DNA from: a virus
Length of the DNA: 45,644 nt
Direction: 5' to 3' (one strand)
Virus record (IMG/VR): IMGVR_UViG_3300031951_000311
Location: 1-45,644 of that record
Below, piece after piece: positions 1 through 45,644 of this stretch. Each line of letters begins with the position of its first letter. Positions within the stretch are counted from its first letter, which is position 1. The notes under the pieces were generated by a model that was given only the letters and a program-made list of their open reading frames with translations, was not told the DNA's origin and did no database searches. Made by a program: the position numbers and the translations under genes.

Positions 1-1418
1 AACGACTGCATCGTCAGCACTTCTTCGCTGTCGAGCCGGTAGAAGGCGTCCTCGTCGGTGACATACACCCAACCATCAGACCACCGCGCCTCCGAGTAGC
101 TGTCTGCGTCCTTCCGCTCGCGCTTGGCTTGCGCCGTCATGCGGCGGCAGTCTGCAATCGACACCTTCGACCCGAAGGAGGTCATGCGCTCCTTGAGCAC
201 CTCGGCCAACATCCCCCGCTCTGAACGACCGAGAACAGTGTCAATCGCTATGCGGGGTAGGACGTTTCCCACGAGCGCTCGCTCGTCAGGTGCTTCTTGG
301 ATGGCTTTTTTCCAGCGCTCTTTTGCCTCGAAACGCTGGTCTAACTGCGCGGCGATGTTGATTGTGGCGATCTCGCGCGAAGCCTCTTTCGCCTGCGCGA
401 TGTCCTCGTCGCTGACCTCCTCAAAGCCCTCGGCGTCCGGTGCAGGCGCGGAGCCCCAACCGAACTTGCTTGCCTTGTGGAACAGCGTGCCGCGCGTGAT
501 GGCGCCACTCGTGCGGTCGTCAGCGTCCCGCACCTTGCCCCACACCCGTTGCCGGGTGAACTTCTCGTCGTGGGCGCGGTTCTGGCGGCTCCACTCGGCG
601 AAGACCTCGTAGCCTTCCTCCGACCCGCCCGTGGCCTCATGCACCGCGAAGCACAGGTCGCGCCACTCGAAGTAGTCGGGCGCCCCCATGAGGTCGTCGT
701 TAGGGATCGCCATGAGCGCAGCGCGCACCACGGCGAGTTCTTCAGGCGGGGCAGCGCTCGTCTGATCCCGCACCGGCCGCTCGCGCTCGGCAACCGGCTC
801 GGAGAAGGCCCAGGTCGTTGCCAGCGCGTCGCTCTTGGCAAGCGGCTCGAACCCGAACAGAGGGTCGAGTGGTACGGACTTCCCGGCCAGCGGCAGGATG
901 AACTGGTTGCCGAACTCGCCGACACCCACCTCGTTCTGGCGCGGGAACACCTCGACTTGCTTCGCAATCACCCCGCCAGCGCCGTCTTTCAGGCCGCAGG
1001 CACCCAACACCTCACCCAACGTGGCGCGCACGCTGTAGGCGTCCTGGGGCGTTTCCCAGAGCAGGATGACGTGGATGCCGTTGCCACCTGACGAGCGCCA
1101 CGGATGAGGCTGCATGCCAGCGGCGGTCAGCCGGTCGCACACGCGCTCTACCACGGCCGCCATGCCGGCCCAATCGACCTCTCCCTTGTGGCTGTCGAAG
1201 TCCAAGCATGCAACGCTGGTGACCGACTGCCCTTCGAGGATGGGGCACAGCCCGCGCGCCGGCCCGCCGTTCACATGCTTGGTTAGAGCCGGGAGCGTTA
1301 AAGGTTCGTCAGTCCAATAGCTTCCGTTTGTACCCTTGCGCGCTGTAACGTCACGACGCATGCGCGAGACCAGCGGCTTGAGTGATAGAGCTAGTTGCTC
1401 ATGAAACTGGTCACTCAT
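1..1418 (-). CDS. AEP/TOTE-type DNA primase with PriCT-2 domain, C-terminus cut by window edge
   Basis: Primase, probably primase-helicase, for phage DNA replication. About 472 residues are visible, open to the left edge. Residues 60-185 carry the archaeo-eukaryotic primase signature: LDFDSH (metal-binding D73 and D75), RSSGGNGIH (H116) and EVFPRQ near 156-161, followed by GNQFILPL. This order matches the TOTE-conflict-type AEP domain. Residues about 225-310 (FEWRDLCFAVHEATG, AEWSRQN, GTLFHKASKFGW) look like PriCT-2. A D5-like helicase domain would be expected beyond the edge but is not seen. The ATG at 1418 overlaps the preceding 29-codon gene by 8 nt (ATGAGTGA), so translation is probably coupled. 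It is the last visible gene of the leftward early operon, on the opposite strand from the other replication genes. Confidence 0.85.
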   Translation of the reverse strand, partial: MSDQFHEQLALSLKPLVSRMRRDVTARKGTNGSYWTDEPLTLPALTKHVNGGPARGLCPILEGQSVTSVACLDFDSHKGEVDWAGMAAVVERVCDRLTAAGMQPHPWRSSGGNGIHVILLWETPQDAYSVRATLGEVLGACGLKDGAGGVIAKQVEVFPRQNEVGVGEFGNQFILPLAGKSVPLDPLFGFEPLAKSDALATTWAFSEPVAERERPVRDQTSAAPPEELAVVRAALMAIPNDDLMGAPDYFEWRDLCFAVHEATGGSEEGYEVFAEWSRQNRAHDEKFTRQRVWGKVRDADDRTSGAITRGTLFHKASKFGWGSAPAPDAEGFEEVSDEDIAQAKEASREIATINIAAQLDQRFEAKERWKKAIQEAPDERALVGNVLPRIAIDTVLGRSERGMLAEVLKERMTSFGSKVSIADCRRMTAQAKRERKDADSYSEARWSDGWVYVTDEDAFYRLDSEEVLTMQS

Positions 1419-1500
1419 GCCTTGCAAACTCTTTGTGGTTTACTTCGCGGAACCGCGCAAGGCCAGTGACCTTTTCCGTGGGGGCTTGGGTCTTGCTCAT
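1411..1500 (-). CDS. 29-aa hypothetical peptide
   Basis: A very short reading frame (begins MSKTQAPTEKV, ends EFARHE) fills the gap between the 128-aa gene and the primase. Its ATG overlaps the upstream stop as ATGA and its TGA overlaps the primase ATG by 8 nt, so it keeps ribosomes moving through the operon. It has no recognisable domain. The perfect fit with both neighbours is the only support; it may act mainly as a coupling leader for the primase. Confidence 0.5.
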   Translation of the reverse strand: MSKTQAPTEKVTGLARFREVNHKEFARHE

Positions 1501-1883
1501 GACTGGCTCCTTGCGCGCATAGCCATCATCTCGTCAGCGATGTGGTAGGCCAAGTCCGCAATCGCCGCGCTGTCGAGCAGCACGCTTTCGTTACCCAGCA
1601 GCCCCGCGAGCGCGATCTTGGCGAACTCGTCACGCAGCACGGTCTCGTAGTGCTCCGGCATCGCCGGGGTCAGCGGATCGGGGTCGAGCAGGGTGATTGG
1701 CCCTTGAGTCCCGACCTTCGGCGCCGCAGGGTTCGAGGTGATGGGCCAACCCCCACGAAGACCGTCGCACTCCTTGAGGAAGCTGGCGTGGCTGTTGCCG
1801 CACTTGCGGCAGTAGTACATGGGGTAGAGGTTGAACTCGTCACCGGCCGAAGTCATCGTGCCGTGTGCATAGAGGTGGTTCAT
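1497..1883 (-). CDS. 128-aa hypothetical protein with zinc-ribbon-like N-terminus
   Basis: Function not recognised. The N-terminal third has YYCRKCGN followed by FLKEC, a CxxC..C arrangement that could bind zinc. The C-terminal part (ETVLRDEFAKIALAGLLGN, then IADLAYHIADEMMAMR) is alpha-helical and resembles short helical proteins common in phages of beta-proteobacteria. ATG 1883 is preferred over an in-frame TTG at 1901 because GAAAGG lies about 10 nt upstream of the ATG. It is the first gene after the 1884-2067 intergenic region, which holds a promoter candidate, a dyad and a long hairpin, so it probably starts the transcript that carries the primase. Confidence 0.7.
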   Translation of the reverse strand: MNHLYAHGTMTSAGDEFNLYPMYYCRKCGNSHASFLKECDGLRGGWPITSNPAAPKVGTQGPITLLDPDPLTPAMPEHYETVLRDEFAKIALAGLLGNESVLLDSAAIADLAYHIADEMMAMRARSQS

Positions 1884-1910
1884 GGCTGGCGTGCCTTTCA
1901 AGCGCTCCGT

Positions 1911-1973
1911 GGTGGAGGTCTGCCAAAGACGCCAGCCTAGCCTCGCCGCAAAACGAGGTGGCAGACCTCCACC
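1911..1973 (-). promoter_or_regulatory. Long perfect inverted repeat in the leader of the primase transcript
   Basis: Arms 1911-1925 and 1959-1973 are perfect 15-bp inverted repeats (arm GGTGGAGGTCTGCCA). A smaller stem, CCTCG/CGAGG, sits inside the loop. It lies between the promoter candidate at 2017-2046 and the first gene at 1883. No T-tract follows on the minus strand, so a simple intrinsic terminator is unlikely. A 5'-UTR structure affecting translation, RNA stability or antitermination is the likelier role. Confidence 0.6.
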
Positions 1974-2016
1974 GCGAAGCTCTGCGGGTGTAGGGGTGAA
2001 CGGCTGGCGAACGTGC

Positions 2017-2046
2017 AGTGTAATGTCGCAACTGCGAAATCGCCAA
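2017..2046 (-). promoter_or_regulatory. Putative leftward promoter of the primase transcript
   Basis: Read on the minus strand: -35 TTGGCG (2046-2041), 18-bp spacer, -10 TACACT (2022-2017). The spacer contains the dyad at 2026-2037 that recurs at other early promoters. It sits in the only sizeable gap of this operon. Hexamers match the sigma70 consensus only partly. Confidence 0.4.
2026..2037. promoter_or_regulatory. Putative operator, class B dyad
   Basis: TCGCAACTGCGA, an inverted repeat TCGC-N4-GCGA in the spacer of the 2017-2046 promoter. The same dyad occurs at 6775-6786 in the switch region, with a one-mismatch copy at 9063-9074. On the transcribed strand this site and the 9063 site also share the 12-mer TTGCGACATTAC. 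Confidence 0.45.
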
Positions 2047-2067
2047 CCGCTGTTGTAGGGGTCTACC

Positions 2068-2433
2068 CTAACCTCTCCCGAGGTCGAAGACCGAAGCGAC
2101 GCGCACCGGCTCCGGCTTCACAGCCTGCACCTTCGGCTCAACTGGCGCAGGTAGACGCGCCCGCAACTCGTAGACCGTGCTCTTGCTCAGGCCGGTGCGG
2201 TTCACAACCCCGTCAACCGACCAACCCTTCGCCAGCAGCGCCACAGCCCTTGCCCGCTTGGCTACCCGCTCGGCCGCAGACACGGACATCTCGATGCGCG
2301 CCTTGGTCTCCTTCGACTGGAACGCTTCGATGGGCACCTCGACAGTCCGATAACGACTCCCGTCCTCTCGGCGGTAGACCCTGACGCGATACCCGTCCTT
2401 GTCCACCCGACTGTCGATCACAGCGTCTTTCAT
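2068..2433 (-). CDS. Small helix-turn-helix protein, 121 aa
   Basis: Residues 62-93 (RAVALLAKGWSVDGVV, then RTGLSKSTVYELRARL) form a resolvase/homeodomain-like helix-turn-helix, the type that reads a growing helix followed by a recognition helix starting at SKSTVY. The N-terminal 40 residues look beta-rich and charged (DKDGYRVRVYRRED). It probably binds DNA; whether as regulator or accessory replication factor is unknown. The ATG at 2433 overlaps the stop of the preceding gene (ATGA). It is the last gene before the intergenic region ahead of the 128-aa gene, so it could regulate the promoter just downstream. Confidence 0.65.
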   Translation of the reverse strand: MKDAVIDSRVDKDGYRVRVYRREDGSRYRTVEVPIEAFQSKETKARIEMSVSAAERVAKRARAVALLAKGWSVDGVVNRTGLSKSTVYELRARLPAPVEPKVQAVKPEPVRVASVFDLGRG

Positions 2434-2678
2434 ACCCTGCCGTCCAGATGCGCCTTGATTTCCTCGGTGATGGCGGCATCCCGCACAGCAGCGAAGTCGG
2501 TCTTGTCCATCACCCGCATGCTCACGGCGATGTACGTCTCAATCGTGGCCCAGGCATCGTGATAGAGCCGGTGCTTCCTCTGCGTGAGAAACACGCGCAG
2601 GTATTGAGCCGACGCCAGCACGTTGTCGCGAGCCGGGTTGTCCTTGAAGGTGATTTCAGGCGGTTTGTTTTGCTGCAC
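2430..2678 (-). CDS. 82-aa hypothetical protein
   Basis: Unrecognised, mostly helical (QYLRVFLTQRKHRLYHDAWA; IETYIAVSMRVMDKTDF). GTG start at 2678 is supported by AGGAAA six to seven nt upstream and by lack of a better ATG. The start lies inside the 3' end of the 53-aa zinc-ribbon gene (23-nt overlap in another frame), and the stop overlaps the next ATG by 4 nt. The tight packing argues that it is translated as part of the leftward operon. Confidence 0.6.
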   Translation of the reverse strand: MQQNKPPEITFKDNPARDNVLASAQYLRVFLTQRKHRLYHDAWATIETYIAVSMRVMDKTDFAAVRDAAITEEIKAHLDGRV

Positions 2679-2817
2679 GTTTTTCCTGCATTTCAGTGGT
2701 GCATTTAGGGCAGATCATCTTGTAGACGCGGTGCATCGACCCACCCTTCGTGTTGTTCAGGAAGTTGACGGCGCAGCGACCGCACTTCCGGTAAGCGTTG
2801 TGGAACACCCCGCTCAT
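2656..2817 (-). CDS. 53-aa zinc-ribbon protein
   Basis: Two CxxC knuckles, KCGRC (residues 11-15) and ICPKC (35-39), are separated by about 20 residues and followed by a basic tail (EKRAAKQ). This spacing is typical of a small zinc ribbon. ATG 2817 overlaps the preceding stop (ATGA at 2814-2817), and the 3' end overlaps the next gene by 23 nt. Role unknown; small zinc-ribbon proteins in phage early operons often contact nucleic acid or host proteins. Confidence 0.65.
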   Translation of the reverse strand: MSGVFHNAYRKCGRCAVNFLNNTKGGSMHRVYKMICPKCTTEMQEKRAAKQTA

Positions 2818-3062
2818 CGCTTCAGCCCTGCAATTTTCTCCTTAGTTAACCGCTGCTTAACTTTGTCCGTGTCCGGCATCGGCGCCCAAGCGTGAAACGC
2901 CCCGCTGTTGTCCCATGTGCCGCGCACACATACACCACCCTCGGTCAGCAGCAGCACTTGCGCGCCACCAGCGGGTCGCTCATCGCCCGCGAAGGGGTAC
3001 TTGAACTCAGCCTTACCTGCAATGTATTCCTTCAATTCTCCAACTCCTTGTTGCAATCCCAT
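2814..3062 (-). CDS. 82-aa hypothetical protein
   Basis: Unrecognised. The centre (VLLLTEGGVCVRGTWDNSG) looks like a small beta-sheet domain and the C-terminus is a basic helix (DKVKQRLTKEKIAGLKR). Two starts are possible. ATG 3062 gives 82 aa but has no clear Shine-Dalgarno and a 31-nt overlap with the upstream gene. TTG 3035 overlaps the upstream stop as TTGA, has GGAG eight nt upstream, and gives 73 aa. The longer form is listed; the shorter fits the coupling pattern of this operon equally well. Confidence 0.6.
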   Translation of the reverse strand: MGLQQGVGELKEYIAGKAEFKYPFAGDERPAGGAQVLLLTEGGVCVRGTWDNSGAFHAWAPMPDTDKVKQRLTKEKIAGLKR

Positions 3063-3226
3063 TCGAGCCGCACACCGTGCGATCTCAGAAAACCAGCAGA
3101 ACGACAGACCAACTCACCGTCGCTCTCGCACGTCCAATCGCTACCGACTTTGCGCAGCAGCGTGTAGCGCTGACCCGCTGCCGTGGTCACGATATGACCG
3201 GGCCGGAAGATGACGCCGGGCATCAT
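3032..3226 (-). CDS. 64-aa hypothetical protein, SH3-like barrel
   Basis: Begins MMPGVIFRPGHIVTT and continues with alternating short beta strands (QRYTLLRKVGSDWTCES), like the small SH3/KOW-type barrels encoded by many phages. ATG 3226 shares its A with the upstream TGA (TGATG) and has GGAG eight nt upstream. ATG 3232 and ATG 3223 are nearby alternatives. No specific function can be given. Confidence 0.55.
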   Translation of the reverse strand: MMPGVIFRPGHIVTTAAGQRYTLLRKVGSDWTCESDGELVCRSAGFLRSHGVRLEWDCNKELEN

Positions 3227-3459
3227 CACCATATCTCCGGCGCTGCGGCTACACGAGCCACCGATTTCAGTCGCTCCCAGATGCTCGGGTGAACGTACAT
3301 CGTGTTGCCGGAGATGTACGAGCACGGCGTGCGCTTTTCCTCGTAGCGAAGCTGCCAAGAGCGGCGGCGCTTCGCCTTTGGGTTCCGAGTGATTCGCGCT
3401 ACGCGCTCCACCTTCTCGGCTAAGGGGGTGCTGACGACATTCATGCCAAGTAAGTTCAT
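3226..3459 (-). CDS. 77-aa basic hypothetical protein
   Basis: Highly basic in the middle (RITRNPKAKRRRSWQLRY) with a C-terminal segment YVHPSIWERLKSVARV. The charge suggests nucleic-acid binding, but no family is recognised. ATG 3459 overlaps the preceding stop (ATGA); an internal ATG at 3444 could also serve. The stop overlaps the next gene by one base. Confidence 0.55.
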   Translation of the reverse strand: MNLLGMNVVSTPLAEKVERVARITRNPKAKRRRSWQLRYEEKRTPCSYISGNTMYVHPSIWERLKSVARVAAAPEIW

Positions 3460-3566
3460 GCCGCAACGATCTCGCTTCGACCTTCAATGCCGTCAGCGTG
3501 AACAACCAAGCCCACAAGAGCACCAAGCATGAACGCAGCGAATGTGATGCAGTCGGCATCAGCCAT
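3456..3566 (-). CDS. 36-aa single-pass membrane peptide
   Basis: MADADCITFAAFMLGALVGL is followed by VVHADGIEGRSEIVAA, giving one hydrophobic segment of about 18 residues and a short polar tail. ATG 3566 overlaps the upstream stop by 8 nt (ATGGCTGA) and has AGGCGAG just upstream; its stop overlaps the next ATG by 4 nt. Function unknown. Small inner-membrane peptides in phage early operons sometimes act in superinfection exclusion, but nothing here demonstrates that. Confidence 0.55.
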   Translation of the reverse strand: MADADCITFAAFMLGALVGLVVHADGIEGRSEIVAA

Positions 3567-4458
3567 CGCTCGCCTCCCCGCTGGCCCCGATGCCGTGCTC
3601 TTGCTCGACTGCGCGGGCGATCTGCTCGAAATCATCAAAGTCACAGAACAGGCCGAACTCGTCTTCGTGGTGCATCTGGCGCAGTCTTTCGGTCGTCAGC
3701 CCTTTAGGCTGCTGTGCCTCTGGCTTGGCCTCAAGCTGTGCAATCACGCACCACAACGCGGCTTGCTCGTTCGGCCCCAGCATCTTTTCCTCGCGCAGAA
3801 ATCGCTCCAGGAAGCGCGCGACGCGGTGAGCGGTCATGCGCTCCAGTTCAGGGGCCTGCTGTGCCTCTGGCTTGGCCTTGGCTGCATTCCAAACATCACG
3901 CGCAAAGGCCAGCAAGTGCTCACGGTCTTGGCCGACGACTGCGTGCAACTGGTGCGGCGCCATCATCATGGTCATGTGCCACTCGCTGCCGGGGCTTTTG
4001 TCGGCAAGGATTGCCGCAGCCATTGAACTAGCCCATGCTCGGGATTCGTTGACGGGCTGCTGTGCCTGGGCTGGTGCTGGCTTGGTAACCGCATCCAATT
4101 CGGCAAGCATTTCGCCACGCGCCGATCTGCCATCGTCGGCATCGCGCTGAAGCGCGTTGCGCACCATCTGGAGGGCGCCAGCGTTGACCAGCACAAACCC
4201 AGCCGGCACATTGGCGGCCTCCAGGGCTGGTGCTGGGGTGGCTGCAATAGGCTCGCCAAGCCCTTCGGATGCAACGATGTGAGCCTGCCCAATCTCTACC
4301 CGCGCCCACATCGCGTCAAGCCGGTCTACGGCCCTCACAAACTCGTGGTAGGCATCTGCCCACGATTGCGAGCGACTAGGGCAAGCGAGCTGTGCCTCGG
4401 CGTCGGCTCGGAGGGCTTGCAGCACGCTGCGGTCATTGATGTCTAGGTCTTTGGTCAT
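3559..4458 (-). CDS. Modular hypothetical protein with repeated linkers, 299 aa
   Basis: A mosaic of short helical modules joined by Ala/Pro/Gln-rich linkers: EAANVPAGF near residue 85, PAPAQAQQPVNE near 135, and AKPEAQQ twice. The C-terminal module (LTTERLRQMHHEDEFGLF, then FDDFEQIARAVEQEHGI) resembles the end of many small proteins in phages of Burkholderiales. ATG 4458 is chosen over TTG 4464 because AAAGG lies seven nt upstream. The same linkers recur in the next two large genes of the operon, so the three genes probably exchange modules, comparable in style to Ea22-like proteins of enterobacterial phages. Molecular function unknown. Confidence 0.65.
   Translation of the reverse strand: MTKDLDINDRSVLQALRADAEAQLACPSRSQSWADAYHEFVRAVDRLDAMWARVEIGQAHIVASEGLGEPIAATPAPALEAANVPAGFVLVNAGALQMVRNALQRDADDGRSARGEMLAELDAVTKPAPAQAQQPVNESRAWASSMAAAILADKSPGSEWHMTMMMAPHQLHAVVGQDREHLLAFARDVWNAAKAKPEAQQAPELERMTAHRVARFLERFLREEKMLGPNEQAALWCVIAQLEAKPEAQQPKGLTTERLRQMHHEDEFGLFCDFDDFEQIARAVEQEHGIGASGEASDG
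3709..3878. repeat. Direct repeat of a 23-bp linker inside one gene
   Basis: CTGCTGTGCCTCTGGCTTGG plus CCT occurs at 3709-3731 and identically at 3856-3878. It encodes the minus-strand linker AKPEAQQ twice in the 299-aa protein. A related 21-bp linker, CTGCTGTGCCTGGGCTGGTG plus C, occurs at 4057-4077 and 4740-4760, in two different genes. Confidence 0.7.
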
Positions 4459-4562
4459 GAGCAACCTTTAAGTGATGCTAAATAGTTGGGTGGGGCTGGC
4501 TGAGTTCCAGTCGCACAGCGCGCACAAGGAAGCACCCCTCGCGCTGCTGCCAGCCCCAAAAA

Positions 4563-5249
4563 TCAATCGACGCAGTGGCCTGGGCTGTCTTTCCAGGCTT
4601 GCCAAGCTGCCCAGGTTTCGGCCTCCGCTTGGTCGCAAAAGTCAGGGTGTATGCGCCACCGGTCCAGACGCAGGCCAATGCGTTTTGCCCATACCTCAAA
4701 CCCTGCTTTTTGGCGCTCGTAGGTGTATGGCTCGGAGGACTGCTGTGCCTGGGCTGGTGCATCAGGGTGTACGGCAGCGGTTGAAGGCCAGCGATTGCGC
4801 CAAGCGTCAGCCTCCGGGGTTGGTGCTGCTGCGAGTGCATCGCGCATCAACCAAATCAAATCAGCAGCCTCTTGTTCAACTTGGTAGTTCACTCTGCTGC
4901 CACGCAGAAGTGATGCAATCTTGTCAGCCTTTTGCCTGAGATCATCGTCCAATGCAAAACGAAAACCCAATTCCCTCATGGTTGCAACAGGGTCAGCCGG
5001 CACATTGGCGGCCAGCCCTCGCGCTGCAAGCAACACCGCTTTAATTCGCTCCACCCCATCCGTGATGCCTTGCCCTGGTAGTAGCTGGGCAACCGCCCAA
5101 AGCTCATGGGCTAGGCCGTCGAGATCGGAGTATTGCGGCACATTGGCGGCCAGCGCGGCGCGGTGGTAAATCCACGCCTTACGTCGGGCTATTTCGTGGT
5201 AAGCGGGGTTCATAGATAGATAGTTTTCGCGCTCTCGCTGCTCGTTCAT
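4563..5249 (-). CDS. Modular hypothetical protein with repeated linkers, 228 aa
   Basis: Starts MNEQRERENYLSMNP at ATG 5249, with AAGGAA six nt upstream and an ATGA overlap with the previous gene. It contains the linker AANVP twice (near residues 35 and 78), a central module (MRELGFRFALDDDLRQKADK) and an APAQAQQ linker. The C-terminal module FEVWAKRIGLRLDR...WAAWQAWKDS is a tryptophan-rich helical motif seen in many small proteins of phages infecting Comamonadaceae and relatives. Probable accessory protein; function unknown. A gap of about 100 bp to the next gene (4459-4562) contains nothing I can identify. Confidence 0.65.
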   Translation of the reverse strand: MNEQRERENYLSMNPAYHEIARRKAWIYHRAALAANVPQYSDLDGLAHELWAVAQLLPGQGITDGVERIKAVLLAARGLAANVPADPVATMRELGFRFALDDDLRQKADKIASLLRGSRVNYQVEQEAADLIWLMRDALAAAPTPEADAWRNRWPSTAAVHPDAPAQAQQSSEPYTYERQKAGFEVWAKRIGLRLDRWRIHPDFCDQAEAETWAAWQAWKDSPGHCVD

Positions 5250-5410
5250 GTTGGTTCCTTCTTGGCATCCATGAGTTCATCCATTTGCTCTAGCAGCCAT
5301 GTCATCTGCTCGGCGCGATCTTTTCGGCGGGCAATGGGAGTCCATTCGTTGTCAGTGGTCTCGTCGTCACGCAAAGACAGGTACTCGGTCAGTAGGTAGG
5401 AGAACTTCAT
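5246..5410 (-). CDS. 54-aa acidic hypothetical protein
   Basis: MKFSYLLTEYLSLRDDETTD at the start, with a helical C-terminus (DRAEQMTWLLEQMDELMDAK). ATG 5410 has AGGAG six nt upstream, a strong site, and its stop overlaps the next ATG by 4 nt. Its own ATG overlaps the upstream stop in the same way. No domain is recognised; the clean signals make it a confident gene of unknown role. Confidence 0.65.
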   Translation of the reverse strand: MKFSYLLTEYLSLRDDETTDNEWTPIARRKDRAEQMTWLLEQMDELMDAKKEPT

Positions 5411-5907
5411 GGTTTCTCCTTCACATGGGAACGACAAAAGCCGACAGGTACTGTCTTGCTGCATGGCATCAGGTAGCCGCATTGGCAGCGCTCAGGTGCT
5501 GCTGCGAGTGCGCGACTCCATGCCCCCGGGAAACCGTCGTCCCACATCTCAGCGCAGTGCAGCATCTCCGGCGTCGGCTCCACCGGCACCAGCTTGTAGC
5601 CAGCCGGCACATTGGCGGCCAGTGCCTGGGTTGGCTCGGGCTTACACGCCTCCCGGCACCCGTTGGTTTGACAAGCCGGGTAGATGCAGGGATCGGCCTC
5701 CGGGGCTGGTGCTGCGAGTACCTCACGCAATTCGTCAGGCACCCATCCGGCACGATCTTCCGCGTCGCAGGTGTTCACGAGTCGGCGCGCAAGGTAAGCC
5801 GGCACATTGGCAACCTTGCCCTGTGCTAGTGCAAGCGCTTCATCCAAAGTCTTGATCGCACGATCAAGGTAGAACACCGCCGAATCTTTTTGTTGCTCAT
5901 CGCTCAT
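5407..5907 (-). CDS. Modular cysteine-rich hypothetical protein, 166 aa
   Basis: The N-terminal helical segment (VFYLDRAIKTLDEALALAQG) is followed by the ANVPA linker, a cysteine cluster (DPCIYPACQTNGCREACK), a second AANVPAG linker, and GYKLVPVEPTPEMLHCAEMW. The last of these is a module widely seen in phage proteins (xLVPVEPTxEM). The C-terminal CQCGYLMPC may bind metal. ATG 5907 is chosen because it overlaps the upstream stop (ATGA) and follows AGGGTGG. It shares linker DNA with the two neighbouring large genes. Function unknown. Confidence 0.6.
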   Translation of the reverse strand: MSDEQQKDSAVFYLDRAIKTLDEALALAQGKVANVPAYLARRLVNTCDAEDRAGWVPDELREVLAAPAPEADPCIYPACQTNGCREACKPEPTQALAANVPAGYKLVPVEPTPEMLHCAEMWDDGFPGAWSRALAAAPERCQCGYLMPCSKTVPVGFCRSHVKEKP

Positions 5908-6086
5908 ACAACCACCCTGAAAACGCGCACGACAACGACGAGCGCAAGTACGACAAACAGACCGTAGAAAATCCACTCCAACAAGCTCAAGCGACTGGCG
6001 CGCCGTGGCTTGTGCGGGGTCTCCTTCTCGATCCAACCACTGTTCCACTCGCTGTCAGCGTAGTGATCTCGGCGACGGTTGCTCAT
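5904..6086 (-). CDS. 60-aa membrane protein
   Basis: A polar, basic N-terminus (MSNRRRDHYADSEW...HKPRRASR) precedes one long hydrophobic segment (LLEWIFYGLFVVLALVVVVR). This predicts a single inner-membrane pass with the N-terminus in the cytoplasm by the positive-inside rule. The ATG overlaps the upstream stop by 4 nt; only a weak GTGAAG lies upstream, consistent with coupled translation. Function unknown. Confidence 0.6.
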   Translation of the reverse strand: MSNRRRDHYADSEWNSGWIEKETPHKPRRASRLSLLEWIFYGLFVVLALVVVVRVFRVVV

Positions 6087-6223
6087 AGCTTCACCAGCAA
6101 CCCGACAACGCACATTGCACAGCAGACAACCACTGCGCCAATAGCGAACAGCTTCTCGCCACGGGTGGGCACCCACGGCACCTCGGCGTGCCGACCCTGG
6201 TAGTCCAGCCCGGCGTCACTCAT
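6083..6223 (-). CDS. 46-aa membrane peptide
   Basis: Begins MSDAGLDYQGRHAEVP and ends in a hydrophobic segment (LFAIGAVVVCCAMCVVGLLV), so it is a probable single-pass membrane peptide. Its stop overlaps the next ATG by 4 nt, and the pair with the 60-aa membrane protein suggests a two-component membrane function. It lies 8 nt downstream of the Tad2-like gene. Role unknown; superinfection exclusion is one possibility without direct support. Confidence 0.55.
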   Translation of the reverse strand: MSDAGLDYQGRHAEVPWVPTRGEKLFAIGAVVVCCAMCVVGLLVKL

Positions 6224-6231
6224 GCGGCGGT

Positions 6232-6450
6232 TCACAACACCACCTCCCAATCGTCGGACAAGATGATCGAAGTGGCGAGCGGGAAGTTGGAGACACCCTC
6301 GTCGTTGACCAGAATGCCGCCTTCAATGCCGATCCAAGCCCAGCGGGGCCACGACTTGCGCCGCACGCGCAGCCCTCGGCGCATCTCTTGAAGCGCGAGG
6401 CTGAAGTCCATCAAGCCGGTGTCGGCGTTGTATCCGTTGGGTGTGCTCAT
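6232..6450 (-). CDS. DUF2829 / Tad2-like protein, putative anti-Thoeris sponge
   Basis: The 72-aa sequence has the DUF2829 pattern: an N-terminal helix with basic residues (FSLALQEMRRGLRVRRKSWP), a hydrophobic strand (WAWIGIEGG), and the C-terminal LSDDWEVV. The family is known to include Tad2, a phage protein that sequesters the cyclic ADP-ribose signal of Thoeris and so blocks abortive defence. Function here is inferred from family resemblance only. AAGGAG lies eight nt before ATG 6450. The gene has its own promoter candidate (6478-6506) with operator-like repeats, so it may be expressed separately from the Cro-like gene upstream. It is followed by two small membrane proteins. Confidence 0.7.
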   Translation of the reverse strand: MSTPNGYNADTGLMDFSLALQEMRRGLRVRRKSWPRWAWIGIEGGILVNDEGVSNFPLATSIILSDDWEVVL

Positions 6451-6477
6451 CAATTGACTCCTTGTTGCGATGTGCAG

Positions 6478-6506
6478 ACTGTAGCGAGCTTTTAGCGCAC
6501 GCGAAT
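6478..6506 (-). promoter_or_regulatory. Putative leftward promoter of the Tad2-like gene
   Basis: On the minus strand: -10 TACAGT (6483-6478), 17-bp spacer, weak -35 ATTCGC (6506-6501). The predicted start leaves a leader of about 20 nt with AAGGAG before ATG 6450. The spacer and -10 carry TAGC half-sites 11 bp apart (6482 and 6493), closely matching the promoter region at 8995-9023. Confidence 0.45.
6482..6496. promoter_or_regulatory. Putative operator, class A (TAGC direct repeat)
   Basis: TAGCGAGCTTTTAGC: two TAGC half-sites whose starts are 11 bp apart, one helical turn. The same arrangement is at 8999-9013 (TAGCGACCTTTTAGC) and, less conserved, at 6829-6843. It overlaps the promoter spacer, so binding would block transcription. 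Confidence 0.45.
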
Positions 6507-6517
6507 AGGTGCAAACC

Positions 6518-6763
6518 CTAGGTCGGCGAAACGATTTCTTCGAGCGTGAGCTTCGGGATTCGGCCGGTCGTCTTGATGTGCATTTCACGGCTGGCCTTGA
6601 CGAGCGCAGACGCGAGACGGCCACCGGCAGTGCGGTCGCCTGCTGCAAGCTGGTAGAGGTAGCCCCGGCTCGTTCCGGCGAGCTTCGCCATCTCGTGCTG
6701 CTCGGGAACGGTGCAGCAGCGCAGGGCGTGCAGCAAAGGGGTGGCTTGTTTGTCGGTTCGCAT
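6518..6763 (-). CDS. Cro-like HTH regulator, 81 aa
   Basis: Residues 21-42 (EQHEMAKLAGTSRGYLYQLA) form a lambda-repressor-like helix-turn-helix, and the protein is too short for a peptidase domain, as in Cro proteins. It diverges from the CI-like gene at 6870, so the pair forms a lysis-lysogeny switch. It is the first gene of the leftward early transcript. ATG 6763 lies so close to the promoter candidate (-10 at 6771-6776) that the mRNA may be leaderless; no Shine-Dalgarno is seen. Calling it Cro rather than CI rests on size and operon position. Confidence 0.7.
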   Translation of the reverse strand: MRTDKQATPLLHALRCCTVPEQHEMAKLAGTSRGYLYQLAAGDRTAGGRLASALVKASREMHIKTTGRIPKLTLEEIVSPT

Positions 6764-6770
6764 GGGCGCG

Positions 6771-6799
6771 AGTATCGCGATTGCGAAACAAGGTGTCTA
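6771..6799 (-). promoter_or_regulatory. Putative leftward early promoter of the Cro-like gene
   Basis: On the minus strand: -35 TAGACA (6799-6794), 17-bp spacer, -10 GATACT (6776-6771). Transcription would begin within one or two bases of ATG 6763, giving a leaderless message like lambda cI from PRM. The class B dyad 6775-6786 overlaps the -10. Confidence 0.5.
6775..6786. promoter_or_regulatory. Putative operator, class B dyad
   Basis: TCGCGATTGCGA, an inverted repeat TCGC-N4-GCGA overlapping the -10 and spacer of the 6771-6799 promoter. The same pattern is at 2026-2037, with a one-mismatch copy at 9063-9074. Confidence 0.5.
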
Positions 6800-6810
6800 G
6801 AGCGCGACGC

Positions 6811-6839
6811 TTGACAAGCCCTGGAACTTAGCGTACTTA
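6811..6839 (+). promoter_or_regulatory. Putative promoter of the CI-like repressor gene
   Basis: A perfect -35 TTGACA (6811-6816) is followed after 17 bp by TACTTA (6834-6839), a poor -10. The class A half-sites (6829 and 6840) overlap the -10, which fits autoregulation. Confidence 0.45.
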
Positions 6840-6845
6840 TAGCGA
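6828..6845. promoter_or_regulatory. Putative operator, class A (TAGC direct repeat)
   Basis: TTAGCGTACTTATAGCGA contains TAGC at 6829 and at 6840, 11 bp apart, and the hexamer TAGCGA at 6840-6845. TAGCGA also appears at 6482, 8999 and 20829. Confidence 0.45.
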
Positions 6846-6869
6846 ACACCAACCGACCCGGGCAGCAAA

Positions 6870-7316
6870 GTGAGCAAGGTCAGCGACATTCGCAGAGCAA
6901 ACATCCGGCAACTCATCGCCGAGCGCGGTGGGTTGACATCTCTCAGCAACAGCATGGGGTACAAAAACCCGAGCTTCCTGAGCCAGATGACCGGCCCCAG
7001 ACCGAGCCGCGAGATCACGGAGAAGACGGCCCGCAGGATCGAGGAAAAGTTGAGCCTTGCCCCAGGCACCCTCGACCGCCAGAAAAGCGCCTACGCGCCG
7101 ATCCAAGCCACGCCAGCGGCATCGCCTGAGCACGAGGCGGCCGTGGCGATGGTGGCCGACGTGATCCGGTTCGTGGGGAAGGTCTGCGCGGACGAGGGGC
7201 TGAACCTCGGCCCGGCCAAGTTCGCCGAGATCGTCGCGATTGCGTTCGGTGACGCGGCCGAGCGCGGGGAGCCTCGGCGGGAGCACGTCACGCAGCTAGT
7301 GCGGTTGCTGAAGTGA
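6870..7316 (+). CDS. CI-like HTH repressor, 148 aa
   Basis: Residues 10-62 form a lambda-repressor-type HTH (LIAERGGLTSLSNSMGYKN with FLSQMTGPRPSREI), followed by the conserved TEKTARRIEEKLSL helix. The C-terminal 60 residues (AVAMVADVIRFVGKVCADEG onward) are helical and probably oligomerise. There is no LexA/CI peptidase domain, so induction by RecA-driven self-cleavage is unlikely. GTG 6870 is the start, with only a weak ribosome site. It is divergent from the Cro-like gene and the only plus-strand gene between two leftward operons; its stop is 4 bp from the convergent gene at 7321, with no terminator between. Role as maintenance repressor is inferred from position. Confidence 0.75.
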   Translation: MSKVSDIRRANIRQLIAERGGLTSLSNSMGYKNPSFLSQMTGPRPSREITEKTARRIEEKLSLAPGTLDRQKSAYAPIQATPAASPEHEAAVAMVADVIRFVGKVCADEGLNLGPAKFAEIVAIAFGDAAERGEPRREHVTQLVRLLK

Positions 7317-7320
7317 GCGC

Positions 7321-7665
7321 TCAGACCAACCCCTTCGCAGCCCGCCAACCCCACCACGCGGCGTTGAACATCAAGACCCCGTACTCACCGTTGGGCTGCT
7401 TCCAGAACAACGCCTCGGGCGAGCCGTCACCATCGCCTTTCGCCAGCAAGCCCGCGACTTTCATCGTCTGGTAGCGGGCATAAGCCGCTTGCTCGAAGGC
7501 TCGGCGCTCGTTGTACTCGCGGGCTTCTAGCAATTGGGCTGAAGCCGTCGCAGAACGCAGAGGCGCTCCGTCCTCGTGAATCAGGATTCCCTCGGGGTCA
7601 CTGGCGATGTCGCTCGGGTGGCGCGGCGTACCGGTGTAGGGGTTGAACATCACGGTTTTGCTCAT
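7321..7665 (-). CDS. 114-aa hypothetical phage protein
   Basis: Begins MSKTVMFNPYTGTPRHPSDI and includes SDPEGILIHEDGAPL, a combination common in small proteins of phages infecting beta- and gamma-proteobacteria. The C-terminal NGEYGVLMFNAAWWGWRA is aromatic. A helix from about residue 40 to 75 is likely. ATG 7665 overlaps the upstream stop (ATGA). It is the last gene of the 8955-7321 leftward operon and converges on the repressor. Function unknown. Confidence 0.65.
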   Translation of the reverse strand: MSKTVMFNPYTGTPRHPSDIASDPEGILIHEDGAPLRSATASAQLLEAREYNERRAFEQAAYARYQTMKVAGLLAKGDGDGSPEALFWKQPNGEYGVLMFNAAWWGWRAAKGLV

Positions 7666-8000
7666 GCCACACCCCCCTTCCGCGAAGCCCGCAGATCACG
7701 CATGCGCTGGGCCGGCGTCACCGACTGACCGTTGCGCTCAATGTCCACGCCATCGCCCCAGCGGTAGACCGGCGTGAACGGCCGGCCGCGCGAGTCGTTC
7801 GCCCAACCTTCGATGTAGATGTTCGGCGACACCTTGGTCATGCGGCGCATCTGCCGGCGCCAGTGCGCCACGGCACCAGCACCCAGGCCGACAGCCTCGG
7901 CCAATGCCTCGTCGGTGTAGCCACGCTCAGTCAGCAACAGCATCATCTGCGCGACGTGCAGACCGCTACAGCGGCGGCGGGTTTGGATGACGCGGGTCAT
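7662..8000 (-). CDS. Winged HTH DNA-binding protein, 112 aa
   Basis: Residues about 14-50 (HVAQMMLLLTERGYTDEALA, then EAVGLGAGAVAHWRRQM) form a winged-helix HTH. It is followed by a wing-like segment, NIYIEGWANDSRGRPFTPVY, and a basic tail (QRMRDLRASRKGG). This layout (HTH, then xYIxxWxxDxRGRxxxPVYxxG) is a recurrent small family in phages of Burkholderiales. ATG 8000 overlaps the preceding stop. Likely a DNA-binding accessory or regulatory protein; target unknown. Confidence 0.7.
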   Translation of the reverse strand: MTRVIQTRRRCSGLHVAQMMLLLTERGYTDEALAEAVGLGAGAVAHWRRQMRRMTKVSPNIYIEGWANDSRGRPFTPVYRWGDGVDIERNGQSVTPAQRMRDLRASRKGGVA

Positions 8001-8191
8001 GCGACCTCCGGCTGCTCGCCGACAACGAACCGCTGAAGGCGCGCGATGCAATCCTTGTGGTACTGCACCGTGTTGCGCGCCGCGTCTTCCTGTTGCTGGG
8101 CGTCCAGCAGTGCGCGCATGTGGTCGTCGAGGCTCTGCTGGGCGATCACGTGGGCGCTGGGCTTTTCGAGAAGTTTCTTGATGTAGTTCAT
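7997..8191 (-). CDS. 64-aa coiled-coil hypothetical protein
   Basis: Almost entirely helical, with a heptad-like stretch from residue 18 to 54 (QQSLDDHMRALLDAQQQEDA; VQYHKDCIARLQRF). It begins MNYIKKLLEKPSAH at ATG 8191, downstream of an A-rich GAAAG site. Its stop overlaps the next ATG by 4 nt. Nothing indicates a specific function. Confidence 0.6.
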   Translation of the reverse strand: MNYIKKLLEKPSAHVIAQQSLDDHMRALLDAQQQEDAARNTVQYHKDCIARLQRFVVGEQPEVA

Positions 8192-8200
8192 GGTTTTCTT

Positions 8201-8425
8201 TCAGAGTGGGTAGAGTCGTTCAAGGTCTGCAACAGACAGTTCGGCCATCGCCTCGCTCTCGGGCACACCGGCTCGCAACATGCGGTAGTAGTCGCGCCGG
8301 CCGGGATTCGAGTGGTCGCACGCCCCACCCCCGCGCCGATGCGGGAACCAGTACCCGCCGCAGTCGCAGCGGAGCCGGGTGTTGCGCCAGCGTTCGAGGT
8401 GGCGGGGTGTGCGGTAGCGGGTCAT
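8201..8425 (-). CDS. 74-aa zinc-binding hypothetical protein
   Basis: The motif CDCGGYWFPHRRGGGACDHS supplies two cysteines, a histidine and a further Cys/His pair, a likely zinc site found in many small phage proteins. The flanks are basic (RYRTPRHLERWRNTR), and the C-terminus (AMAELSVADLERLYPL) is helical. Its ATG at 8425 overlaps the preceding stop by 4 nt. Probably nucleic-acid binding; no pathway can be assigned. Confidence 0.65.
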   Translation of the reverse strand: MTRYRTPRHLERWRNTRLRCDCGGYWFPHRRGGGACDHSNPGRRDYYRMLRAGVPESEAMAELSVADLERLYPL

Positions 8426-8955
8426 TTCTTCTTCTTGCCCTTCGGCCAGCCCGCCTGCACGAACTCGGCGACCACGTTCGCCAGTACAGGCACCGTGCGG
8501 TCAACGGGTGGCAACGCTTCAGGCAGGTACTTGGCGAACTCGGGCAGCGCTTCGGCGAGTTGCTTGCGGGTGGTGAAGCCGTACGCGGTGGCGCGGATCG
8601 TGGATCGGAGTTTGGCGCGCTTCTCGTCGCTGGCGATGACCGCATCGCACAGAGCATCGACCCGAGCTTGGTCTTTGGGTGACAACTGCAATGCGGCATA
8701 GCGGTTGTCAGCAGGGTAAGCCACGCCGTCGAAGCAGGACTGTCGCTTGTGCCGGAACGAGTGGGTGTTGGTCTGAATCCAAACCCGATCTGCGCTTTCG
8801 ACCCAGAGCTTGCGCACCGCAGCGGGTGTTTTAGCAAGCGCAGCGTCGAGAACGATCTTGTGCGCTTCGATCTGCATGGTCGCCTTGTCGTCTTGCGGAA
8901 CGTCGTTCATCACGGCGCTGACGAATGCGTCGCGGATTTCATTGGTGAGTCTCAC
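8422..8955 (-). CDS. 177-aa protein, possibly Nmad5-like
   Basis: The N-terminus MRLTNEIRDAFVSAVMNDVP, the predicted helical first half, and a short beta segment followed by a C-terminal helical region and basic tail (WPKGKKKK) recall the Nmad5 group (putative nucleotide-modification-associated domain 5). The resemblance is from memory and weak, so the name is tentative. It is the first gene of the leftward 8955-7321 operon, and its promoter candidate (8995-9023) carries the class A operator motif. It faces the replication operon across a 177-bp divergent region. Confidence 0.55.
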   Translation of the reverse strand: MRLTNEIRDAFVSAVMNDVPQDDKATMQIEAHKIVLDAALAKTPAAVRKLWVESADRVWIQTNTHSFRHKRQSCFDGVAYPADNRYAALQLSPKDQARVDALCDAVIASDEKRAKLRSTIRATAYGFTTRKQLAEALPEFAKYLPEALPPVDRTVPVLANVVAEFVQAGWPKGKKKK

Positions 8956-8994
8956 TGGCGTCTTTCAGGTTGCTTGTCGGAAGTGACGGAACGG

Positions 8995-9023
8995 ACTCTA
9001 GCGACCTTTTAGCAAACGAGCAA
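8995..9023 (-). promoter_or_regulatory. Putative leftward promoter of the 8955-7321 operon
   Basis: On the minus strand: -35 TTGCTC (9023-9018), 17-bp spacer, -10 TAGAGT (9000-8995). Leader of about 32 nt to ATG 8955. Class A half-sites fill the spacer and overlap the -10. Confidence 0.5.
8999..9013. promoter_or_regulatory. Putative operator, class A (TAGC direct repeat)
   Basis: TAGCGACCTTTTAGC: TAGC half-sites 11 bp apart, differing from the copy at 6482-6496 at one position. The two are in equivalent positions relative to their promoters. Confidence 0.45.
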
Positions 9024-9062
9024 CCCCCGAGCAAACCCTGATAAAAAACTCGTGTCGTTGTA

Positions 9063-9074
9063 TTGCATTTGCGA
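9063..9074. promoter_or_regulatory. Class B operator candidate at the replication promoter
   Basis: TTGCATTTGCGA differs from TCGC-N4-GCGA at a single position and covers the -35 of the 9063-9091 promoter. The flanking TTGCGACATTAC is identical to the primase-operon site (minus strand, 2034-2023). Confidence 0.45.
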
Positions 9075-9091
9075 CATTACGTGGCTACAGT
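9063..9091 (+). promoter_or_regulatory. Putative rightward early promoter of the replication operon
   Basis: -35 TTGCAT (9063-9068), 17-bp spacer, -10 TACAGT (9086-9091), upstream of a leader with GGAG at 9121-9124 and ATG 9133. The near-perfect class B dyad TTGCATTTGCGA (9063-9074) covers the -35. Confidence 0.55.
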
Positions 9092-9132
9092 GCGCTTCGC
9101 TCAATCACTTTTTCAACCACGGAGCCAATGAC

Positions 9133-9837
9133 ATGAGCCTCGAACAAACCCTCGACACCACCAACGTCCTTCTCTCGCGACTTATCACGATCTTGCAGAC
9201 CGGCCTGAGCGCCCCTGCCGAGATCGGTGCCCCCGCAGATACCACCCACGCAGAGACCACCCCCAAGCGCACCACCACCCGCGCCAAGAAGGAAGTCGCT
9301 GCCGGCACGATCTACTGGCTGATCCCGAGCATGGACAGCGCGTTTGCGCAAGAGCCGGGCATGGCTGCACCCACGGCAACCGATGCCGTCAAGGTCACGC
9401 AGCAGGAGTACGAAGCAAAAAAAGCGGAGATCAGCCAGCGAGTCGATGCGGTGCTGGCGGCCCAAACGAAGAAGGCATCTGCCCCGACCGAGGTGTCCGC
9501 TGCACCTTCCTCGCCTACTGCCGAGGTGGCGGCGGACGCTGCGCCTACCAGCACGGCCGCGAGCGCGGGCACCGCTGCACAGTCTGCGGAGACCGCACAG
9601 CCGGCCTCGACTGCTGCTGAAGTCAAGTACGCCGATGTGTTCGCCAAGTTCAAGGAACTGAGCGGCGCTGAAGGCCACGGCCGCGAGAGCGTCATGAAGG
9701 TGCTCAAGCAGTTCCTCCCGAACGAAGCCGCGCCGACCGTGAGCAAGACCGAAGCCCTCGGCCGCAACGCTGAGATCGTGGCAGTCATCGACGCCCTGCT
9801 GAAGCCAGCAGCCGCCGAGTTCGATCCGCTGGCCTAA
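9133..9837 (+). CDS. First gene of replication operon, 234 aa, Ala/Thr-rich linker protein
   Basis: Three parts: a helical N-terminus (MSLEQTLDTTNVLLSRLITI), a long low-complexity Ala/Pro/Thr region (residues about 105-170), and a folded C-terminus (YADVFAKFKELSGAEGHGRE, then VMKVLKQFLPN). Between residues 55 and 75 lies TIYWLIPSMDSAFAQEPG, a possible structured insert. ATG 9133 has GGAG eight nt upstream; no in-frame upstream start is as good. In related phages a protein of this general type precedes the DUF2800 gene. Its role is not known; it may be an accessory single-strand-binding or recombination partner, but this is inference from position. Confidence 0.7.
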   Translation: MSLEQTLDTTNVLLSRLITILQTGLSAPAEIGAPADTTHAETTPKRTTTRAKKEVAAGTIYWLIPSMDSAFAQEPGMAAPTATDAVKVTQQEYEAKKAEISQRVDAVLAAQTKKASAPTEVSAAPSSPTAEVAADAAPTSTAASAGTAAQSAETAQPASTAAEVKYADVFAKFKELSGAEGHGRESVMKVLKQFLPNEAAPTVSKTEALGRNAEIVAVIDALLKPAAAEFDPLA

Positions 9838-9841
9838 GCAG

Positions 9842-11215
9842 ATGGGCGTTTATCACGCTTCGCTCGGCCCTTCTGGCGCCCCGTATTGGTCGGTTTGCAC
9901 CGCCAAGCCCGGGGCCGAGAAGGGACGACCGAACACCTCAAACGACGCAAGCCGCAACGGCACATGCGGGCACCAGATCGGGGAGGACTGCCTGCGGCAG
10001 TACCTCGCCGGCTTGGAGTTCGACACCGATCATTTCGTCGGCCGGAAGATGGCTTTCTTCGCAGACGGTAGCTCGGACTGGCTCGACAAGTTCCCTGCTG
10101 GCGTCGCACCGACGCACACGCTCGACGTTGACCAAGCCCTCGCCGATGCCGCGAACGCCTATGCGCGCCATGTGATCCAGATTCACAAGACCGTTGGGGG
10201 CGAACTGCTGATTGAGCAGCGTGTCAGCATCGGTTGGATCACGGGTGAGGAAGGTGCGACGGGCAGCAGCGACGCAATCATCATCGCGCCGGACGGCACG
10301 ATCTATGTGATCGACGCGAAGTTCGGTCGCGGGAAGGTCTACGCCTACGACATCATCCAGCAGGAGCAGATCGACCCGATCACGGAGGAAGTCACCCCTC
10401 CAGTGCGGCGCATCAACTTGCAGTTGGGGATGTATGCACTTGGCGCGTGGCACGAGCACTCGGCGTTCCACGACATCAAGCGGGTCGTCGCTGTCATCGT
10501 GCAGCCGTTCCTGAACAGCGTGTCGCAGTACGAGTGCTCGGTCGAAGAACTGCTCGACCTGGGTAAGTGGTTGAGTGAGCGGGCCGAAGAAACCCGCTCG
10601 AACCCAACCTTCGTGCCCAACAACAAGAACTGCTTCTTCTGTCGCGCTCGCTTCGACTGCCATGCCCGCAACGCCGATGTGCTGAAGACCGCACTCGACG
10701 GCTTCGATGACGTTGACTCCTTCGCTGCTGCCAAGACCGTGCCCATCTTCTTGCCGAACCTCGGGCAGTTGTGGGGCAAGGTCGATCAGATTGCGCAGTG
10801 GTGCAAAGACATCGAGACCAAGGTGCAGGCCGAACTCGAAGCCGGCAACGTGGTCATCGGCCCAGACGGCGGCCCGCTGAAGCTGGTCGAAGGTCGCAAG
10901 CCCCACAAGGCGTGGAGCGACGAGCAGGCCGCGATGGAAATGATGAGCACGTTCCGCCTGAAAGAACTCATGTGGAACAAGAAGCTCATCACACCGGCCC
11001 AGGCCGAGAAGCTGGCGCCCAAGAAGCCCGGCAAGAAGCCTGAGACCGAACCGAAGACACCCATTGGCAAGACGCAATGGAAACGACTCTCTGCGCTGGT
11101 CACGCAGGGCCGTGGCAACCCAACAGTTGCCGCAGCAAACGACCCGCGTCCTGCGTTGCTCAACAACGCGCAGGACATGCCCGAAGTACCCGACGACAAC
11201 TCTGACCTTTTCTAA
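9842..11215 (+). CDS. DUF2800 protein, Cas4-like PD-(D/E)XK nuclease
   Basis: A 457-aa protein of the DUF2800 family, related to RecB/Cas4-type nucleases. Key residues: the GSSDAI strand (D near 144) and VIDAKFGRG (D158-A-K160) give the PD-(D/E)XK core, with QRVSI upstream. Four cysteines, WSVC (C19) and NCFFCRARFDC (about 263-272), fit the Fe-S cluster that closes this fold in Cas4-like enzymes. The C-terminus is basic (KKPGKKPE). It sits directly before the DUF2815 ssDNA-binding gene, its usual partner in phages, so the pair probably processes DNA ends during replication or recombination. Start ATG 9842 follows the previous stop by 4 nt. Confidence 0.85.
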   Translation: MGVYHASLGPSGAPYWSVCTAKPGAEKGRPNTSNDASRNGTCGHQIGEDCLRQYLAGLEFDTDHFVGRKMAFFADGSSDWLDKFPAGVAPTHTLDVDQALADAANAYARHVIQIHKTVGGELLIEQRVSIGWITGEEGATGSSDAIIIAPDGTIYVIDAKFGRGKVYAYDIIQQEQIDPITEEVTPPVRRINLQLGMYALGAWHEHSAFHDIKRVVAVIVQPFLNSVSQYECSVEELLDLGKWLSERAEETRSNPTFVPNNKNCFFCRARFDCHARNADVLKTALDGFDDVDSFAAAKTVPIFLPNLGQLWGKVDQIAQWCKDIETKVQAELEAGNVVIGPDGGPLKLVEGRKPHKAWSDEQAAMEMMSTFRLKELMWNKKLITPAQAEKLAPKKPGKKPETEPKTPIGKTQWKRLSALVTQGRGNPTVAAANDPRPALLNNAQDMPEVPDDNSDLF

Positions 11216-11229
11216 CCTCGAAAGAAGCT

Positions 11230-11832
11230 ATGCCGCAAGTCATTCTCAAGAACGTCCGCCTCTCATACCCAGACCTGTTCAAGCCGGGCAAGCCCATGAA
11301 CGAGGGTGACGCACCGAAGTACGGTGGTCAGTTCATCTTCGCCGCCGACAGCGATGCCGCCAAGGTCGCCAAGGAAGCCCTCACCGCCGCCGCCAAAGAA
11401 GTGTTCGGCGAGAACTGGCAAGCCATCGTCAAAAGCATGGAGAAGTCGAAGAAGTGCCTGCGCACTGGCGACGACAACCTCACCAAAGACGGCGCGATTC
11501 GCGACGGCTACGGCGGCATGCTGTACCTCGTGGCGCGCAACAAGGTCAAGCCTCTACTGATCGCCGGCAAGAAGGATTCGTCGGGTCAATTCCCTGTGCT
11601 GACAGAGGAAAGCGGCAAGCCTTATGGCGGCTGCTACGTGAACGTCAAGGTGGACATCAAGGCCATGAAGGCGAAGGAGAAAATCCCGAACCAGATTTAC
11701 GCCACCTTGCAGACCGTGCAGTTCGTTGCCGATGGTGAGTCGTTCGGCGCCGCGCCGGGCACCGCTGAAGGCTTCGATGAAGTCGAAGGTGCTGACGACA
11801 ACAGCAGCAGCAGCGAAGACCCGTTCGCCTGA
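11230..11832 (+). CDS. DUF2815 ssDNA-binding protein
   Basis: A 200-aa protein with the DUF2815 pattern: the N-terminal strand ILKNVRLSYPDLFKP, GGQFIF, a central LRTGDDNLTKDG and a YGGCYVNVKVDI strand, an OB-fold-like arrangement. The C-terminus is Ser/Asp/Glu-rich and ends SSEDPFA, reminiscent of the acidic tip by which SSB recruits partner enzymes. The family is known as phage single-strand-binding protein, usually beside DUF2800. AAAGAAG precedes ATG 11230. It probably coats replication intermediates made by the polymerase and helicase encoded downstream. Confidence 0.85.
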   Translation: MPQVILKNVRLSYPDLFKPGKPMNEGDAPKYGGQFIFAADSDAAKVAKEALTAAAKEVFGENWQAIVKSMEKSKKCLRTGDDNLTKDGAIRDGYGGMLYLVARNKVKPLLIAGKKDSSGQFPVLTEESGKPYGGCYVNVKVDIKAMKAKEKIPNQIYATLQTVQFVADGESFGAAPGTAEGFDEVEGADDNSSSSEDPFA

Positions 11833-11904
11833 ACTTAGGGTAAGCACCGAGACGTTCTGATGGCGTCTCGGTCAACAATCACAACCTCGATAGGAAACAG
11901 AAAC

Positions 11905-12183
11905 ATGACACGCATTTACGACAACATCCCCGTGCCCGCCACCCGCGCCGGCCGCCCCAACAGCGCAACCGACTTCGGCGTCCTCGGCACCGGCCAATGC
12001 CTGTTTGTGCCCATCGCCGATGGCGTCGTCGCCGACAAGGTGCTCGACCGCGTTCGTGGTCAAGTCGCCCGCTGGCGCAAGGCCGATGAAAGCCGCAGCG
12101 GCTTCAAGTTCACCATCGCCGTTGCCGCGATTCCCGACGACCCGCTGGGTGCCCAGGGCGTCGGCGTTTGGCGCACGGCTTGA
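11905..12183 (+). CDS. 92-aa hypothetical protein of early phage operons
   Basis: Begins MTRIYDNIPVPATRAGRPNS and has a central FVPIADGVVADKVLDRVRGQ followed by a basic beta hairpin (RSGFKFTIAVAA) and GVGVWRTA. The pattern IPVPxxxRxGRPxxY/F...F(V)P...RxFxxR...VWR is a recurring small phage family of unknown role, possibly DNA-binding. ATG 11905 has AGGAAA 7-8 nt upstream; an upstream in-frame alternative start at 11860 lacks one. It lies between the ssDNA-binding gene and a structured intergenic region. Confidence 0.65.
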   Translation: MTRIYDNIPVPATRAGRPNSATDFGVLGTGQCLFVPIADGVVADKVLDRVRGQVARWRKADESRSGFKFTIAVAAIPDDPLGAQGVGVWRTA

Positions 12184-12193
12184 TCTGAGATTC

Positions 12194-12261
12194 GGGGGTT
12201 GGTGCGAAGTGCGAGCCCCAGGTACGGGCTATCGGCGAGCTGTCCGTAGCCACCAACCCCC
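12194..12261 (+). promoter_or_regulatory. Perfect 11-bp inverted repeat with inner stem, intergenic
   Basis: Arms GGGGGTTGGTG (12194-12204) and CACCAACCCCC (12251-12261) pair perfectly; an inner AGCCC/GGGCT stem lies in the 46-nt loop. No T-tract follows, so it is not a standard terminator. It ends about 12 bp before the Shine-Dalgarno TTAGGAG of the next gene and could control its translation or protect the upstream mRNA. Confidence 0.55.
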
Positions 12262-12286
12262 ACCCACAACCACTTAGGAGAACACC

Positions 12287-12472
12287 ATGAACGCAAAGAC
12301 CATCAAGAAGCCCTTCAAAGTCAACCAGAAGGTCAACTTCAAGAGCCGCACCCGTCAGGGCGTCGGCAAGATCATCGCCATTCGCTCCGGCCTGACCGGC
12401 GACTACTACGATGTGCGCTATGACGGCGACAACGTGGTGAGCGTTCGCGCTTCCCAGATTTCTCCGGCCTAA
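12287..12472 (+). CDS. 61-aa basic KOW/SH3-like protein
   Basis: A strongly basic N-terminus (MNAKTIKKPFKVNQKVNFKS) leads into short beta strands (GVGKIIAIRSGLTGDYYDV; VVSVRASQI), the look of a KOW or SH3-like barrel. TTAGGAG precedes ATG 12287 at good spacing. It is flanked by structured non-coding DNA on both sides, so its expression may be set separately. Possible RNA- or DNA-binding protein; no direct evidence for a partner. Confidence 0.6.
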   Translation: MNAKTIKKPFKVNQKVNFKSRTRQGVGKIIAIRSGLTGDYYDVRYDGDNVVSVRASQISPA

Positions 12473-12562
12473 CGGCCCGGTACGCGGGACACTCGCTACC
12501 CTCCCCCTACACCCCCACCCGGCGCGCGGAGCAAAGCGCGGTAGGAACCAAGCCCCCTAATC

Positions 12563-12601
12563 GGCCAGTCGGTGCCCGCGCAGATTCATTGCCGGCTGGC
12601 C
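12563..12601 (+). promoter_or_regulatory. Imperfect hairpin in the 215-bp gap before the polymerase gene
   Basis: GGCCAGTCGG (12563-12572) pairs with CCGGCTGGCC (12592-12601) with a single G-T pair, loop 19 nt. The gap 12473-12687 holds no plausible reading frame. It is not followed by a T-tract. It may structure the leader of the polymerase message. Confidence 0.45.
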
Positions 12602-12687
12602 TAGAACGCAGTGCGAGTGTCGCAAGCACATTGCTGTGATTTTGGGGAACCGGGTGGGACTTAACTTCTAACTGATCGAATCTTCTT

Positions 12688-14673
12688 GTGCTCGGCCTAA
12701 AACACAATGTCGTTTCCGATACGGAGTGCTACCCCGACTACTGGCTAGCGAAGTTCAAAAGTCTGAACACCGGCAAGTACGTCGAGTACGAGAAGTACCC
12801 AGGCAAAGAACTCGAAATCGACAAGCTGCGCACAGTGCTGGCGAACTTCCTCGTCATCACGTTCAACGGCATCCACTACGACCTTCCGATGATGGTCTTG
12901 GCGCTGTCAGGCGCCACGAACGAGCAACTCAAGTTCGCATCGGACTGGATCATCAACAACGGCAAGAAGTGCTGGGAGTTCTACGAGAACTTCGGCCTGC
13001 GCGAGCCGCGCTGGATCGACCACATCGACCTGATGGAAGTCGCCTTCGGCGACGGGTCGCTGAAGCTCTACGGCGGCCGGCTGCACAGCAAGCGGCTGCA
13101 AGACCTCCCCATCGACCCTGACACCCGCATAACGCCCGAGATGCGCCCAGGGTTGCGCTCGTACTGCGGCAACGACCTCGACACCACGGAAGACCTCGCG
13201 CGCCACCTGAAGCCGCAGCTAGAGCTTCGCATGTCGATGAGCGATATGTACGGCACCGACCTCCGCAGCAAGTCGGACGCTCAGATCGCCGAAGCGGTGA
13301 TTCGCAAGGAGGTAAGCGACATGCTCGGCCGCAAGGTCGAGAAGACCCGCGTACCGGCCGGCACGGCATTCAGCTACGACCCGCCTGCGTTCCTGAGCTT
13401 CCAGACCGAGCAACTGCAACTGCGGCTGGTCGAGGTGTCGTCGTCAAAGTTCATCGTGGACGAGAACGGGTCGGCGATTGAACCTCCCGCCCTGGCTGGC
13501 ATGGTCGTCGCCATCGGCGCCGGCCGCTACCGCATGGGCATCGGGGGTCTGCACTCATCGGAGCAGAACGCCGCGCACGTCGCTGACGACGAGACCGTTC
13601 TGATGGACGCCGATGTCACGTCCTTTTACCCCTCGATCATCTTGCAGTGCGGTCTATACCCCGCCCATTTGACCGAGGCTTTCCTGCGCGTCTACAAGTC
13701 GATTCTCGACCGCCGCGTCACCGCCAAACGCAACAAGGACAAGGTGGTGGACTTGGTGCTGAAGATTGTGCTGAACGGGTCGTTCGGCAAGTTCGGCAAC
13801 CGCTACTCCACGCTCTACTCCCCGAAGCTCCTGCTGCAAGTGACCATCACCGGGCAGTTCGCTTTGCTCATGCTGATCGAAGCCTTGCACGAAGACGGCA
13901 TCGAGTGCGTGTCGGCCAACACGGACGGCATCGTGCTCAAGTTCCACAAGTCGCGACTCGAAGACGTTCGCGCGCACATTGCTGCGTGGAGCGAGCGCAC
14001 GAAGTTCGCGATGGAAGAAACCTTCTACAAGGCGTTGTTCAGCCGCGATGTCAACAACTACCTCGCTCTGAAGGTCGGTGGCGGCATCAAGGGTAAAGGT
14101 GACTACGCCGAGGTCTCGATCTCGAAGAACCCGAGCAACGCCATCGTCAACACCGCCGTCAAGGCGTTCCTTGAGCACGGCACGCCCATCGAGAAGACCA
14201 TTCGCGAGTGCGACGACATCCGGCAGTTCCTCACCGTCCAGCGGGTCACTGGTGGCGCCGTCAAGATCACCAAAACGAACTACGACGACAAGCTCACCCC
14301 GGGCAAGATGCGCGACCTTCTGCTGACCTCTGGGTGGCACCAAGTCGAACCTGGACCGCTCTCCAAGGCGCGCTTTGCCGAGTTCGACTTTGACCTCGGC
14401 ATGGACGTAGAGACAGCTTACCGCGTCCACTGCGGCGACGACGAGTTCGACTACATCGGCAAGGTCGTTCGCTTCTACATCGGTCGTGGCGTCAAGACCG
14501 CGCTGCACTACGCCAAGAAGAACAAGAAGGGCAACCGCAACAAGGTGTCGATGAGCGACGGCGCGGTGCCGTGCATGGAGCTACCTGACACGTTGCCGGG
14601 TGACATCGACTACAACTTCTACATCAACGAAGCGCGGCGCGTGCTGCGGGATATTGGAGTGGCGCATGGGTGA
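12688..14673 (+). CDS. Family B DNA polymerase with 3'-5' exonuclease
   Basis: Replicative polymerase, 661 aa. Exonuclease motifs: SDTE (D11, E13), TFNGIHYDLP (about 58-67) and YCGNDLD (about 158-164). Polymerase motifs: A, DVTSFYPSII (about 308-318); B, LNGSFGKFGNRYS (about 362-374); C, SANTDG (about 409-414), where the usual DTDS is NTDG, a variant known in some phage family B enzymes. It is short for a cellular PolB and lacks an obvious thumb-associated accessory domain. GTG 12688 is the only start after the in-frame stop at 12673-12675 that keeps motif ExoI, and no Shine-Dalgarno precedes it, so initiation is unusual. It works with the helicase, SSB and primase of this window. Confidence 0.88.
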   Translation: MLGLKHNVVSDTECYPDYWLAKFKSLNTGKYVEYEKYPGKELEIDKLRTVLANFLVITFNGIHYDLPMMVLALSGATNEQLKFASDWIINNGKKCWEFYENFGLREPRWIDHIDLMEVAFGDGSLKLYGGRLHSKRLQDLPIDPDTRITPEMRPGLRSYCGNDLDTTEDLARHLKPQLELRMSMSDMYGTDLRSKSDAQIAEAVIRKEVSDMLGRKVEKTRVPAGTAFSYDPPAFLSFQTEQLQLRLVEVSSSKFIVDENGSAIEPPALAGMVVAIGAGRYRMGIGGLHSSEQNAAHVADDETVLMDADVTSFYPSIILQCGLYPAHLTEAFLRVYKSILDRRVTAKRNKDKVVDLVLKIVLNGSFGKFGNRYSTLYSPKLLLQVTITGQFALLMLIEALHEDGIECVSANTDGIVLKFHKSRLEDVRAHIAAWSERTKFAMEETFYKALFSRDVNNYLALKVGGGIKGKGDYAEVSISKNPSNAIVNTAVKAFLEHGTPIEKTIRECDDIRQFLTVQRVTGGAVKITKTNYDDKLTPGKMRDLLLTSGWHQVEPGPLSKARFAEFDFDLGMDVETAYRVHCGDDEFDYIGKVVRFYIGRGVKTALHYAKKNKKGNRNKVSMSDGAVPCMELPDTLPGDIDYNFYINEARRVLRDIGVAHG

Positions 14674-14899
14674 CATCGCTGACGAACACGTCAATCAGAT
14701 TATGGAGTTCGGCATGTGGGGCTGGTTACCGAGACGAGCCTACGGCCCGCGCGTCTCGTGCAAGTTCTGCGGTGCCTACAACGTCTACTGGCAGCGCACC
14801 CGAGAGGGCTGGCAACTGAACAACACAGACAACCTTGAACGGCACTTGTGCCGACAACCAGAACAGCCGAACGCAGAAGGATTTGATGATGTGGACTGA
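14666..14899 (+). CDS. 77-aa zinc-finger-like protein
   Basis: CKFCGAYNVYWQRTREGW followed by NLERHLC gives a C-x2-C...H-x-C set that could bind one zinc ion. The N-terminus (MGDIADEHVNQIMEFGMWGW) is helical. ATG 14666 overlaps the polymerase stop by 8 nt (ATGGGTGA) and has GGAG eight nt upstream, so the two are coupled. Small proteins with the CxxCGAxxVYW motif are common after phage polymerase genes; the role is unknown. Confidence 0.65.
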   Translation: MGDIADEHVNQIMEFGMWGWLPRRAYGPRVSCKFCGAYNVYWQRTREGWQLNNTDNLERHLCRQPEQPNAEGFDDVD

Positions 14900-15440
14900 T
14901 TTGATGATCGACTTGGAGAGCGCAGGTTTACCGCCCAACGGCGCCATCATGAGCATTGGCGCCTGCTTCTTCGACATCGCCAAGTGCGAGATCGGGCCGA
15001 CCTTCAAGAAGAACATTCAACTGGCTACTGCCGTGCGCGACGGCGGCGTCATGGAGCCGAGCACAATCCTCTGGTGGCTTCAGCAGAGTGACGAGGCTCG
15101 CCGCTCCACCATCTTCGACACCTACGACAATCGCAAGGTGCTGGCCGAGTTCCGCGAGTTCATCGCCGAGCACAGCGACGAGAAGGACGTTCGCCCGTGG
15201 GGGAACAGCAGTTCGTTCGACATGACGCTGCTGAACTCGGCCTACATTCGCATCGGCGAGAAAGCACCGTGGCGCTTCTATAACGAGCGCTGCTTCCGCA
15301 CCGTCCGCAATATGTACCCGAGCGTCGAATACAACCCTGACGATAAAGGCGGCGGCGCGCACAACGCGCTGACCGACGCCATCTTCCAGGCCCAGCATTT
15401 GTTCAAGATCAAAAATCGAAATGCGCGAAAGCAAGATTGA
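14889..15440 (+). CDS. DnaQ-like 3'-5' exonuclease (Rv2179c-like)
   Basis: A 183-aa DEDD-superfamily exonuclease. Motif I is DLMIDLES near residues 4-11 (D8, E10), motif II is SSSFDMTLLN (D near 112), and motif III is HNALTDAI (H158, D163), the DEDDh arrangement. GAIMSIGACFFD after motif I is typical of the Rv2179c-like branch acting on RNA or DNA 3' ends. ATG 14889 has AAGGA seven nt upstream, whereas the adjacent ATG 14886 is too close. It overlaps the end of the preceding gene. It may supply extra proofreading or nucleotide recycling. Confidence 0.8.
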   Translation: MWTDLMIDLESAGLPPNGAIMSIGACFFDIAKCEIGPTFKKNIQLATAVRDGGVMEPSTILWWLQQSDEARRSTIFDTYDNRKVLAEFREFIAEHSDEKDVRPWGNSSSFDMTLLNSAYIRIGEKAPWRFYNERCFRTVRNMYPSVEYNPDDKGGGAHNALTDAIFQAQHLFKIKNRNARKQD

Positions 15441-15732
15441 AGACCTCCTGCACCAGCGGATCAAAGACCTCGGCGGCGAACACCGCAGGGCTAAGTGGGT
15501 CGGACGCAACGGTGCTCCAGACGACTACATCATGGTTCACCCGCGCTCGTCGCCCCGCTGGTGGCAAAACGGGTTCGTCGGTTGGGTCGAGTGCAAGGCA
15601 CCGAAGAAAGGGCCGCGCTCAGACCAAGCCCGCGAGCACGAGCGCATGCGAGCGTTCGGCATCCATGTGCTCGTAATCAACACCCCCGAACTGATCGACT
15701 TCTACTTCCCACTCCCTGAAAGCAAGCAATGA
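15421..15732 (+). CDS. VRR-NUC domain nuclease
   Basis: A 103-aa single-domain VRR-NUC endonuclease. The core is GAPDDY (P33, D34, D35) and WVECKAPKK (E57, K59), followed by SDQAREHERMRAFG and the strand IHVLVIN, the standard order of this PD-(D/E)XK branch. Stand-alone phage VRR-NUC proteins are known structure-selective nucleases acting on branched DNA and are commonly encoded beside an SNF2-type helicase, as here. ATG 15421 overlaps the exonuclease gene by 20 nt, and its stop overlaps the next ATG (ATGA). Confidence 0.88.
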   Translation: MRESKIEDLLHQRIKDLGGEHRRAKWVGRNGAPDDYIMVHPRSSPRWWQNGFVGWVECKAPKKGPRSDQAREHERMRAFGIHVLVINTPELIDFYFPLPESKQ

Positions 15733-16169
15733 CCAATCCGATCTCCGCAGACATCTCAATCATCAAGCTCTGGTTCGAGCGCGCTGTGCCGAACCCGACC
15801 GACAAGAACCGGGCCGTGCAGATCGGTGTTCACTTCGAGGAAGTGGCCGAGATGGCTGAAGCGATCCGTGAGGATAAGGTTCACGAAAAGCTCGCGTACA
15901 TTGCCGATTTTCACAAGCGTTTGAACCAGGGGTTTGCGACTGACGACCCCCTGGTCAACCGCAAAGAACTACTCGACTCGCTGTGCGACCAGATCGTCAC
16001 GGCGGTCGGCGTGGCCCATATGTTCGGCATGGACATTGCCGGTGCGCTGTCGGAAGTGAATCGCAGCAATTGGTCGAAGTTTATCGACGGACAGCCGGTG
16101 TTCAACGAGCACGGCAAGATTGCCAAGGGGCCGGAGTACACGCCACCGAACCTTGACTCGTTTCTGTGA
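15729..16169 (+). CDS. MazG-like nucleotide pyrophosphohydrolase
   Basis: A 146-aa all-alpha protein with the EExxE...ExxD metal-binding motifs of the MazG/dUTPase superfamily: HFEEVAEMAEAI (E37, E38, E41) and KELLDSLCDQIV (E80, D83, D87). The C-terminal SEVNRSNWSKF plus GKIAKGPEYTPP is the segment usual in phage MazG-like proteins. These enzymes hydrolyse non-canonical NTPs or lower (p)ppGpp-type signals; substrate here unknown. ATG 15729 overlaps the preceding stop (ATGA) inside the replication operon. Confidence 0.8.
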   Translation: MTNPISADISIIKLWFERAVPNPTDKNRAVQIGVHFEEVAEMAEAIREDKVHEKLAYIADFHKRLNQGFATDDPLVNRKELLDSLCDQIVTAVGVAHMFGMDIAGALSEVNRSNWSKFIDGQPVFNEHGKIAKGPEYTPPNLDSFL

Positions 16170-16429
16170 ACTGCCGTCAAAAATGGCGGGTTCGCATGCT
16201 TCGCCTTCGCGTTGACTACTTGGACGGCGCGGGGCTTGCGCGACTGCTCAATGAGGTTGTTGACGCCGAGATTGCGTCTCGCCCACTCAACCTAAGCGCG
16301 ACGCCATGGCGAATTGTCAGGACGCTCGCTTGCGAAGCGGTAGACGACGAAATCGGGGCGGTAGTTTGGGCAGCCCGGCGCGAGCGCGAGCGTCGGCTGA
16401 AACTTAGAAACTTTGAACCTCGTCGATGA
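16166..16429 (+). CDS. 87-aa hypothetical protein
   Basis: Arg-rich and helical (RLRVDYLDGAGLARLLNEVV; VVWAARRERERRLKLRNF). GTG 16166 overlaps the previous stop (GTGA) and gives 87 aa; ATG 16196 is an alternative. The stop overlaps the helicase ATG by 4 nt, which supports its being translated. No domain is recognised. It may simply be a small helicase partner. Confidence 0.5.
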   Translation: MNCRQKWRVRMLRLRVDYLDGAGLARLLNEVVDAEIASRPLNLSATPWRIVRTLACEAVDDEIGAVVWAARRERERRLKLRNFEPRR

Positions 16430-17877
16430 TATTCACCCCCCGCCCCTACCAGCAGATCATTCGCGACTTCGGGCTTGCGCACCGCCGCTGCAACATCTTC
16501 GCTTCGCCCGGTATGGGCAAGACAGCGGCCGGCATCGACATCTTCGAGAGTCGGCGCCTGTTCGGTGAAGCCAAGCGCATGCTGGTTCTCGCCCCGAAGC
16601 GAGTGGCTGTCAGCACTTGGCCCAAGGAGGTGCCCAAGTGGCACGAATCGTTCGGCCACCTGACGACTGCCGCTGCGGTCGGAACGGTAGACGAACGCAT
16701 CGCTGCGCTCCGCAGGAACGCGCACATTACCAGCATCAACTACGACAACATCGCTTGGCTGTTGGAGGTCTACAAAGACCACTGGCCTTTCGACATGGTG
16801 CTGGCTGACGAATCGACGCGGCTCAAGGGGCTCAGGGTCTCCCTGCAACCGGGCAAGACGCGCAAAGACGGAACGACCGGCGAGGCATACCTCACCGGCC
16901 AAGGAGCGTCGCGCGCAAAGGCGCTAGCCGACATCGCGCACACCAAGATCAGGACGTGGATCAACGCGACCGGATCGCCGGCCCCAAACGGACTCGTCGA
17001 TCTGTGGGGTCAGCAGTGGTTCGTTGACGCCGGCCGCAGGCTCGGCAACAGCTTCAGCGCCTTCAGCGACCGCTGGTTCCGCGCCGTGCCCGGCAGTGAC
17101 GGGTACTCGAAGATCGAACCCCTGCGCTACGCCCAGGCCGAGATCGAAGCGCTCATGCGCGAGTGCTCGATCACGGTGGACGCGAAGGATTGGTTCCCGC
17201 TTGAGAAGGTGATTGAGCGCGAGGTCTACATCGACCTACCGAACAAAGCGCGCAAGGTCTACAACGAGCTTGAGAAGGAACTGTTCGCGATGCTCGAAAG
17301 CGGCATCCCGGTCGAAATCTTCTCGGCCGGCAGCAAGTTGCAGAAGCTCCTGCAAGTCGCCAGCGGCAGCATCATCTACGACACCGAGGCGCGCAAGTGG
17401 GAAGCCCTGCACGACGAGAAGCTGGAAGCGCTGAAGTCGATCAAGGAGGAAACCAACGGTGAGAACCTGCTGGTGGCCTACCAGCACAAGGCCGACCTCG
17501 CGCGCATCCTCAAGGCGTTCCCCAAAGCTGTGTATCTGGACGACAAGCCATCGACCGTTGACCGATGGAACCGGGGCGAGATACAGATGCTCGTGTGCCA
17601 CCCCGCAAGCGCGGGGCACGGGTTGGACTTGCAGCACGGCGGCCGAATCCTCGTGGACTACGCCACCGGCTACAACCTCGAATACGACGAGCAAGTCATT
17701 GAGCGCCTCGGCCCCACGCGCCAGTACCAAGCCGGCTACAAGCGCTCGGTGTTCCGCTACCGGATCATTGCTCGCGACACGATGGAAGAACACGGCTCGC
17801 TGCCGGCCGTGCAGCGCAAGATGAGCATTCAGGACAGCTTCAAGCACGCCATGAAGGTGCGGCGCGCTCAGGGTTAA
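16426..17877 (+). CDS. SNF2-family DEAD-like helicase
   Basis: A 483-aa superfamily 2 ATPase. Walker A is ASPGMGKTAAG (residues 26-36), motif Ia APKRVAVSTWPKE, motif II VLADEST (about 125-131), motif III NATGSPAPNGLVDLWGQ, motif V HPASAGHGLDLQHGG, and motif VI ERLGPTRQ. This is the compact phage SNF2-like helicase that normally sits next to a VRR-NUC nuclease and a PolB or PolA gene. It probably unwinds or remodels branched DNA in replication or recombination. ATG 16426 overlaps the previous stop (ATGA). It ends the replication operon proper; a new promoter candidate follows. Confidence 0.88.
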   Translation: MIFTPRPYQQIIRDFGLAHRRCNIFASPGMGKTAAGIDIFESRRLFGEAKRMLVLAPKRVAVSTWPKEVPKWHESFGHLTTAAAVGTVDERIAALRRNAHITSINYDNIAWLLEVYKDHWPFDMVLADESTRLKGLRVSLQPGKTRKDGTTGEAYLTGQGASRAKALADIAHTKIRTWINATGSPAPNGLVDLWGQQWFVDAGRRLGNSFSAFSDRWFRAVPGSDGYSKIEPLRYAQAEIEALMRECSITVDAKDWFPLEKVIEREVYIDLPNKARKVYNELEKELFAMLESGIPVEIFSAGSKLQKLLQVASGSIIYDTEARKWEALHDEKLEALKSIKEETNGENLLVAYQHKADLARILKAFPKAVYLDDKPSTVDRWNRGEIQMLVCHPASAGHGLDLQHGGRILVDYATGYNLEYDEQVIERLGPTRQYQAGYKRSVFRYRIIARDTMEEHGSLPAVQRKMSIQDSFKHAMKVRRAQG

Positions 17878-17881
17878 CCCC

Positions 17882-17911
17882 TTGCTCGTTATTTAGCAAT
17901 TGCGGTATGCT
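17882..17911 (+). promoter_or_regulatory. Putative promoter of the 17944-19741 accessory/excision operon
   Basis: -35 TTGCTC (17882-17887), 18-bp spacer, -10 TATGCT (17906-17911), then GGGAG before ATG 17944. A degenerate class B dyad (TAGCAATTGCGG, 17894-17905) lies in the spacer. Confidence 0.5.
17894..17905. promoter_or_regulatory. Degenerate class B operator candidate
   Basis: TAGCAATTGCGG matches TCGC-N4-GCGA at 6 of 8 fixed positions and lies in the spacer of the 17882-17911 promoter. Weakest of the four class B sites. Confidence 0.3.
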
Positions 17912-17943
17912 TTCAGCACCATGTTTCGCAAAGGGAGTACGCC

Positions 17944-18663
17944 ATGAGCGTCAACGGAGTAGAGATCAGAGTTGGTCAGATTTGGAAGACACGCGGGGGC
18001 GCCGAGGCGGTTGTGACCTCGCGTGTGCCGGCCATGCGCAGAGCCATTCAGGTTCAGTTCAAGGACGGCACAACGTCATCCCTGTACCTGAACGGCCGGC
18101 AGTTCGGTGAAGGTGACGGCACGGACGACTTGCTGTTCCTCGTCGAGTGCCCCGAGGCCCGGCCCGAGCGCCGCCTGCGCGGCGAGCCGTCAAGCAATCA
18201 GATGCGGCGCAAGACCGACTGGCCGAACGTCAAGCCAACCGTCGAGCCTGTCGTTCCAGACCTCAAGGCGAGCCCCGAGGAATTTGCGGCGAGCATCCCT
18301 GGTGCGCTCGGCGAACCTGAGGTTCCTGCGAACTCACCCCGGCGCGGAATGAGTGAGGCTATCCCGCCGTTCGCAAAGATGCTCATCGACGAGTTCGAGC
18401 GTGAGCAAGCTGAACGACTCGAAGAAATGCTCGCCGAAGTCGATAAGCATTCGGCCCTGAGCGTGCAAGTCGGTGGTGGGCACTACAAGTCATTCGCCAT
18501 TCAGCCAGTCGAGTTCATCCACCGCAACGGCATCCCGTTCATCGAAGGGAACGCCATCAAGTACCTCTGCCGCTGGCGCGACAAGGGCGGCATTCAAGAC
18601 TTGGAGAAGGTCAAGCACTACATCGACTTGCTGATTGAGATGGAAAGGGAGAAAGCAAAATGA
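17944..18663 (+). CDS. DUF3310 protein with N-terminal SH3-like domain
   Basis: A 239-aa fusion. The N-terminal 60 residues (VEIRVGQIWKTRGG, then IQVQFKDGTTSSLYLNGRQF) resemble a small SH3-like barrel. Residues about 70-160 are a variable acidic/Pro linker. The C-terminal 65 residues are DUF3310: QVGGGHYKSFAIQPVEFI, FIEGNAIKYLCRWRDKGG, DLEKVKHYIDLLIE. DUF3310 is a widespread small phage domain often labelled nucleotide-kinase-like, without proven activity. GGGAG precedes ATG 17944. First gene of a rightward accessory operon that ends in the excisionase; its own promoter candidate lies just upstream. Confidence 0.8.
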   Translation: MSVNGVEIRVGQIWKTRGGAEAVVTSRVPAMRRAIQVQFKDGTTSSLYLNGRQFGEGDGTDDLLFLVECPEARPERRLRGEPSSNQMRRKTDWPNVKPTVEPVVPDLKASPEEFAASIPGALGEPEVPANSPRRGMSEAIPPFAKMLIDEFEREQAERLEEMLAEVDKHSALSVQVGGGHYKSFAIQPVEFIHRNGIPFIEGNAIKYLCRWRDKGGIQDLEKVKHYIDLLIEMEREKAK

Positions 18664-18953
18664 GTACAGCATTCTGGATAGTCCTCGCACTGTGCGCCGG
18701 CACAGCCTTTGGTTTCGGCCTGTCTGCATTGCTTGCGGCCAATGGGCCGAACGATGAAGACGATGACCCTGCAAGCGACTTGCCGACATCGCCCGACACG
18801 CCGCGACTTGACTACCTCATCGCGCAGAAGTTCAACGTGACGCACACGGGCGGCATGTGGGCCGTGCTCAAGAGCGAAGACCACCAACTCGTTTCCATCG
18901 GCCTCGACCTCCGTGGTTGCATCGACAGCGCAGAAAGGCAGCAACGTGGCTGA
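18660..18953 (+). CDS. 97-aa membrane-anchored protein
   Basis: MSTAFWIVLALCAGTAFGFG at the start is a hydrophobic anchor or uncleaved signal. It is followed by an acidic linker (GPNDEDDDPASD) and a small domain (RLDYLIAQKFNVTHTGGMWA). ATG 18660 overlaps the upstream stop (ATGA). Function unknown; the domain after the anchor probably faces the periplasm or cytoplasm depending on topology. Confidence 0.6.
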   Translation: MSTAFWIVLALCAGTAFGFGLSALLAANGPNDEDDDPASDLPTSPDTPRLDYLIAQKFNVTHTGGMWAVLKSEDHQLVSIGLDLRGCIDSAERQQRG

Positions 18954-19143
18954 TGAGATCGACAAGACCGTAGACCGCGACGAGCTTGAACGCCCAGCGC
19001 GGATAGCTGCCAGCCGGCGCCCGGAAGGGCCGGTGGCAAACGGTTCTTGCCACTACTGCGGCGAGCGCATCCCTGAGCCGATGCGCTGGTGCGACGCCGA
19101 CTGTCGGAACGAGTGGGCCGAGATGCAGGCGAGGAAGCGGTGA
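18946..19143 (+). CDS. 65-aa DksA/TraR-like zinc-finger protein
   Basis: The C-terminal CHYCGERIPEPMRWCDADCR has the CxxC...CxxxC spacing of the small DksA/TraR-type zinc finger that many phages encode. The N-terminus is acidic and helical (VADEIDKTVDRDELE). GTG 18946 follows AAAGG at seven nt and overlaps the end of the previous gene. Phage proteins of this type may alter host RNA polymerase activity, but this one lacks the long coiled-coil of DksA and has no proven target. Confidence 0.65.
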   Translation: MADEIDKTVDRDELERPARIAASRRPEGPVANGSCHYCGERIPEPMRWCDADCRNEWAEMQARKR

Positions 19144-19415
19144 GAGTCGTTCTTTTTCAGCGCGGCAGTTTGGGGCCGCTATACATGACGGACGCGCTCC
19201 TTACCAAAGAAGGGCACATCGCAAGCGGGTACGTTGTCAACGGTGCTTGGTATTACAAGCGTGACGGTGACCGCTGTAGTTCCAACGACTACTACGGGAA
19301 AGAAACTCACTCATGGGGCGCCGACCCTGGCGAGCGAGTTGTTCTTGTCCCCGACGAGATCGCGGATCGGCACAGTGGCTACGAGGGTGTGATCGCGTGG
19401 GCTGAAACGCGATGA
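19140..19415 (+). CDS. 91-aa hypothetical protein
   Basis: Starts at GTG 19140 (GTGA overlap with the preceding stop; GAGG five nt upstream). The sequence is beta-rich with aromatic residues (VRVVLFQRGSLGPLYM; NGAWYYKRDGDRCSSNDYYG). No family is recognised. It is coupled to the excisionase gene by an ATGA overlap and may simply share its transcript. Confidence 0.55.
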   Translation: MRVVLFQRGSLGPLYMTDALLTKEGHIASGYVVNGAWYYKRDGDRCSSNDYYGKETHSWGADPGERVVLVPDEIADRHSGYEGVIAWAETR

Positions 19416-19741
19416 CCCGCATCCTCACCCCCGAGCAAGTGGCCGAGATGCTCGGCTGCACACCCGAGACCGTGCGTGAGAAGACCCCGCACATCATCCC
19501 CGGCGCCAAGTTCGGTCGCGATTGGGTCTACAGCGAGTCGCTGGTGGTGCGCGCGGTGGAGCGCATGAGTACCGTGGTGCTGGTGGATTCGCTGAACGGA
19601 CCGTTACCTAAGTCGAAAAACGGAATGGTGAAAGCCGCAGATGTTTTGGCATATCGAGACGCGCACCAAGTCTCGTTGTCCGAAGCGTTCTACAAAGTCA
19701 CCATAGCTACCAAAGACGAGCCGCCAAGTCTGAACCCCTGA
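19412..19741 (+). CDS. xis: Excisionase-like HTH protein
   Basis: A MerR-type/HTH_17 fold over residues 5-48: LTPEQVAEMLGCTPETVREK, then IIPGAKFGRDWVYSESLVV. This is the pattern of recombination directionality factors and small regulators that bind near attachment sites. The last gene of the rightward early transcript, it ends inside the 3' end of the convergent integrase gene (35-bp tail-to-tail overlap, 19707-19741). Excisionase is inferred from fold and location; a transcriptional regulator with the same fold cannot be excluded. Confidence 0.7.
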   Translation: MTRILTPEQVAEMLGCTPETVREKTPHIIPGAKFGRDWVYSESLVVRAVERMSTVVLVDSLNGPLPKSKNGMVKAADVLAYRDAHQVSLSEAFYKVTIATKDEPPSLNP

Positions 19742-20762
19742 GCGACGCATACCGGCGCAGCATGCGCAAGTCCTTGTGGCCGGTGATGCGCGCTATCTGC
19801 ACGTCGCTCAGGGTCGTGCGCTCGTAGAGCCTGCACGTCGCCTCATGGCGCGCGTCATGCAGCCGGAAGTCCCCACACCCGGCCAACTCGAACACCGTAC
19901 CAAAGCGCCGGCTCAAGAGCGACGTGACACGCCGCAGATCGGCAGCATCCCCCGAGCGCAGCCACGGGAACCCCTTGAACCCTTGCAGGCGCGCGACCGC
20001 CACGGTCGATAGCGGAACCTGCCGGCTGTCGCCGTTCTTGGTGCGGTCAAGGAACACGGTGCGCTGACCGAGGTCGATCTGATCCGGCGCCAGGGTGAAC
20101 ATCTCCCGCAGCCGCATCGCCGTCTCAAGCGCGAGATCGAACAGCAGCGTGAGGTCAGGATCGACCGCTACGCCTCTTTCCCGGTCGGGTGGCACCCATC
20201 CCCCCAGCACCTTCCTGATCGCGGCTTCCTCGCCCGATGTGAGCCGCCTGTCGCGCTCCACGTCGCGCACGGCGCCGTCGCGGTAGCTGGCGTAGCGCTT
20301 GGGGAGCATCTTCAGGGGGTTGGACTCTTGGTGCTGCGGCCGGCTCCGCACGAGCCAGTCCAGGCAGCGGGACAGCGCCCCGGCGTAGTGCCGGATCGTG
20401 CTGGGCGACAGCCGCTCGGTCTGCATGCTGGTCACCCAGCGCTCGACCCAGGGGTAGTCGAGGGGGAGCGCCACGCCGGCCAGCTTTCGGCTCAGGGTGT
20501 CCAGCAGGAGCCGGTCAGATTCCGGCAGGGTGACGGCAGCGGAGTACGCGGAGATTGCGCCCACGACCGTCTGCTGATCGACCCGGCTCACCTTGGCCTT
20601 CACAGCCTTCGGCACAACCCCCACGGCCAGCATGGATTCAAGCTGCCGAATGTAGTCGTCGCCGCGCTGCTCGTCCTCGAAGCTGACGTATAGCGGCCGT
20701 TCGAGCAGCCGGTGCTTGACCCGGTAGTACCACCGGCCGTTGCGGTGTCGCTTGTTTGCCAT
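19707..20762 (-). CDS. int: Tyrosine recombinase (integrase)
   Basis: A 351-aa phage integrase. Catalytic set: R217 (ETAMRLREM), K242 (RTKNG), H302-xx-R305 (LHDARHEA), H329 (ITGHKD) and nucleophile Y338 (RRYASLRG). An N-terminal arm-binding domain begins ANKRHRNGRWYYRVKH, and a SAM-like core-binding domain covers about 62-160. It recombines attP with attB. Attachment DNA, a tRNA-Cys 3' segment, lies 100 bp upstream of its start. It is transcribed toward the excisionase gene, so strong rightward early transcription would run through int in antisense. Start ATG 20762. Confidence 0.93.
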   Translation of the reverse strand: MANKRHRNGRWYYRVKHRLLERPLYVSFEDEQRGDDYIRQLESMLAVGVVPKAVKAKVSRVDQQTVVGAISAYSAAVTLPESDRLLLDTLSRKLAGVALPLDYPWVERWVTSMQTERLSPSTIRHYAGALSRCLDWLVRSRPQHQESNPLKMLPKRYASYRDGAVRDVERDRRLTSGEEAAIRKVLGGWVPPDRERGVAVDPDLTLLFDLALETAMRLREMFTLAPDQIDLGQRTVFLDRTKNGDSRQVPLSTVAVARLQGFKGFPWLRSGDAADLRRVTSLLSRRFGTVFELAGCGDFRLHDARHEATCRLYERTTLSDVQIARITGHKDLRMLRRYASLRGSDLAARLW

Positions 20763-20828
20763 CGGGTGACATTGCCACCCGTTCGGGGTGGCGTCAAACC
20801 CTGTGGGGCCGTTTACGAGGTTCGCGAA

Positions 20829-20846
20829 TAGCGAATACCGTCGCTA
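20829..20846. promoter_or_regulatory. Inverted TAGCGA repeat in the integrase promoter region
   Basis: TAGCGA-ATACCG-TCGCTA, a perfect 6-bp inverted repeat between the integrase ATG (20762) and attP. The hexamer TAGCGA is the one in the class A direct-repeat operators at 6482, 6840 and 8999. No convincing -10/-35 pair was found for int. Confidence 0.4.
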
Positions 20847-20860
20847 AGTGCTTGATTCTT

Positions 20861-20904
20861 TGGAGGCGCGAGCCGGAATCGAACCGACGTACACGGCTTT
20901 GCAG
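20861..20904 (-). other. attP core: 3' part of tRNA-Cys
   Basis: Read on the minus strand, this is a tRNA-Cys from the anticodon loop (CTGCAAA, anticodon GCA at 20902-20900) through the T-arm (GTCGG-TTCGATT-CCGGC) and 3' acceptor strand to CCA. Upstream of the loop the sequence no longer matches a tRNA: the anticodon stem has one mismatch and no D-arm is present. It is therefore not a functional gene but the usual attP arrangement that rebuilds the 3' end of the target tRNA after integration. Phage genes lie on both sides. Confidence 0.8.
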
Positions 20905-20929
20905 GCGGTTCGCTCCCTATATAAATCAA

Positions 20930-21478
20930 TTACTTGGAGCCGTTGTCACCCGATTGGCACGCATTTCGATCAGCTTCGATCTGTGTGCGCAGCAACATCA
21001 CTTCGGCGTCGCGTCGGTCAATGATGCTTCGACCCTCTGCAAGAAGGTCGAGACTTTCACCGAATAGGCTACCGAGGGTCGCGAGTCGATCTGCGAGACC
21101 GATGTTGGCAGCGGCGGGAGTTTGATCGGTTCGACCACCACCGGAGGTGAAACCAGCGATTTGCTTGCGCAGCCGGTCAACAGTAGCAGCATCAGCGCGA
21201 GCGCGCTCTTGGGCAGCAGCCCGGTCTTTGAGGAAAGCATCTTCGGCCTCTTTGGTCTTGCGGTTGTGTTCTCGGAGTAGCTCCAGCTTTTCTTCGGCCG
21301 CAAGGCGGGCCGTGCGCTCGGCAGCGACTTTCTGCTCGGCCACGACCAGCTTCAGTTCAGCAAGCTCGGCGCGCGCCGTCTTGTGCTGGTAGCTCTCGTG
21401 CAGGAAGCCGAACGTCAGGGCCGCGATGGCTGCGACGAACACCCAGCGCGGGATGAGATCGACGATGCCGAGCGTCAT
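20930..21478 (-). CDS. Rz: Rz-like i-spanin (DUF2514-like)
   Basis: A 182-aa inner-membrane spanin. Residues 11-27 (RWVFVAAIAALTFGFLH) are an N-terminal signal-anchor. The next 80 residues are a charged coiled coil (RAELAELKLVVAEQKVAAER and following heptads), and the C-terminal region continues helical to the end. ATG 21478 overlaps the endolysin stop (ATGA), the normal lysis-cassette order. It spans the periplasm with the Rz1 lipoprotein encoded inside it to fuse inner and outer membranes at lysis. It is the last late gene before attP. Confidence 0.82.
   Translation of the reverse strand: MTLGIVDLIPRWVFVAAIAALTFGFLHESYQHKTARAELAELKLVVAEQKVAAERTARLAAEEKLELLREHNRKTKEAEDAFLKDRAAAQERARADAATVDRLRKQIAGFTSGGGRTDQTPAAANIGLADRLATLGSLFGESLDLLAEGRSIIDRRDAEVMLLRTQIEADRNACQSGDNGSK
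20998..21240 (-). CDS. Rz1: Rz1-like o-spanin lipoprotein, nested in Rz
   Basis: An 80-aa outer-membrane lipoprotein encoded entirely inside the Rz gene in another frame. The signal peptide (KSALALMLLL) ends in the lipobox LTGC (Cys24), followed by a Pro-rich segment (SPPVVVEPIKLPPLP) as in other Rz1 proteins. ATG 21240 has GAGG six nt upstream. The nested arrangement and both signals leave little doubt. Confidence 0.85.
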   Translation of the reverse strand: MLSSKTGLLPKSALALMLLLLTGCASKSLVSPPVVVEPIKLPPLPTSVSQIDSRPSVAYSVKVSTFLQRVEASLTDATPK

Positions 21479-22050
21479 GCCAACCACTCCATTGCCCGAC
21501 GCGCCATGTCGGTGCGCTCGGTCAAGTGCATGAGCGCCGGCCCGTTCACGCGCCGCGTGATGCTGCGCATGTCACGACCATCGGCCAATTCGTTGCAACC
21601 GTTGGTGTCCCAGAACCACGCCGCCGTCAGCGCCGCGTGCTCGGGCTGCTCAACCATGTCGGGGAACTTGACGTAATCGTGGCGCAGCGCAGCGCCGGCC
21701 GCTTCGTAGTTCTTTCGCCAAGTTAGTTGCAAAAGTCCGCGACCCTCGTAGCCTTCGTACAAAAGTTGTGCTAGCGCCTTCGGATTACGGGCGTATGGCT
21801 CTGCGTCTTTGACCGTCTTGAACGCGCGAGGAAAGATCGTCAGCAAGCGAGCCGGGTCACGGTAGAACAAGTTCTCTCGCAATTGCGAAAGATGAGCAGA
21901 CTCGATTGCCACGGTGGCAAGAAAGCACGCCTGTCGGTTGGGGTTGCTGATGTCGAACCGCGTCATCGCAGCGTTAAGCGGCGCGGCCAGCAGCGATGCG
22001 TGTTCGATCTTGGCACCGCAAGCGCGGGCGATTTCTTCGATGGTCAGCAT
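21475..22050 (-). CDS. Endolysin, GH19-type muramidase
   Basis: A 191-aa glycoside-hydrolase family 19 endolysin that cuts peptidoglycan. The catalytic-glutamate region is VAIESAHLSQL (E50), and GYEGRGLLQLTWRKNY (100-115) is the signature that shapes the active site. There is no signal peptide, so it needs a holin for release. ATG 22050 (GAGG seven nt upstream) is preferred to TTG 22056. It is followed directly by Rz/Rz1, but no holin lies next to it; the holin candidates are 18 kb upstream in the late transcript. Confidence 0.9.
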   Translation of the reverse strand: MLTIEEIARACGAKIEHASLLAAPLNAAMTRFDISNPNRQACFLATVAIESAHLSQLRENLFYRDPARLLTIFPRAFKTVKDAEPYARNPKALAQLLYEGYEGRGLLQLTWRKNYEAAGAALRHDYVKFPDMVEQPEHAALTAAWFWDTNGCNELADGRDMRSITRRVNGPALMHLTERTDMARRAMEWLA

Positions 22051-22052
22051 GG

Positions 22053-22277
22053 TCAAACCTCGATCAATTCAATGGGGAGGGTGGGCGCGGCACCTTCGAC
22101 GGCACCGTCACGAAAGAAAACTCGGTCACCAATCGTCGCCTCGCCCCGGGCGGTCTCGATGCCGCCGCCCGGCAGTTCGATGGTGCACACGCCGCCGTCC
22201 ACGGCCAGCACGTTACCGACTTGCAGCGGGCGCTTTGGCAGGAGACCTACGAGTCGCTGAAACGGGTTGTAGCTCAT
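22053..22277 (-). CDS. Small tail-associated protein, 74 aa
   Basis: Begins MSYNPFQRLVGLLPKRPLQV and continues as beta strands (GNVLAVDGGVCTIELPGG; GDRVFFRDGAVEG), which look like a small OB-fold or barrel. This type (xxVGDRVFxRDGxIEGxAPxLP) is common at the end of tail operons in phages of Pseudomonadota. ATG 22277 overlaps the stop of the large tail-tip gene. Likely a small structural or assembly protein; exact role unknown. Confidence 0.65.
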   Translation of the reverse strand: MSYNPFQRLVGLLPKRPLQVGNVLAVDGGVCTIELPGGGIETARGEATIGDRVFFRDGAVEGAAPTLPIELIEV

Positions 22278-24400
22278 GCCAAAGTCTCCAAGGTGATCGA
22301 CTGCTGGACATTGGCCCCGCCGCCGCCGACTGTAACGCTGGTGGCGCGCACGATGCCGAGCCGCTCGACCGCGCCGTCCGTGTAGCGCACCCACTTGCCC
22401 GGGGGGATCACCCCGGTCGCCGTCAGCACCGGCAGGGAGAGCGACACGTCAGCCTTGCGGCCGGCCGCGCCGAGGATCGAGATGCCGCGCTGACGCGCCG
22501 CTGCGATCTCGGTGATGAGCGGGTCGGTCACCATCGGAGCAACCAAGTCGCCAGCCGTGCCGCCGCGCGTCACTCGGCCCAGGATGCCGGCCTGCTGACC
22601 GCTGACGAACACGCGGTTGTAGTCAGGGTTCGTGCGCCACTCGATACCCTCGCGGGTCATCACCGCGCTCGGGATCACGAAGTCGGGCGTGACGGTGTTC
22701 CACTCCCACGGCGCGACCGGATAGCGCGAGAGCGCCGACAAGGATTGCAGCGTCGGGTGCGGTTGCAGGTAGCCACCGGCCGCGCCGACGATGGCGTTCA
22801 GCGCGTCGATGTACGAGCCCTGGGCCGAGAACGCGCCGGCAGGAACAGACCAGTCGGTGAGTTGCCAGTCCACGGCCCAGCCGAGCGGCACGCCGTTGAT
22901 CGTGAGCACCTCGTTCGCGATCTGCTGCGCGGTCAGCGTAGACAAGTTCGCGAAGTTCTGGATCGGCGCGTAGGGTGCTGCGAGCAGCGCGCTCTTGCCA
23001 CGGCCGGAGACGCGGATCGACTCGTTGCCGAAGCTGCGGTCGCTGCTGATCTGCTCGACCAGCACGCGGTAGTTCGAGCCGTTGATCTGGGCTTCGAGTT
23101 CGGTCGGCTCGCCGGCCACAGGCTCGACATCGGCCAGCGACGAGCGCGGCAGCGATGCGCTGAAGCTCCACGTCCAAGAGTCAACGTCGATGGACAGGGA
23201 GACCGCCGACGCCGGCAGGTTCAGGTTCCCGACAACGCGCTTCAGCGCAACGTCATTAAGCACGATGTAGACACTCCGAACAGGTACGACGACCAAGCCC
23301 GGCGGGGGCGGCGGTTCCTCGTGATTTTCGCAGATGAAAAGCAACTGCGATGTGGCGCCGAACGCATCTGCGAAAACCAGATGCGCGCTCGGCGTGTAGC
23401 AGGGGTCAAGCGGCAGGGGTGGCGTGATGCCGCTCCACATGCCTGCCGGTGGGCGCATCGCCTCTTGGAAGCGCGTGCCACGGCGCAGCACGAACGGAGC
23501 ACCGCGACCGGCCGATGTGAGCCGAGACATGCGCAACTTGACACCCTCGGCCTGCCGCGTGCGCAGGCTCGGTCGGCGGTCGCGGAACCGCTCTTGGTGG
23601 TCGGTCTTGGCGCTCTGGCGCAGTCGGATCGCCTCGTCGTGCCCCGCCGCCACGGCTGGGCGCCGGTCGCGCAGCATCTCCGTGTGCTGCGTCCGCGCGC
23701 TGCCACGCAGTCGGTCGGCGTCGGTGTGGGCTGCTGCCGCACCTGACCGCGCACCGATGCCAACAGACTGAGAGGTCTGCACACCGGCTGGCAACTGAAT
23801 AGCGGGCGTGTGGCGCGTTTCAAAGCCAGTGGGTAGGGCCACCCCCTTGTCCACGTCCGTTTGAGCGCCTACGCGCACGATTGCGGCTTCCGTGTGTGGC
23901 AGTGCGGTGTGCCCAACAGTCGGGCGCTCGGTGTTGCTGTCGAACTCGGCGGTCGCTGCGAACGTGAGCCCAGGTAGCGTCGCCGCCAGCGTGGCGTCGT
24001 TCGGCTTCCCGCCGAAAGCGGATAGCGTGGGTGCCGGTAGCGCTGCTTGCAGCGTCGCTTCGTAGATGGTAAACGGCGCCCACTGCCCTTGCGCGTTGAA
24101 CGTGGGCGCCGGCAGCGTGGCGCTCAGGGTCGCGTCGTTTGGCTTGACCCCGTAAGCCGAGAAGGTCGGCCCGGTCAGCGTGGCGCTCAGGGTGCCTTCG
24201 GTGACGACCAGCAAGTCCTCGTTGAAAACGAGGTTGACGGGGCCGGGCGTCGCAAGCTGCGGGCGCGAGAACAACAAGTCGCCAGGGCCAGCAGGGTACT
24301 CGCCCGTTGCGGCCGTCAGGGTCGCGGTGTCATCACCGACCTCCGCAGCAGACAGCGAACCTACGCTTGTCGCAGCGAGGTTTAGCTGCCAGATGAACAT
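22274..24400 (-). CDS. Tail-tip protein with N-terminal repeats, 708 aa
   Basis: Virion protein in the tail-tip cluster. The N-terminus MFIWQLNL plus one DTATL-type unit matches the start of the protein encoded at 41770-42948. Residues about 70-180 hold four to five beta repeats of the form ATLxATLPAPTFxAxG. A middle region rich in Arg/Ala (residues 215-330) precedes a hub-like C-terminal half (VSLSIDVDSWTWSFSASLPR; RVSGRGKSALLAAPYAP; RVFVSGQQAGILGRVTRG) that resembles baseplate-hub or tail-tip proteins. Probably assembles at the tail end and contacts receptors or neighbouring fibres. ATG 24400. Confidence 0.7.
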   Translation of the reverse strand: MFIWQLNLAATSVGSLSAAEVGDDTATLTAATGEYPAGPGDLLFSRPQLATPGPVNLVFNEDLLVVTEGTLSATLTGPTFSAYGVKPNDATLSATLPAPTFNAQGQWAPFTIYEATLQAALPAPTLSAFGGKPNDATLAATLPGLTFAATAEFDSNTERPTVGHTALPHTEAAIVRVGAQTDVDKGVALPTGFETRHTPAIQLPAGVQTSQSVGIGARSGAAAAHTDADRLRGSARTQHTEMLRDRRPAVAAGHDEAIRLRQSAKTDHQERFRDRRPSLRTRQAEGVKLRMSRLTSAGRGAPFVLRRGTRFQEAMRPPAGMWSGITPPLPLDPCYTPSAHLVFADAFGATSQLLFICENHEEPPPPPGLVVVPVRSVYIVLNDVALKRVVGNLNLPASAVSLSIDVDSWTWSFSASLPRSSLADVEPVAGEPTELEAQINGSNYRVLVEQISSDRSFGNESIRVSGRGKSALLAAPYAPIQNFANLSTLTAQQIANEVLTINGVPLGWAVDWQLTDWSVPAGAFSAQGSYIDALNAIVGAAGGYLQPHPTLQSLSALSRYPVAPWEWNTVTPDFVIPSAVMTREGIEWRTNPDYNRVFVSGQQAGILGRVTRGGTAGDLVAPMVTDPLITEIAAARQRGISILGAAGRKADVSLSLPVLTATGVIPPGKWVRYTDGAVERLGIVRATSVTVGGGGANVQQSITLETLA

Positions 24401-24402
24401 GG
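24376..24402. repeat. 27-bp direct repeat, copy 1
   Basis: CGAGGTTTAGCTGCCAGATG plus AACATGG, identical to 42924-42950. In both places it spans the start codon of a minus-strand virion gene and encodes MFIWQLNL. Confidence 0.9.
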
Positions 24403-24410
24403 GTCAGCCG

Positions 24411-24800
24411 TTAACCGAACTCGGCCAGGATGATGCGAATGCCGCCACCAGCGAGAAGGTTGACGGTCTCCAGCTTGATCTCACCGGAGCCGGCCATGTT
24501 GCTCACATCCACGTCCATGCTCGCGTTGCCGTCGCCATTGACGATGCGCGCCCAGGTTGGCGTGCCGTCAGCCAACACCAGTGCGTCGGATGGCTCCGAC
24601 AGCACGAGCTTGTTGCCGACGACCGTGCCAGCAGGGTCGTCAAGCGTCACGGTCGCGAGCAGCGTCGTGGTTGCCCCGCCGCCTGCTGGGCGCGGCGCGG
24701 TGTAGAACTGGATCAGCGCAGGGTTCGGCCCGCGACTCAGGTTCGCGAGCGTGCCGGCGAGCCGGTCTTCGTTGTGCAGTTGAGAAATCCAGACGGTCAC
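24411..24800 (-). CDS. 129-aa virion-associated hypothetical protein
   Basis: Beta-rich throughout (TVWISQLHNEDRLAGTLANL; TLLATVTLDDPAGTVVGNKL; MDVDVSNMAGSGEIKLETVN). The start is GTG 24800, overlapping the previous stop as GTGA. Its location between the LamG protein and the tail-tip protein suggests a structural or chaperone role, such as trimerisation or attachment of the neighbouring adhesin. No catalytic motif is seen. Confidence 0.6.
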   Translation of the reverse strand: MTVWISQLHNEDRLAGTLANLSRGPNPALIQFYTAPRPAGGGATTTLLATVTLDDPAGTVVGNKLVLSEPSDALVLADGTPTWARIVNGDGNASMDVDVSNMAGSGEIKLETVNLLAGGGIRIILAEFG

Positions 24801-25846
24801 ATCGGCTCCGGCAGCATGTTGTCCGCGATGACTGCGCGGTAGTTGTTGACGTTATCGTAAGTGACGACCGTGAATCGCTGTGTGCGGTCAAGATTCGGGA
24901 AGGCGTAGTTGCCAGTCACCGAATCGCTCCAAGTCTCACGCACGAACCTACCGCTGAACTCGTGATAGAGCCGAACCTTGCGAGCGAGAGGGGTGTTCGT
25001 CGGCGTGGACTTCTCCTTTACCGTGCCGACAATCATTCCGGTGCCGCCGAAGTTGCGGTCGAACTCCACGATGCGTGGGTTGTCCGGCCCGGCTTTGAAG
25101 TTCGCAGCAGGCTTTGGGTTGCCGGGTAGGCGCGCTGGGTTCTCAAGCGAGCCATACGACAAGTCGCGCACAGGGTTTGCGTAAGGTGCGGTCGGGCGCG
25201 TGAATGGCCCGCCGAACTGCGGAAACCCGATGACGACACGAACCTCGTCGATCTGCCCAACAAACGATGGAGCGGCGTTGAAGCTGTCACCACCTACGGA
25301 GAAGTCGAAATCCACACCACTAAACGGGTCTGAACTAACCGGGGTGGTGAAAACACCGTTGTCGGCACCGTCTAGAAAGATGCGAAGGGTGCCGTCAGGG
25401 TTGTGCGAGATCGCAACGTGCTGCCACTCATCTAGCGTCAGTGGTGTAGTCGAAACGCTGTCAACTCGACTATTTAAGTTGTCGTTTCGTAATACATAAA
25501 TCCGACCGTCTGGTGTGAGACCGATCCCGGGTCTAGCAAAGACGCTGTAACCATTCCATATAACGACACCCCCGCTCGGGTTAAACGCGGTCGGACGCGC
25601 CCAGAAGTCAATAGACCAAGGAATAGAGCTTGAGATTCGCAACGCAGGGCCGAACGTGACGCGCCTCTGGATTGTCGAGTCTGAATTGCCCGCCGACCTC
25701 GCTCCGAACTTCGCAATCGTGTCGGGCGCGAACCCGACACGCGCTGTTTCAGGTCGGCCGTATATCGACGAGTCAACGAAGGTTCCGCTCGCCTCATCGA
25801 AGTGGACGAGCAGTTTCGTGGCGATCTCAAGCGGCGTCATCGGCAT
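24797..25846 (-). CDS. LamG/concanavalin-like lectin protein, putative receptor-binding
   Basis: A 349-aa virion protein. The first 215 residues have the laminin-G/concanavalin-like fold pattern (LLVHFDEASGTFVDSSIYGR; SIPWSIDFWARP; LTLDEWQHVAISHNPDGTLR; GQIDEVRVVIGFPQFGGPFT), typical of sugar-binding domains in phage adhesins. The last 80 residues (VRLYHEFSGRFVRETWSDSV, TGNYAFPNLDRTQRFTVVTY) are a carboxypeptidase-regulatory-like beta-sandwich. A stretch around 25440-25560 is visibly richer in A/T than the surroundings, so part of the lectin may have been acquired by transfer. Likely a host-surface binding protein. ATG 25846, alternative 25840. Confidence 0.68.
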   Translation of the reverse strand: MPMTPLEIATKLLVHFDEASGTFVDSSIYGRPETARVGFAPDTIAKFGARSAGNSDSTIQRRVTFGPALRISSSIPWSIDFWARPTAFNPSGGVVIWNGYSVFARPGIGLTPDGRIYVLRNDNLNSRVDSVSTTPLTLDEWQHVAISHNPDGTLRIFLDGADNGVFTTPVSSDPFSGVDFDFSVGGDSFNAAPSFVGQIDEVRVVIGFPQFGGPFTRPTAPYANPVRDLSYGSLENPARLPGNPKPAANFKAGPDNPRIVEFDRNFGGTGMIVGTVKEKSTPTNTPLARKVRLYHEFSGRFVRETWSDSVTGNYAFPNLDRTQRFTVVTYDNVNNYRAVIADNMLPEPM

Positions 25847-25849
25847 GGG

Positions 25850-27016
25850 TTACGCCCACGGCCCGGTTACGTCAAACGCATACGCACCCGAACCACTCGT
25901 CACCGTGATGAATCGCTTGCCCGGGTAGCCGACCACGCCCGAGATGCGCGAGAAACTCGGGAAGCCAGTAGTGCCCACACGCTGCGGGAACGCGAATAAG
26001 CCAGGAATCCGACCGCGAAACGCGCCGGGTGCGGTTGTGGTGCAAAGATTCCAAGGCGAGAGGTATACGCTACCGTCTAAATCGTTTGGAAACGCTATGT
26101 GGTCGGACGAGTTTTCGCCGGATCGGTAGCCTGATGTTGCCCCGATAAACGTCGGGTAGAACGATCTCGTCCATGCCGCGCCACCCAAGCCGAAGTATTC
26201 ACGGGCACTGCATATAGCGGGGTTTGCTCGGCTGTCAAACTCGTCACTGCGAGAACCCGTACCGTTGAAAGCCGCTTCGTTCTGGAACCCGTGGATGATG
26301 CAGTTGAATACATCGTTCGAGCCGACCCGTAAGAAGTCTCCGAACATACCGGAAGCAGAGTAGTTCGACATGCCGGGCTGCTGGCTCGCCATCCAGTACA
26401 TGAACCGCTCATTCGCAACGACGATCCAATTACGAGCCGTTGCGTCAGCGGAGTTGCTACGCACCCAGAACAACTCACCGTCCGTTTGCAACGCGACTGT
26501 TGGGAAACGACCCGTGCCGCTGTTCACGTCGCTCATGGTCTCAAAGCCGTTGACGCGAGCGCTGTAGTTGTTGCTGTCGTTCACCCGCAGGAAGAAGCGA
26601 GTGCTGGTCACGTCGGCGCTGCGATACGCCGCGAGGTTGGTGTCGGAGAACGGCTTACCCCAGCCTGCCGCTGCGAGCTTGTGCGACGGAGTTCCCGTGG
26701 CGGTTTGGTTCGCGATGCCGGTCGCGTCGAACGTGTAAGACGTGCTGTTCGCGCTCAAGACCTTGCGCTGACCGTTGATGACTCCACCCGTCACCGTGGC
26801 GCCGCTGATCTCGGCAACAGCATCAACCTCGAACGGGTGCCCTGCCCCGCGCGTCACCGTGGCGATGCCGCCAGAGATGACGATGGAATCGACCGTCTGC
26901 GAACCCCAGCCGTTGACAAGGCATGCGTCCAGCACACCGATCAACGAGCCTGGGGTTCCGCTCAGGACGGGAGCCCCGGGCATGCCAGAGTGAAAAATCT
27001 TTACTGAAGCGCTCAT
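25850..27016 (-). CDS. Tail protein, 388 aa
   Basis: Begins MSASVKIFHSGMPGAPVLSG and has GVLDACLVNGWG, VTRGAGHPFEVDAVAEISGA, and YRSADVTSTRFFLRVNDSN. This layout is very common in the tail-tip clusters of phages from Burkholderia, Xanthomonas and relatives, annotated only as a structural or hypothetical protein. It is mostly beta-strands. ATG 27016; the next gene begins just after its stop. It is probably part of the distal tail or fibre apparatus; no enzymatic motif is visible. Confidence 0.65.
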   Translation of the reverse strand: MSASVKIFHSGMPGAPVLSGTPGSLIGVLDACLVNGWGSQTVDSIVISGGIATVTRGAGHPFEVDAVAEISGATVTGGVINGQRKVLSANSTSYTFDATGIANQTATGTPSHKLAAAGWGKPFSDTNLAAYRSADVTSTRFFLRVNDSNNYSARVNGFETMSDVNSGTGRFPTVALQTDGELFWVRSNSADATARNWIVVANERFMYWMASQQPGMSNYSASGMFGDFLRVGSNDVFNCIIHGFQNEAAFNGTGSRSDEFDSRANPAICSAREYFGLGGAAWTRSFYPTFIGATSGYRSGENSSDHIAFPNDLDGSVYLSPWNLCTTTAPGAFRGRIPGLFAFPQRVGTTGFPSFSRISGVVGYPGKRFITVTSGSGAYAFDVTGPWA

Positions 27017-27027
27017 TGGGTCTCTCT

Positions 27028-30000
27028 TTATGGGCGGTCAACGTCGCCGCGAACCAAGATGGTGAAGTCGTCACTGACCACGGTCTCCGGCCCCTGCAAG
27101 ATCGTGCGAGCAACCCAGACTGGCACCGTCGCGCCCACCGTGTTGAAGCGCAGCACGTTGCCGACACTCCAACCCAGACCCCAACCCTCGGACTGCAAGG
27201 TGAAATACGGCTGGCCGGTCGATGGGTTCAGCGGTGCAAGATCGACACCCGTGTTGCCGGTGCCGATGACGCCAACATGCTCACCCACGACGTTGAATGC
27301 GGTCGTGTTCGTGAAGATTAGCGCCCAGCGCTCGGTCAGCGCCCCGGCGTTGGTCGTGACGATTGGGTGCAGCGTGTCGTTGTAGCTGCCGGTGGCCGAG
27401 TTGCCGATTGGCGAGTCGCGCCACTCGTTCGTCCAAGAGACTTGATCGAACGCAGGTTGCACCCGAGCACGCACATCGCCGGCCACAAGGGCACTTGATA
27501 TGTAGGAGCCTGGAACCGGGTAGACGTGAGTGCTCGGGCGCGTAAAGCTGATCTGGCCGGTGATCTGCGCGTTGCTCACCAGTGCCGTGTCTTCAATGCG
27601 ATGCTCGACCGTCACGGGCTGGCTGTAGCCTGCGACGTTCGTGAAGGTCACCGTGCCGGCGTCAAGGTCTGCCGTGTAGCCGGTGTTAATGATGACCCCG
27701 TTGTTGCCGACGACGCGCACTCGCGACAACCGCGTGCGACCGCAGTTGATAACTTGCGCGTTTGCGACAGTTGTCGGCCCGACTGTGCCGGTGTGGCCGA
27801 GTACAGCGAACGTGCCCTGACGGAAGATGGGCACACGCCCGTCGGCGGGTAGACGAACCGGGTTCAGACCCAAGATGTCAGGGTCGAGCGGCAGGTACGA
27901 GTAGCCCGTGGCGTTGTAGCGCAGCGTGTCAGCCCGCACTTGGTACTGCTGGACATAGGTTACTCCGGCCAGCCCCAGGTCGGTGAGGTCAACAACGCCG
28001 GGGTCTGCCGCCATCGACACGGGCACTCGTCGCCCGAAGTACAGCACCGCGATACCCTGCTCGAAGTCAACCTTACCAAAGACGCCATAGCTACCCGGGG
28101 TCGAACCCACAACGGCCGTCCCACTGATAACCGCACCCGCGCTGTTCGGTGTGGCCGTGAACGTCGCACCAGATACGGCGAACGTACCTGCAATCTGGAA
28201 ACCACTGTTGACCAGCGGCGAGACGGCTGTCCTGAACGTAGCCGAAGTAACCACGAGCGGTGTACCGAGCCCGAGAGGTGGTTGTGTCGCACCCGCGATG
28301 CGAGTAACGAGAGACGATGCTCCAGCCGGCCAAGTCGTTAACAGAACACCAGCCATTCCGCCGACGAGAGATGCGGAGCCAACCGTGGTTCCGACGCCCG
28401 TTGACGCATTCGGGTTCACGACTATCGTGCCGCCCGACTTGACGTAGTAACCCCCGGCAAAGTCGAAGTTCTGGATGTCGAGCGAGAACTGCGTCGTACT
28501 ACCATACCCACCAGCGTTGGCCGGCAAGAAAATGTTGTCCATCGCGACACTGCCGGTGAACAGTACGGTGTCTGCACCGGACGCCCGCACCTCGACCGCA
28601 TTACCCTGCGAACCCAACCACCACGCCCATTCGGGTGCGGGAATCTGCTCCGCACCTGGGCCATTCAGGATAACCAATGGGCTCGGGGAAGTGAAGTAAC
28701 CAACCAGCCGCTCGCTGTACCCTCCCGCCGCAACGGAGAAGGTTTGTGGCGAATATACCGGGATCGTCGCCGAATACCCGGCCGTGACGGTCTTCTGTAA
28801 GGTTATCGCGCCGCTGACATAGTTGATCGTGCCGACCGTGACGAAACCCGATGCGCCGGAAGCGCGCAGCGAACCTGAGCCGTTGTCCGTAATCCGAAGG
28901 CTGATTCGCTTGGTGGTGGACGACCCGGAACCGTTTGACGAAGGAATTTGCGCCACGACCGAAAGCTCAACGCTATTGGCCTTCTGGTTCGCAGGTAGGG
29001 TGGCCGTCCACACCGTACCACCATCACCAAACGACGCGATGTTGTTGGTGGTAGCTGCCGTCTCTGTCAGTGCAACCGAGATGTTGGTGTTGACCTCAGG
29101 TAAGTTGTTCGGGCGGAAGTCAACGATGCCGGTGGCGTAGTTGACCGTGCCGGTCGCATCGCCCGTCAGCACGCCGGCAGTGTCGGTTGCGCTCTTGGCG
29201 CCACCGTCGTTCCAAGTCAGCGACAGCGTGCCCGGCTTGATTGCACGGTTTAGCGTCATGAGCTTACCGAAGCGGCGCGGAAGGCTCGGCCCCGAGGCGT
29301 CAACCGTGGCGATAGGTAAAGACGCAGCAGCCGGTTGGCAGACAGCGATGATGCTGCTACCTGCATCCGGCAGCGCACCCAAGGTGACCGTCACCGTTCC
29401 GGTCGATTCGTTCAAGGTGCCGGCGCCAATGCTCGATGTCGAGCCGCGCAGAGCACCAGAGCCGTCGTCGGAAAGGACGTACCAAGTGCCACCCGAGCGG
29501 TAGCTGATCTGCAACGAACCGCGAGCGGGCGGCGGGTCGAGAGTGAACACCCAACTGAGGCGCTGCGACTCGGTGGTGACGGCTGCGCTAAACGACTCGG
29601 CAACTAGGATCGGCGTGAACGCCGGGGTGTAATTGACCGCAAAGGTTTGCTGACCTGCACCATAGACGTTGGTGCTCAAGGTGAGCACGCCGTTGGCGTA
29701 GTCAATGATGCCGACTTGATCGTCCGTCGCATTGACCAACAGACCACCCTTGTCGCGCACGGTTATCGCACTCGCCGATACCGTCAGACTCCCCGGCAAG
29801 ATGCCGCCACCTACGAACATGCGGGTGGCGGTGTTCCAAGATGTCGTGATGTTCCGAGAGAACGTGTCTCCGGCCTTAACCAGTGCTGCACTCTGCTGGT
29901 TCATGCGAGCGTCAGCGATGGGTACTTCTATGCGCGTGCTGGGCACAAGCTGCGTGAAGATGCTCGCAGCCTGCACCGTAAAGTCGCCAATAGCTACTGC

Positions 30001-30720
30001 GCTCGTGATCGGAACCACACCGTAGTACCGGGCGGCGTCGGCTATAACGGTATCGCTAACGCGGGTTTTGCCGGTGTAGTCGATGCCCACGTTGAATCGA
30101 GCAGCCTCGAAGCCGTTGAAATCGGCCTGTAGCTGGTCGCTGATGTTGCAGATGACTTGGGTGCGCTTAAATTCACCTTTGTCGTCTTCGAAAGTTCGCA
30201 CCATCGACGAGACTGCCGTGACACGCACGAACTGCGCAAACTCGTTTGCTAAACCTTGGTTCTTGGTCAGCACGAAAGTCTTACCAATAATCGGTAGGGG
30301 TTCTTCGTTGCGCTGCAACAGCATCACAACGCTTTGACCTTCAAGGTGGTCGCCGAACAGGAGACCTGGGTACGCCGCACCACGAGCAAGGTACGACTCC
30401 ATGCGTGCAGCAGCCTCGCTGCGACGGTCGAACACATCGCCCGTGGCGAACAGGGTTGCGCTGACGCGGGGGTCTTCAAAGGGTTCGGCCACGATGATGT
30501 TCGCACCGAAGAAGCCGTCCGTGTCTGCGGTGCGAACCTGGGCAAAGACCTTGCGCAGATTCACCCGGCCGCCTGCGCGGTCGAGTTCGCTGATGTCGGG
30601 GAAGATGGTGTTGCTTGTCGCGTCTTCGATGATGGTCGCCGAAGGGGCGCCGCCACCTTCGGGAACGTCATCCATGACGGACGACGCGATGAGCTTGATG
30701 TCGCCAGCAGAGATGGTCAA
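27028..30720 (-). CDS. Large tail-tip/central structural protein, about 1230 aa
   Basis: A large beta-rich protein. The N-terminal part (ISAGDIKLIASSVMDDVPEG; NTIFPDISELDRAGGRVNLR; DTDGFFGANIIVAEP) matches a family common in tail-tip clusters of Burkholderiales and Pseudomonas phages. The rest repeats a GxxNYxTGxxxx-like element (INYVSGAITL, VNYATGIVDF, IDYANGVLTL, VDFEQGIAVLYF), several copies of a short beta domain. There is no good ATG. TTG 30720 overlaps the preceding stop (TTGA) and has GGAAG eight nt upstream, so coupled initiation at TTG is proposed. Role probably tail hub or side fibre. Confidence 0.68.
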   Translation of the reverse strand: MTISAGDIKLIASSVMDDVPEGGGAPSATIIEDATSNTIFPDISELDRAGGRVNLRKVFAQVRTADTDGFFGANIIVAEPFEDPRVSATLFATGDVFDRRSEAAARMESYLARGAAYPGLLFGDHLEGQSVVMLLQRNEEPLPIIGKTFVLTKNQGLANEFAQFVRVTAVSSMVRTFEDDKGEFKRTQVICNISDQLQADFNGFEAARFNVGIDYTGKTRVSDTVIADAARYYGVVPITSAVAIGDFTVQAASIFTQLVPSTRIEVPIADARMNQQSAALVKAGDTFSRNITTSWNTATRMFVGGGILPGSLTVSASAITVRDKGGLLVNATDDQVGIIDYANGVLTLSTNVYGAGQQTFAVNYTPAFTPILVAESFSAAVTTESQRLSWVFTLDPPPARGSLQISYRSGGTWYVLSDDGSGALRGSTSSIGAGTLNESTGTVTVTLGALPDAGSSIIAVCQPAAASLPIATVDASGPSLPRRFGKLMTLNRAIKPGTLSLTWNDGGAKSATDTAGVLTGDATGTVNYATGIVDFRPNNLPEVNTNISVALTETAATTNNIASFGDGGTVWTATLPANQKANSVELSVVAQIPSSNGSGSSTTKRISLRITDNGSGSLRASGASGFVTVGTINYVSGAITLQKTVTAGYSATIPVYSPQTFSVAAGGYSERLVGYFTSPSPLVILNGPGAEQIPAPEWAWWLGSQGNAVEVRASGADTVLFTGSVAMDNIFLPANAGGYGSTTQFSLDIQNFDFAGGYYVKSGGTIVVNPNASTGVGTTVGSASLVGGMAGVLLTTWPAGASSLVTRIAGATQPPLGLGTPLVVTSATFRTAVSPLVNSGFQIAGTFAVSGATFTATPNSAGAVISGTAVVGSTPGSYGVFGKVDFEQGIAVLYFGRRVPVSMAADPGVVDLTDLGLAGVTYVQQYQVRADTLRYNATGYSYLPLDPDILGLNPVRLPADGRVPIFRQGTFAVLGHTGTVGPTTVANAQVINCGRTRLSRVRVVGNNGVIINTGYTADLDAGTVTFTNVAGYSQPVTVEHRIEDTALVSNAQITGQISFTRPSTHVYPVPGSYISSALVAGDVRARVQPAFDQVSWTNEWRDSPIGNSATGSYNDTLHPIVTTNAGALTERWALIFTNTTAFNVVGEHVGVIGTGNTGVDLAPLNPSTGQPYFTLQSEGWGLGWSVGNVLRFNTVGATVPVWVARTILQGPETVVSDDFTILVRGDVDRP

Positions 30721-31127
30721 GGTGTGACTTCCATAAAGCGCAAGGTGCAGCGGTAGTAATCTCCCGCTACTACGTCGCTGTAGTGAACAACGGGCGCGGC
30801 GGTTACGCCCTGCCCGTCTTGATGGCGGAACATCACCGTCCGAGCAGTGTTGTGGATTGTCAGCGTCATCGTCTTGCCGGGGACTGCGGCCCAATTTCGC
30901 AAGGCTTCGATGGTCGTCCGGTTCATCCAGCCGCTCTGGTCGTCTTCCGGCTCCAAGGTGATCGGCCTGCCACCCACCCGCGAGTTGACTTGCACCACGA
31001 GCGCGCCAGTGATGGTGCGCTCGGCAGTCTGCTCGACCGGGTGCCAGTCGTTCTCATCCGACCAGAACAGATCAGGGTTCAGGGTGATGCCGGTTGTACC
31101 GTCATGCAAAACAATCATCGCGGGCAT
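30717..31127 (-). CDS. Minor tail protein at the lambda-M position, 136 aa
   Basis: Starts MPAMIVLHDGTTGITLNPDL with an excellent site (GGAGG, ATG 31127) and continues as beta strands (RTITGALVVQVNSRVGG; KTMTLTIHNTARTVMFRHQD; YYRCTLRFMEVTP). It lies immediately after the tape-measure gene, the place of lambda gpM, and has the small beta-sandwich look of distal-tail proteins. Probably a tail-tip component that follows the tape measure. Its stop overlaps the TTG start of the next gene. Confidence 0.65.
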   Translation of the reverse strand: MPAMIVLHDGTTGITLNPDLFWSDENDWHPVEQTAERTITGALVVQVNSRVGGRPITLEPEDDQSGWMNRTTIEALRNWAAVPGKTMTLTIHNTARTVMFRHQDGQGVTAAPVVHYSDVVAGDYYRCTLRFMEVTP

Positions 31128-31128
31128 G

Positions 31129-34100
31129 TCAACCTCCGGTGCCGCGTCCTGCGGCGGTTTCTAGTTGTCGCAGCAGCGCCGCCAATGCGTCGGCGTCGCG
31201 CTGCGTGGCAGTTCGGATTGTCGTCCGACTTCCGTTAATGTTCACGTTGACGGTGTAGCCGCCCGAGGACTGCGAGCCACCCTGCGACGGTGCTTTCGCT
31301 TCATTCTCTTTGTTGATCCTGTCCTGCTCGGCTTCGGCCACGGCTCGGCGGAAGATTGCGACCCAACCTTCTGAGTCGAGGCGACCTTCGAGTGTCACCG
31401 CACCTGGGCCGGCCATTTGCGTTGCTGCGAGGTTGTTTTCTGACGCACGCAAGCCGGCGCGCAACGAGTTCAGTTCGTCAGCAGTGAATTTCTCACCGCG
31501 TTGTAGGCGACTGCGAACGTCGAAGTTGTAGCTCGCGTCCACCGGCCCACCTTGCCGACGCAGGCTCGCAACCTGTTCTGCGGAGCGGCCGTTCTCGTCA
31601 AGTGCGATGCCGTTGTTGCGGTCGCCGATACCCGACAACGGGTTGTTGCGGCTGGAACCGCCACCACCACCGCCACCGCCACCTCCACCTCCACCTCCAC
31701 CTCCACCACCTCTAGAAGCCGGTGTCGCAGATTTTTCAGCGTTAAGCCTTCGGATACTCGCGGCTTCTTTGTCGTTGACCTTGGCCGAAACCTCGCCCGC
31801 TTCGGCTTCCTTGAGTTTGATCCTTTCGTTGAGAATCCGAAGTTGGTACTCCTTCTCCTTGACAGGGTTGAGCGTATCTGCGGCGCGTTCTTCCTCAAGT
31901 TGCTTTTCGATGAGGGCAATCGTCGCTTCGATTTCTTCTTTCTTGCCGGCTGCGGCAAGTCGAGTGATTTGCGCCTGAATTTCTTTCTGCTGGATCAGGG
32001 CGCGCGTTGCTGCGGCCTCATCATTGTTCAAGCGCGCGATCTGCTCGGCCGCCTGCGCTTCCTGCAACTTTGCTTGCAGGCGCGCGACCGCCAATTGGTT
32101 GTCTGCACGCTTCAAGTCGATGGACAAGCGCAGTTGCTCGTTCTCGTCGCTCAGTGCGTCCTTCAGGCGCGCAGCCGCAGCCGCAGCACCTTCTTTGAGT
32201 TTGGTGTACTGCTCTTGGTCGATGCGACCCGCGCGGTACAGCCGAGCACCTTCGGCTAGTGCCACATTCGCTGCGGTCAGCGCAACCCGAAATTCCTCGA
32301 CTCGCTTGGAGTTGTCGGCGTAGGCTTCGCTGGCTAGTTGACGCGCGATGCGAACGGATTCGAGGTTCCTCAGTTCGGCGCGCGAGGCTTCAGCTTCGGC
32401 TGTCGCTTTACCCAGCTTCTTGTCGATCTCATCAAGCTCTTTCTGACGAAGCGACAGGTCTTTCTCGGTGCTGAGAATCAGTTCGCGCTTGGCGTTGAGT
32501 TCAACAGCGAGAGTCGCCGCCAGAGCCTCGCGCGCAGCAACTTCCTGCGTCTGTGCGCCCACCTGACGCTCGATAGCCTGCACCGAAGCGTCAAGTGCTG
32601 CAACCTCGGTGCCGCGCAGGGCGGCGGTGCGCTCGATGACCTCGGCTTCTTCCTTGGCGACCTTGACGCCTTGGCTGGCAGTGAAGATTGAAAGCTCTTG
32701 CTGCTTCGTCAGTTCGGCAAATGCTAGGCCAAGTTGATTGATTCGGGCGCCAACATCTAGCGACTGGTCGCCGAGAATCTTCTGAGCTAGCGTCGTCGCC
32801 TCAGTGGCGCTGCGGTACGTTAGTGCGGACTGTGCGACCTCGGTGTAGCGAGCGTTCAGTTCCGCGTTCTTGGACGAGACCTCTGAAGTCTTTTGTGCCT
32901 GCTCTTGGATCGAGCGATTCAGTTGGCGCGCAGAAGCATCGGCTTGACTCATCAAGCCGATGGATACGAGCCATTGATCTCCGTAGAGTTGCAGTCGGTT
33001 GCGAGCCTCAAGTGCTAGTTCGCCGATCCGCTCCATTGGGTTTGTGAGCGTCACCAGCGCGGCTGCGGCGGCCCCGAACGAGCGGCCAAGGAACGTCACA
33101 CCCTCGAACAGCGCGCCGAGCGCGCTGGTTACGCTTTGCACGAGCCCATTTAGAACAGCTAATCCACCACGCAGAACGTCCACCCCACCACCGTCGCCTG
33201 CGGCCTGTGCCGTCGCGGTAAGTGCGTTCTTGAAGCGGTTCCATTCAGTCGTAAGGCTGCTTGTGCCGCTCTGAAGTTCTTGCAACCCCTTGTTCAGCGC
33301 GGGAAAGAAGTCTCGCGAAGACAAGCGTCCAGTTTCAACAAGCGAGATCAATTGAGCGTCGGTTATTCCAAGGCCCTTAGCAGTCAACGAAAGCGCCCCA
33401 GGCAGGGAATCTCCCAATTGCTGCCTGAGTTCTTCCATGCTAACAACGCCCTTACTGGCGATCTGACCAAGGGCGTTAAGCGCAAGATTTACTCTCTCGG
33501 AACTCAGACCCAAAGTGGCGCCAGCGTTCGTTAGAGACGCGAACAATTCGTTGGTCTGAGATAGCGGGATATTCGAGGATGCTGTAGCGGCGCTGAACTT
33601 GACGAACGAGTCAGTCAGTTCACCGACCGACACGCCTGCTACGCCGGCCGTTCGCTGCAAAAACTCGAACTGCTGACCAGCTACGTTGGCGTCTTTGTAG
33701 ATCGCCGTGAGTGCTCGGCGTGCGGTCTCGGCCTGCACGTTGACGGCGATAAACTGCCGGCCGAGTTCCTTGATCTTTTCGACCAAAAATCCGACACCAT
33801 CGGCGATCAAGTTGCCCGCCGCGATCTGACCGACCGAGTTGCGGAACAGATCGGCCGCGCGGTCGGCCAGGGTCAGTTGCCCCGTGAGTTCGCGCATCTC
33901 GCGCTGCAAGGCATTGATGCGCGCTTCGCCGGCCCGCATGGCGCCGTCAATCGCAGCGCCCGTCTCGCCCGACTTGGAGCGCACGATTTCCATTGCGTTG
34001 CGGACTTCGAGAATCTCGCGCTGCAAGTCCTGGGCACCACGCACGCCGACCGTGCTGAAAGCGTTCGAGATCGCGGCTGCGGCTGCTTCAGACGCGGCGC

Positions 34101-35244
34101 GCGAGGCATCGACAGCAGCCTTCTCACGGGCAGCGCGCTCATTCGCCAGCGCAGCCACGCGGTCACGCAGCGCGGTCTTCAGGGCGATGATGCGATCCGA
34201 AGCCGCTTCTTCTGCGGCAAGCTGTGCGCGCAAGGCTGCGGCGTCGGCTGCGGTCTGCCGATTGGCAGCGTCCGCAGCACCTTGCGCCCGCTCGGCATCG
34301 AGTTGGGCGCGACGGCGCGCAGCAGCCTCTTGCTGCGCCAGGGTGCGTTGCAGGATGTCGGCTTGCTGGCGTTCAATCTCGATCTCGCGCTGCGCCGTGG
34401 CGAGACGCTGTGCAGCAGCATCAGCCTCGACCTTTGCAGCGCGCGCAGCGATAGCTGACGACTCCTTTGAAATCTCGGCCGCAGCCTTGACGAGTTCGGC
34501 CTGATCCCGAGCCGCCGAGCCCACGGCGTTGAGCCGCTGAACGAGGGTGGCCTGCGACTGCGCGAGGTCGTCCGACGACAGCCCCAGAGCTTCAACTTCC
34601 TTGCGGGCGCGCTCGTAGTCCCCGGTCTGCTGCTTCAGGGCCTTCGCAGAGGCTTCCAGGGCAGTCTTTGAGCGCTCGTAGGCGCCTGCGGCCTTGGTCT
34701 CGGCGCTCTCGGCTTTGATCGCTTCGCTGGTGGCTGCGGCGCGCGCCGTGCGCAGCCTGTCGAGTTCGTTCTTCTGCTCGACTTGCTGTTGGGTAAGCCG
34801 CTTGAGTTCGCCGGTATAGGCTTCGGTCTGTCGCGCGGCGCCCGTGTATTCAGCCTTCAACTGCGTGATTTCAGCAGCCGTCGCACGGATTGCGGCCTGC
34901 TGGGTGTTGAAGTCGGCCTGCGCCTCTTTCTGGCGGTCGCCGGCCTGCTGCGCAGCCTCGCCAAGCCGCTTGTACTCGGCCGCCAGGGCTTCGCTGCTGG
35001 TGGCGAGTTGAGCCTGCTCACCCTTGAGCCGCTCGAACTGGCCTGCGAGGTTCTCGAACCCGCGCAACGTGTCGGCGTTCTGGCCGAGTTGACCGATCTC
35101 GTCGGCCAGCCGTTGAAACTCTGGTGCCGCGTCTCCGGCGCCCTTACCGAGCGCGAGGATTTCAGACTGGAGTTTCTTGACCGATTCAGTCCCGAGCGTG
35201 TCCACGCTCAGGGTCATCTTCACGTCACGTTGATTGGTCGCCAT
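31129..35244 (-). CDS. Tape-measure protein, 1371 aa
   Basis: Determines tail length and fills the tube. The N-terminal 450 residues are Ala/Glu/Gln-rich coiled coil (LKRLTQQQVEQKNELDRLRT and similar). A tape-measure N-terminal-domain-like segment follows at about 470-700 (AVNVQAETARRALTAIYKDA; LFASLTNAGATLGLSSERVN; VSMEELRQQLGDSLPGALSL). A further coiled coil spans about 820-1160, followed by a run of 18 glycines (residues 1179-1196) and a C-terminal VNINGSRTTIRT domain. ATG 35244 (AGGG seven to eight nt upstream) is chosen. A strong terminator lies just before it, so it is likely expressed below the tail-tube gene. Confidence 0.88.
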   Translation of the reverse strand: MATNQRDVKMTLSVDTLGTESVKKLQSEILALGKGAGDAAPEFQRLADEIGQLGQNADTLRGFENLAGQFERLKGEQAQLATSSEALAAEYKRLGEAAQQAGDRQKEAQADFNTQQAAIRATAAEITQLKAEYTGAARQTEAYTGELKRLTQQQVEQKNELDRLRTARAAATSEAIKAESAETKAAGAYERSKTALEASAKALKQQTGDYERARKEVEALGLSSDDLAQSQATLVQRLNAVGSAARDQAELVKAAAEISKESSAIAARAAKVEADAAAQRLATAQREIEIERQQADILQRTLAQQEAAARRRAQLDAERAQGAADAANRQTAADAAALRAQLAAEEAASDRIIALKTALRDRVAALANERAAREKAAVDASRAASEAAAAAISNAFSTVGVRGAQDLQREILEVRNAMEIVRSKSGETGAAIDGAMRAGEARINALQREMRELTGQLTLADRAADLFRNSVGQIAAGNLIADGVGFLVEKIKELGRQFIAVNVQAETARRALTAIYKDANVAGQQFEFLQRTAGVAGVSVGELTDSFVKFSAATASSNIPLSQTNELFASLTNAGATLGLSSERVNLALNALGQIASKGVVSMEELRQQLGDSLPGALSLTAKGLGITDAQLISLVETGRLSSRDFFPALNKGLQELQSGTSSLTTEWNRFKNALTATAQAAGDGGGVDVLRGGLAVLNGLVQSVTSALGALFEGVTFLGRSFGAAAAALVTLTNPMERIGELALEARNRLQLYGDQWLVSIGLMSQADASARQLNRSIQEQAQKTSEVSSKNAELNARYTEVAQSALTYRSATEATTLAQKILGDQSLDVGARINQLGLAFAELTKQQELSIFTASQGVKVAKEEAEVIERTAALRGTEVAALDASVQAIERQVGAQTQEVAAREALAATLAVELNAKRELILSTEKDLSLRQKELDEIDKKLGKATAEAEASRAELRNLESVRIARQLASEAYADNSKRVEEFRVALTAANVALAEGARLYRAGRIDQEQYTKLKEGAAAAAARLKDALSDENEQLRLSIDLKRADNQLAVARLQAKLQEAQAAEQIARLNNDEAAATRALIQQKEIQAQITRLAAAGKKEEIEATIALIEKQLEEERAADTLNPVKEKEYQLRILNERIKLKEAEAGEVSAKVNDKEAASIRRLNAEKSATPASRGGGGGGGGGGGGGGGGGGSSRNNPLSGIGDRNNGIALDENGRSAEQVASLRRQGGPVDASYNFDVRSRLQRGEKFTADELNSLRAGLRASENNLAATQMAGPGAVTLEGRLDSEGWVAIFRRAVAEAEQDRINKENEAKAPSQGGSQSSGGYTVNVNINGSRTTIRTATQRDADALAALLRQLETAAGRGTGG
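31657..31710. repeat. Poly-glycine tract, 18 GGN codons
   Basis: A run of 18 consecutive glycine codons in the tape-measure gene (minus strand), using GGT, GGA and GGC; the middle part alternates GGT and GGA. The tract is prone to slippage but gives 54 nt, so most length changes of 3 nt stay in frame. Confidence 0.9.
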
Positions 35245-35255
35245 GTGGTGCCCTG

Positions 35256-35295
35256 AAAAAACAAAACCCGCCAAGCCTTCGAGGACATGGCGGGT
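35256..35295 (-). terminator. Intrinsic terminator between tail-tube and tape-measure genes
   Basis: On the minus strand ACCCGCCA (35295-35288) pairs with TGGCGGGT (35273-35266), followed by TTTTGTTTTTT (35266-35256). Eight perfect GC-rich base pairs plus a T-tract make a canonical rho-independent terminator. It lies 12 bp upstream of the tape-measure start, so read-through must occur or be regulated. Confidence 0.85.
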
Positions 35296-35302
35296 CGGGG
35301 TT

Positions 35303-35320
35303 GCGGGGCGTTACCCCCGC
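35303..35320 (-). other. Short GC hairpin just before the terminator
   Basis: GCGGGG (35303-35308) pairs with CCCCGC (35315-35320). Transcribed just after the tail-tube stop and just before the 35256-35295 terminator, it may act in attenuation or 3'-end protection of the tail-tube mRNA. Confidence 0.45.
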
Positions 35321-35336
35321 CTCGCCTGTGAACCGA

Positions 35337-36092
35337 TTAGGTCTGCTTGGTCAGGTTCACGGTGAACGGCTCGGTGAAGCCAGCAGGGGTCTTCATGCGA
35401 CCCGGCAGCGTGATCTCGGCGAAGTCGTCCTGCAAGAAGTCCAGGGCCGAGTCAGCGGCGATCACAGCCTCATGCACGGTCACGACGAACGGTAGATCGT
35501 CAGCGAAGTTCTTGCCGACCAGCTTGAAGCGAGCGCGCAACTGAGCTTGTGTCATGCCGCGAATCTGCGTACCGCTGGTGGTCTCGGCGGTGAAGTCCAC
35601 ATGCACGGTCGAGGCGTTGGCGATGGCGCCACCGGGCAACGACTTGATCCAGCCTTGTTGCATCTCGATCAGGTAGTCCACGCCGTTGACGTAGGTCGTG
35701 GTGCCGGCGACGTTCGTGACGACAGGGGCGCCAGTCAGCGAGTGCTTGGTCAGGCTGTACCACACACCTTGCGACGCCAGGGTCACAGGTTCGTTGCTGA
35801 TCGCGCCACCAACTTGGTTCACCGGAGCCGATGTACCGAGCAGGGCAATCGCGAGCGATTCCTTGTTCACTTCGGCCATCTGCACGGTCAAGTCGGCAGG
35901 CTGCGCAACGGCAACGGTTTCAACGATCTGACCGTAGGTGTCACGACCCTTGGAGGTCATTTCCTTCAGTTCGACGTTGGGCTTGATCTCGAACTGGCGG
36001 CACTCGTAAGGGCCTTCATAGGGGCCAGGAACACCGTTGACGAAACGAGCGATATACAGATCGCCTGCACCAAGAAAACCACGAGCGGCCAT
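35337..36092 (-). CDS. Major tail-tube protein (V-like)
   Basis: A 251-aa tail-tube subunit. The N-terminal half (ECRQFEIKPNVELKEMTSKG; RDTYGQIVETVAVAQPADLT) and the later GVDYLIEMQQGWIKSLPGGA are the pattern of lambda-V-like tube proteins. The C-terminus (LPFVVTVHEAVI, DFAEITLPGRMKT) is the part used for ring stacking. It follows the U-like terminator protein gene as in lambda. ATG 36092, with GGAG ten nt upstream. It should be made in high excess over the tape measure, which fits the terminator that follows. Confidence 0.82.
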   Translation of the reverse strand: MAARGFLGAGDLYIARFVNGVPGPYEGPYECRQFEIKPNVELKEMTSKGRDTYGQIVETVAVAQPADLTVQMAEVNKESLAIALLGTSAPVNQVGGAISNEPVTLASQGVWYSLTKHSLTGAPVVTNVAGTTTYVNGVDYLIEMQQGWIKSLPGGAIANASTVHVDFTAETTSGTQIRGMTQAQLRARFKLVGKNFADDLPFVVTVHEAVIAADSALDFLQDDFAEITLPGRMKTPAGFTEPFTVNLTKQT

Positions 36093-36139
36093 GTTTGAAT
36101 CTCCAAGTTGGCTATGTCAGCCTTGAATGGTCAGAGTGT

Positions 36140-36170
36140 CACCGCAACCCGGCTGTTGAAGGCTGCGGTG
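36140..36170. other. Intergenic hairpin between U-like and V-like genes
   Basis: CACCGCA (36140-36146) and TGCGGTG (36164-36170), loop 17 nt. On the plus strand it is followed by GTTTTTC, but all nearby genes are on the minus strand, where no T-tract follows. Probable mRNA processing or stability element; weak as terminator. Confidence 0.4.
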
Positions 36171-36175
36171 GTTTT

Positions 36176-36640
36176 TCAGGGGGATGCGAGGTCTTCGGCG
36201 AAACTAACGCTGATGGCGACGCGGGCCTGCACAAGTGCGGCTCCGTCAGGACGCGGGCCGATGTCTTTTCCGAGGTACTTCACCTCGAAGACACGGCCAC
36301 CAAGCGTCCTGCCGTCAGCGAAAATTGCGCGCTTCATGTCGCGAATCATCTTGTGCGCTTGCACGTTTGGGTTGTCTGGGTCGCAGCGATCGAACGCATC
36401 CAGCACATAGGGCTGCTCGACTTTGATGAGCGACTTGCTGTTGCGACCGGATTCGTCGAGCACGTCATCCGAGCCCTCGACAAGCTGCACCAGCGGCGGC
36501 TCGTCGTCGGCAGGCACGCTGCGCCGGCCGCGCTGCACGCGCAGACCGATGTCGGTCTCGTAGCCGTTGGCGATGCTGATGCCGGATAGGCGCGTGGCGA
36601 TTTCATTCGCCACGTCTTCAGAGCGAACGTAGACAGTCAT
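36176..36640 (-). CDS. Tail terminator protein (U-like)
   Basis: A 154-aa protein expected to cap the tail tube and join it to the head. VYVRSEDVANEIATRLSG at the start, DDEPPLVQLVEGSDDV in the middle, and VQARVAISVSFAEDL at the end follow the U-like family, with HKMIRDMKRAIFADG as the conserved helix. The position between the Z-like and V-like genes supports it. ATG 36640 overlaps the stop of the Z-like gene (ATGA), so translation is coupled. Confidence 0.75.
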   Translation of the reverse strand: MTVYVRSEDVANEIATRLSGISIANGYETDIGLRVQRGRRSVPADDEPPLVQLVEGSDDVLDESGRNSKSLIKVEQPYVLDAFDRCDPDNPNVQAHKMIRDMKRAIFADGRTLGGRVFEVKYLGKDIGPRPDGAALVQARVAISVSFAEDLASP

Positions 36641-37302
36641 CCGATTGCTTTCCTGAGAACTTCGTTCACGCGGTCGGCGAGGTCGTCACCGAGGGCGTCG
36701 CCAACCTCTCCGGTCAGGCGATCCGCTTGGAACGCGAACAGTTGGTACGGCGATGGGCCGTAGCGGTGACGGAGCCGACCCGAGCGGTCGCGGGCGAAGA
36801 CGCCGAGCCCGTTGCCGCCCGCCTCAGTGCCTCGGCGCAGCGGGAGCAAGAAGCCGCGAGGCACGAAGTCGGTGTTGACCTGACTCTTGAGCACGCGCAC
36901 GGTCACGCCGCGCTGCTTGCTACCCAGCGGAATGCCCATGCGCCCGGGGCCTTGCTTGACCCGCTTGCTGGTGGCCGGCACGGTGACCGGCTTCGCGTCG
37001 TAGCGACCGAGCGGCGTGTTGTTCACGTCGCGGCTGTTGGAGCTTGTCGGCGCTGTGATCGACGCTTCGAGCTTCTGGCGACTGGCCGGCGTCACGAACA
37101 TCTTGCGCTTGACGTAGCTCTCGGACAGATTGATGTCCTTGAGCATGCGGTCGCGGGCGAGTTCGTAGGTGTTGTCAACGATGACGTTCAGCGACTCGAC
37201 TGCGGCTTGCGCCAAAGAGTCATCGCTGATCTTTCCGAGGGACTCGGCCAAGCCATTGAGTTCGTCGAAGCCGAACTTGACGCTGAAGTCGCGCGCAGCC
37301 AC
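36637..37302 (-). CDS. Minor tail/head-tail protein, Z-like
   Basis: A 221-aa protein like lambda gpZ (prophage minor tail protein Z): NVIVDNTYELARDRMLKDIN, LSESYVKRKMFVTPASRQ, then FVPRGFLLPLRRGTEAGG and FAFQADRL. It sits in the head-tail junction set. The start is GTG 37302, two nt after the previous stop, with GAAGGG seven nt upstream; no better ATG exists. It is probably needed to finish the tail before joining to the head. Confidence 0.75.
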   Translation of the reverse strand: MAARDFSVKFGFDELNGLAESLGKISDDSLAQAAVESLNVIVDNTYELARDRMLKDINLSESYVKRKMFVTPASRQKLEASITAPTSSNSRDVNNTPLGRYDAKPVTVPATSKRVKQGPGRMGIPLGSKQRGVTVRVLKSQVNTDFVPRGFLLPLRRGTEAGGNGLGVFARDRSGRLRHRYGPSPYQLFAFQADRLTGEVGDALGDDLADRVNEVLRKAIG

Positions 37303-37304
37303 GG

Positions 37305-37613
37305 TCAGCCCTTCAGCAGCACGAACCGGCGCGAGGCACCGTTGTCTTCGATCAGCACGTCCAGCCGGTACACCTGGGCACCCACGGTGAGCGTGTCGCG
37401 CACCTTTGGGTTCAGGTCAGCATCGAGAGTGGCTACGTCGCGCAGCAACACGGCATTGCGCGTGTCGCGTGCGGTCTCGTACTCGGTATCCATACCTGTC
37501 AACTGAACACCGCGTTCGATGTTCACTTGACAGGCTTCCGACCCGCGTAGAAAAGCAGGCTCACCCAGAAGGGCGAGCGCGCTTTTCGTTGCGCGTCGGA
37601 AGACAGGCAGCAT
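37305..37613 (-). CDS. Head-tail connector, FII-like
   Basis: A 102-aa protein at the lambda FII position. LTVGAQVYRLDVLIEDNGAS followed by RRFVLLKG, with RDVATLDADLNPKVRDTLTV before it, fits the FII/attachment family that bridges head and tail. ATG 37613 directly abuts the stop of the capsid gene (TAAATG). It is short, as in lambda, and the gene order supports the call more strongly than the sequence. Confidence 0.65.
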   Translation of the reverse strand: MLPVFRRATKSALALLGEPAFLRGSEACQVNIERGVQLTGMDTEYETARDTRNAVLLRDVATLDADLNPKVRDTLTVGAQVYRLDVLIEDNGASRRFVLLKG

Positions 37614-38627
37614 TTAGCTGGCGGCGACGGAGACTTTGAACACAGCTTCCGGCAGGGAGTTGAAGCAGACGGGGTTCGACTGCGACTCCATGTGGATGCC
37701 CTTGTTCATCGGCAGCGGCTCTTGCTTGGCGTAGTACGGAGCGCCCATCGTGTTGACGGTCTCCATGTAGTCGGCCGGTGCGAAAGCGGTCTGGAACATG
37801 CCGGGCACACCTTCAGGGAAGGCGTAGGCGAAGCCGTCTTCGATCACTTGCGAGCCGCCGATGATGCCTTCGTACACCGTGTAGACCACACCAGCGAACT
37901 CGAAGTCCACCGTGGACTGGTCTTGACGGTTGAAGTTGCCGTCTTGCCAGCGATCCCAAGCAGCCTTCATGTTGTCGTGGGCCACGAGCTTGTCGAAGAA
38001 GCTCTCCGAGCACATCACACGCACGCGGCTGAAGCCACGGCCGCCCAGGGCGTTACGCATCTGGCGCTTCAACTTGATGCTGTTCTCCTTCGGATTGGCC
38101 GAAGTGTTGGCAGTGTTGATGTTGAAGAACACGTTCGTCTGGGTCATGCCGAAGGTGTCGTACACGTCCAGCAGGGTCGTGCTGCCGTCTGCGTCCTTCA
38201 CCAAGCCCTTCAAGGCGCCGATGCGGTGGTACTCCATCGTGAGGTCGATGTTCTGCTTCATCAGGTCGAGGCGCTGACGCACCACGGTCTGCATTGCTTG
38301 AACTTCGGTCTCGCTGCCGAACGCGCGCACGCCGTACACCACGTCTGCCAGGATGGTGTCCTGTTGCGGCAGATGGTTGGTGCTGATCGGGATGAGCTTG
38401 CGGTTGTTGCGTTGCAGGGTGTTGCCCACACCGCCACGGGGAGCCGCAGGCACGAGGTTCAGCTTGGAACCCGTGCGCTCGATCATCATGGTCGGCGTGG
38501 TGATGCCGTACTCGCGGAAGATGCCCATGTCGCCGAGCATCGTCGGCACGCGGGGGAGGTCAACGATGGTCTGGGTGAGTTGGCTCACCGAGAAAGCGTC
38601 GTTGTTGAAGATGTCAAAAGTTGCCAT
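37614..38627 (-). CDS. Major capsid protein (E-like)
   Basis: A 337-aa capsid subunit of the lambda gpE type. MATFDIFNNDAFSVSQLTQT, the LPRVPTMLGDMGIFREYGIT helix and GSKLNLVPAAPRGG in the first third, then GFSRVRVMCSESFFDKLVAH and the C-terminal DYMETVNTMGAPYYAKQEPL, follow this HK97-fold branch throughout. It comes directly after the decoration-protein gene as in lambda (D then E). ATG 38627, with AGGAG ten nt upstream. It should be the most abundant virion protein. Confidence 0.92.
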   Translation of the reverse strand: MATFDIFNNDAFSVSQLTQTIVDLPRVPTMLGDMGIFREYGITTPTMMIERTGSKLNLVPAAPRGGVGNTLQRNNRKLIPISTNHLPQQDTILADVVYGVRAFGSETEVQAMQTVVRQRLDLMKQNIDLTMEYHRIGALKGLVKDADGSTTLLDVYDTFGMTQTNVFFNINTANTSANPKENSIKLKRQMRNALGGRGFSRVRVMCSESFFDKLVAHDNMKAAWDRWQDGNFNRQDQSTVDFEFAGVVYTVYEGIIGGSQVIEDGFAYAFPEGVPGMFQTAFAPADYMETVNTMGAPYYAKQEPLPMNKGIHMESQSNPVCFNSLPEAVFKVSVAAS

Positions 38628-38660
38628 AGTGCGTTTGCTCCTGAGTCAGAGTAAAAAGGC

Positions 38661-39311
38661 TCAGAGAGCCGGAGTGCTGATGCCCAGCGTGGTCTTGCCG
38701 CGCACCTTGATACCGAGCTTCAACAGGTCGGCTTCAGCGGCAGCGTCCAAGCCGGTCAACTCGAAGCGGTTCACTTCGCAGTCGGCGTTGAACACCACAG
38801 CGGCAGAGTCGCCGGTCTTGCTGGGCAGGTAGTTGTAGCAAATGGCGGTAGCACGACCAGCGGCGCCAGCGGCGACGTAGGGGATGTACTTACCCGAGCC
38901 AGCGGCCACGGTGATCGTGAACTGGTCGCCTGCGACAGCCGGAGTGCCACCAGCGGTTGCCGTGAAGGCGATACCACCGGCAGAGAACGCGGAGCCCAGG
39001 TTGCCCAGGCCGAGAACCACACCTTCCGGGGTCTCAACGTGGTAGCGGGTTGCGCTCTCGAACACGCCACGGTACACGCCAGGGAGCGCGGGGCCGGTGA
39101 CGGTGATGGCGCCCGAGGTCGGGTTGCCGGTGGAACCAGCGGCCATAGCGAAGACGCCGGCACCAGTGTCAGAGGTCGTCAAAATCTGACCCGAGACCAC
39201 TTCGGCAGCGGCTTGAGTCACGACGCCATTATCACGGCTGCGGCCCATAGGGGCTTCGCTGATGACAAACGGCTTGACGTGCTTGTGAGTATCGAGGATG
39301 TGATTAGGCAT
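38661..39311 (-). CDS. Head decoration protein (D-like) with extra Ig-like insert
   Basis: A 216-aa protein. The N-terminus (KPFVISEAPMGRSRDNGVVT) and C-terminus (VNRFELTGLDAAAEADLLKL, GIKVRGKTTLGIS) match the head-decoration family, which stabilises expanded capsids. At roughly twice the length of lambda gpD, it has a middle section (residues about 75-140: RYHVETPEGVVLGLGNLGSA and GDQFTITVAAGSG) that looks like an additional beta domain on the capsid surface. It is located between protease and capsid genes, as expected. ATG 39311. Confidence 0.8.
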   Translation of the reverse strand: MPNHILDTHKHVKPFVISEAPMGRSRDNGVVTQAAAEVVSGQILTTSDTGAGVFAMAAGSTGNPTSGAITVTGPALPGVYRGVFESATRYHVETPEGVVLGLGNLGSAFSAGGIAFTATAGGTPAVAGDQFTITVAAGSGKYIPYVAAGAAGRATAICYNYLPSKTGDSAAVVFNADCEVNRFELTGLDAAAEADLLKLGIKVRGKTTLGISTPAL

Positions 39312-39323
39312 GTCGTAATCTCC

Positions 39324-40364
39324 TTACTTGGCCTGTTTGTTGTGGGAAGCCCAGAGACTCTGCGACGAGACCGGGGGCTTCTCCGTGGAGCCGGCCTGCT
39401 GCGCTTTTTGTTGCGGTTGGGAATTGCTCGTGTGGGTCGCCTCGTCTTCTTCGGCCAGGGCCTTGACGAGAGCGGCGCGGAAGTCCGCTACCGAGGTGCC
39501 GGCGCGGATTGCAGCGTCGGCGAGGTCGGTCTTCTTGGCGACCACGGACAGAGCCTTGATCTCGCGGGCGTCGGCGATGCGGGCGCGCACAGTTGGGGCG
39601 TCCAGGCCGGCCAGCGCCCAGACAGCCGCGTAGGCTTCCATGCCGTGCGCCTTGGCGACAGCTTCGACTTGCTCGGTGGCGGTCGGCTCGATCACAGGCT
39701 CGGCAGGCTCAACGACCGGCTCGACTGAGGGCTCGTCGCTGGCAACGGGTTGCACGCCAGCCTTGAACACAGCACGCACGCGCTCAGGCAAGTCGGCGCG
39801 AGCCATGTCGAACTGAGCCTTGGCCTCAAAGGCGTCGGTCACTTCGGTCGCGAAGCCCTTCTCCAGAGCCTCGTCGGCGGTCAGCCAAGTGTCGGTCGCC
39901 AACATCGCCGTCAGTTCGTCTTCAGGCAGGCCAGTCCTGGCAGCGTAGGTCGCCAGCAGGGAGCCACCGATCTTGTCCAGCGTGTCGGCGGTCTGACGCA
40001 GTTCGTCTGCGTTGCCCATCGCAAATGACCACGGGTTGTGGATCATCATGAATGTGTTCTTGGGCATCACGATGCGGTCGCCAGCCATCGCGATCAGCGA
40101 AGCAGCCGACGCAGCCACACCCATGACCTTGACGACAACTTCTTTGCCGCTGGCGCGCAGCATTTGGAAGATCGCCAAGCCGGCGAACACGTCACCGCCA
40201 GGGGAGTTGATTTCGACGTTCAGCACGGGGGCCTTGACGCCGGCCAACTGCACGGAGAAATCTTTCGCTTGAACGCCCCAGAAGCCGATCTCGTCGTAGA
40301 TCGACAAGGTGGCTTCCGTAGCGTCTGTGCCGGCAGCGGCGTTGAATGCAAAGCAGGGGCGCAT
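39324..40364 (-). CDS. ClpP-like head maturation protease with long C-terminal extension
   Basis: A 346-aa capsid protease of the ClpP/S49-type fold: VEINSPGGDVFAGLAIFQML, nucleophile S86 in MGVAASAASLIAM, H109 in MMIHNPWSF, and a plausible D158 in ATDTWLTADEA. About 130 residues follow the protease domain (residues 215-346; PVVEPAEPVIEPTATEQVEA, then helices). They could act as scaffold, as lambda C encodes Nu3 in its 3' end; internal starts were not verified. AAGGAA lies seven nt before ATG 40364. It should cut itself and scaffold during capsid maturation. Confidence 0.88.
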   Translation of the reverse strand: MRPCFAFNAAAGTDATEATLSIYDEIGFWGVQAKDFSVQLAGVKAPVLNVEINSPGGDVFAGLAIFQMLRASGKEVVVKVMGVAASAASLIAMAGDRIVMPKNTFMMIHNPWSFAMGNADELRQTADTLDKIGGSLLATYAARTGLPEDELTAMLATDTWLTADEALEKGFATEVTDAFEAKAQFDMARADLPERVRAVFKAGVQPVASDEPSVEPVVEPAEPVIEPTATEQVEAVAKAHGMEAYAAVWALAGLDAPTVRARIADAREIKALSVVAKKTDLADAAIRAGTSVADFRAALVKALAEEDEATHTSNSQPQQKAQQAGSTEKPPVSSQSLWASHNKQAK

Positions 40365-40434
40365 GCGCGTTTCCTTAGTTTCTACCGTTCAATGTAGGAG
40401 CGAAACCGCCGCGAGACACTGCGGCGGGATTTCA

Positions 40435-40872
40435 TCAGTCTTCCTTCTTCGCTCCGAACACGCGATTCAGCATTTGTTCGACCAGTGTTTCGGTCGTCCG
40501 TTCGATAAGTCGCGCACCGATGTAGCTGGCTCCGATGATGACTGCGGCTTCAAGGAAGTCAGGAACATCGAAGTGCTCACACAGCAGGAAGAAGAACAGC
40601 CCCGTGAGCCAGCTACCGAACAGGTTTGCAGCCACGAACAACCGGAGCGACGGGATTCGAGCACCCTCACCTTCGGTCTGTAGCTGCGCGCCGATGCGGT
40701 TAAGCAGCGCGGTCAGGCCGGCGACCGTGGACAACACGACCACCATGACCCACGCAGCAACGCCGACACCCTCGAAGGTGGCTCCGAAGGTGGACGCGGC
40801 AGCGAAGGTGAGGGTCGGCCAGAGGACAGCGAGGAATGCGTATGCGGCGCGCAGGATGTTGTTCACGCTCAT
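40435..40872 (-). CDS. Multi-pass membrane protein, holin candidate
   Basis: A 145-aa protein with likely transmembrane segments at 9-27, 36-58, 78-98 and 105-122 and a charged tail ending AKKED. The N-terminal NNILRAAYAFLAVLWPTLTF resembles the LydA-type phage holin family. ATG 40872 overlaps the stop of the neighbouring membrane protein (ATGA) and has AGGAAA seven nt upstream. With that neighbour it could form a holin/antiholin pair. It is far from the endolysin gene, but in the same leftward late transcription unit, which is unusual for a lysis gene. Confidence 0.6.
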   Translation of the reverse strand: MSVNNILRAAYAFLAVLWPTLTFAAASTFGATFEGVGVAAWVMVVVLSTVAGLTALLNRIGAQLQTEGEGARIPSLRLFVAANLFGSWLTGLFFFLLCEHFDVPDFLEAAVIIGASYIGARLIERTTETLVEQMLNRVFGAKKED

Positions 40873-41276
40873 CGAGGGTTTCCTAAATATCGGTCTCTCA
40901 GGTCGTAAACGGCCAGCACCATTGCCGCCACCGCCACCATGCCGTAATGCACCATCGAAGATGATGGGCCGTGCGACTTGACGATTACAAAAATGAGACT
41001 CAGGCACCCGAGAGCGATGAGCATGTAGACCGTGTGCCGGTACTGAAGCGCGCAGCGCAACTCGTACTTAGGCGGAAGAAGGTCGTTGATTACCACGTCA
41101 ACGACCGCCAAAAATCCGAGCACCACCAGGGCGCTTACTGATATGTGTCCGGGCAATCCGGCTCGATCAACGGTTTGGTTAAGCAGCGACGAAGGCTCTT
41201 GCAGGATTAAAAGACACGCCAAGATCGCATTGCCTGCGACCAAGAGCCTCGCCAACCACTTGCCGTTACCGTTCAT
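40869..41276 (-). CDS. Four-pass membrane protein, 135 aa
   Basis: Likely membrane segments at 9-26, 47-66, 80-99 and 108-124 (LLVAGNAILACLLIL; SALVVLGFLAVVDVVI; VYMLIALGCLSLIFVIV; YGMVAVAAMVLAVY). ATG 41276, with AAGGTGA just upstream, is preferred over GTG 41309, which lies inside a hairpin. It is coupled to the next membrane gene. It may be an antiholin, a holin component or an exclusion protein; sequence alone does not decide. Confidence 0.55.
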   Translation of the reverse strand: MNGNGKWLARLLVAGNAILACLLILQEPSSLLNQTVDRAGLPGHISVSALVVLGFLAVVDVVINDLLPPKYELRCALQYRHTVYMLIALGCLSLIFVIVKSHGPSSSMVHYGMVAVAAMVLAVYDLRDRYLGNPR

Positions 41277-41301
41277 CGGGGTCACCTTAGATACTGCTTC
41301 C

Positions 41302-41338
41302 ACCGACACCCCTAGTTTGAAGTCCGGGGATTGTCGGT
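41302..41338. promoter_or_regulatory. Stable hairpin before the membrane-protein pair
   Basis: ACCGACACCCC (41302-41312) faces GGGG (41326-41329), AT and TGTCGGT (41332-41338): eleven base pairs with a 2-nt bulge. It lies between the 61-aa gene and the two membrane genes on the minus strand. No minus-strand T-tract follows. It may set the expression of the possible holins separately. Confidence 0.5.
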
Positions 41339-41372
41339 TTTGGGTTACACATTCACTCTGCGTTGTGATTTC

Positions 41373-41558
41373 TTACATGCCGCCAAGCGACAGCAGGAGC
41401 GCCTCGTCTTCGTGCTTTCGCTTCTTTCGCTTTCGCTTAATTGGCGCACGAAGCCAGTCCGAACGGGTCTCGTCGTCAGGCAAGAGGGCTTGGATCGCGC
41501 GCAGCCGGTTCGAGTAGCCGATACCCTGAACTGCGATTGCCCGTCGATTGAGGCTCAT
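41373..41558 (-). CDS. 61-aa basic hypothetical protein
   Basis: MSLNRRAIAVQGIGYSNRLR at the start is typical of a small protein that follows the AEVWGY-type genes in many phages. The C-terminus is very basic (APIKRKRKKRKHEDEALLLS). ATG 41558 overlaps the preceding stop (ATGA). It is part of the virion-protein block, but no function is known. Confidence 0.6.
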   Translation of the reverse strand: MSLNRRAIAVQGIGYSNRLRAIQALLPDDETRSDWLRAPIKRKRKKRKHEDEALLLSLGGM

Positions 41559-41770
41559 TGCCGCTCCACCGTGGTCGTCTCGCCGACAGCAGCGACCGAC
41601 AGAGCAATGCTGCCCGCCGAGCGGGTCGCTGTGTCATCGGTAAGCGGCTGCGCAACGCGCAAACCGTGCAGAAGATGCAGTTCTCGCGCGTGCGTGTGCG
41701 CCTCGGCGGTCAAGGCTGCTACCGGCGCGGCGACGGGTGCGTAGCCCCAGACTTCGACCGCGCTCGCCAT
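41555..41770 (-). CDS. 71-aa paralogue of the C-terminal domain of the preceding gene
   Basis: A single small domain: ASAVEVWGYAPVAAPVAALT, then HARELHLLHGLRVAQPL and GSIALSVAAVGETTTVERQ. It aligns end to end with the last 70 residues of the 392-aa repeat protein just upstream (PAEIWAYELSNG..., LNELHLIHGLRAGSPL, ...AVTVTRQ). The two stand as a tandem duplication, one fused to the repeats, one free. ATG 41770 shares its A with the preceding TGA; ATG 41773 is also possible. The free copy may cap or compete with the fused domain. Confidence 0.7.
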   Translation of the reverse strand: MASAVEVWGYAPVAAPVAALTAEAHTHARELHLLHGLRVAQPLTDDTATRSAGSIALSVAAVGETTTVERQ

Positions 41771-42948
41771 CATTGCCTCGTGACGGTGACTGCCCCAGCG
41801 ACCTCGCTGAGTGCCTGCAAGATCGGCCCGGCCGCGCGCTCGGTCGCGGTGACCGACAGCGGGGAGCCTGCACGAAGACCGTGGATGAGGTGCAACTCGT
41901 TGAGCCACGCATGAATCTCGACGAGCGTCTGCTCGGCGCTCAAGCCGTTGCTCAACTCGTAGGCCCAGATTTCAGCAGGCGTTGCGCCGGCCCCGGGCTC
42001 GCGAACCAAGCCGACCAAGGCTGCGGTGTCAGCGCCCGTCTCCGTGGCACCCAGGGTGCCGCTGATGAGAATTTGACCCGGCAGGCTGGCGGTGTCGTCC
42101 GCGCCGCCATCGACCGCAGCCAAGAGGCCAGCGATGAGCACCGCGCCGCTGACGACAGCGGAATCGGACTCGTCGGTCGCTGCGGTGTCACCCTGCACCA
42201 GCACTGCGCCCGCAAGGGCTGCTGTGTCGTCCCCGATCTCGGTGGCCGAGAGCGTGCCGGTGGCGGGAACCGATCCCGCGAGCGCAGCAGTGTCGTCACC
42301 AACCTCGGTCGCAGCCAGCGCGCCGGTCGTGGTGACCGTGCTGCTGCCGTTGATTACGGCCGTATCGAGTTGGTCGGTGGCTGCGAGTGCGCCCTGCACC
42401 AGCGCGACGCCGGCCAGGGTGGCGATGTCGTCACCAACCTCGGTCGAAGCCAGGGCGCCGGCCACGGGCGCAACGCCCAGCAGCGCGGCGGCGTCAACGC
42501 CGACTTCCACGGCTGCGGCGTCGCCCTGCACCAGCACCACGCCCGCGAGCGCGGCGGTGTCAGGCTGGTCGGTCGCAGCGAGCGTGCCGGTGACGCCGCT
42601 GCCGCCCGACAGCAGCGCCGTGTCGAGACCAACCTCAGTGCCCGACAGCGCGCCCTGCACAAGCACTGCGCCGGCCAGGGCTGCGATGTCGTCGCCAACC
42701 TCGGTTGCAGCCAGGGTGCCCGTAGCGGGAACCGATCCCGCGAGCGCAGCGGTGTCGGCGCCAACCTCGGTTGCAACCAGCGTGCCTGTCGAGTTCGTCG
42801 GCGCGGAGGATATCGCCTGAAGCGAGTAGACGCGGACGCCCTGCCGGAGCGTGCCCGAAGCGGCGGCTGAATCGCCCCCGGCTTCGGTGGCGTTCAGCAG
42901 CCCTGTGGCGCTCGAAGGCGCGTCGAGGTTTAGCTGCCAGATGAACAT
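41770..42948 (-). CDS. Repeat-rich virion protein, 392 aa
   Basis: About twelve to thirteen tandem units of 21-23 residues, with consensus GTLAATEVGDDTAALAGxV, fill residues 16-310. A C-terminal domain (IWAYELSNGLSAEQ...LNELHLIHGLRAGSPL) completes the protein. Such DTAAL-type repeats are common in tail-associated proteins and probably form a stacked beta structure on the virion surface. The first eight residues, MFIWQLNL, and 27 bp of DNA around the start are shared with the tail-tip gene at 22274-24400. Unit number probably varies among relatives through recombination. ATG 42948, 3 nt after the previous stop. Confidence 0.75.
   Translation of the reverse strand: MFIWQLNLDAPSSATGLLNATEAGGDSAAASGTLRQGVRVYSLQAISSAPTNSTGTLVATEVGADTAALAGSVPATGTLAATEVGDDIAALAGAVLVQGALSGTEVGLDTALLSGGSGVTGTLAATDQPDTAALAGVVLVQGDAAAVEVGVDAAALLGVAPVAGALASTEVGDDIATLAGVALVQGALAATDQLDTAVINGSSTVTTTGALAATEVGDDTAALAGSVPATGTLSATEIGDDTAALAGAVLVQGDTAATDESDSAVVSGAVLIAGLLAAVDGGADDTASLPGQILISGTLGATETGADTAALVGLVREPGAGATPAEIWAYELSNGLSAEQTLVEIHAWLNELHLIHGLRAGSPLSVTATERAAGPILQALSEVAGAVTVTRQ
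42000..42900 (-). repeat. Tandem array of 63-69-bp units in the 392-aa virion gene
   Basis: Approximate limits. About 12-13 imperfect units encode GTLAATEVGDDTAALAGxV-like peptides of 21-23 residues. Adjacent units share long identical stretches at DNA level, for example around 42240-42310 and 42715-42770 (GTGGCGGGAACCGATCCCGC in the first, with one base changed in the second), so units have duplicated recently. Confidence 0.75.
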
Positions 42949-42950
42949 GG
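42924..42950. repeat. 27-bp direct repeat, copy 2
   Basis: Identical to 24376-24402; spans the start of the repeat-rich virion gene and encodes MFIWQLNL on the minus strand. Confidence 0.9.
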
Positions 42951-42951
42951 C

Positions 42952-44565
42952 TTACGGTGCCGTGTAGCCCCACATCGCCACTTGAACCGTGCCGGCTGCG
43001 GAGAGTGACAAGTTGAGCGCTGTGTTGGCGGTTACGGTAAGCAAGCCGGCCAAGTCAACGAACAAGGTTTGGTTGGCTTGTAGCGTGATGGTTTGGCGCG
43101 TGGTCGTTCCATCGCGCAGGTTGACCGAGATCGCCGAGGCTGCTGTGTTTGCGAGCACAAGGCCAACCGCATGTCGGCGAAGGCCCGCACCCGCCGCAGT
43201 CTGAGCCGGCACGTCTGAAGTGGTAGTGAGTTGACCCGTGTAGTTCCACGAGGCTTCTTGCAGCGCGTGAGGCTTCACGACCGGGACACCGATCATGGTT
43301 GCCAGCCACGCCACCACATCGCCAGCCGCAGACATTGCGGCAATGTTGGCGTTCGAGGCGCGCAAGCCTGCTGGAACCGGGTTCCCGGCCAGGGTCGCGT
43401 CGATTGCTGCACTGCCGCCGATGGTCGGGGTTCCCGTTACGGTAACGCTGGTCTGCGGGTTCATCACTTGAACCGGCGCTGGGTGCGCGCTACCTGGGTC
43501 AACCGAAGCGAGACGAACCTTCTGTCGCCCTTGGTCTTCGACTTGCAGGAGGCCGACAGTCAGCGTCGTCGTGCTGGCCGGCGCAGTGCTGCCGTTCTGC
43601 ACCACCAAGAAGAAATACAGGTCAACGTCTTCGTCGGGGATATTCTCGATCCGCGAAGCGCGGCCAGTCCACTGGTAGCCCGCGTTTGATGTGACAAGCG
43701 CATCAGCCATCCCTACCGCAAAAACGTCGAATGCGAACTGCACAACGTGACCGGGGGCGGCTGTGGTGGCAATCGTCGCAGTCGTGTTGCCACTGGCCCA
43801 GCCGCGACGCTGGCAGTCGAAGCTGCTGTTGGTCGCGGTCGTGCCGGTGTACTCGTTCGCCAGGAAGTTGTGCCCGTAGAGGGTCAAGCTGCCCGAGCCG
43901 GATGCCGGCCACGCAGCGACCGTGAACGTGACTGTCAAACCCGATACCGACGCGATGGCGTATCGACCCGGGATGCCTACGCTAGACAGTGTTGACAGCC
44001 TCATCGACTGACCCACGTTCGCGGCAGTGAAGGGGTTTGTCGTCGGGAACGTCACCGTCACCGAGGTCGCGCTGTTGATCGTGTATGAGAGGCCCGTGTC
44101 GATCAAGTCGGACAACTCGAAGCGGAAAGTTTGGTTGGCGATGCGCTGGCTCAGAATCGCCTTGTATCTGGCATTCAGCGAACCCCTGAAGCTCAGGTTC
44201 GAGCGGATTACCGTTTCACTGTTCGCGGTCGTGCCGGTCGTGATGACCAAGTTGCCACCCGACTGGTTGACCGCCATGCCAGGGCCGGTCTGCACCAAGG
44301 TCATTTCCTGAGCAGCAAGACCTTGCAATCCGGCGCCGACTTCTGCGAAGCCCACGCGCCAGAACGGCGCCGACGCGGCTTGGATCGGCAGGGGTCGAGT
44401 CTCGCTGACTTGGTTGGCGATACCGGCACCACCCCAAGCCATCTTCGCGACTTGCGCCAGTGCTTCAGCCGGCGCTGCGCCCCCGTCGAGTGTGCCGATA
44501 GAGTCGTTGAGAATCTTGCCGCCGTTGGTGGTGGCTTGATTGACTTGGACGAGGGTTGCGCTCAT
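42952..44565 (-). CDS. Virion structural protein, 537 aa
   Basis: Beta-rich protein with segments YTINSATSVTVTFPTTNPFT, RYAIASVSGLTVTFTVAAWP, SLTLYGHNFLANEYTGTT, and RRGWASGNTTATIATTAAPG. It is likely a side-fibre or head/tail surface protein. The C-terminal 130 residues (VGLVLANTAASAISVNLRDG; NQTLFVDLAGLLTVTANTAL) look like a domain found at the end of phage surface proteins. ATG 44565 overlaps the previous stop (ATGA). The position upstream of the protease gene is unusual for a fibre. Exact place in the virion unknown. Confidence 0.65.
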   Translation of the reverse strand: MSATLVQVNQATTNGGKILNDSIGTLDGGAAPAEALAQVAKMAWGGAGIANQVSETRPLPIQAASAPFWRVGFAEVGAGLQGLAAQEMTLVQTGPGMAVNQSGGNLVITTGTTANSETVIRSNLSFRGSLNARYKAILSQRIANQTFRFELSDLIDTGLSYTINSATSVTVTFPTTNPFTAANVGQSMRLSTLSSVGIPGRYAIASVSGLTVTFTVAAWPASGSGSLTLYGHNFLANEYTGTTATNSSFDCQRRGWASGNTTATIATTAAPGHVVQFAFDVFAVGMADALVTSNAGYQWTGRASRIENIPDEDVDLYFFLVVQNGSTAPASTTTLTVGLLQVEDQGRQKVRLASVDPGSAHPAPVQVMNPQTSVTVTGTPTIGGSAAIDATLAGNPVPAGLRASNANIAAMSAAGDVVAWLATMIGVPVVKPHALQEASWNYTGQLTTTSDVPAQTAAGAGLRRHAVGLVLANTAASAISVNLRDGTTTRQTITLQANQTLFVDLAGLLTVTANTALNLSLSAAGTVQVAMWGYTAP

Positions 44566-45248
44566 GGCTGTGTCTCCAAACGAAGGCGAGACGCGGGGCT
44601 ACCAGTCGTCACGCTGAAATTGTAGGTGGTGGGTGAGTTCGATAGGGTCTGCCACGCAGACGTACCGAGCACGTTGTTGCTGCCATCCAGCATGACGAGC
44701 CTGATCTGGCCGATTGTGCCCATGCGGTCGGCCCCCATCTGCAAGTCGAAAGTGCCTGCCGCCAGCGGTGCGCCGCTCCAGGCGAAGATGCTCGGTGTAC
44801 CGAGGTCAGGGCTCTCGACGTAGTTCGACAGGCTCGAATCCGCCATTGCGCCGGCCCCGGTCGCAGCACCCACGGCAACCCAGCCGTTAAGGGTCACGTC
44901 GCTCGCGGGGGTGTAGGCGCCGACTGTGAACGTCGCCGTGGTGGTGCCGAGATCAGCACCATCGACGAACAGCCGATAGGTCAGCGTGTAACTACCGTCT
45001 GCGGCGCCCGCGAGCGTGAAGCTACCGTCCTCGAAAACGAACAAGGCGCCGCTTGCCGGTGGCGTCACGATGAGCGCGCGGAACTCCTTGGTGTCGTCGC
45101 TCGCGTTGTCCCAATCGTTGTAGAGCAAGCCTGGGCCGTGCGCGCCCGTCGCCGTGGTTGCACGGATGACCGAGCCGAGGACGCCGTGCCCAGGGTCGCC
45201 ATAGACGACCGAGGACGCGATCAGCGCATCGCCGTAGCGGACACTCAC
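44562..45248 (-). CDS. Ig-like virion protein, 228 aa
   Basis: The first 110 residues include VVYGDPGHGVLGSVIRATTA, GALFVFEDGSFTLAGAADG and YTLTYRLFVDGADLGTTTAT, a cadherin/Ig-like beta-sandwich frequent on phage virions. The second half (GTFDLQMGADRMGTIGQIRL) is another beta domain. GTG 45248 overlaps the previous stop (GTGA). It is probably displayed on capsid or tail and binds host surface sugars weakly; specificity unknown. Confidence 0.65.
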   Translation of the reverse strand: MSVRYGDALIASSVVYGDPGHGVLGSVIRATTATGAHGPGLLYNDWDNASDDTKEFRALIVTPPASGALFVFEDGSFTLAGAADGSYTLTYRLFVDGADLGTTTATFTVGAYTPASDVTLNGWVAVGAATGAGAMADSSLSNYVESPDLGTPSIFAWSGAPLAAGTFDLQMGADRMGTIGQIRLVMLDGSNNVLGTSAWQTLSNSPTTYNFSVTTGSPASRLRLETQP

Positions 45249-45644
45249 GCCGCCACCCCATAGAACGTGCCCAGAGCAGTCCCATCGACGTTAGCCAGGA
45301 CGCCGACGTAGCCGACGCCCTGCACCAGCGAGGCGTCGGCGATAGTCAGAGTGCCGCCTGCTCCCGTCGTCTGATTCGTGAGGTTCAGGATCAACGCCAT
45401 GTCACTCAAGCGGAGCACCGCGACCTTCGGGATAGAGGTCGATGCCAAGGTCGTGCCGGTGTTGTTGCGGACGACTGCGCTAACCAGTGTCGGCAGCGGC
45501 AGCGTGACGCTGGTGCTCAACGCCGGAGCGCTGACGTTGCCTGAGCCGTCTTTAGCCCGAACGCGCACCACATCGGTCGCGCCCGCAGTGCGCCCGGTGA
45601 CGCTGACGGTGAGCACGTTGCCGACATCCAACCAACTCGTGCCG
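45245..45644 (-). CDS. C-terminal part of an Ig/Fn3-like virion protein, cut by window edge
   Basis: Open through the right edge; only the last 132 or so residues are visible. VLTVSVTGRTAGATDVVRVR and AKDGSGNVSAPALSTSVTLP form the C-terminal half of a fibronectin type III-like domain, followed by a beta-rich end (GTLTIADASLVQGVGYVGVL). It is part of the same leftward virion block. The start and total length lie outside the window. Confidence 0.65.
   Translation of the reverse strand, partial: GTSWLDVGNVLTVSVTGRTAGATDVVRVRAKDGSGNVSAPALSTSVTLPLPTLVSAVVRNNTGTTLASTSIPKVAVLRLSDMALILNLTNQTTGAGGTLTIADASLVQGVGYVGVLANVDGTALGTFYGVAA

Follow-up and report, generated by a model that had tools for sequence, protein, structure and literature searches.

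A compact, remotely Tad2-like early protein of a temperate phage that lacks the ligand-binding motifs of Tad2

The phage and its early region

The window analysed here is the whole 45,644-base stretch of the IMG/VR record IMGVR_UViG_3300031951_000311. It encodes an integrase, a CI-like repressor and a Cro-like protein, together with an exonuclease, a single-strand annealing protein, a DNA polymerase and a helicase and, because of the integrase, the two regulators and these replication and recombination genes, the record is that of a temperate phage. Its DNA polymerase is closest (54% identity) to those of the Acidovorax phages ACPWH and ACF1, a kinship from which the host is probably a beta-proteobacterium. 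Searches of genome contigs with the polymerase and with the integrase gave no matches.

The gene of interest lies on the minus strand at 6232..6450 and codes for a compact, probably Tad2-fold protein (PF11195/DUF2829-like) of 72 aa, MSTPNGYNADTGLMDFSLALQEMRRGLRVRRKSWPRWAWIGIEGGILVNDEGVSNFPLATSIILSDDWEVVL, in which a 13-aa N-terminal extension precedes a 58-aa domain. The codon score of this ORF is 0.43 per codon, matching the large genes of the phage (0.42 ± 0.19 for true genes, −0.41 ± 0.36 for wrong frames), and the same frame, read 5′ of the ATG (6450), scores −0.50, that is, as non-coding. Additionally, a Shine-Dalgarno stretch, AACAAGGAGT, is found ahead of this ATG at 6456..6465 (minus strand), with AAGGAG 7 nt 5′ of the start. 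The gene and its start at 6450 are therefore well supported, and the 72-aa ORF that an earlier note on this DNA had placed at exactly 6232-6450 was borne out by codon usage and by the Shine-Dalgarno site. A longer reading of the same frame, 206 aa from a TTG start (6232-6852), was ruled out, its upstream part being non-coding by codon statistics.

Directly upstream of the Tad2-like gene is the gene of the Cro-like helix-turn-helix protein (81 aa, 6518..6763, minus strand), followed by the divergent gene of the CI-like transcriptional repressor (148 aa, 6870..7316, plus strand; phrog_12107). The Tad2-like gene would belong to a leftward early operon adjoining cI/cro. On its other side, two small minus-strand ORFs, each with one predicted transmembrane segment, are found at 6083..6223 (46 aa) and 5904..6086 (60 aa). 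Neither has relatives in phage records or a match in PADLOC or NCBIfam, and their codon scores (0.15 and 0.14, respectively) are between coding and non-coding values. The earlier note described them as two membrane proteins with coupled starts. Both do follow the Tad2-like gene, and the second overlaps the stop of the first (ATGA), but the coupling of the 46-aa ORF to the Tad2-like gene is weak, because it starts after an 8-nt gap and without a good Shine-Dalgarno sequence. The further proposal that these peptides form part of a counter-defence island found no support, as they have no database relatives and a small membrane protein stands beside the Tad2-like gene at only 5 of 53 other distinct Tad2-like loci; one compact relative, L139, follows two small membrane proteins.

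Beyond these ORFs, a 166-aa early-region protein (5407..5907, minus strand), whose start overlaps the preceding stop (ATGA), carries a repeated LAANVPA linker. The corresponding sequence, GCCGGCACATTGGCGGCC (LAANVPA on the minus strand), is present five times between 4187 and 5815 in adjacent leftward early genes that are otherwise dissimilar. This repeat resembles a shared linker and could favour domain shuffling.

Operators and promoters of the immunity region

Three near-identical copies of GCTAWAAGNWCGCTA are found within the immunity region, each covering the −10 of a leftward promoter. The whole window contains exactly two instances of TAGCG-N6-TAGCG (6482 and 6829; 0.04 expected) and a third, near copy at 8999, while the next best operator-like site falls 12 bits below the three. 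Copy 1, GCTAAAAGCTCGCTA (6482..6496, minus strand), covers the spacer and the −10 of the promoter of the Tad2-like gene. Copy 2, GCTATAAGTACGCTA (6829..6843, minus strand), is located in the cI/cro intergenic region, where it additionally covers the −10 region of the promoter that reads rightward into cI, TTGACA(6811)-17-TACTTA. Copy 3, GCTAAAAGGTCGCTA (8999..9013, minus strand), covers the leftward promoter upstream of a 177-aa gene with no function assigned (8422..8955, minus strand). The operator stands in a common register in the three leftward promoters, namely ATTCGC-17-TACAGT ahead of the Tad2-like gene, GTTGGT-17-TAAGTT ahead of cro and TTGCTC-17-TAGAGT ahead of the 177-aa gene, and the sites at the Tad2-like gene and the 177-aa gene (8995-9023) are identical at 18 of 20 positions, most of the −10 included.

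Counting paired pentamer repeats in 6300-9100 without a target gave a result only slightly out of the ordinary (57 of 500 simulations contain one), and the case for an operator is made by two promoter sites that are nearly identical over 20 nt and by the placement of the three copies. When GCTAAAAGNTCGCTANAGT was searched for in IMG/VR, two matches were obtained, which is about chance level, and the same paired motif is absent from the loci of the CI relatives L024-L026. An operator is shared by the cI/cro region and the promoter of the Tad2-like gene, as in an early operon under CI/Cro control, and the layout, as read from the sequence, is that of a lytic-lysogenic switch.

The claim that the Tad2-like gene has its own promoter with a TAGC operator held in part. 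The operator was confirmed and a third copy was added to it, but the promoter is weak, as a fair putative −10 (TACAGT, 4/6; 6478..6483, minus strand) is matched with a poor sequence at the −35 position (ATTCGC, 6501-6506) that is not recognisable as a −35; a consensus promoter scan did not report the 6478-6506 promoter. Because no terminator was found in the 67-nt gap between cro and the Tad2-like gene, read-through from cro is also possible, and transcription may come from either source. As to cro itself, the best consensus promoter near it, TAGACA-17-GATACT (6763-6799), ends 7 nt before its ATG and would give a leaderless cro mRNA.

A regulator that binds the GCTAWAAGNWCGCTA operators would switch the Tad2-like gene. 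From the operator position, we infer that this regulator is most likely CI, which would keep the gene off in the lysogen, so that the protein would be made early after infection or induction; since the operator overlaps the −10, repression in the lysogen is predicted if CI is the binder. Expression in the lysogen, as suggested in the earlier note, runs against this position, over the −10 and shared with cI/cro. The gene could nevertheless be on in the lysogen if only Cro, and not CI, binds the operator, and its product would then be a prophage protection factor. We consider this alternative unlikely, as operators over the −10 of cro and of two other leftward promoters form the layout to be expected if CI represses lytic genes, and as Acb2, another sponge, has been reported to be active during induction and not in lysogenic maintenance (PMC12043709).

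Relationship to the Tad2-like family

Tad2 is a homotetrameric phage protein that sequesters the signal molecule of the bacterial Thoeris system in two pockets between its protomers. The sole Pfam match of the 72-aa protein is to PF11195 (Tad2-like), with E = 4.5e-5 and 24.3 bits, which misses the gathering cut-off of 25, against 81-85 bits for SPO1 Tad2 and further canonical members. PADLOC and NCBIfam searches with the protein gave no match, and its weak matches in PHROGs are to families without known function. A profile built from 78 non-redundant canonical proteins gave 23.6 bits in two pieces split by a large deletion, whereas a profile of nine compact phage proteins gave 32.9 bits across 57 almost ungapped positions, a higher score that is partly by construction, given that the compact set was recruited by a probe resembling the 72-aa protein. 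In 20,000 shuffles the maximum was 15.2 bits for the canonical and 10.9 bits for the compact profile; because the real protein exceeds every shuffle with both profiles, a remote homology to the Tad2-like family is credible. The DUF2829 pattern recognised in the earlier note thus reflects a real family relation, although a remote one that stays below the Pfam cut-off.

With the recruitment caveat in mind, the compact forms appear to be nearer kin of the 72-aa protein than canonical Tad2. Like them, it has a domain of about 55-65 aa without insertion, a F/I-x2-A...G-x2-V-x-R start and a DW-x-hydrophobic end, and it shares with them the length class, the lack of the canonical W-NG (in the forms read) and the nearly ungapped profile match, although identity is only about 30-40%. 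Five compact relatives were found in IMG/VR (L138-L142), including L139 (69 aa) and L140 (60 aa; MSDIGQAVKWMKAKNRVRRRSMPWWILFIDPDGDIVSEEEKYTNSLWSADLLADDWEVYE), and others occur in phage records, such as those of Klebsiella phage KpS110 (60 aa) and Shigella phage KPS64 (63 aa). L142 and the 72-aa protein have in common an N-terminal TGxMDFSLAL stretch; by contrast, L140 and L142 have an acidic residue in S-x-D-LLA-x-DW where the 72-aa protein has I62. The loops of the compact relatives vary strongly, and no conserved pocket is identifiable among them.

Single-sequence patterns revealed no close relatives of the 72-aa protein in IMG/VR, the phage records contained none at E below 2, and none close enough for a selection test was found. 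Additionally, PF11195 is absent from the nearest relatives by polymerase (Acidovorax phages ACPWH and ACF1; L002-L005), from the nearest by CI (L024-L026) and from 13 records (from L024-L045) related through a 537-aa gene; because of these absences, the Tad2-like gene looks like a mobile accessory.

Other arrangements of the domain were also observed. For instance, most canonical Tad2-like domains in IMG/VR (L046-L125) lie within ORFs of 130-180 aa, fused to another domain, and gp55 of SopranoGao (198 aa), which adjoins a regulator pair, likewise has a Tad2-like domain joined to another one. In Lactobacillus phage Iacchus (L129), four places match the compact Tad2-like probe, and the phage gave several hits in the fold search, which suggests an expansion of compact Tad2-fold domains within one genome.

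Predicted fold

Predicted from the single sequence, the model was mediocre (pLDDT 73.9), yet its best PDB matches were to SPO1 Tad2, with low significance. With AlphaFold and 28 relatives, pLDDT rose to 84.0 and pTM was 0.72, values for a monomer prediction whose alignment included canonical Tad2-like rows that may steer the model. This model has a helix (16-24), three strands (28-31, 40-43 and 46-49), a short helix (60-63) and a last strand (67-71). In Foldseek, its top 23 PDB matches are all chains of the Tad2 family (SPO1 Tad2, ModTad2, SptTad2 and HgmTad2/AcrIIA7), with TM 0.59-0.70 and probabilities of 0.89-1.0, the best reaching TM 0.70 at 2.3 Å; the E-values, limited by the shortness of the protein, do not go below 0.02. 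A fold search of BFVD returned Tad2-like domains and phage proteins of 60-63 aa. According to these models, the 72-aa product probably folds like Tad2, and the structural comparison that had been suggested as a check shows a matching core (pLDDT 84; top 23 PDB matches from the Tad2 family).

Missing ligand-binding features

According to a review of sponges, the pockets of Tad2 are lined by the β1-β2, β3-β4 and β4-α3 loops, strand β4 and helix α3, the V-shaped dimer within its tetramer is formed via helix α-2 and strand β-2, and its site for cyclic dinucleotides is an insertion after β-2 (PMC12043709). Pocket residues were assessed here by family conservation and by this list of pocket elements. 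In the β1-β2 loop, the 72-aa protein has W34-P35-R36 and not WNG. The NG after the strand-1 tryptophan is present in 9 of 10 canonical phage-record proteins collected without motif selection, and in 75 of 78 overall, most of which were recruited partly by this very motif. Before the last helix, the β4-α3 loop reads ATSI and not S-x-x-D (ASQTD/PSxxD), whose aspartate is kept in all 10 canonical phage-record proteins. Additionally, the alignment leaves a 24-column gap where the α-2/cyclic-dinucleotide insertion sits, and the AlphaFold model is without α-2, a 2-residue turn joining β-2 to β-3. As two pocket loops are altered at conserved residues and the insertion with α-2 is absent, a Tad2-type pocket is unlikely in the 72-aa protein, to judge from sequence and model.

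Compared with the named Tad2 proteins (SPO1 Gp34.65, ModTad2 and HgmTad2; PF11195), the 72-aa protein is thus likewise the product of a phage gene, with a modelled core that follows theirs (TM about 0.7) and with the same conserved frame, F-x2-AL...G-x2-V-x-R-x2-W at the start and L-x2-DW-x-V at the end. It differs in the length of the domain (58 aa against roughly 80-100 aa) and in lacking the WNG loop, S-x-x-D, α-2 and the cyclic-dinucleotide insertion. AcrIIA7/HgmTad2, which has the fold in common by structure search, differs in being 104 aa long and in keeping WNG and ASQTD; its ligands, by PDB titles, are cADPR and cGG.

It might be argued that the protein is Tad2 proper and, through a diverged pocket, still sequesters gcADPR or His-ADPR to counter Thoeris. 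The common fold and the retained frame would agree with this, as would the plasticity of specificity within the family, where the ADPR signal bound by SPO1 Tad2 is not that bound by ModTad2 (PMC13299392). By contrast, the N and G of WNG and the S and D of S-x-x-D, near-universal in canonical relatives, are replaced, helix α-2, which in the tetramer contributes to the V-shaped dimer, is missing (PMC12043709) and the Pfam score is under the family cut-off, all of which makes this explanation quite improbable. The sequestration of Thoeris signals put forward in the earlier note is consequently not supported, WNG and S-x-x-D being replaced and the insertion missing; half of what that note had named as refuting the claim is thereby observed, namely the mismatch at the Tad2 pocket residues. 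Because the parts of Tad2 that hold the signal are missing, the label “Thoeris inhibitor” is not justified for the 72-aa protein.

Possible functions of the compact protein

The reading that we favour, with moderate confidence, is that the temperate phage makes, early on, a compact protein of Tad2 fold, most likely repressed by CI in the lysogen, whose function differs from that of Tad2. The product would keep the Tad2 core (helix, β hairpins, short helix and last strand), while two motifs of the pocket lining would be gone, as would the insertion that makes up α-2 and the cyclic-dinucleotide site; because of these losses, it most likely no longer acts as a Tad2-type sponge for gcADPR, His-ADPR or cyclic dinucleotides. 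With regard to its biochemical role, we infer that, as a small factor, it most likely serves host takeover or counter-defence by binding either another ligand or a protein partner.

Two more specific explanations deserve attention. In one of them, which we can offer only tentatively, the protein would be a sponge for another nucleotide-type signal, with an unchanged fold and a new ligand. Solved proteins of the Tad2 fold are mostly ligand sponges, early operons are typical for accessory host-interaction genes and compact relatives are found across many unrelated phages, but the compact forms, with their highly variable loops, have no identifiable conserved pocket. In the other, the Tad2 fold is only a scaffold for protein-protein binding, as in an inhibitor of CRISPR or restriction or in a host-takeover factor. 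That the fold persists although the pocket motifs are gone is consistent with such a non-sponge role, and there is an apparent precedent in AcrIIA7 (PDB 8kbi and 9kzr), a Tad2-fold protein filed as a type II CRISPR-Cas inhibitor. This precedent is, however, ambiguous, as the protein is also in the PDB as HgmTad2 with bound signals, so that the fold bears two functional labels. This second explanation is accordingly one that we also regard as possible and no stronger than tentative.

Significance for the Tad2-like family

We consider the 72-aa protein to be a divergent compact member of the family and to belong with the numerous small phage early proteins of Tad2 shape. A broader and rather doubtful idea is that compact, insertion-free Tad2-fold early proteins constitute a widespread family that sequesters an unknown signal or directly blocks a defence protein; if this were true, the Tad2-like gene would point to an undescribed defence pathway.

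Annotation pipelines call such short proteins “Thoeris anti-defense 2-like”. The Tad2 fold can, however, occur without the ligand-binding signatures, and scoring such genes as anti-Thoeris would overestimate the counter-defence of phages against Thoeris. If the compact forms have a ligand or partner of their own, they would be common and easily tested candidate counter-defence genes.
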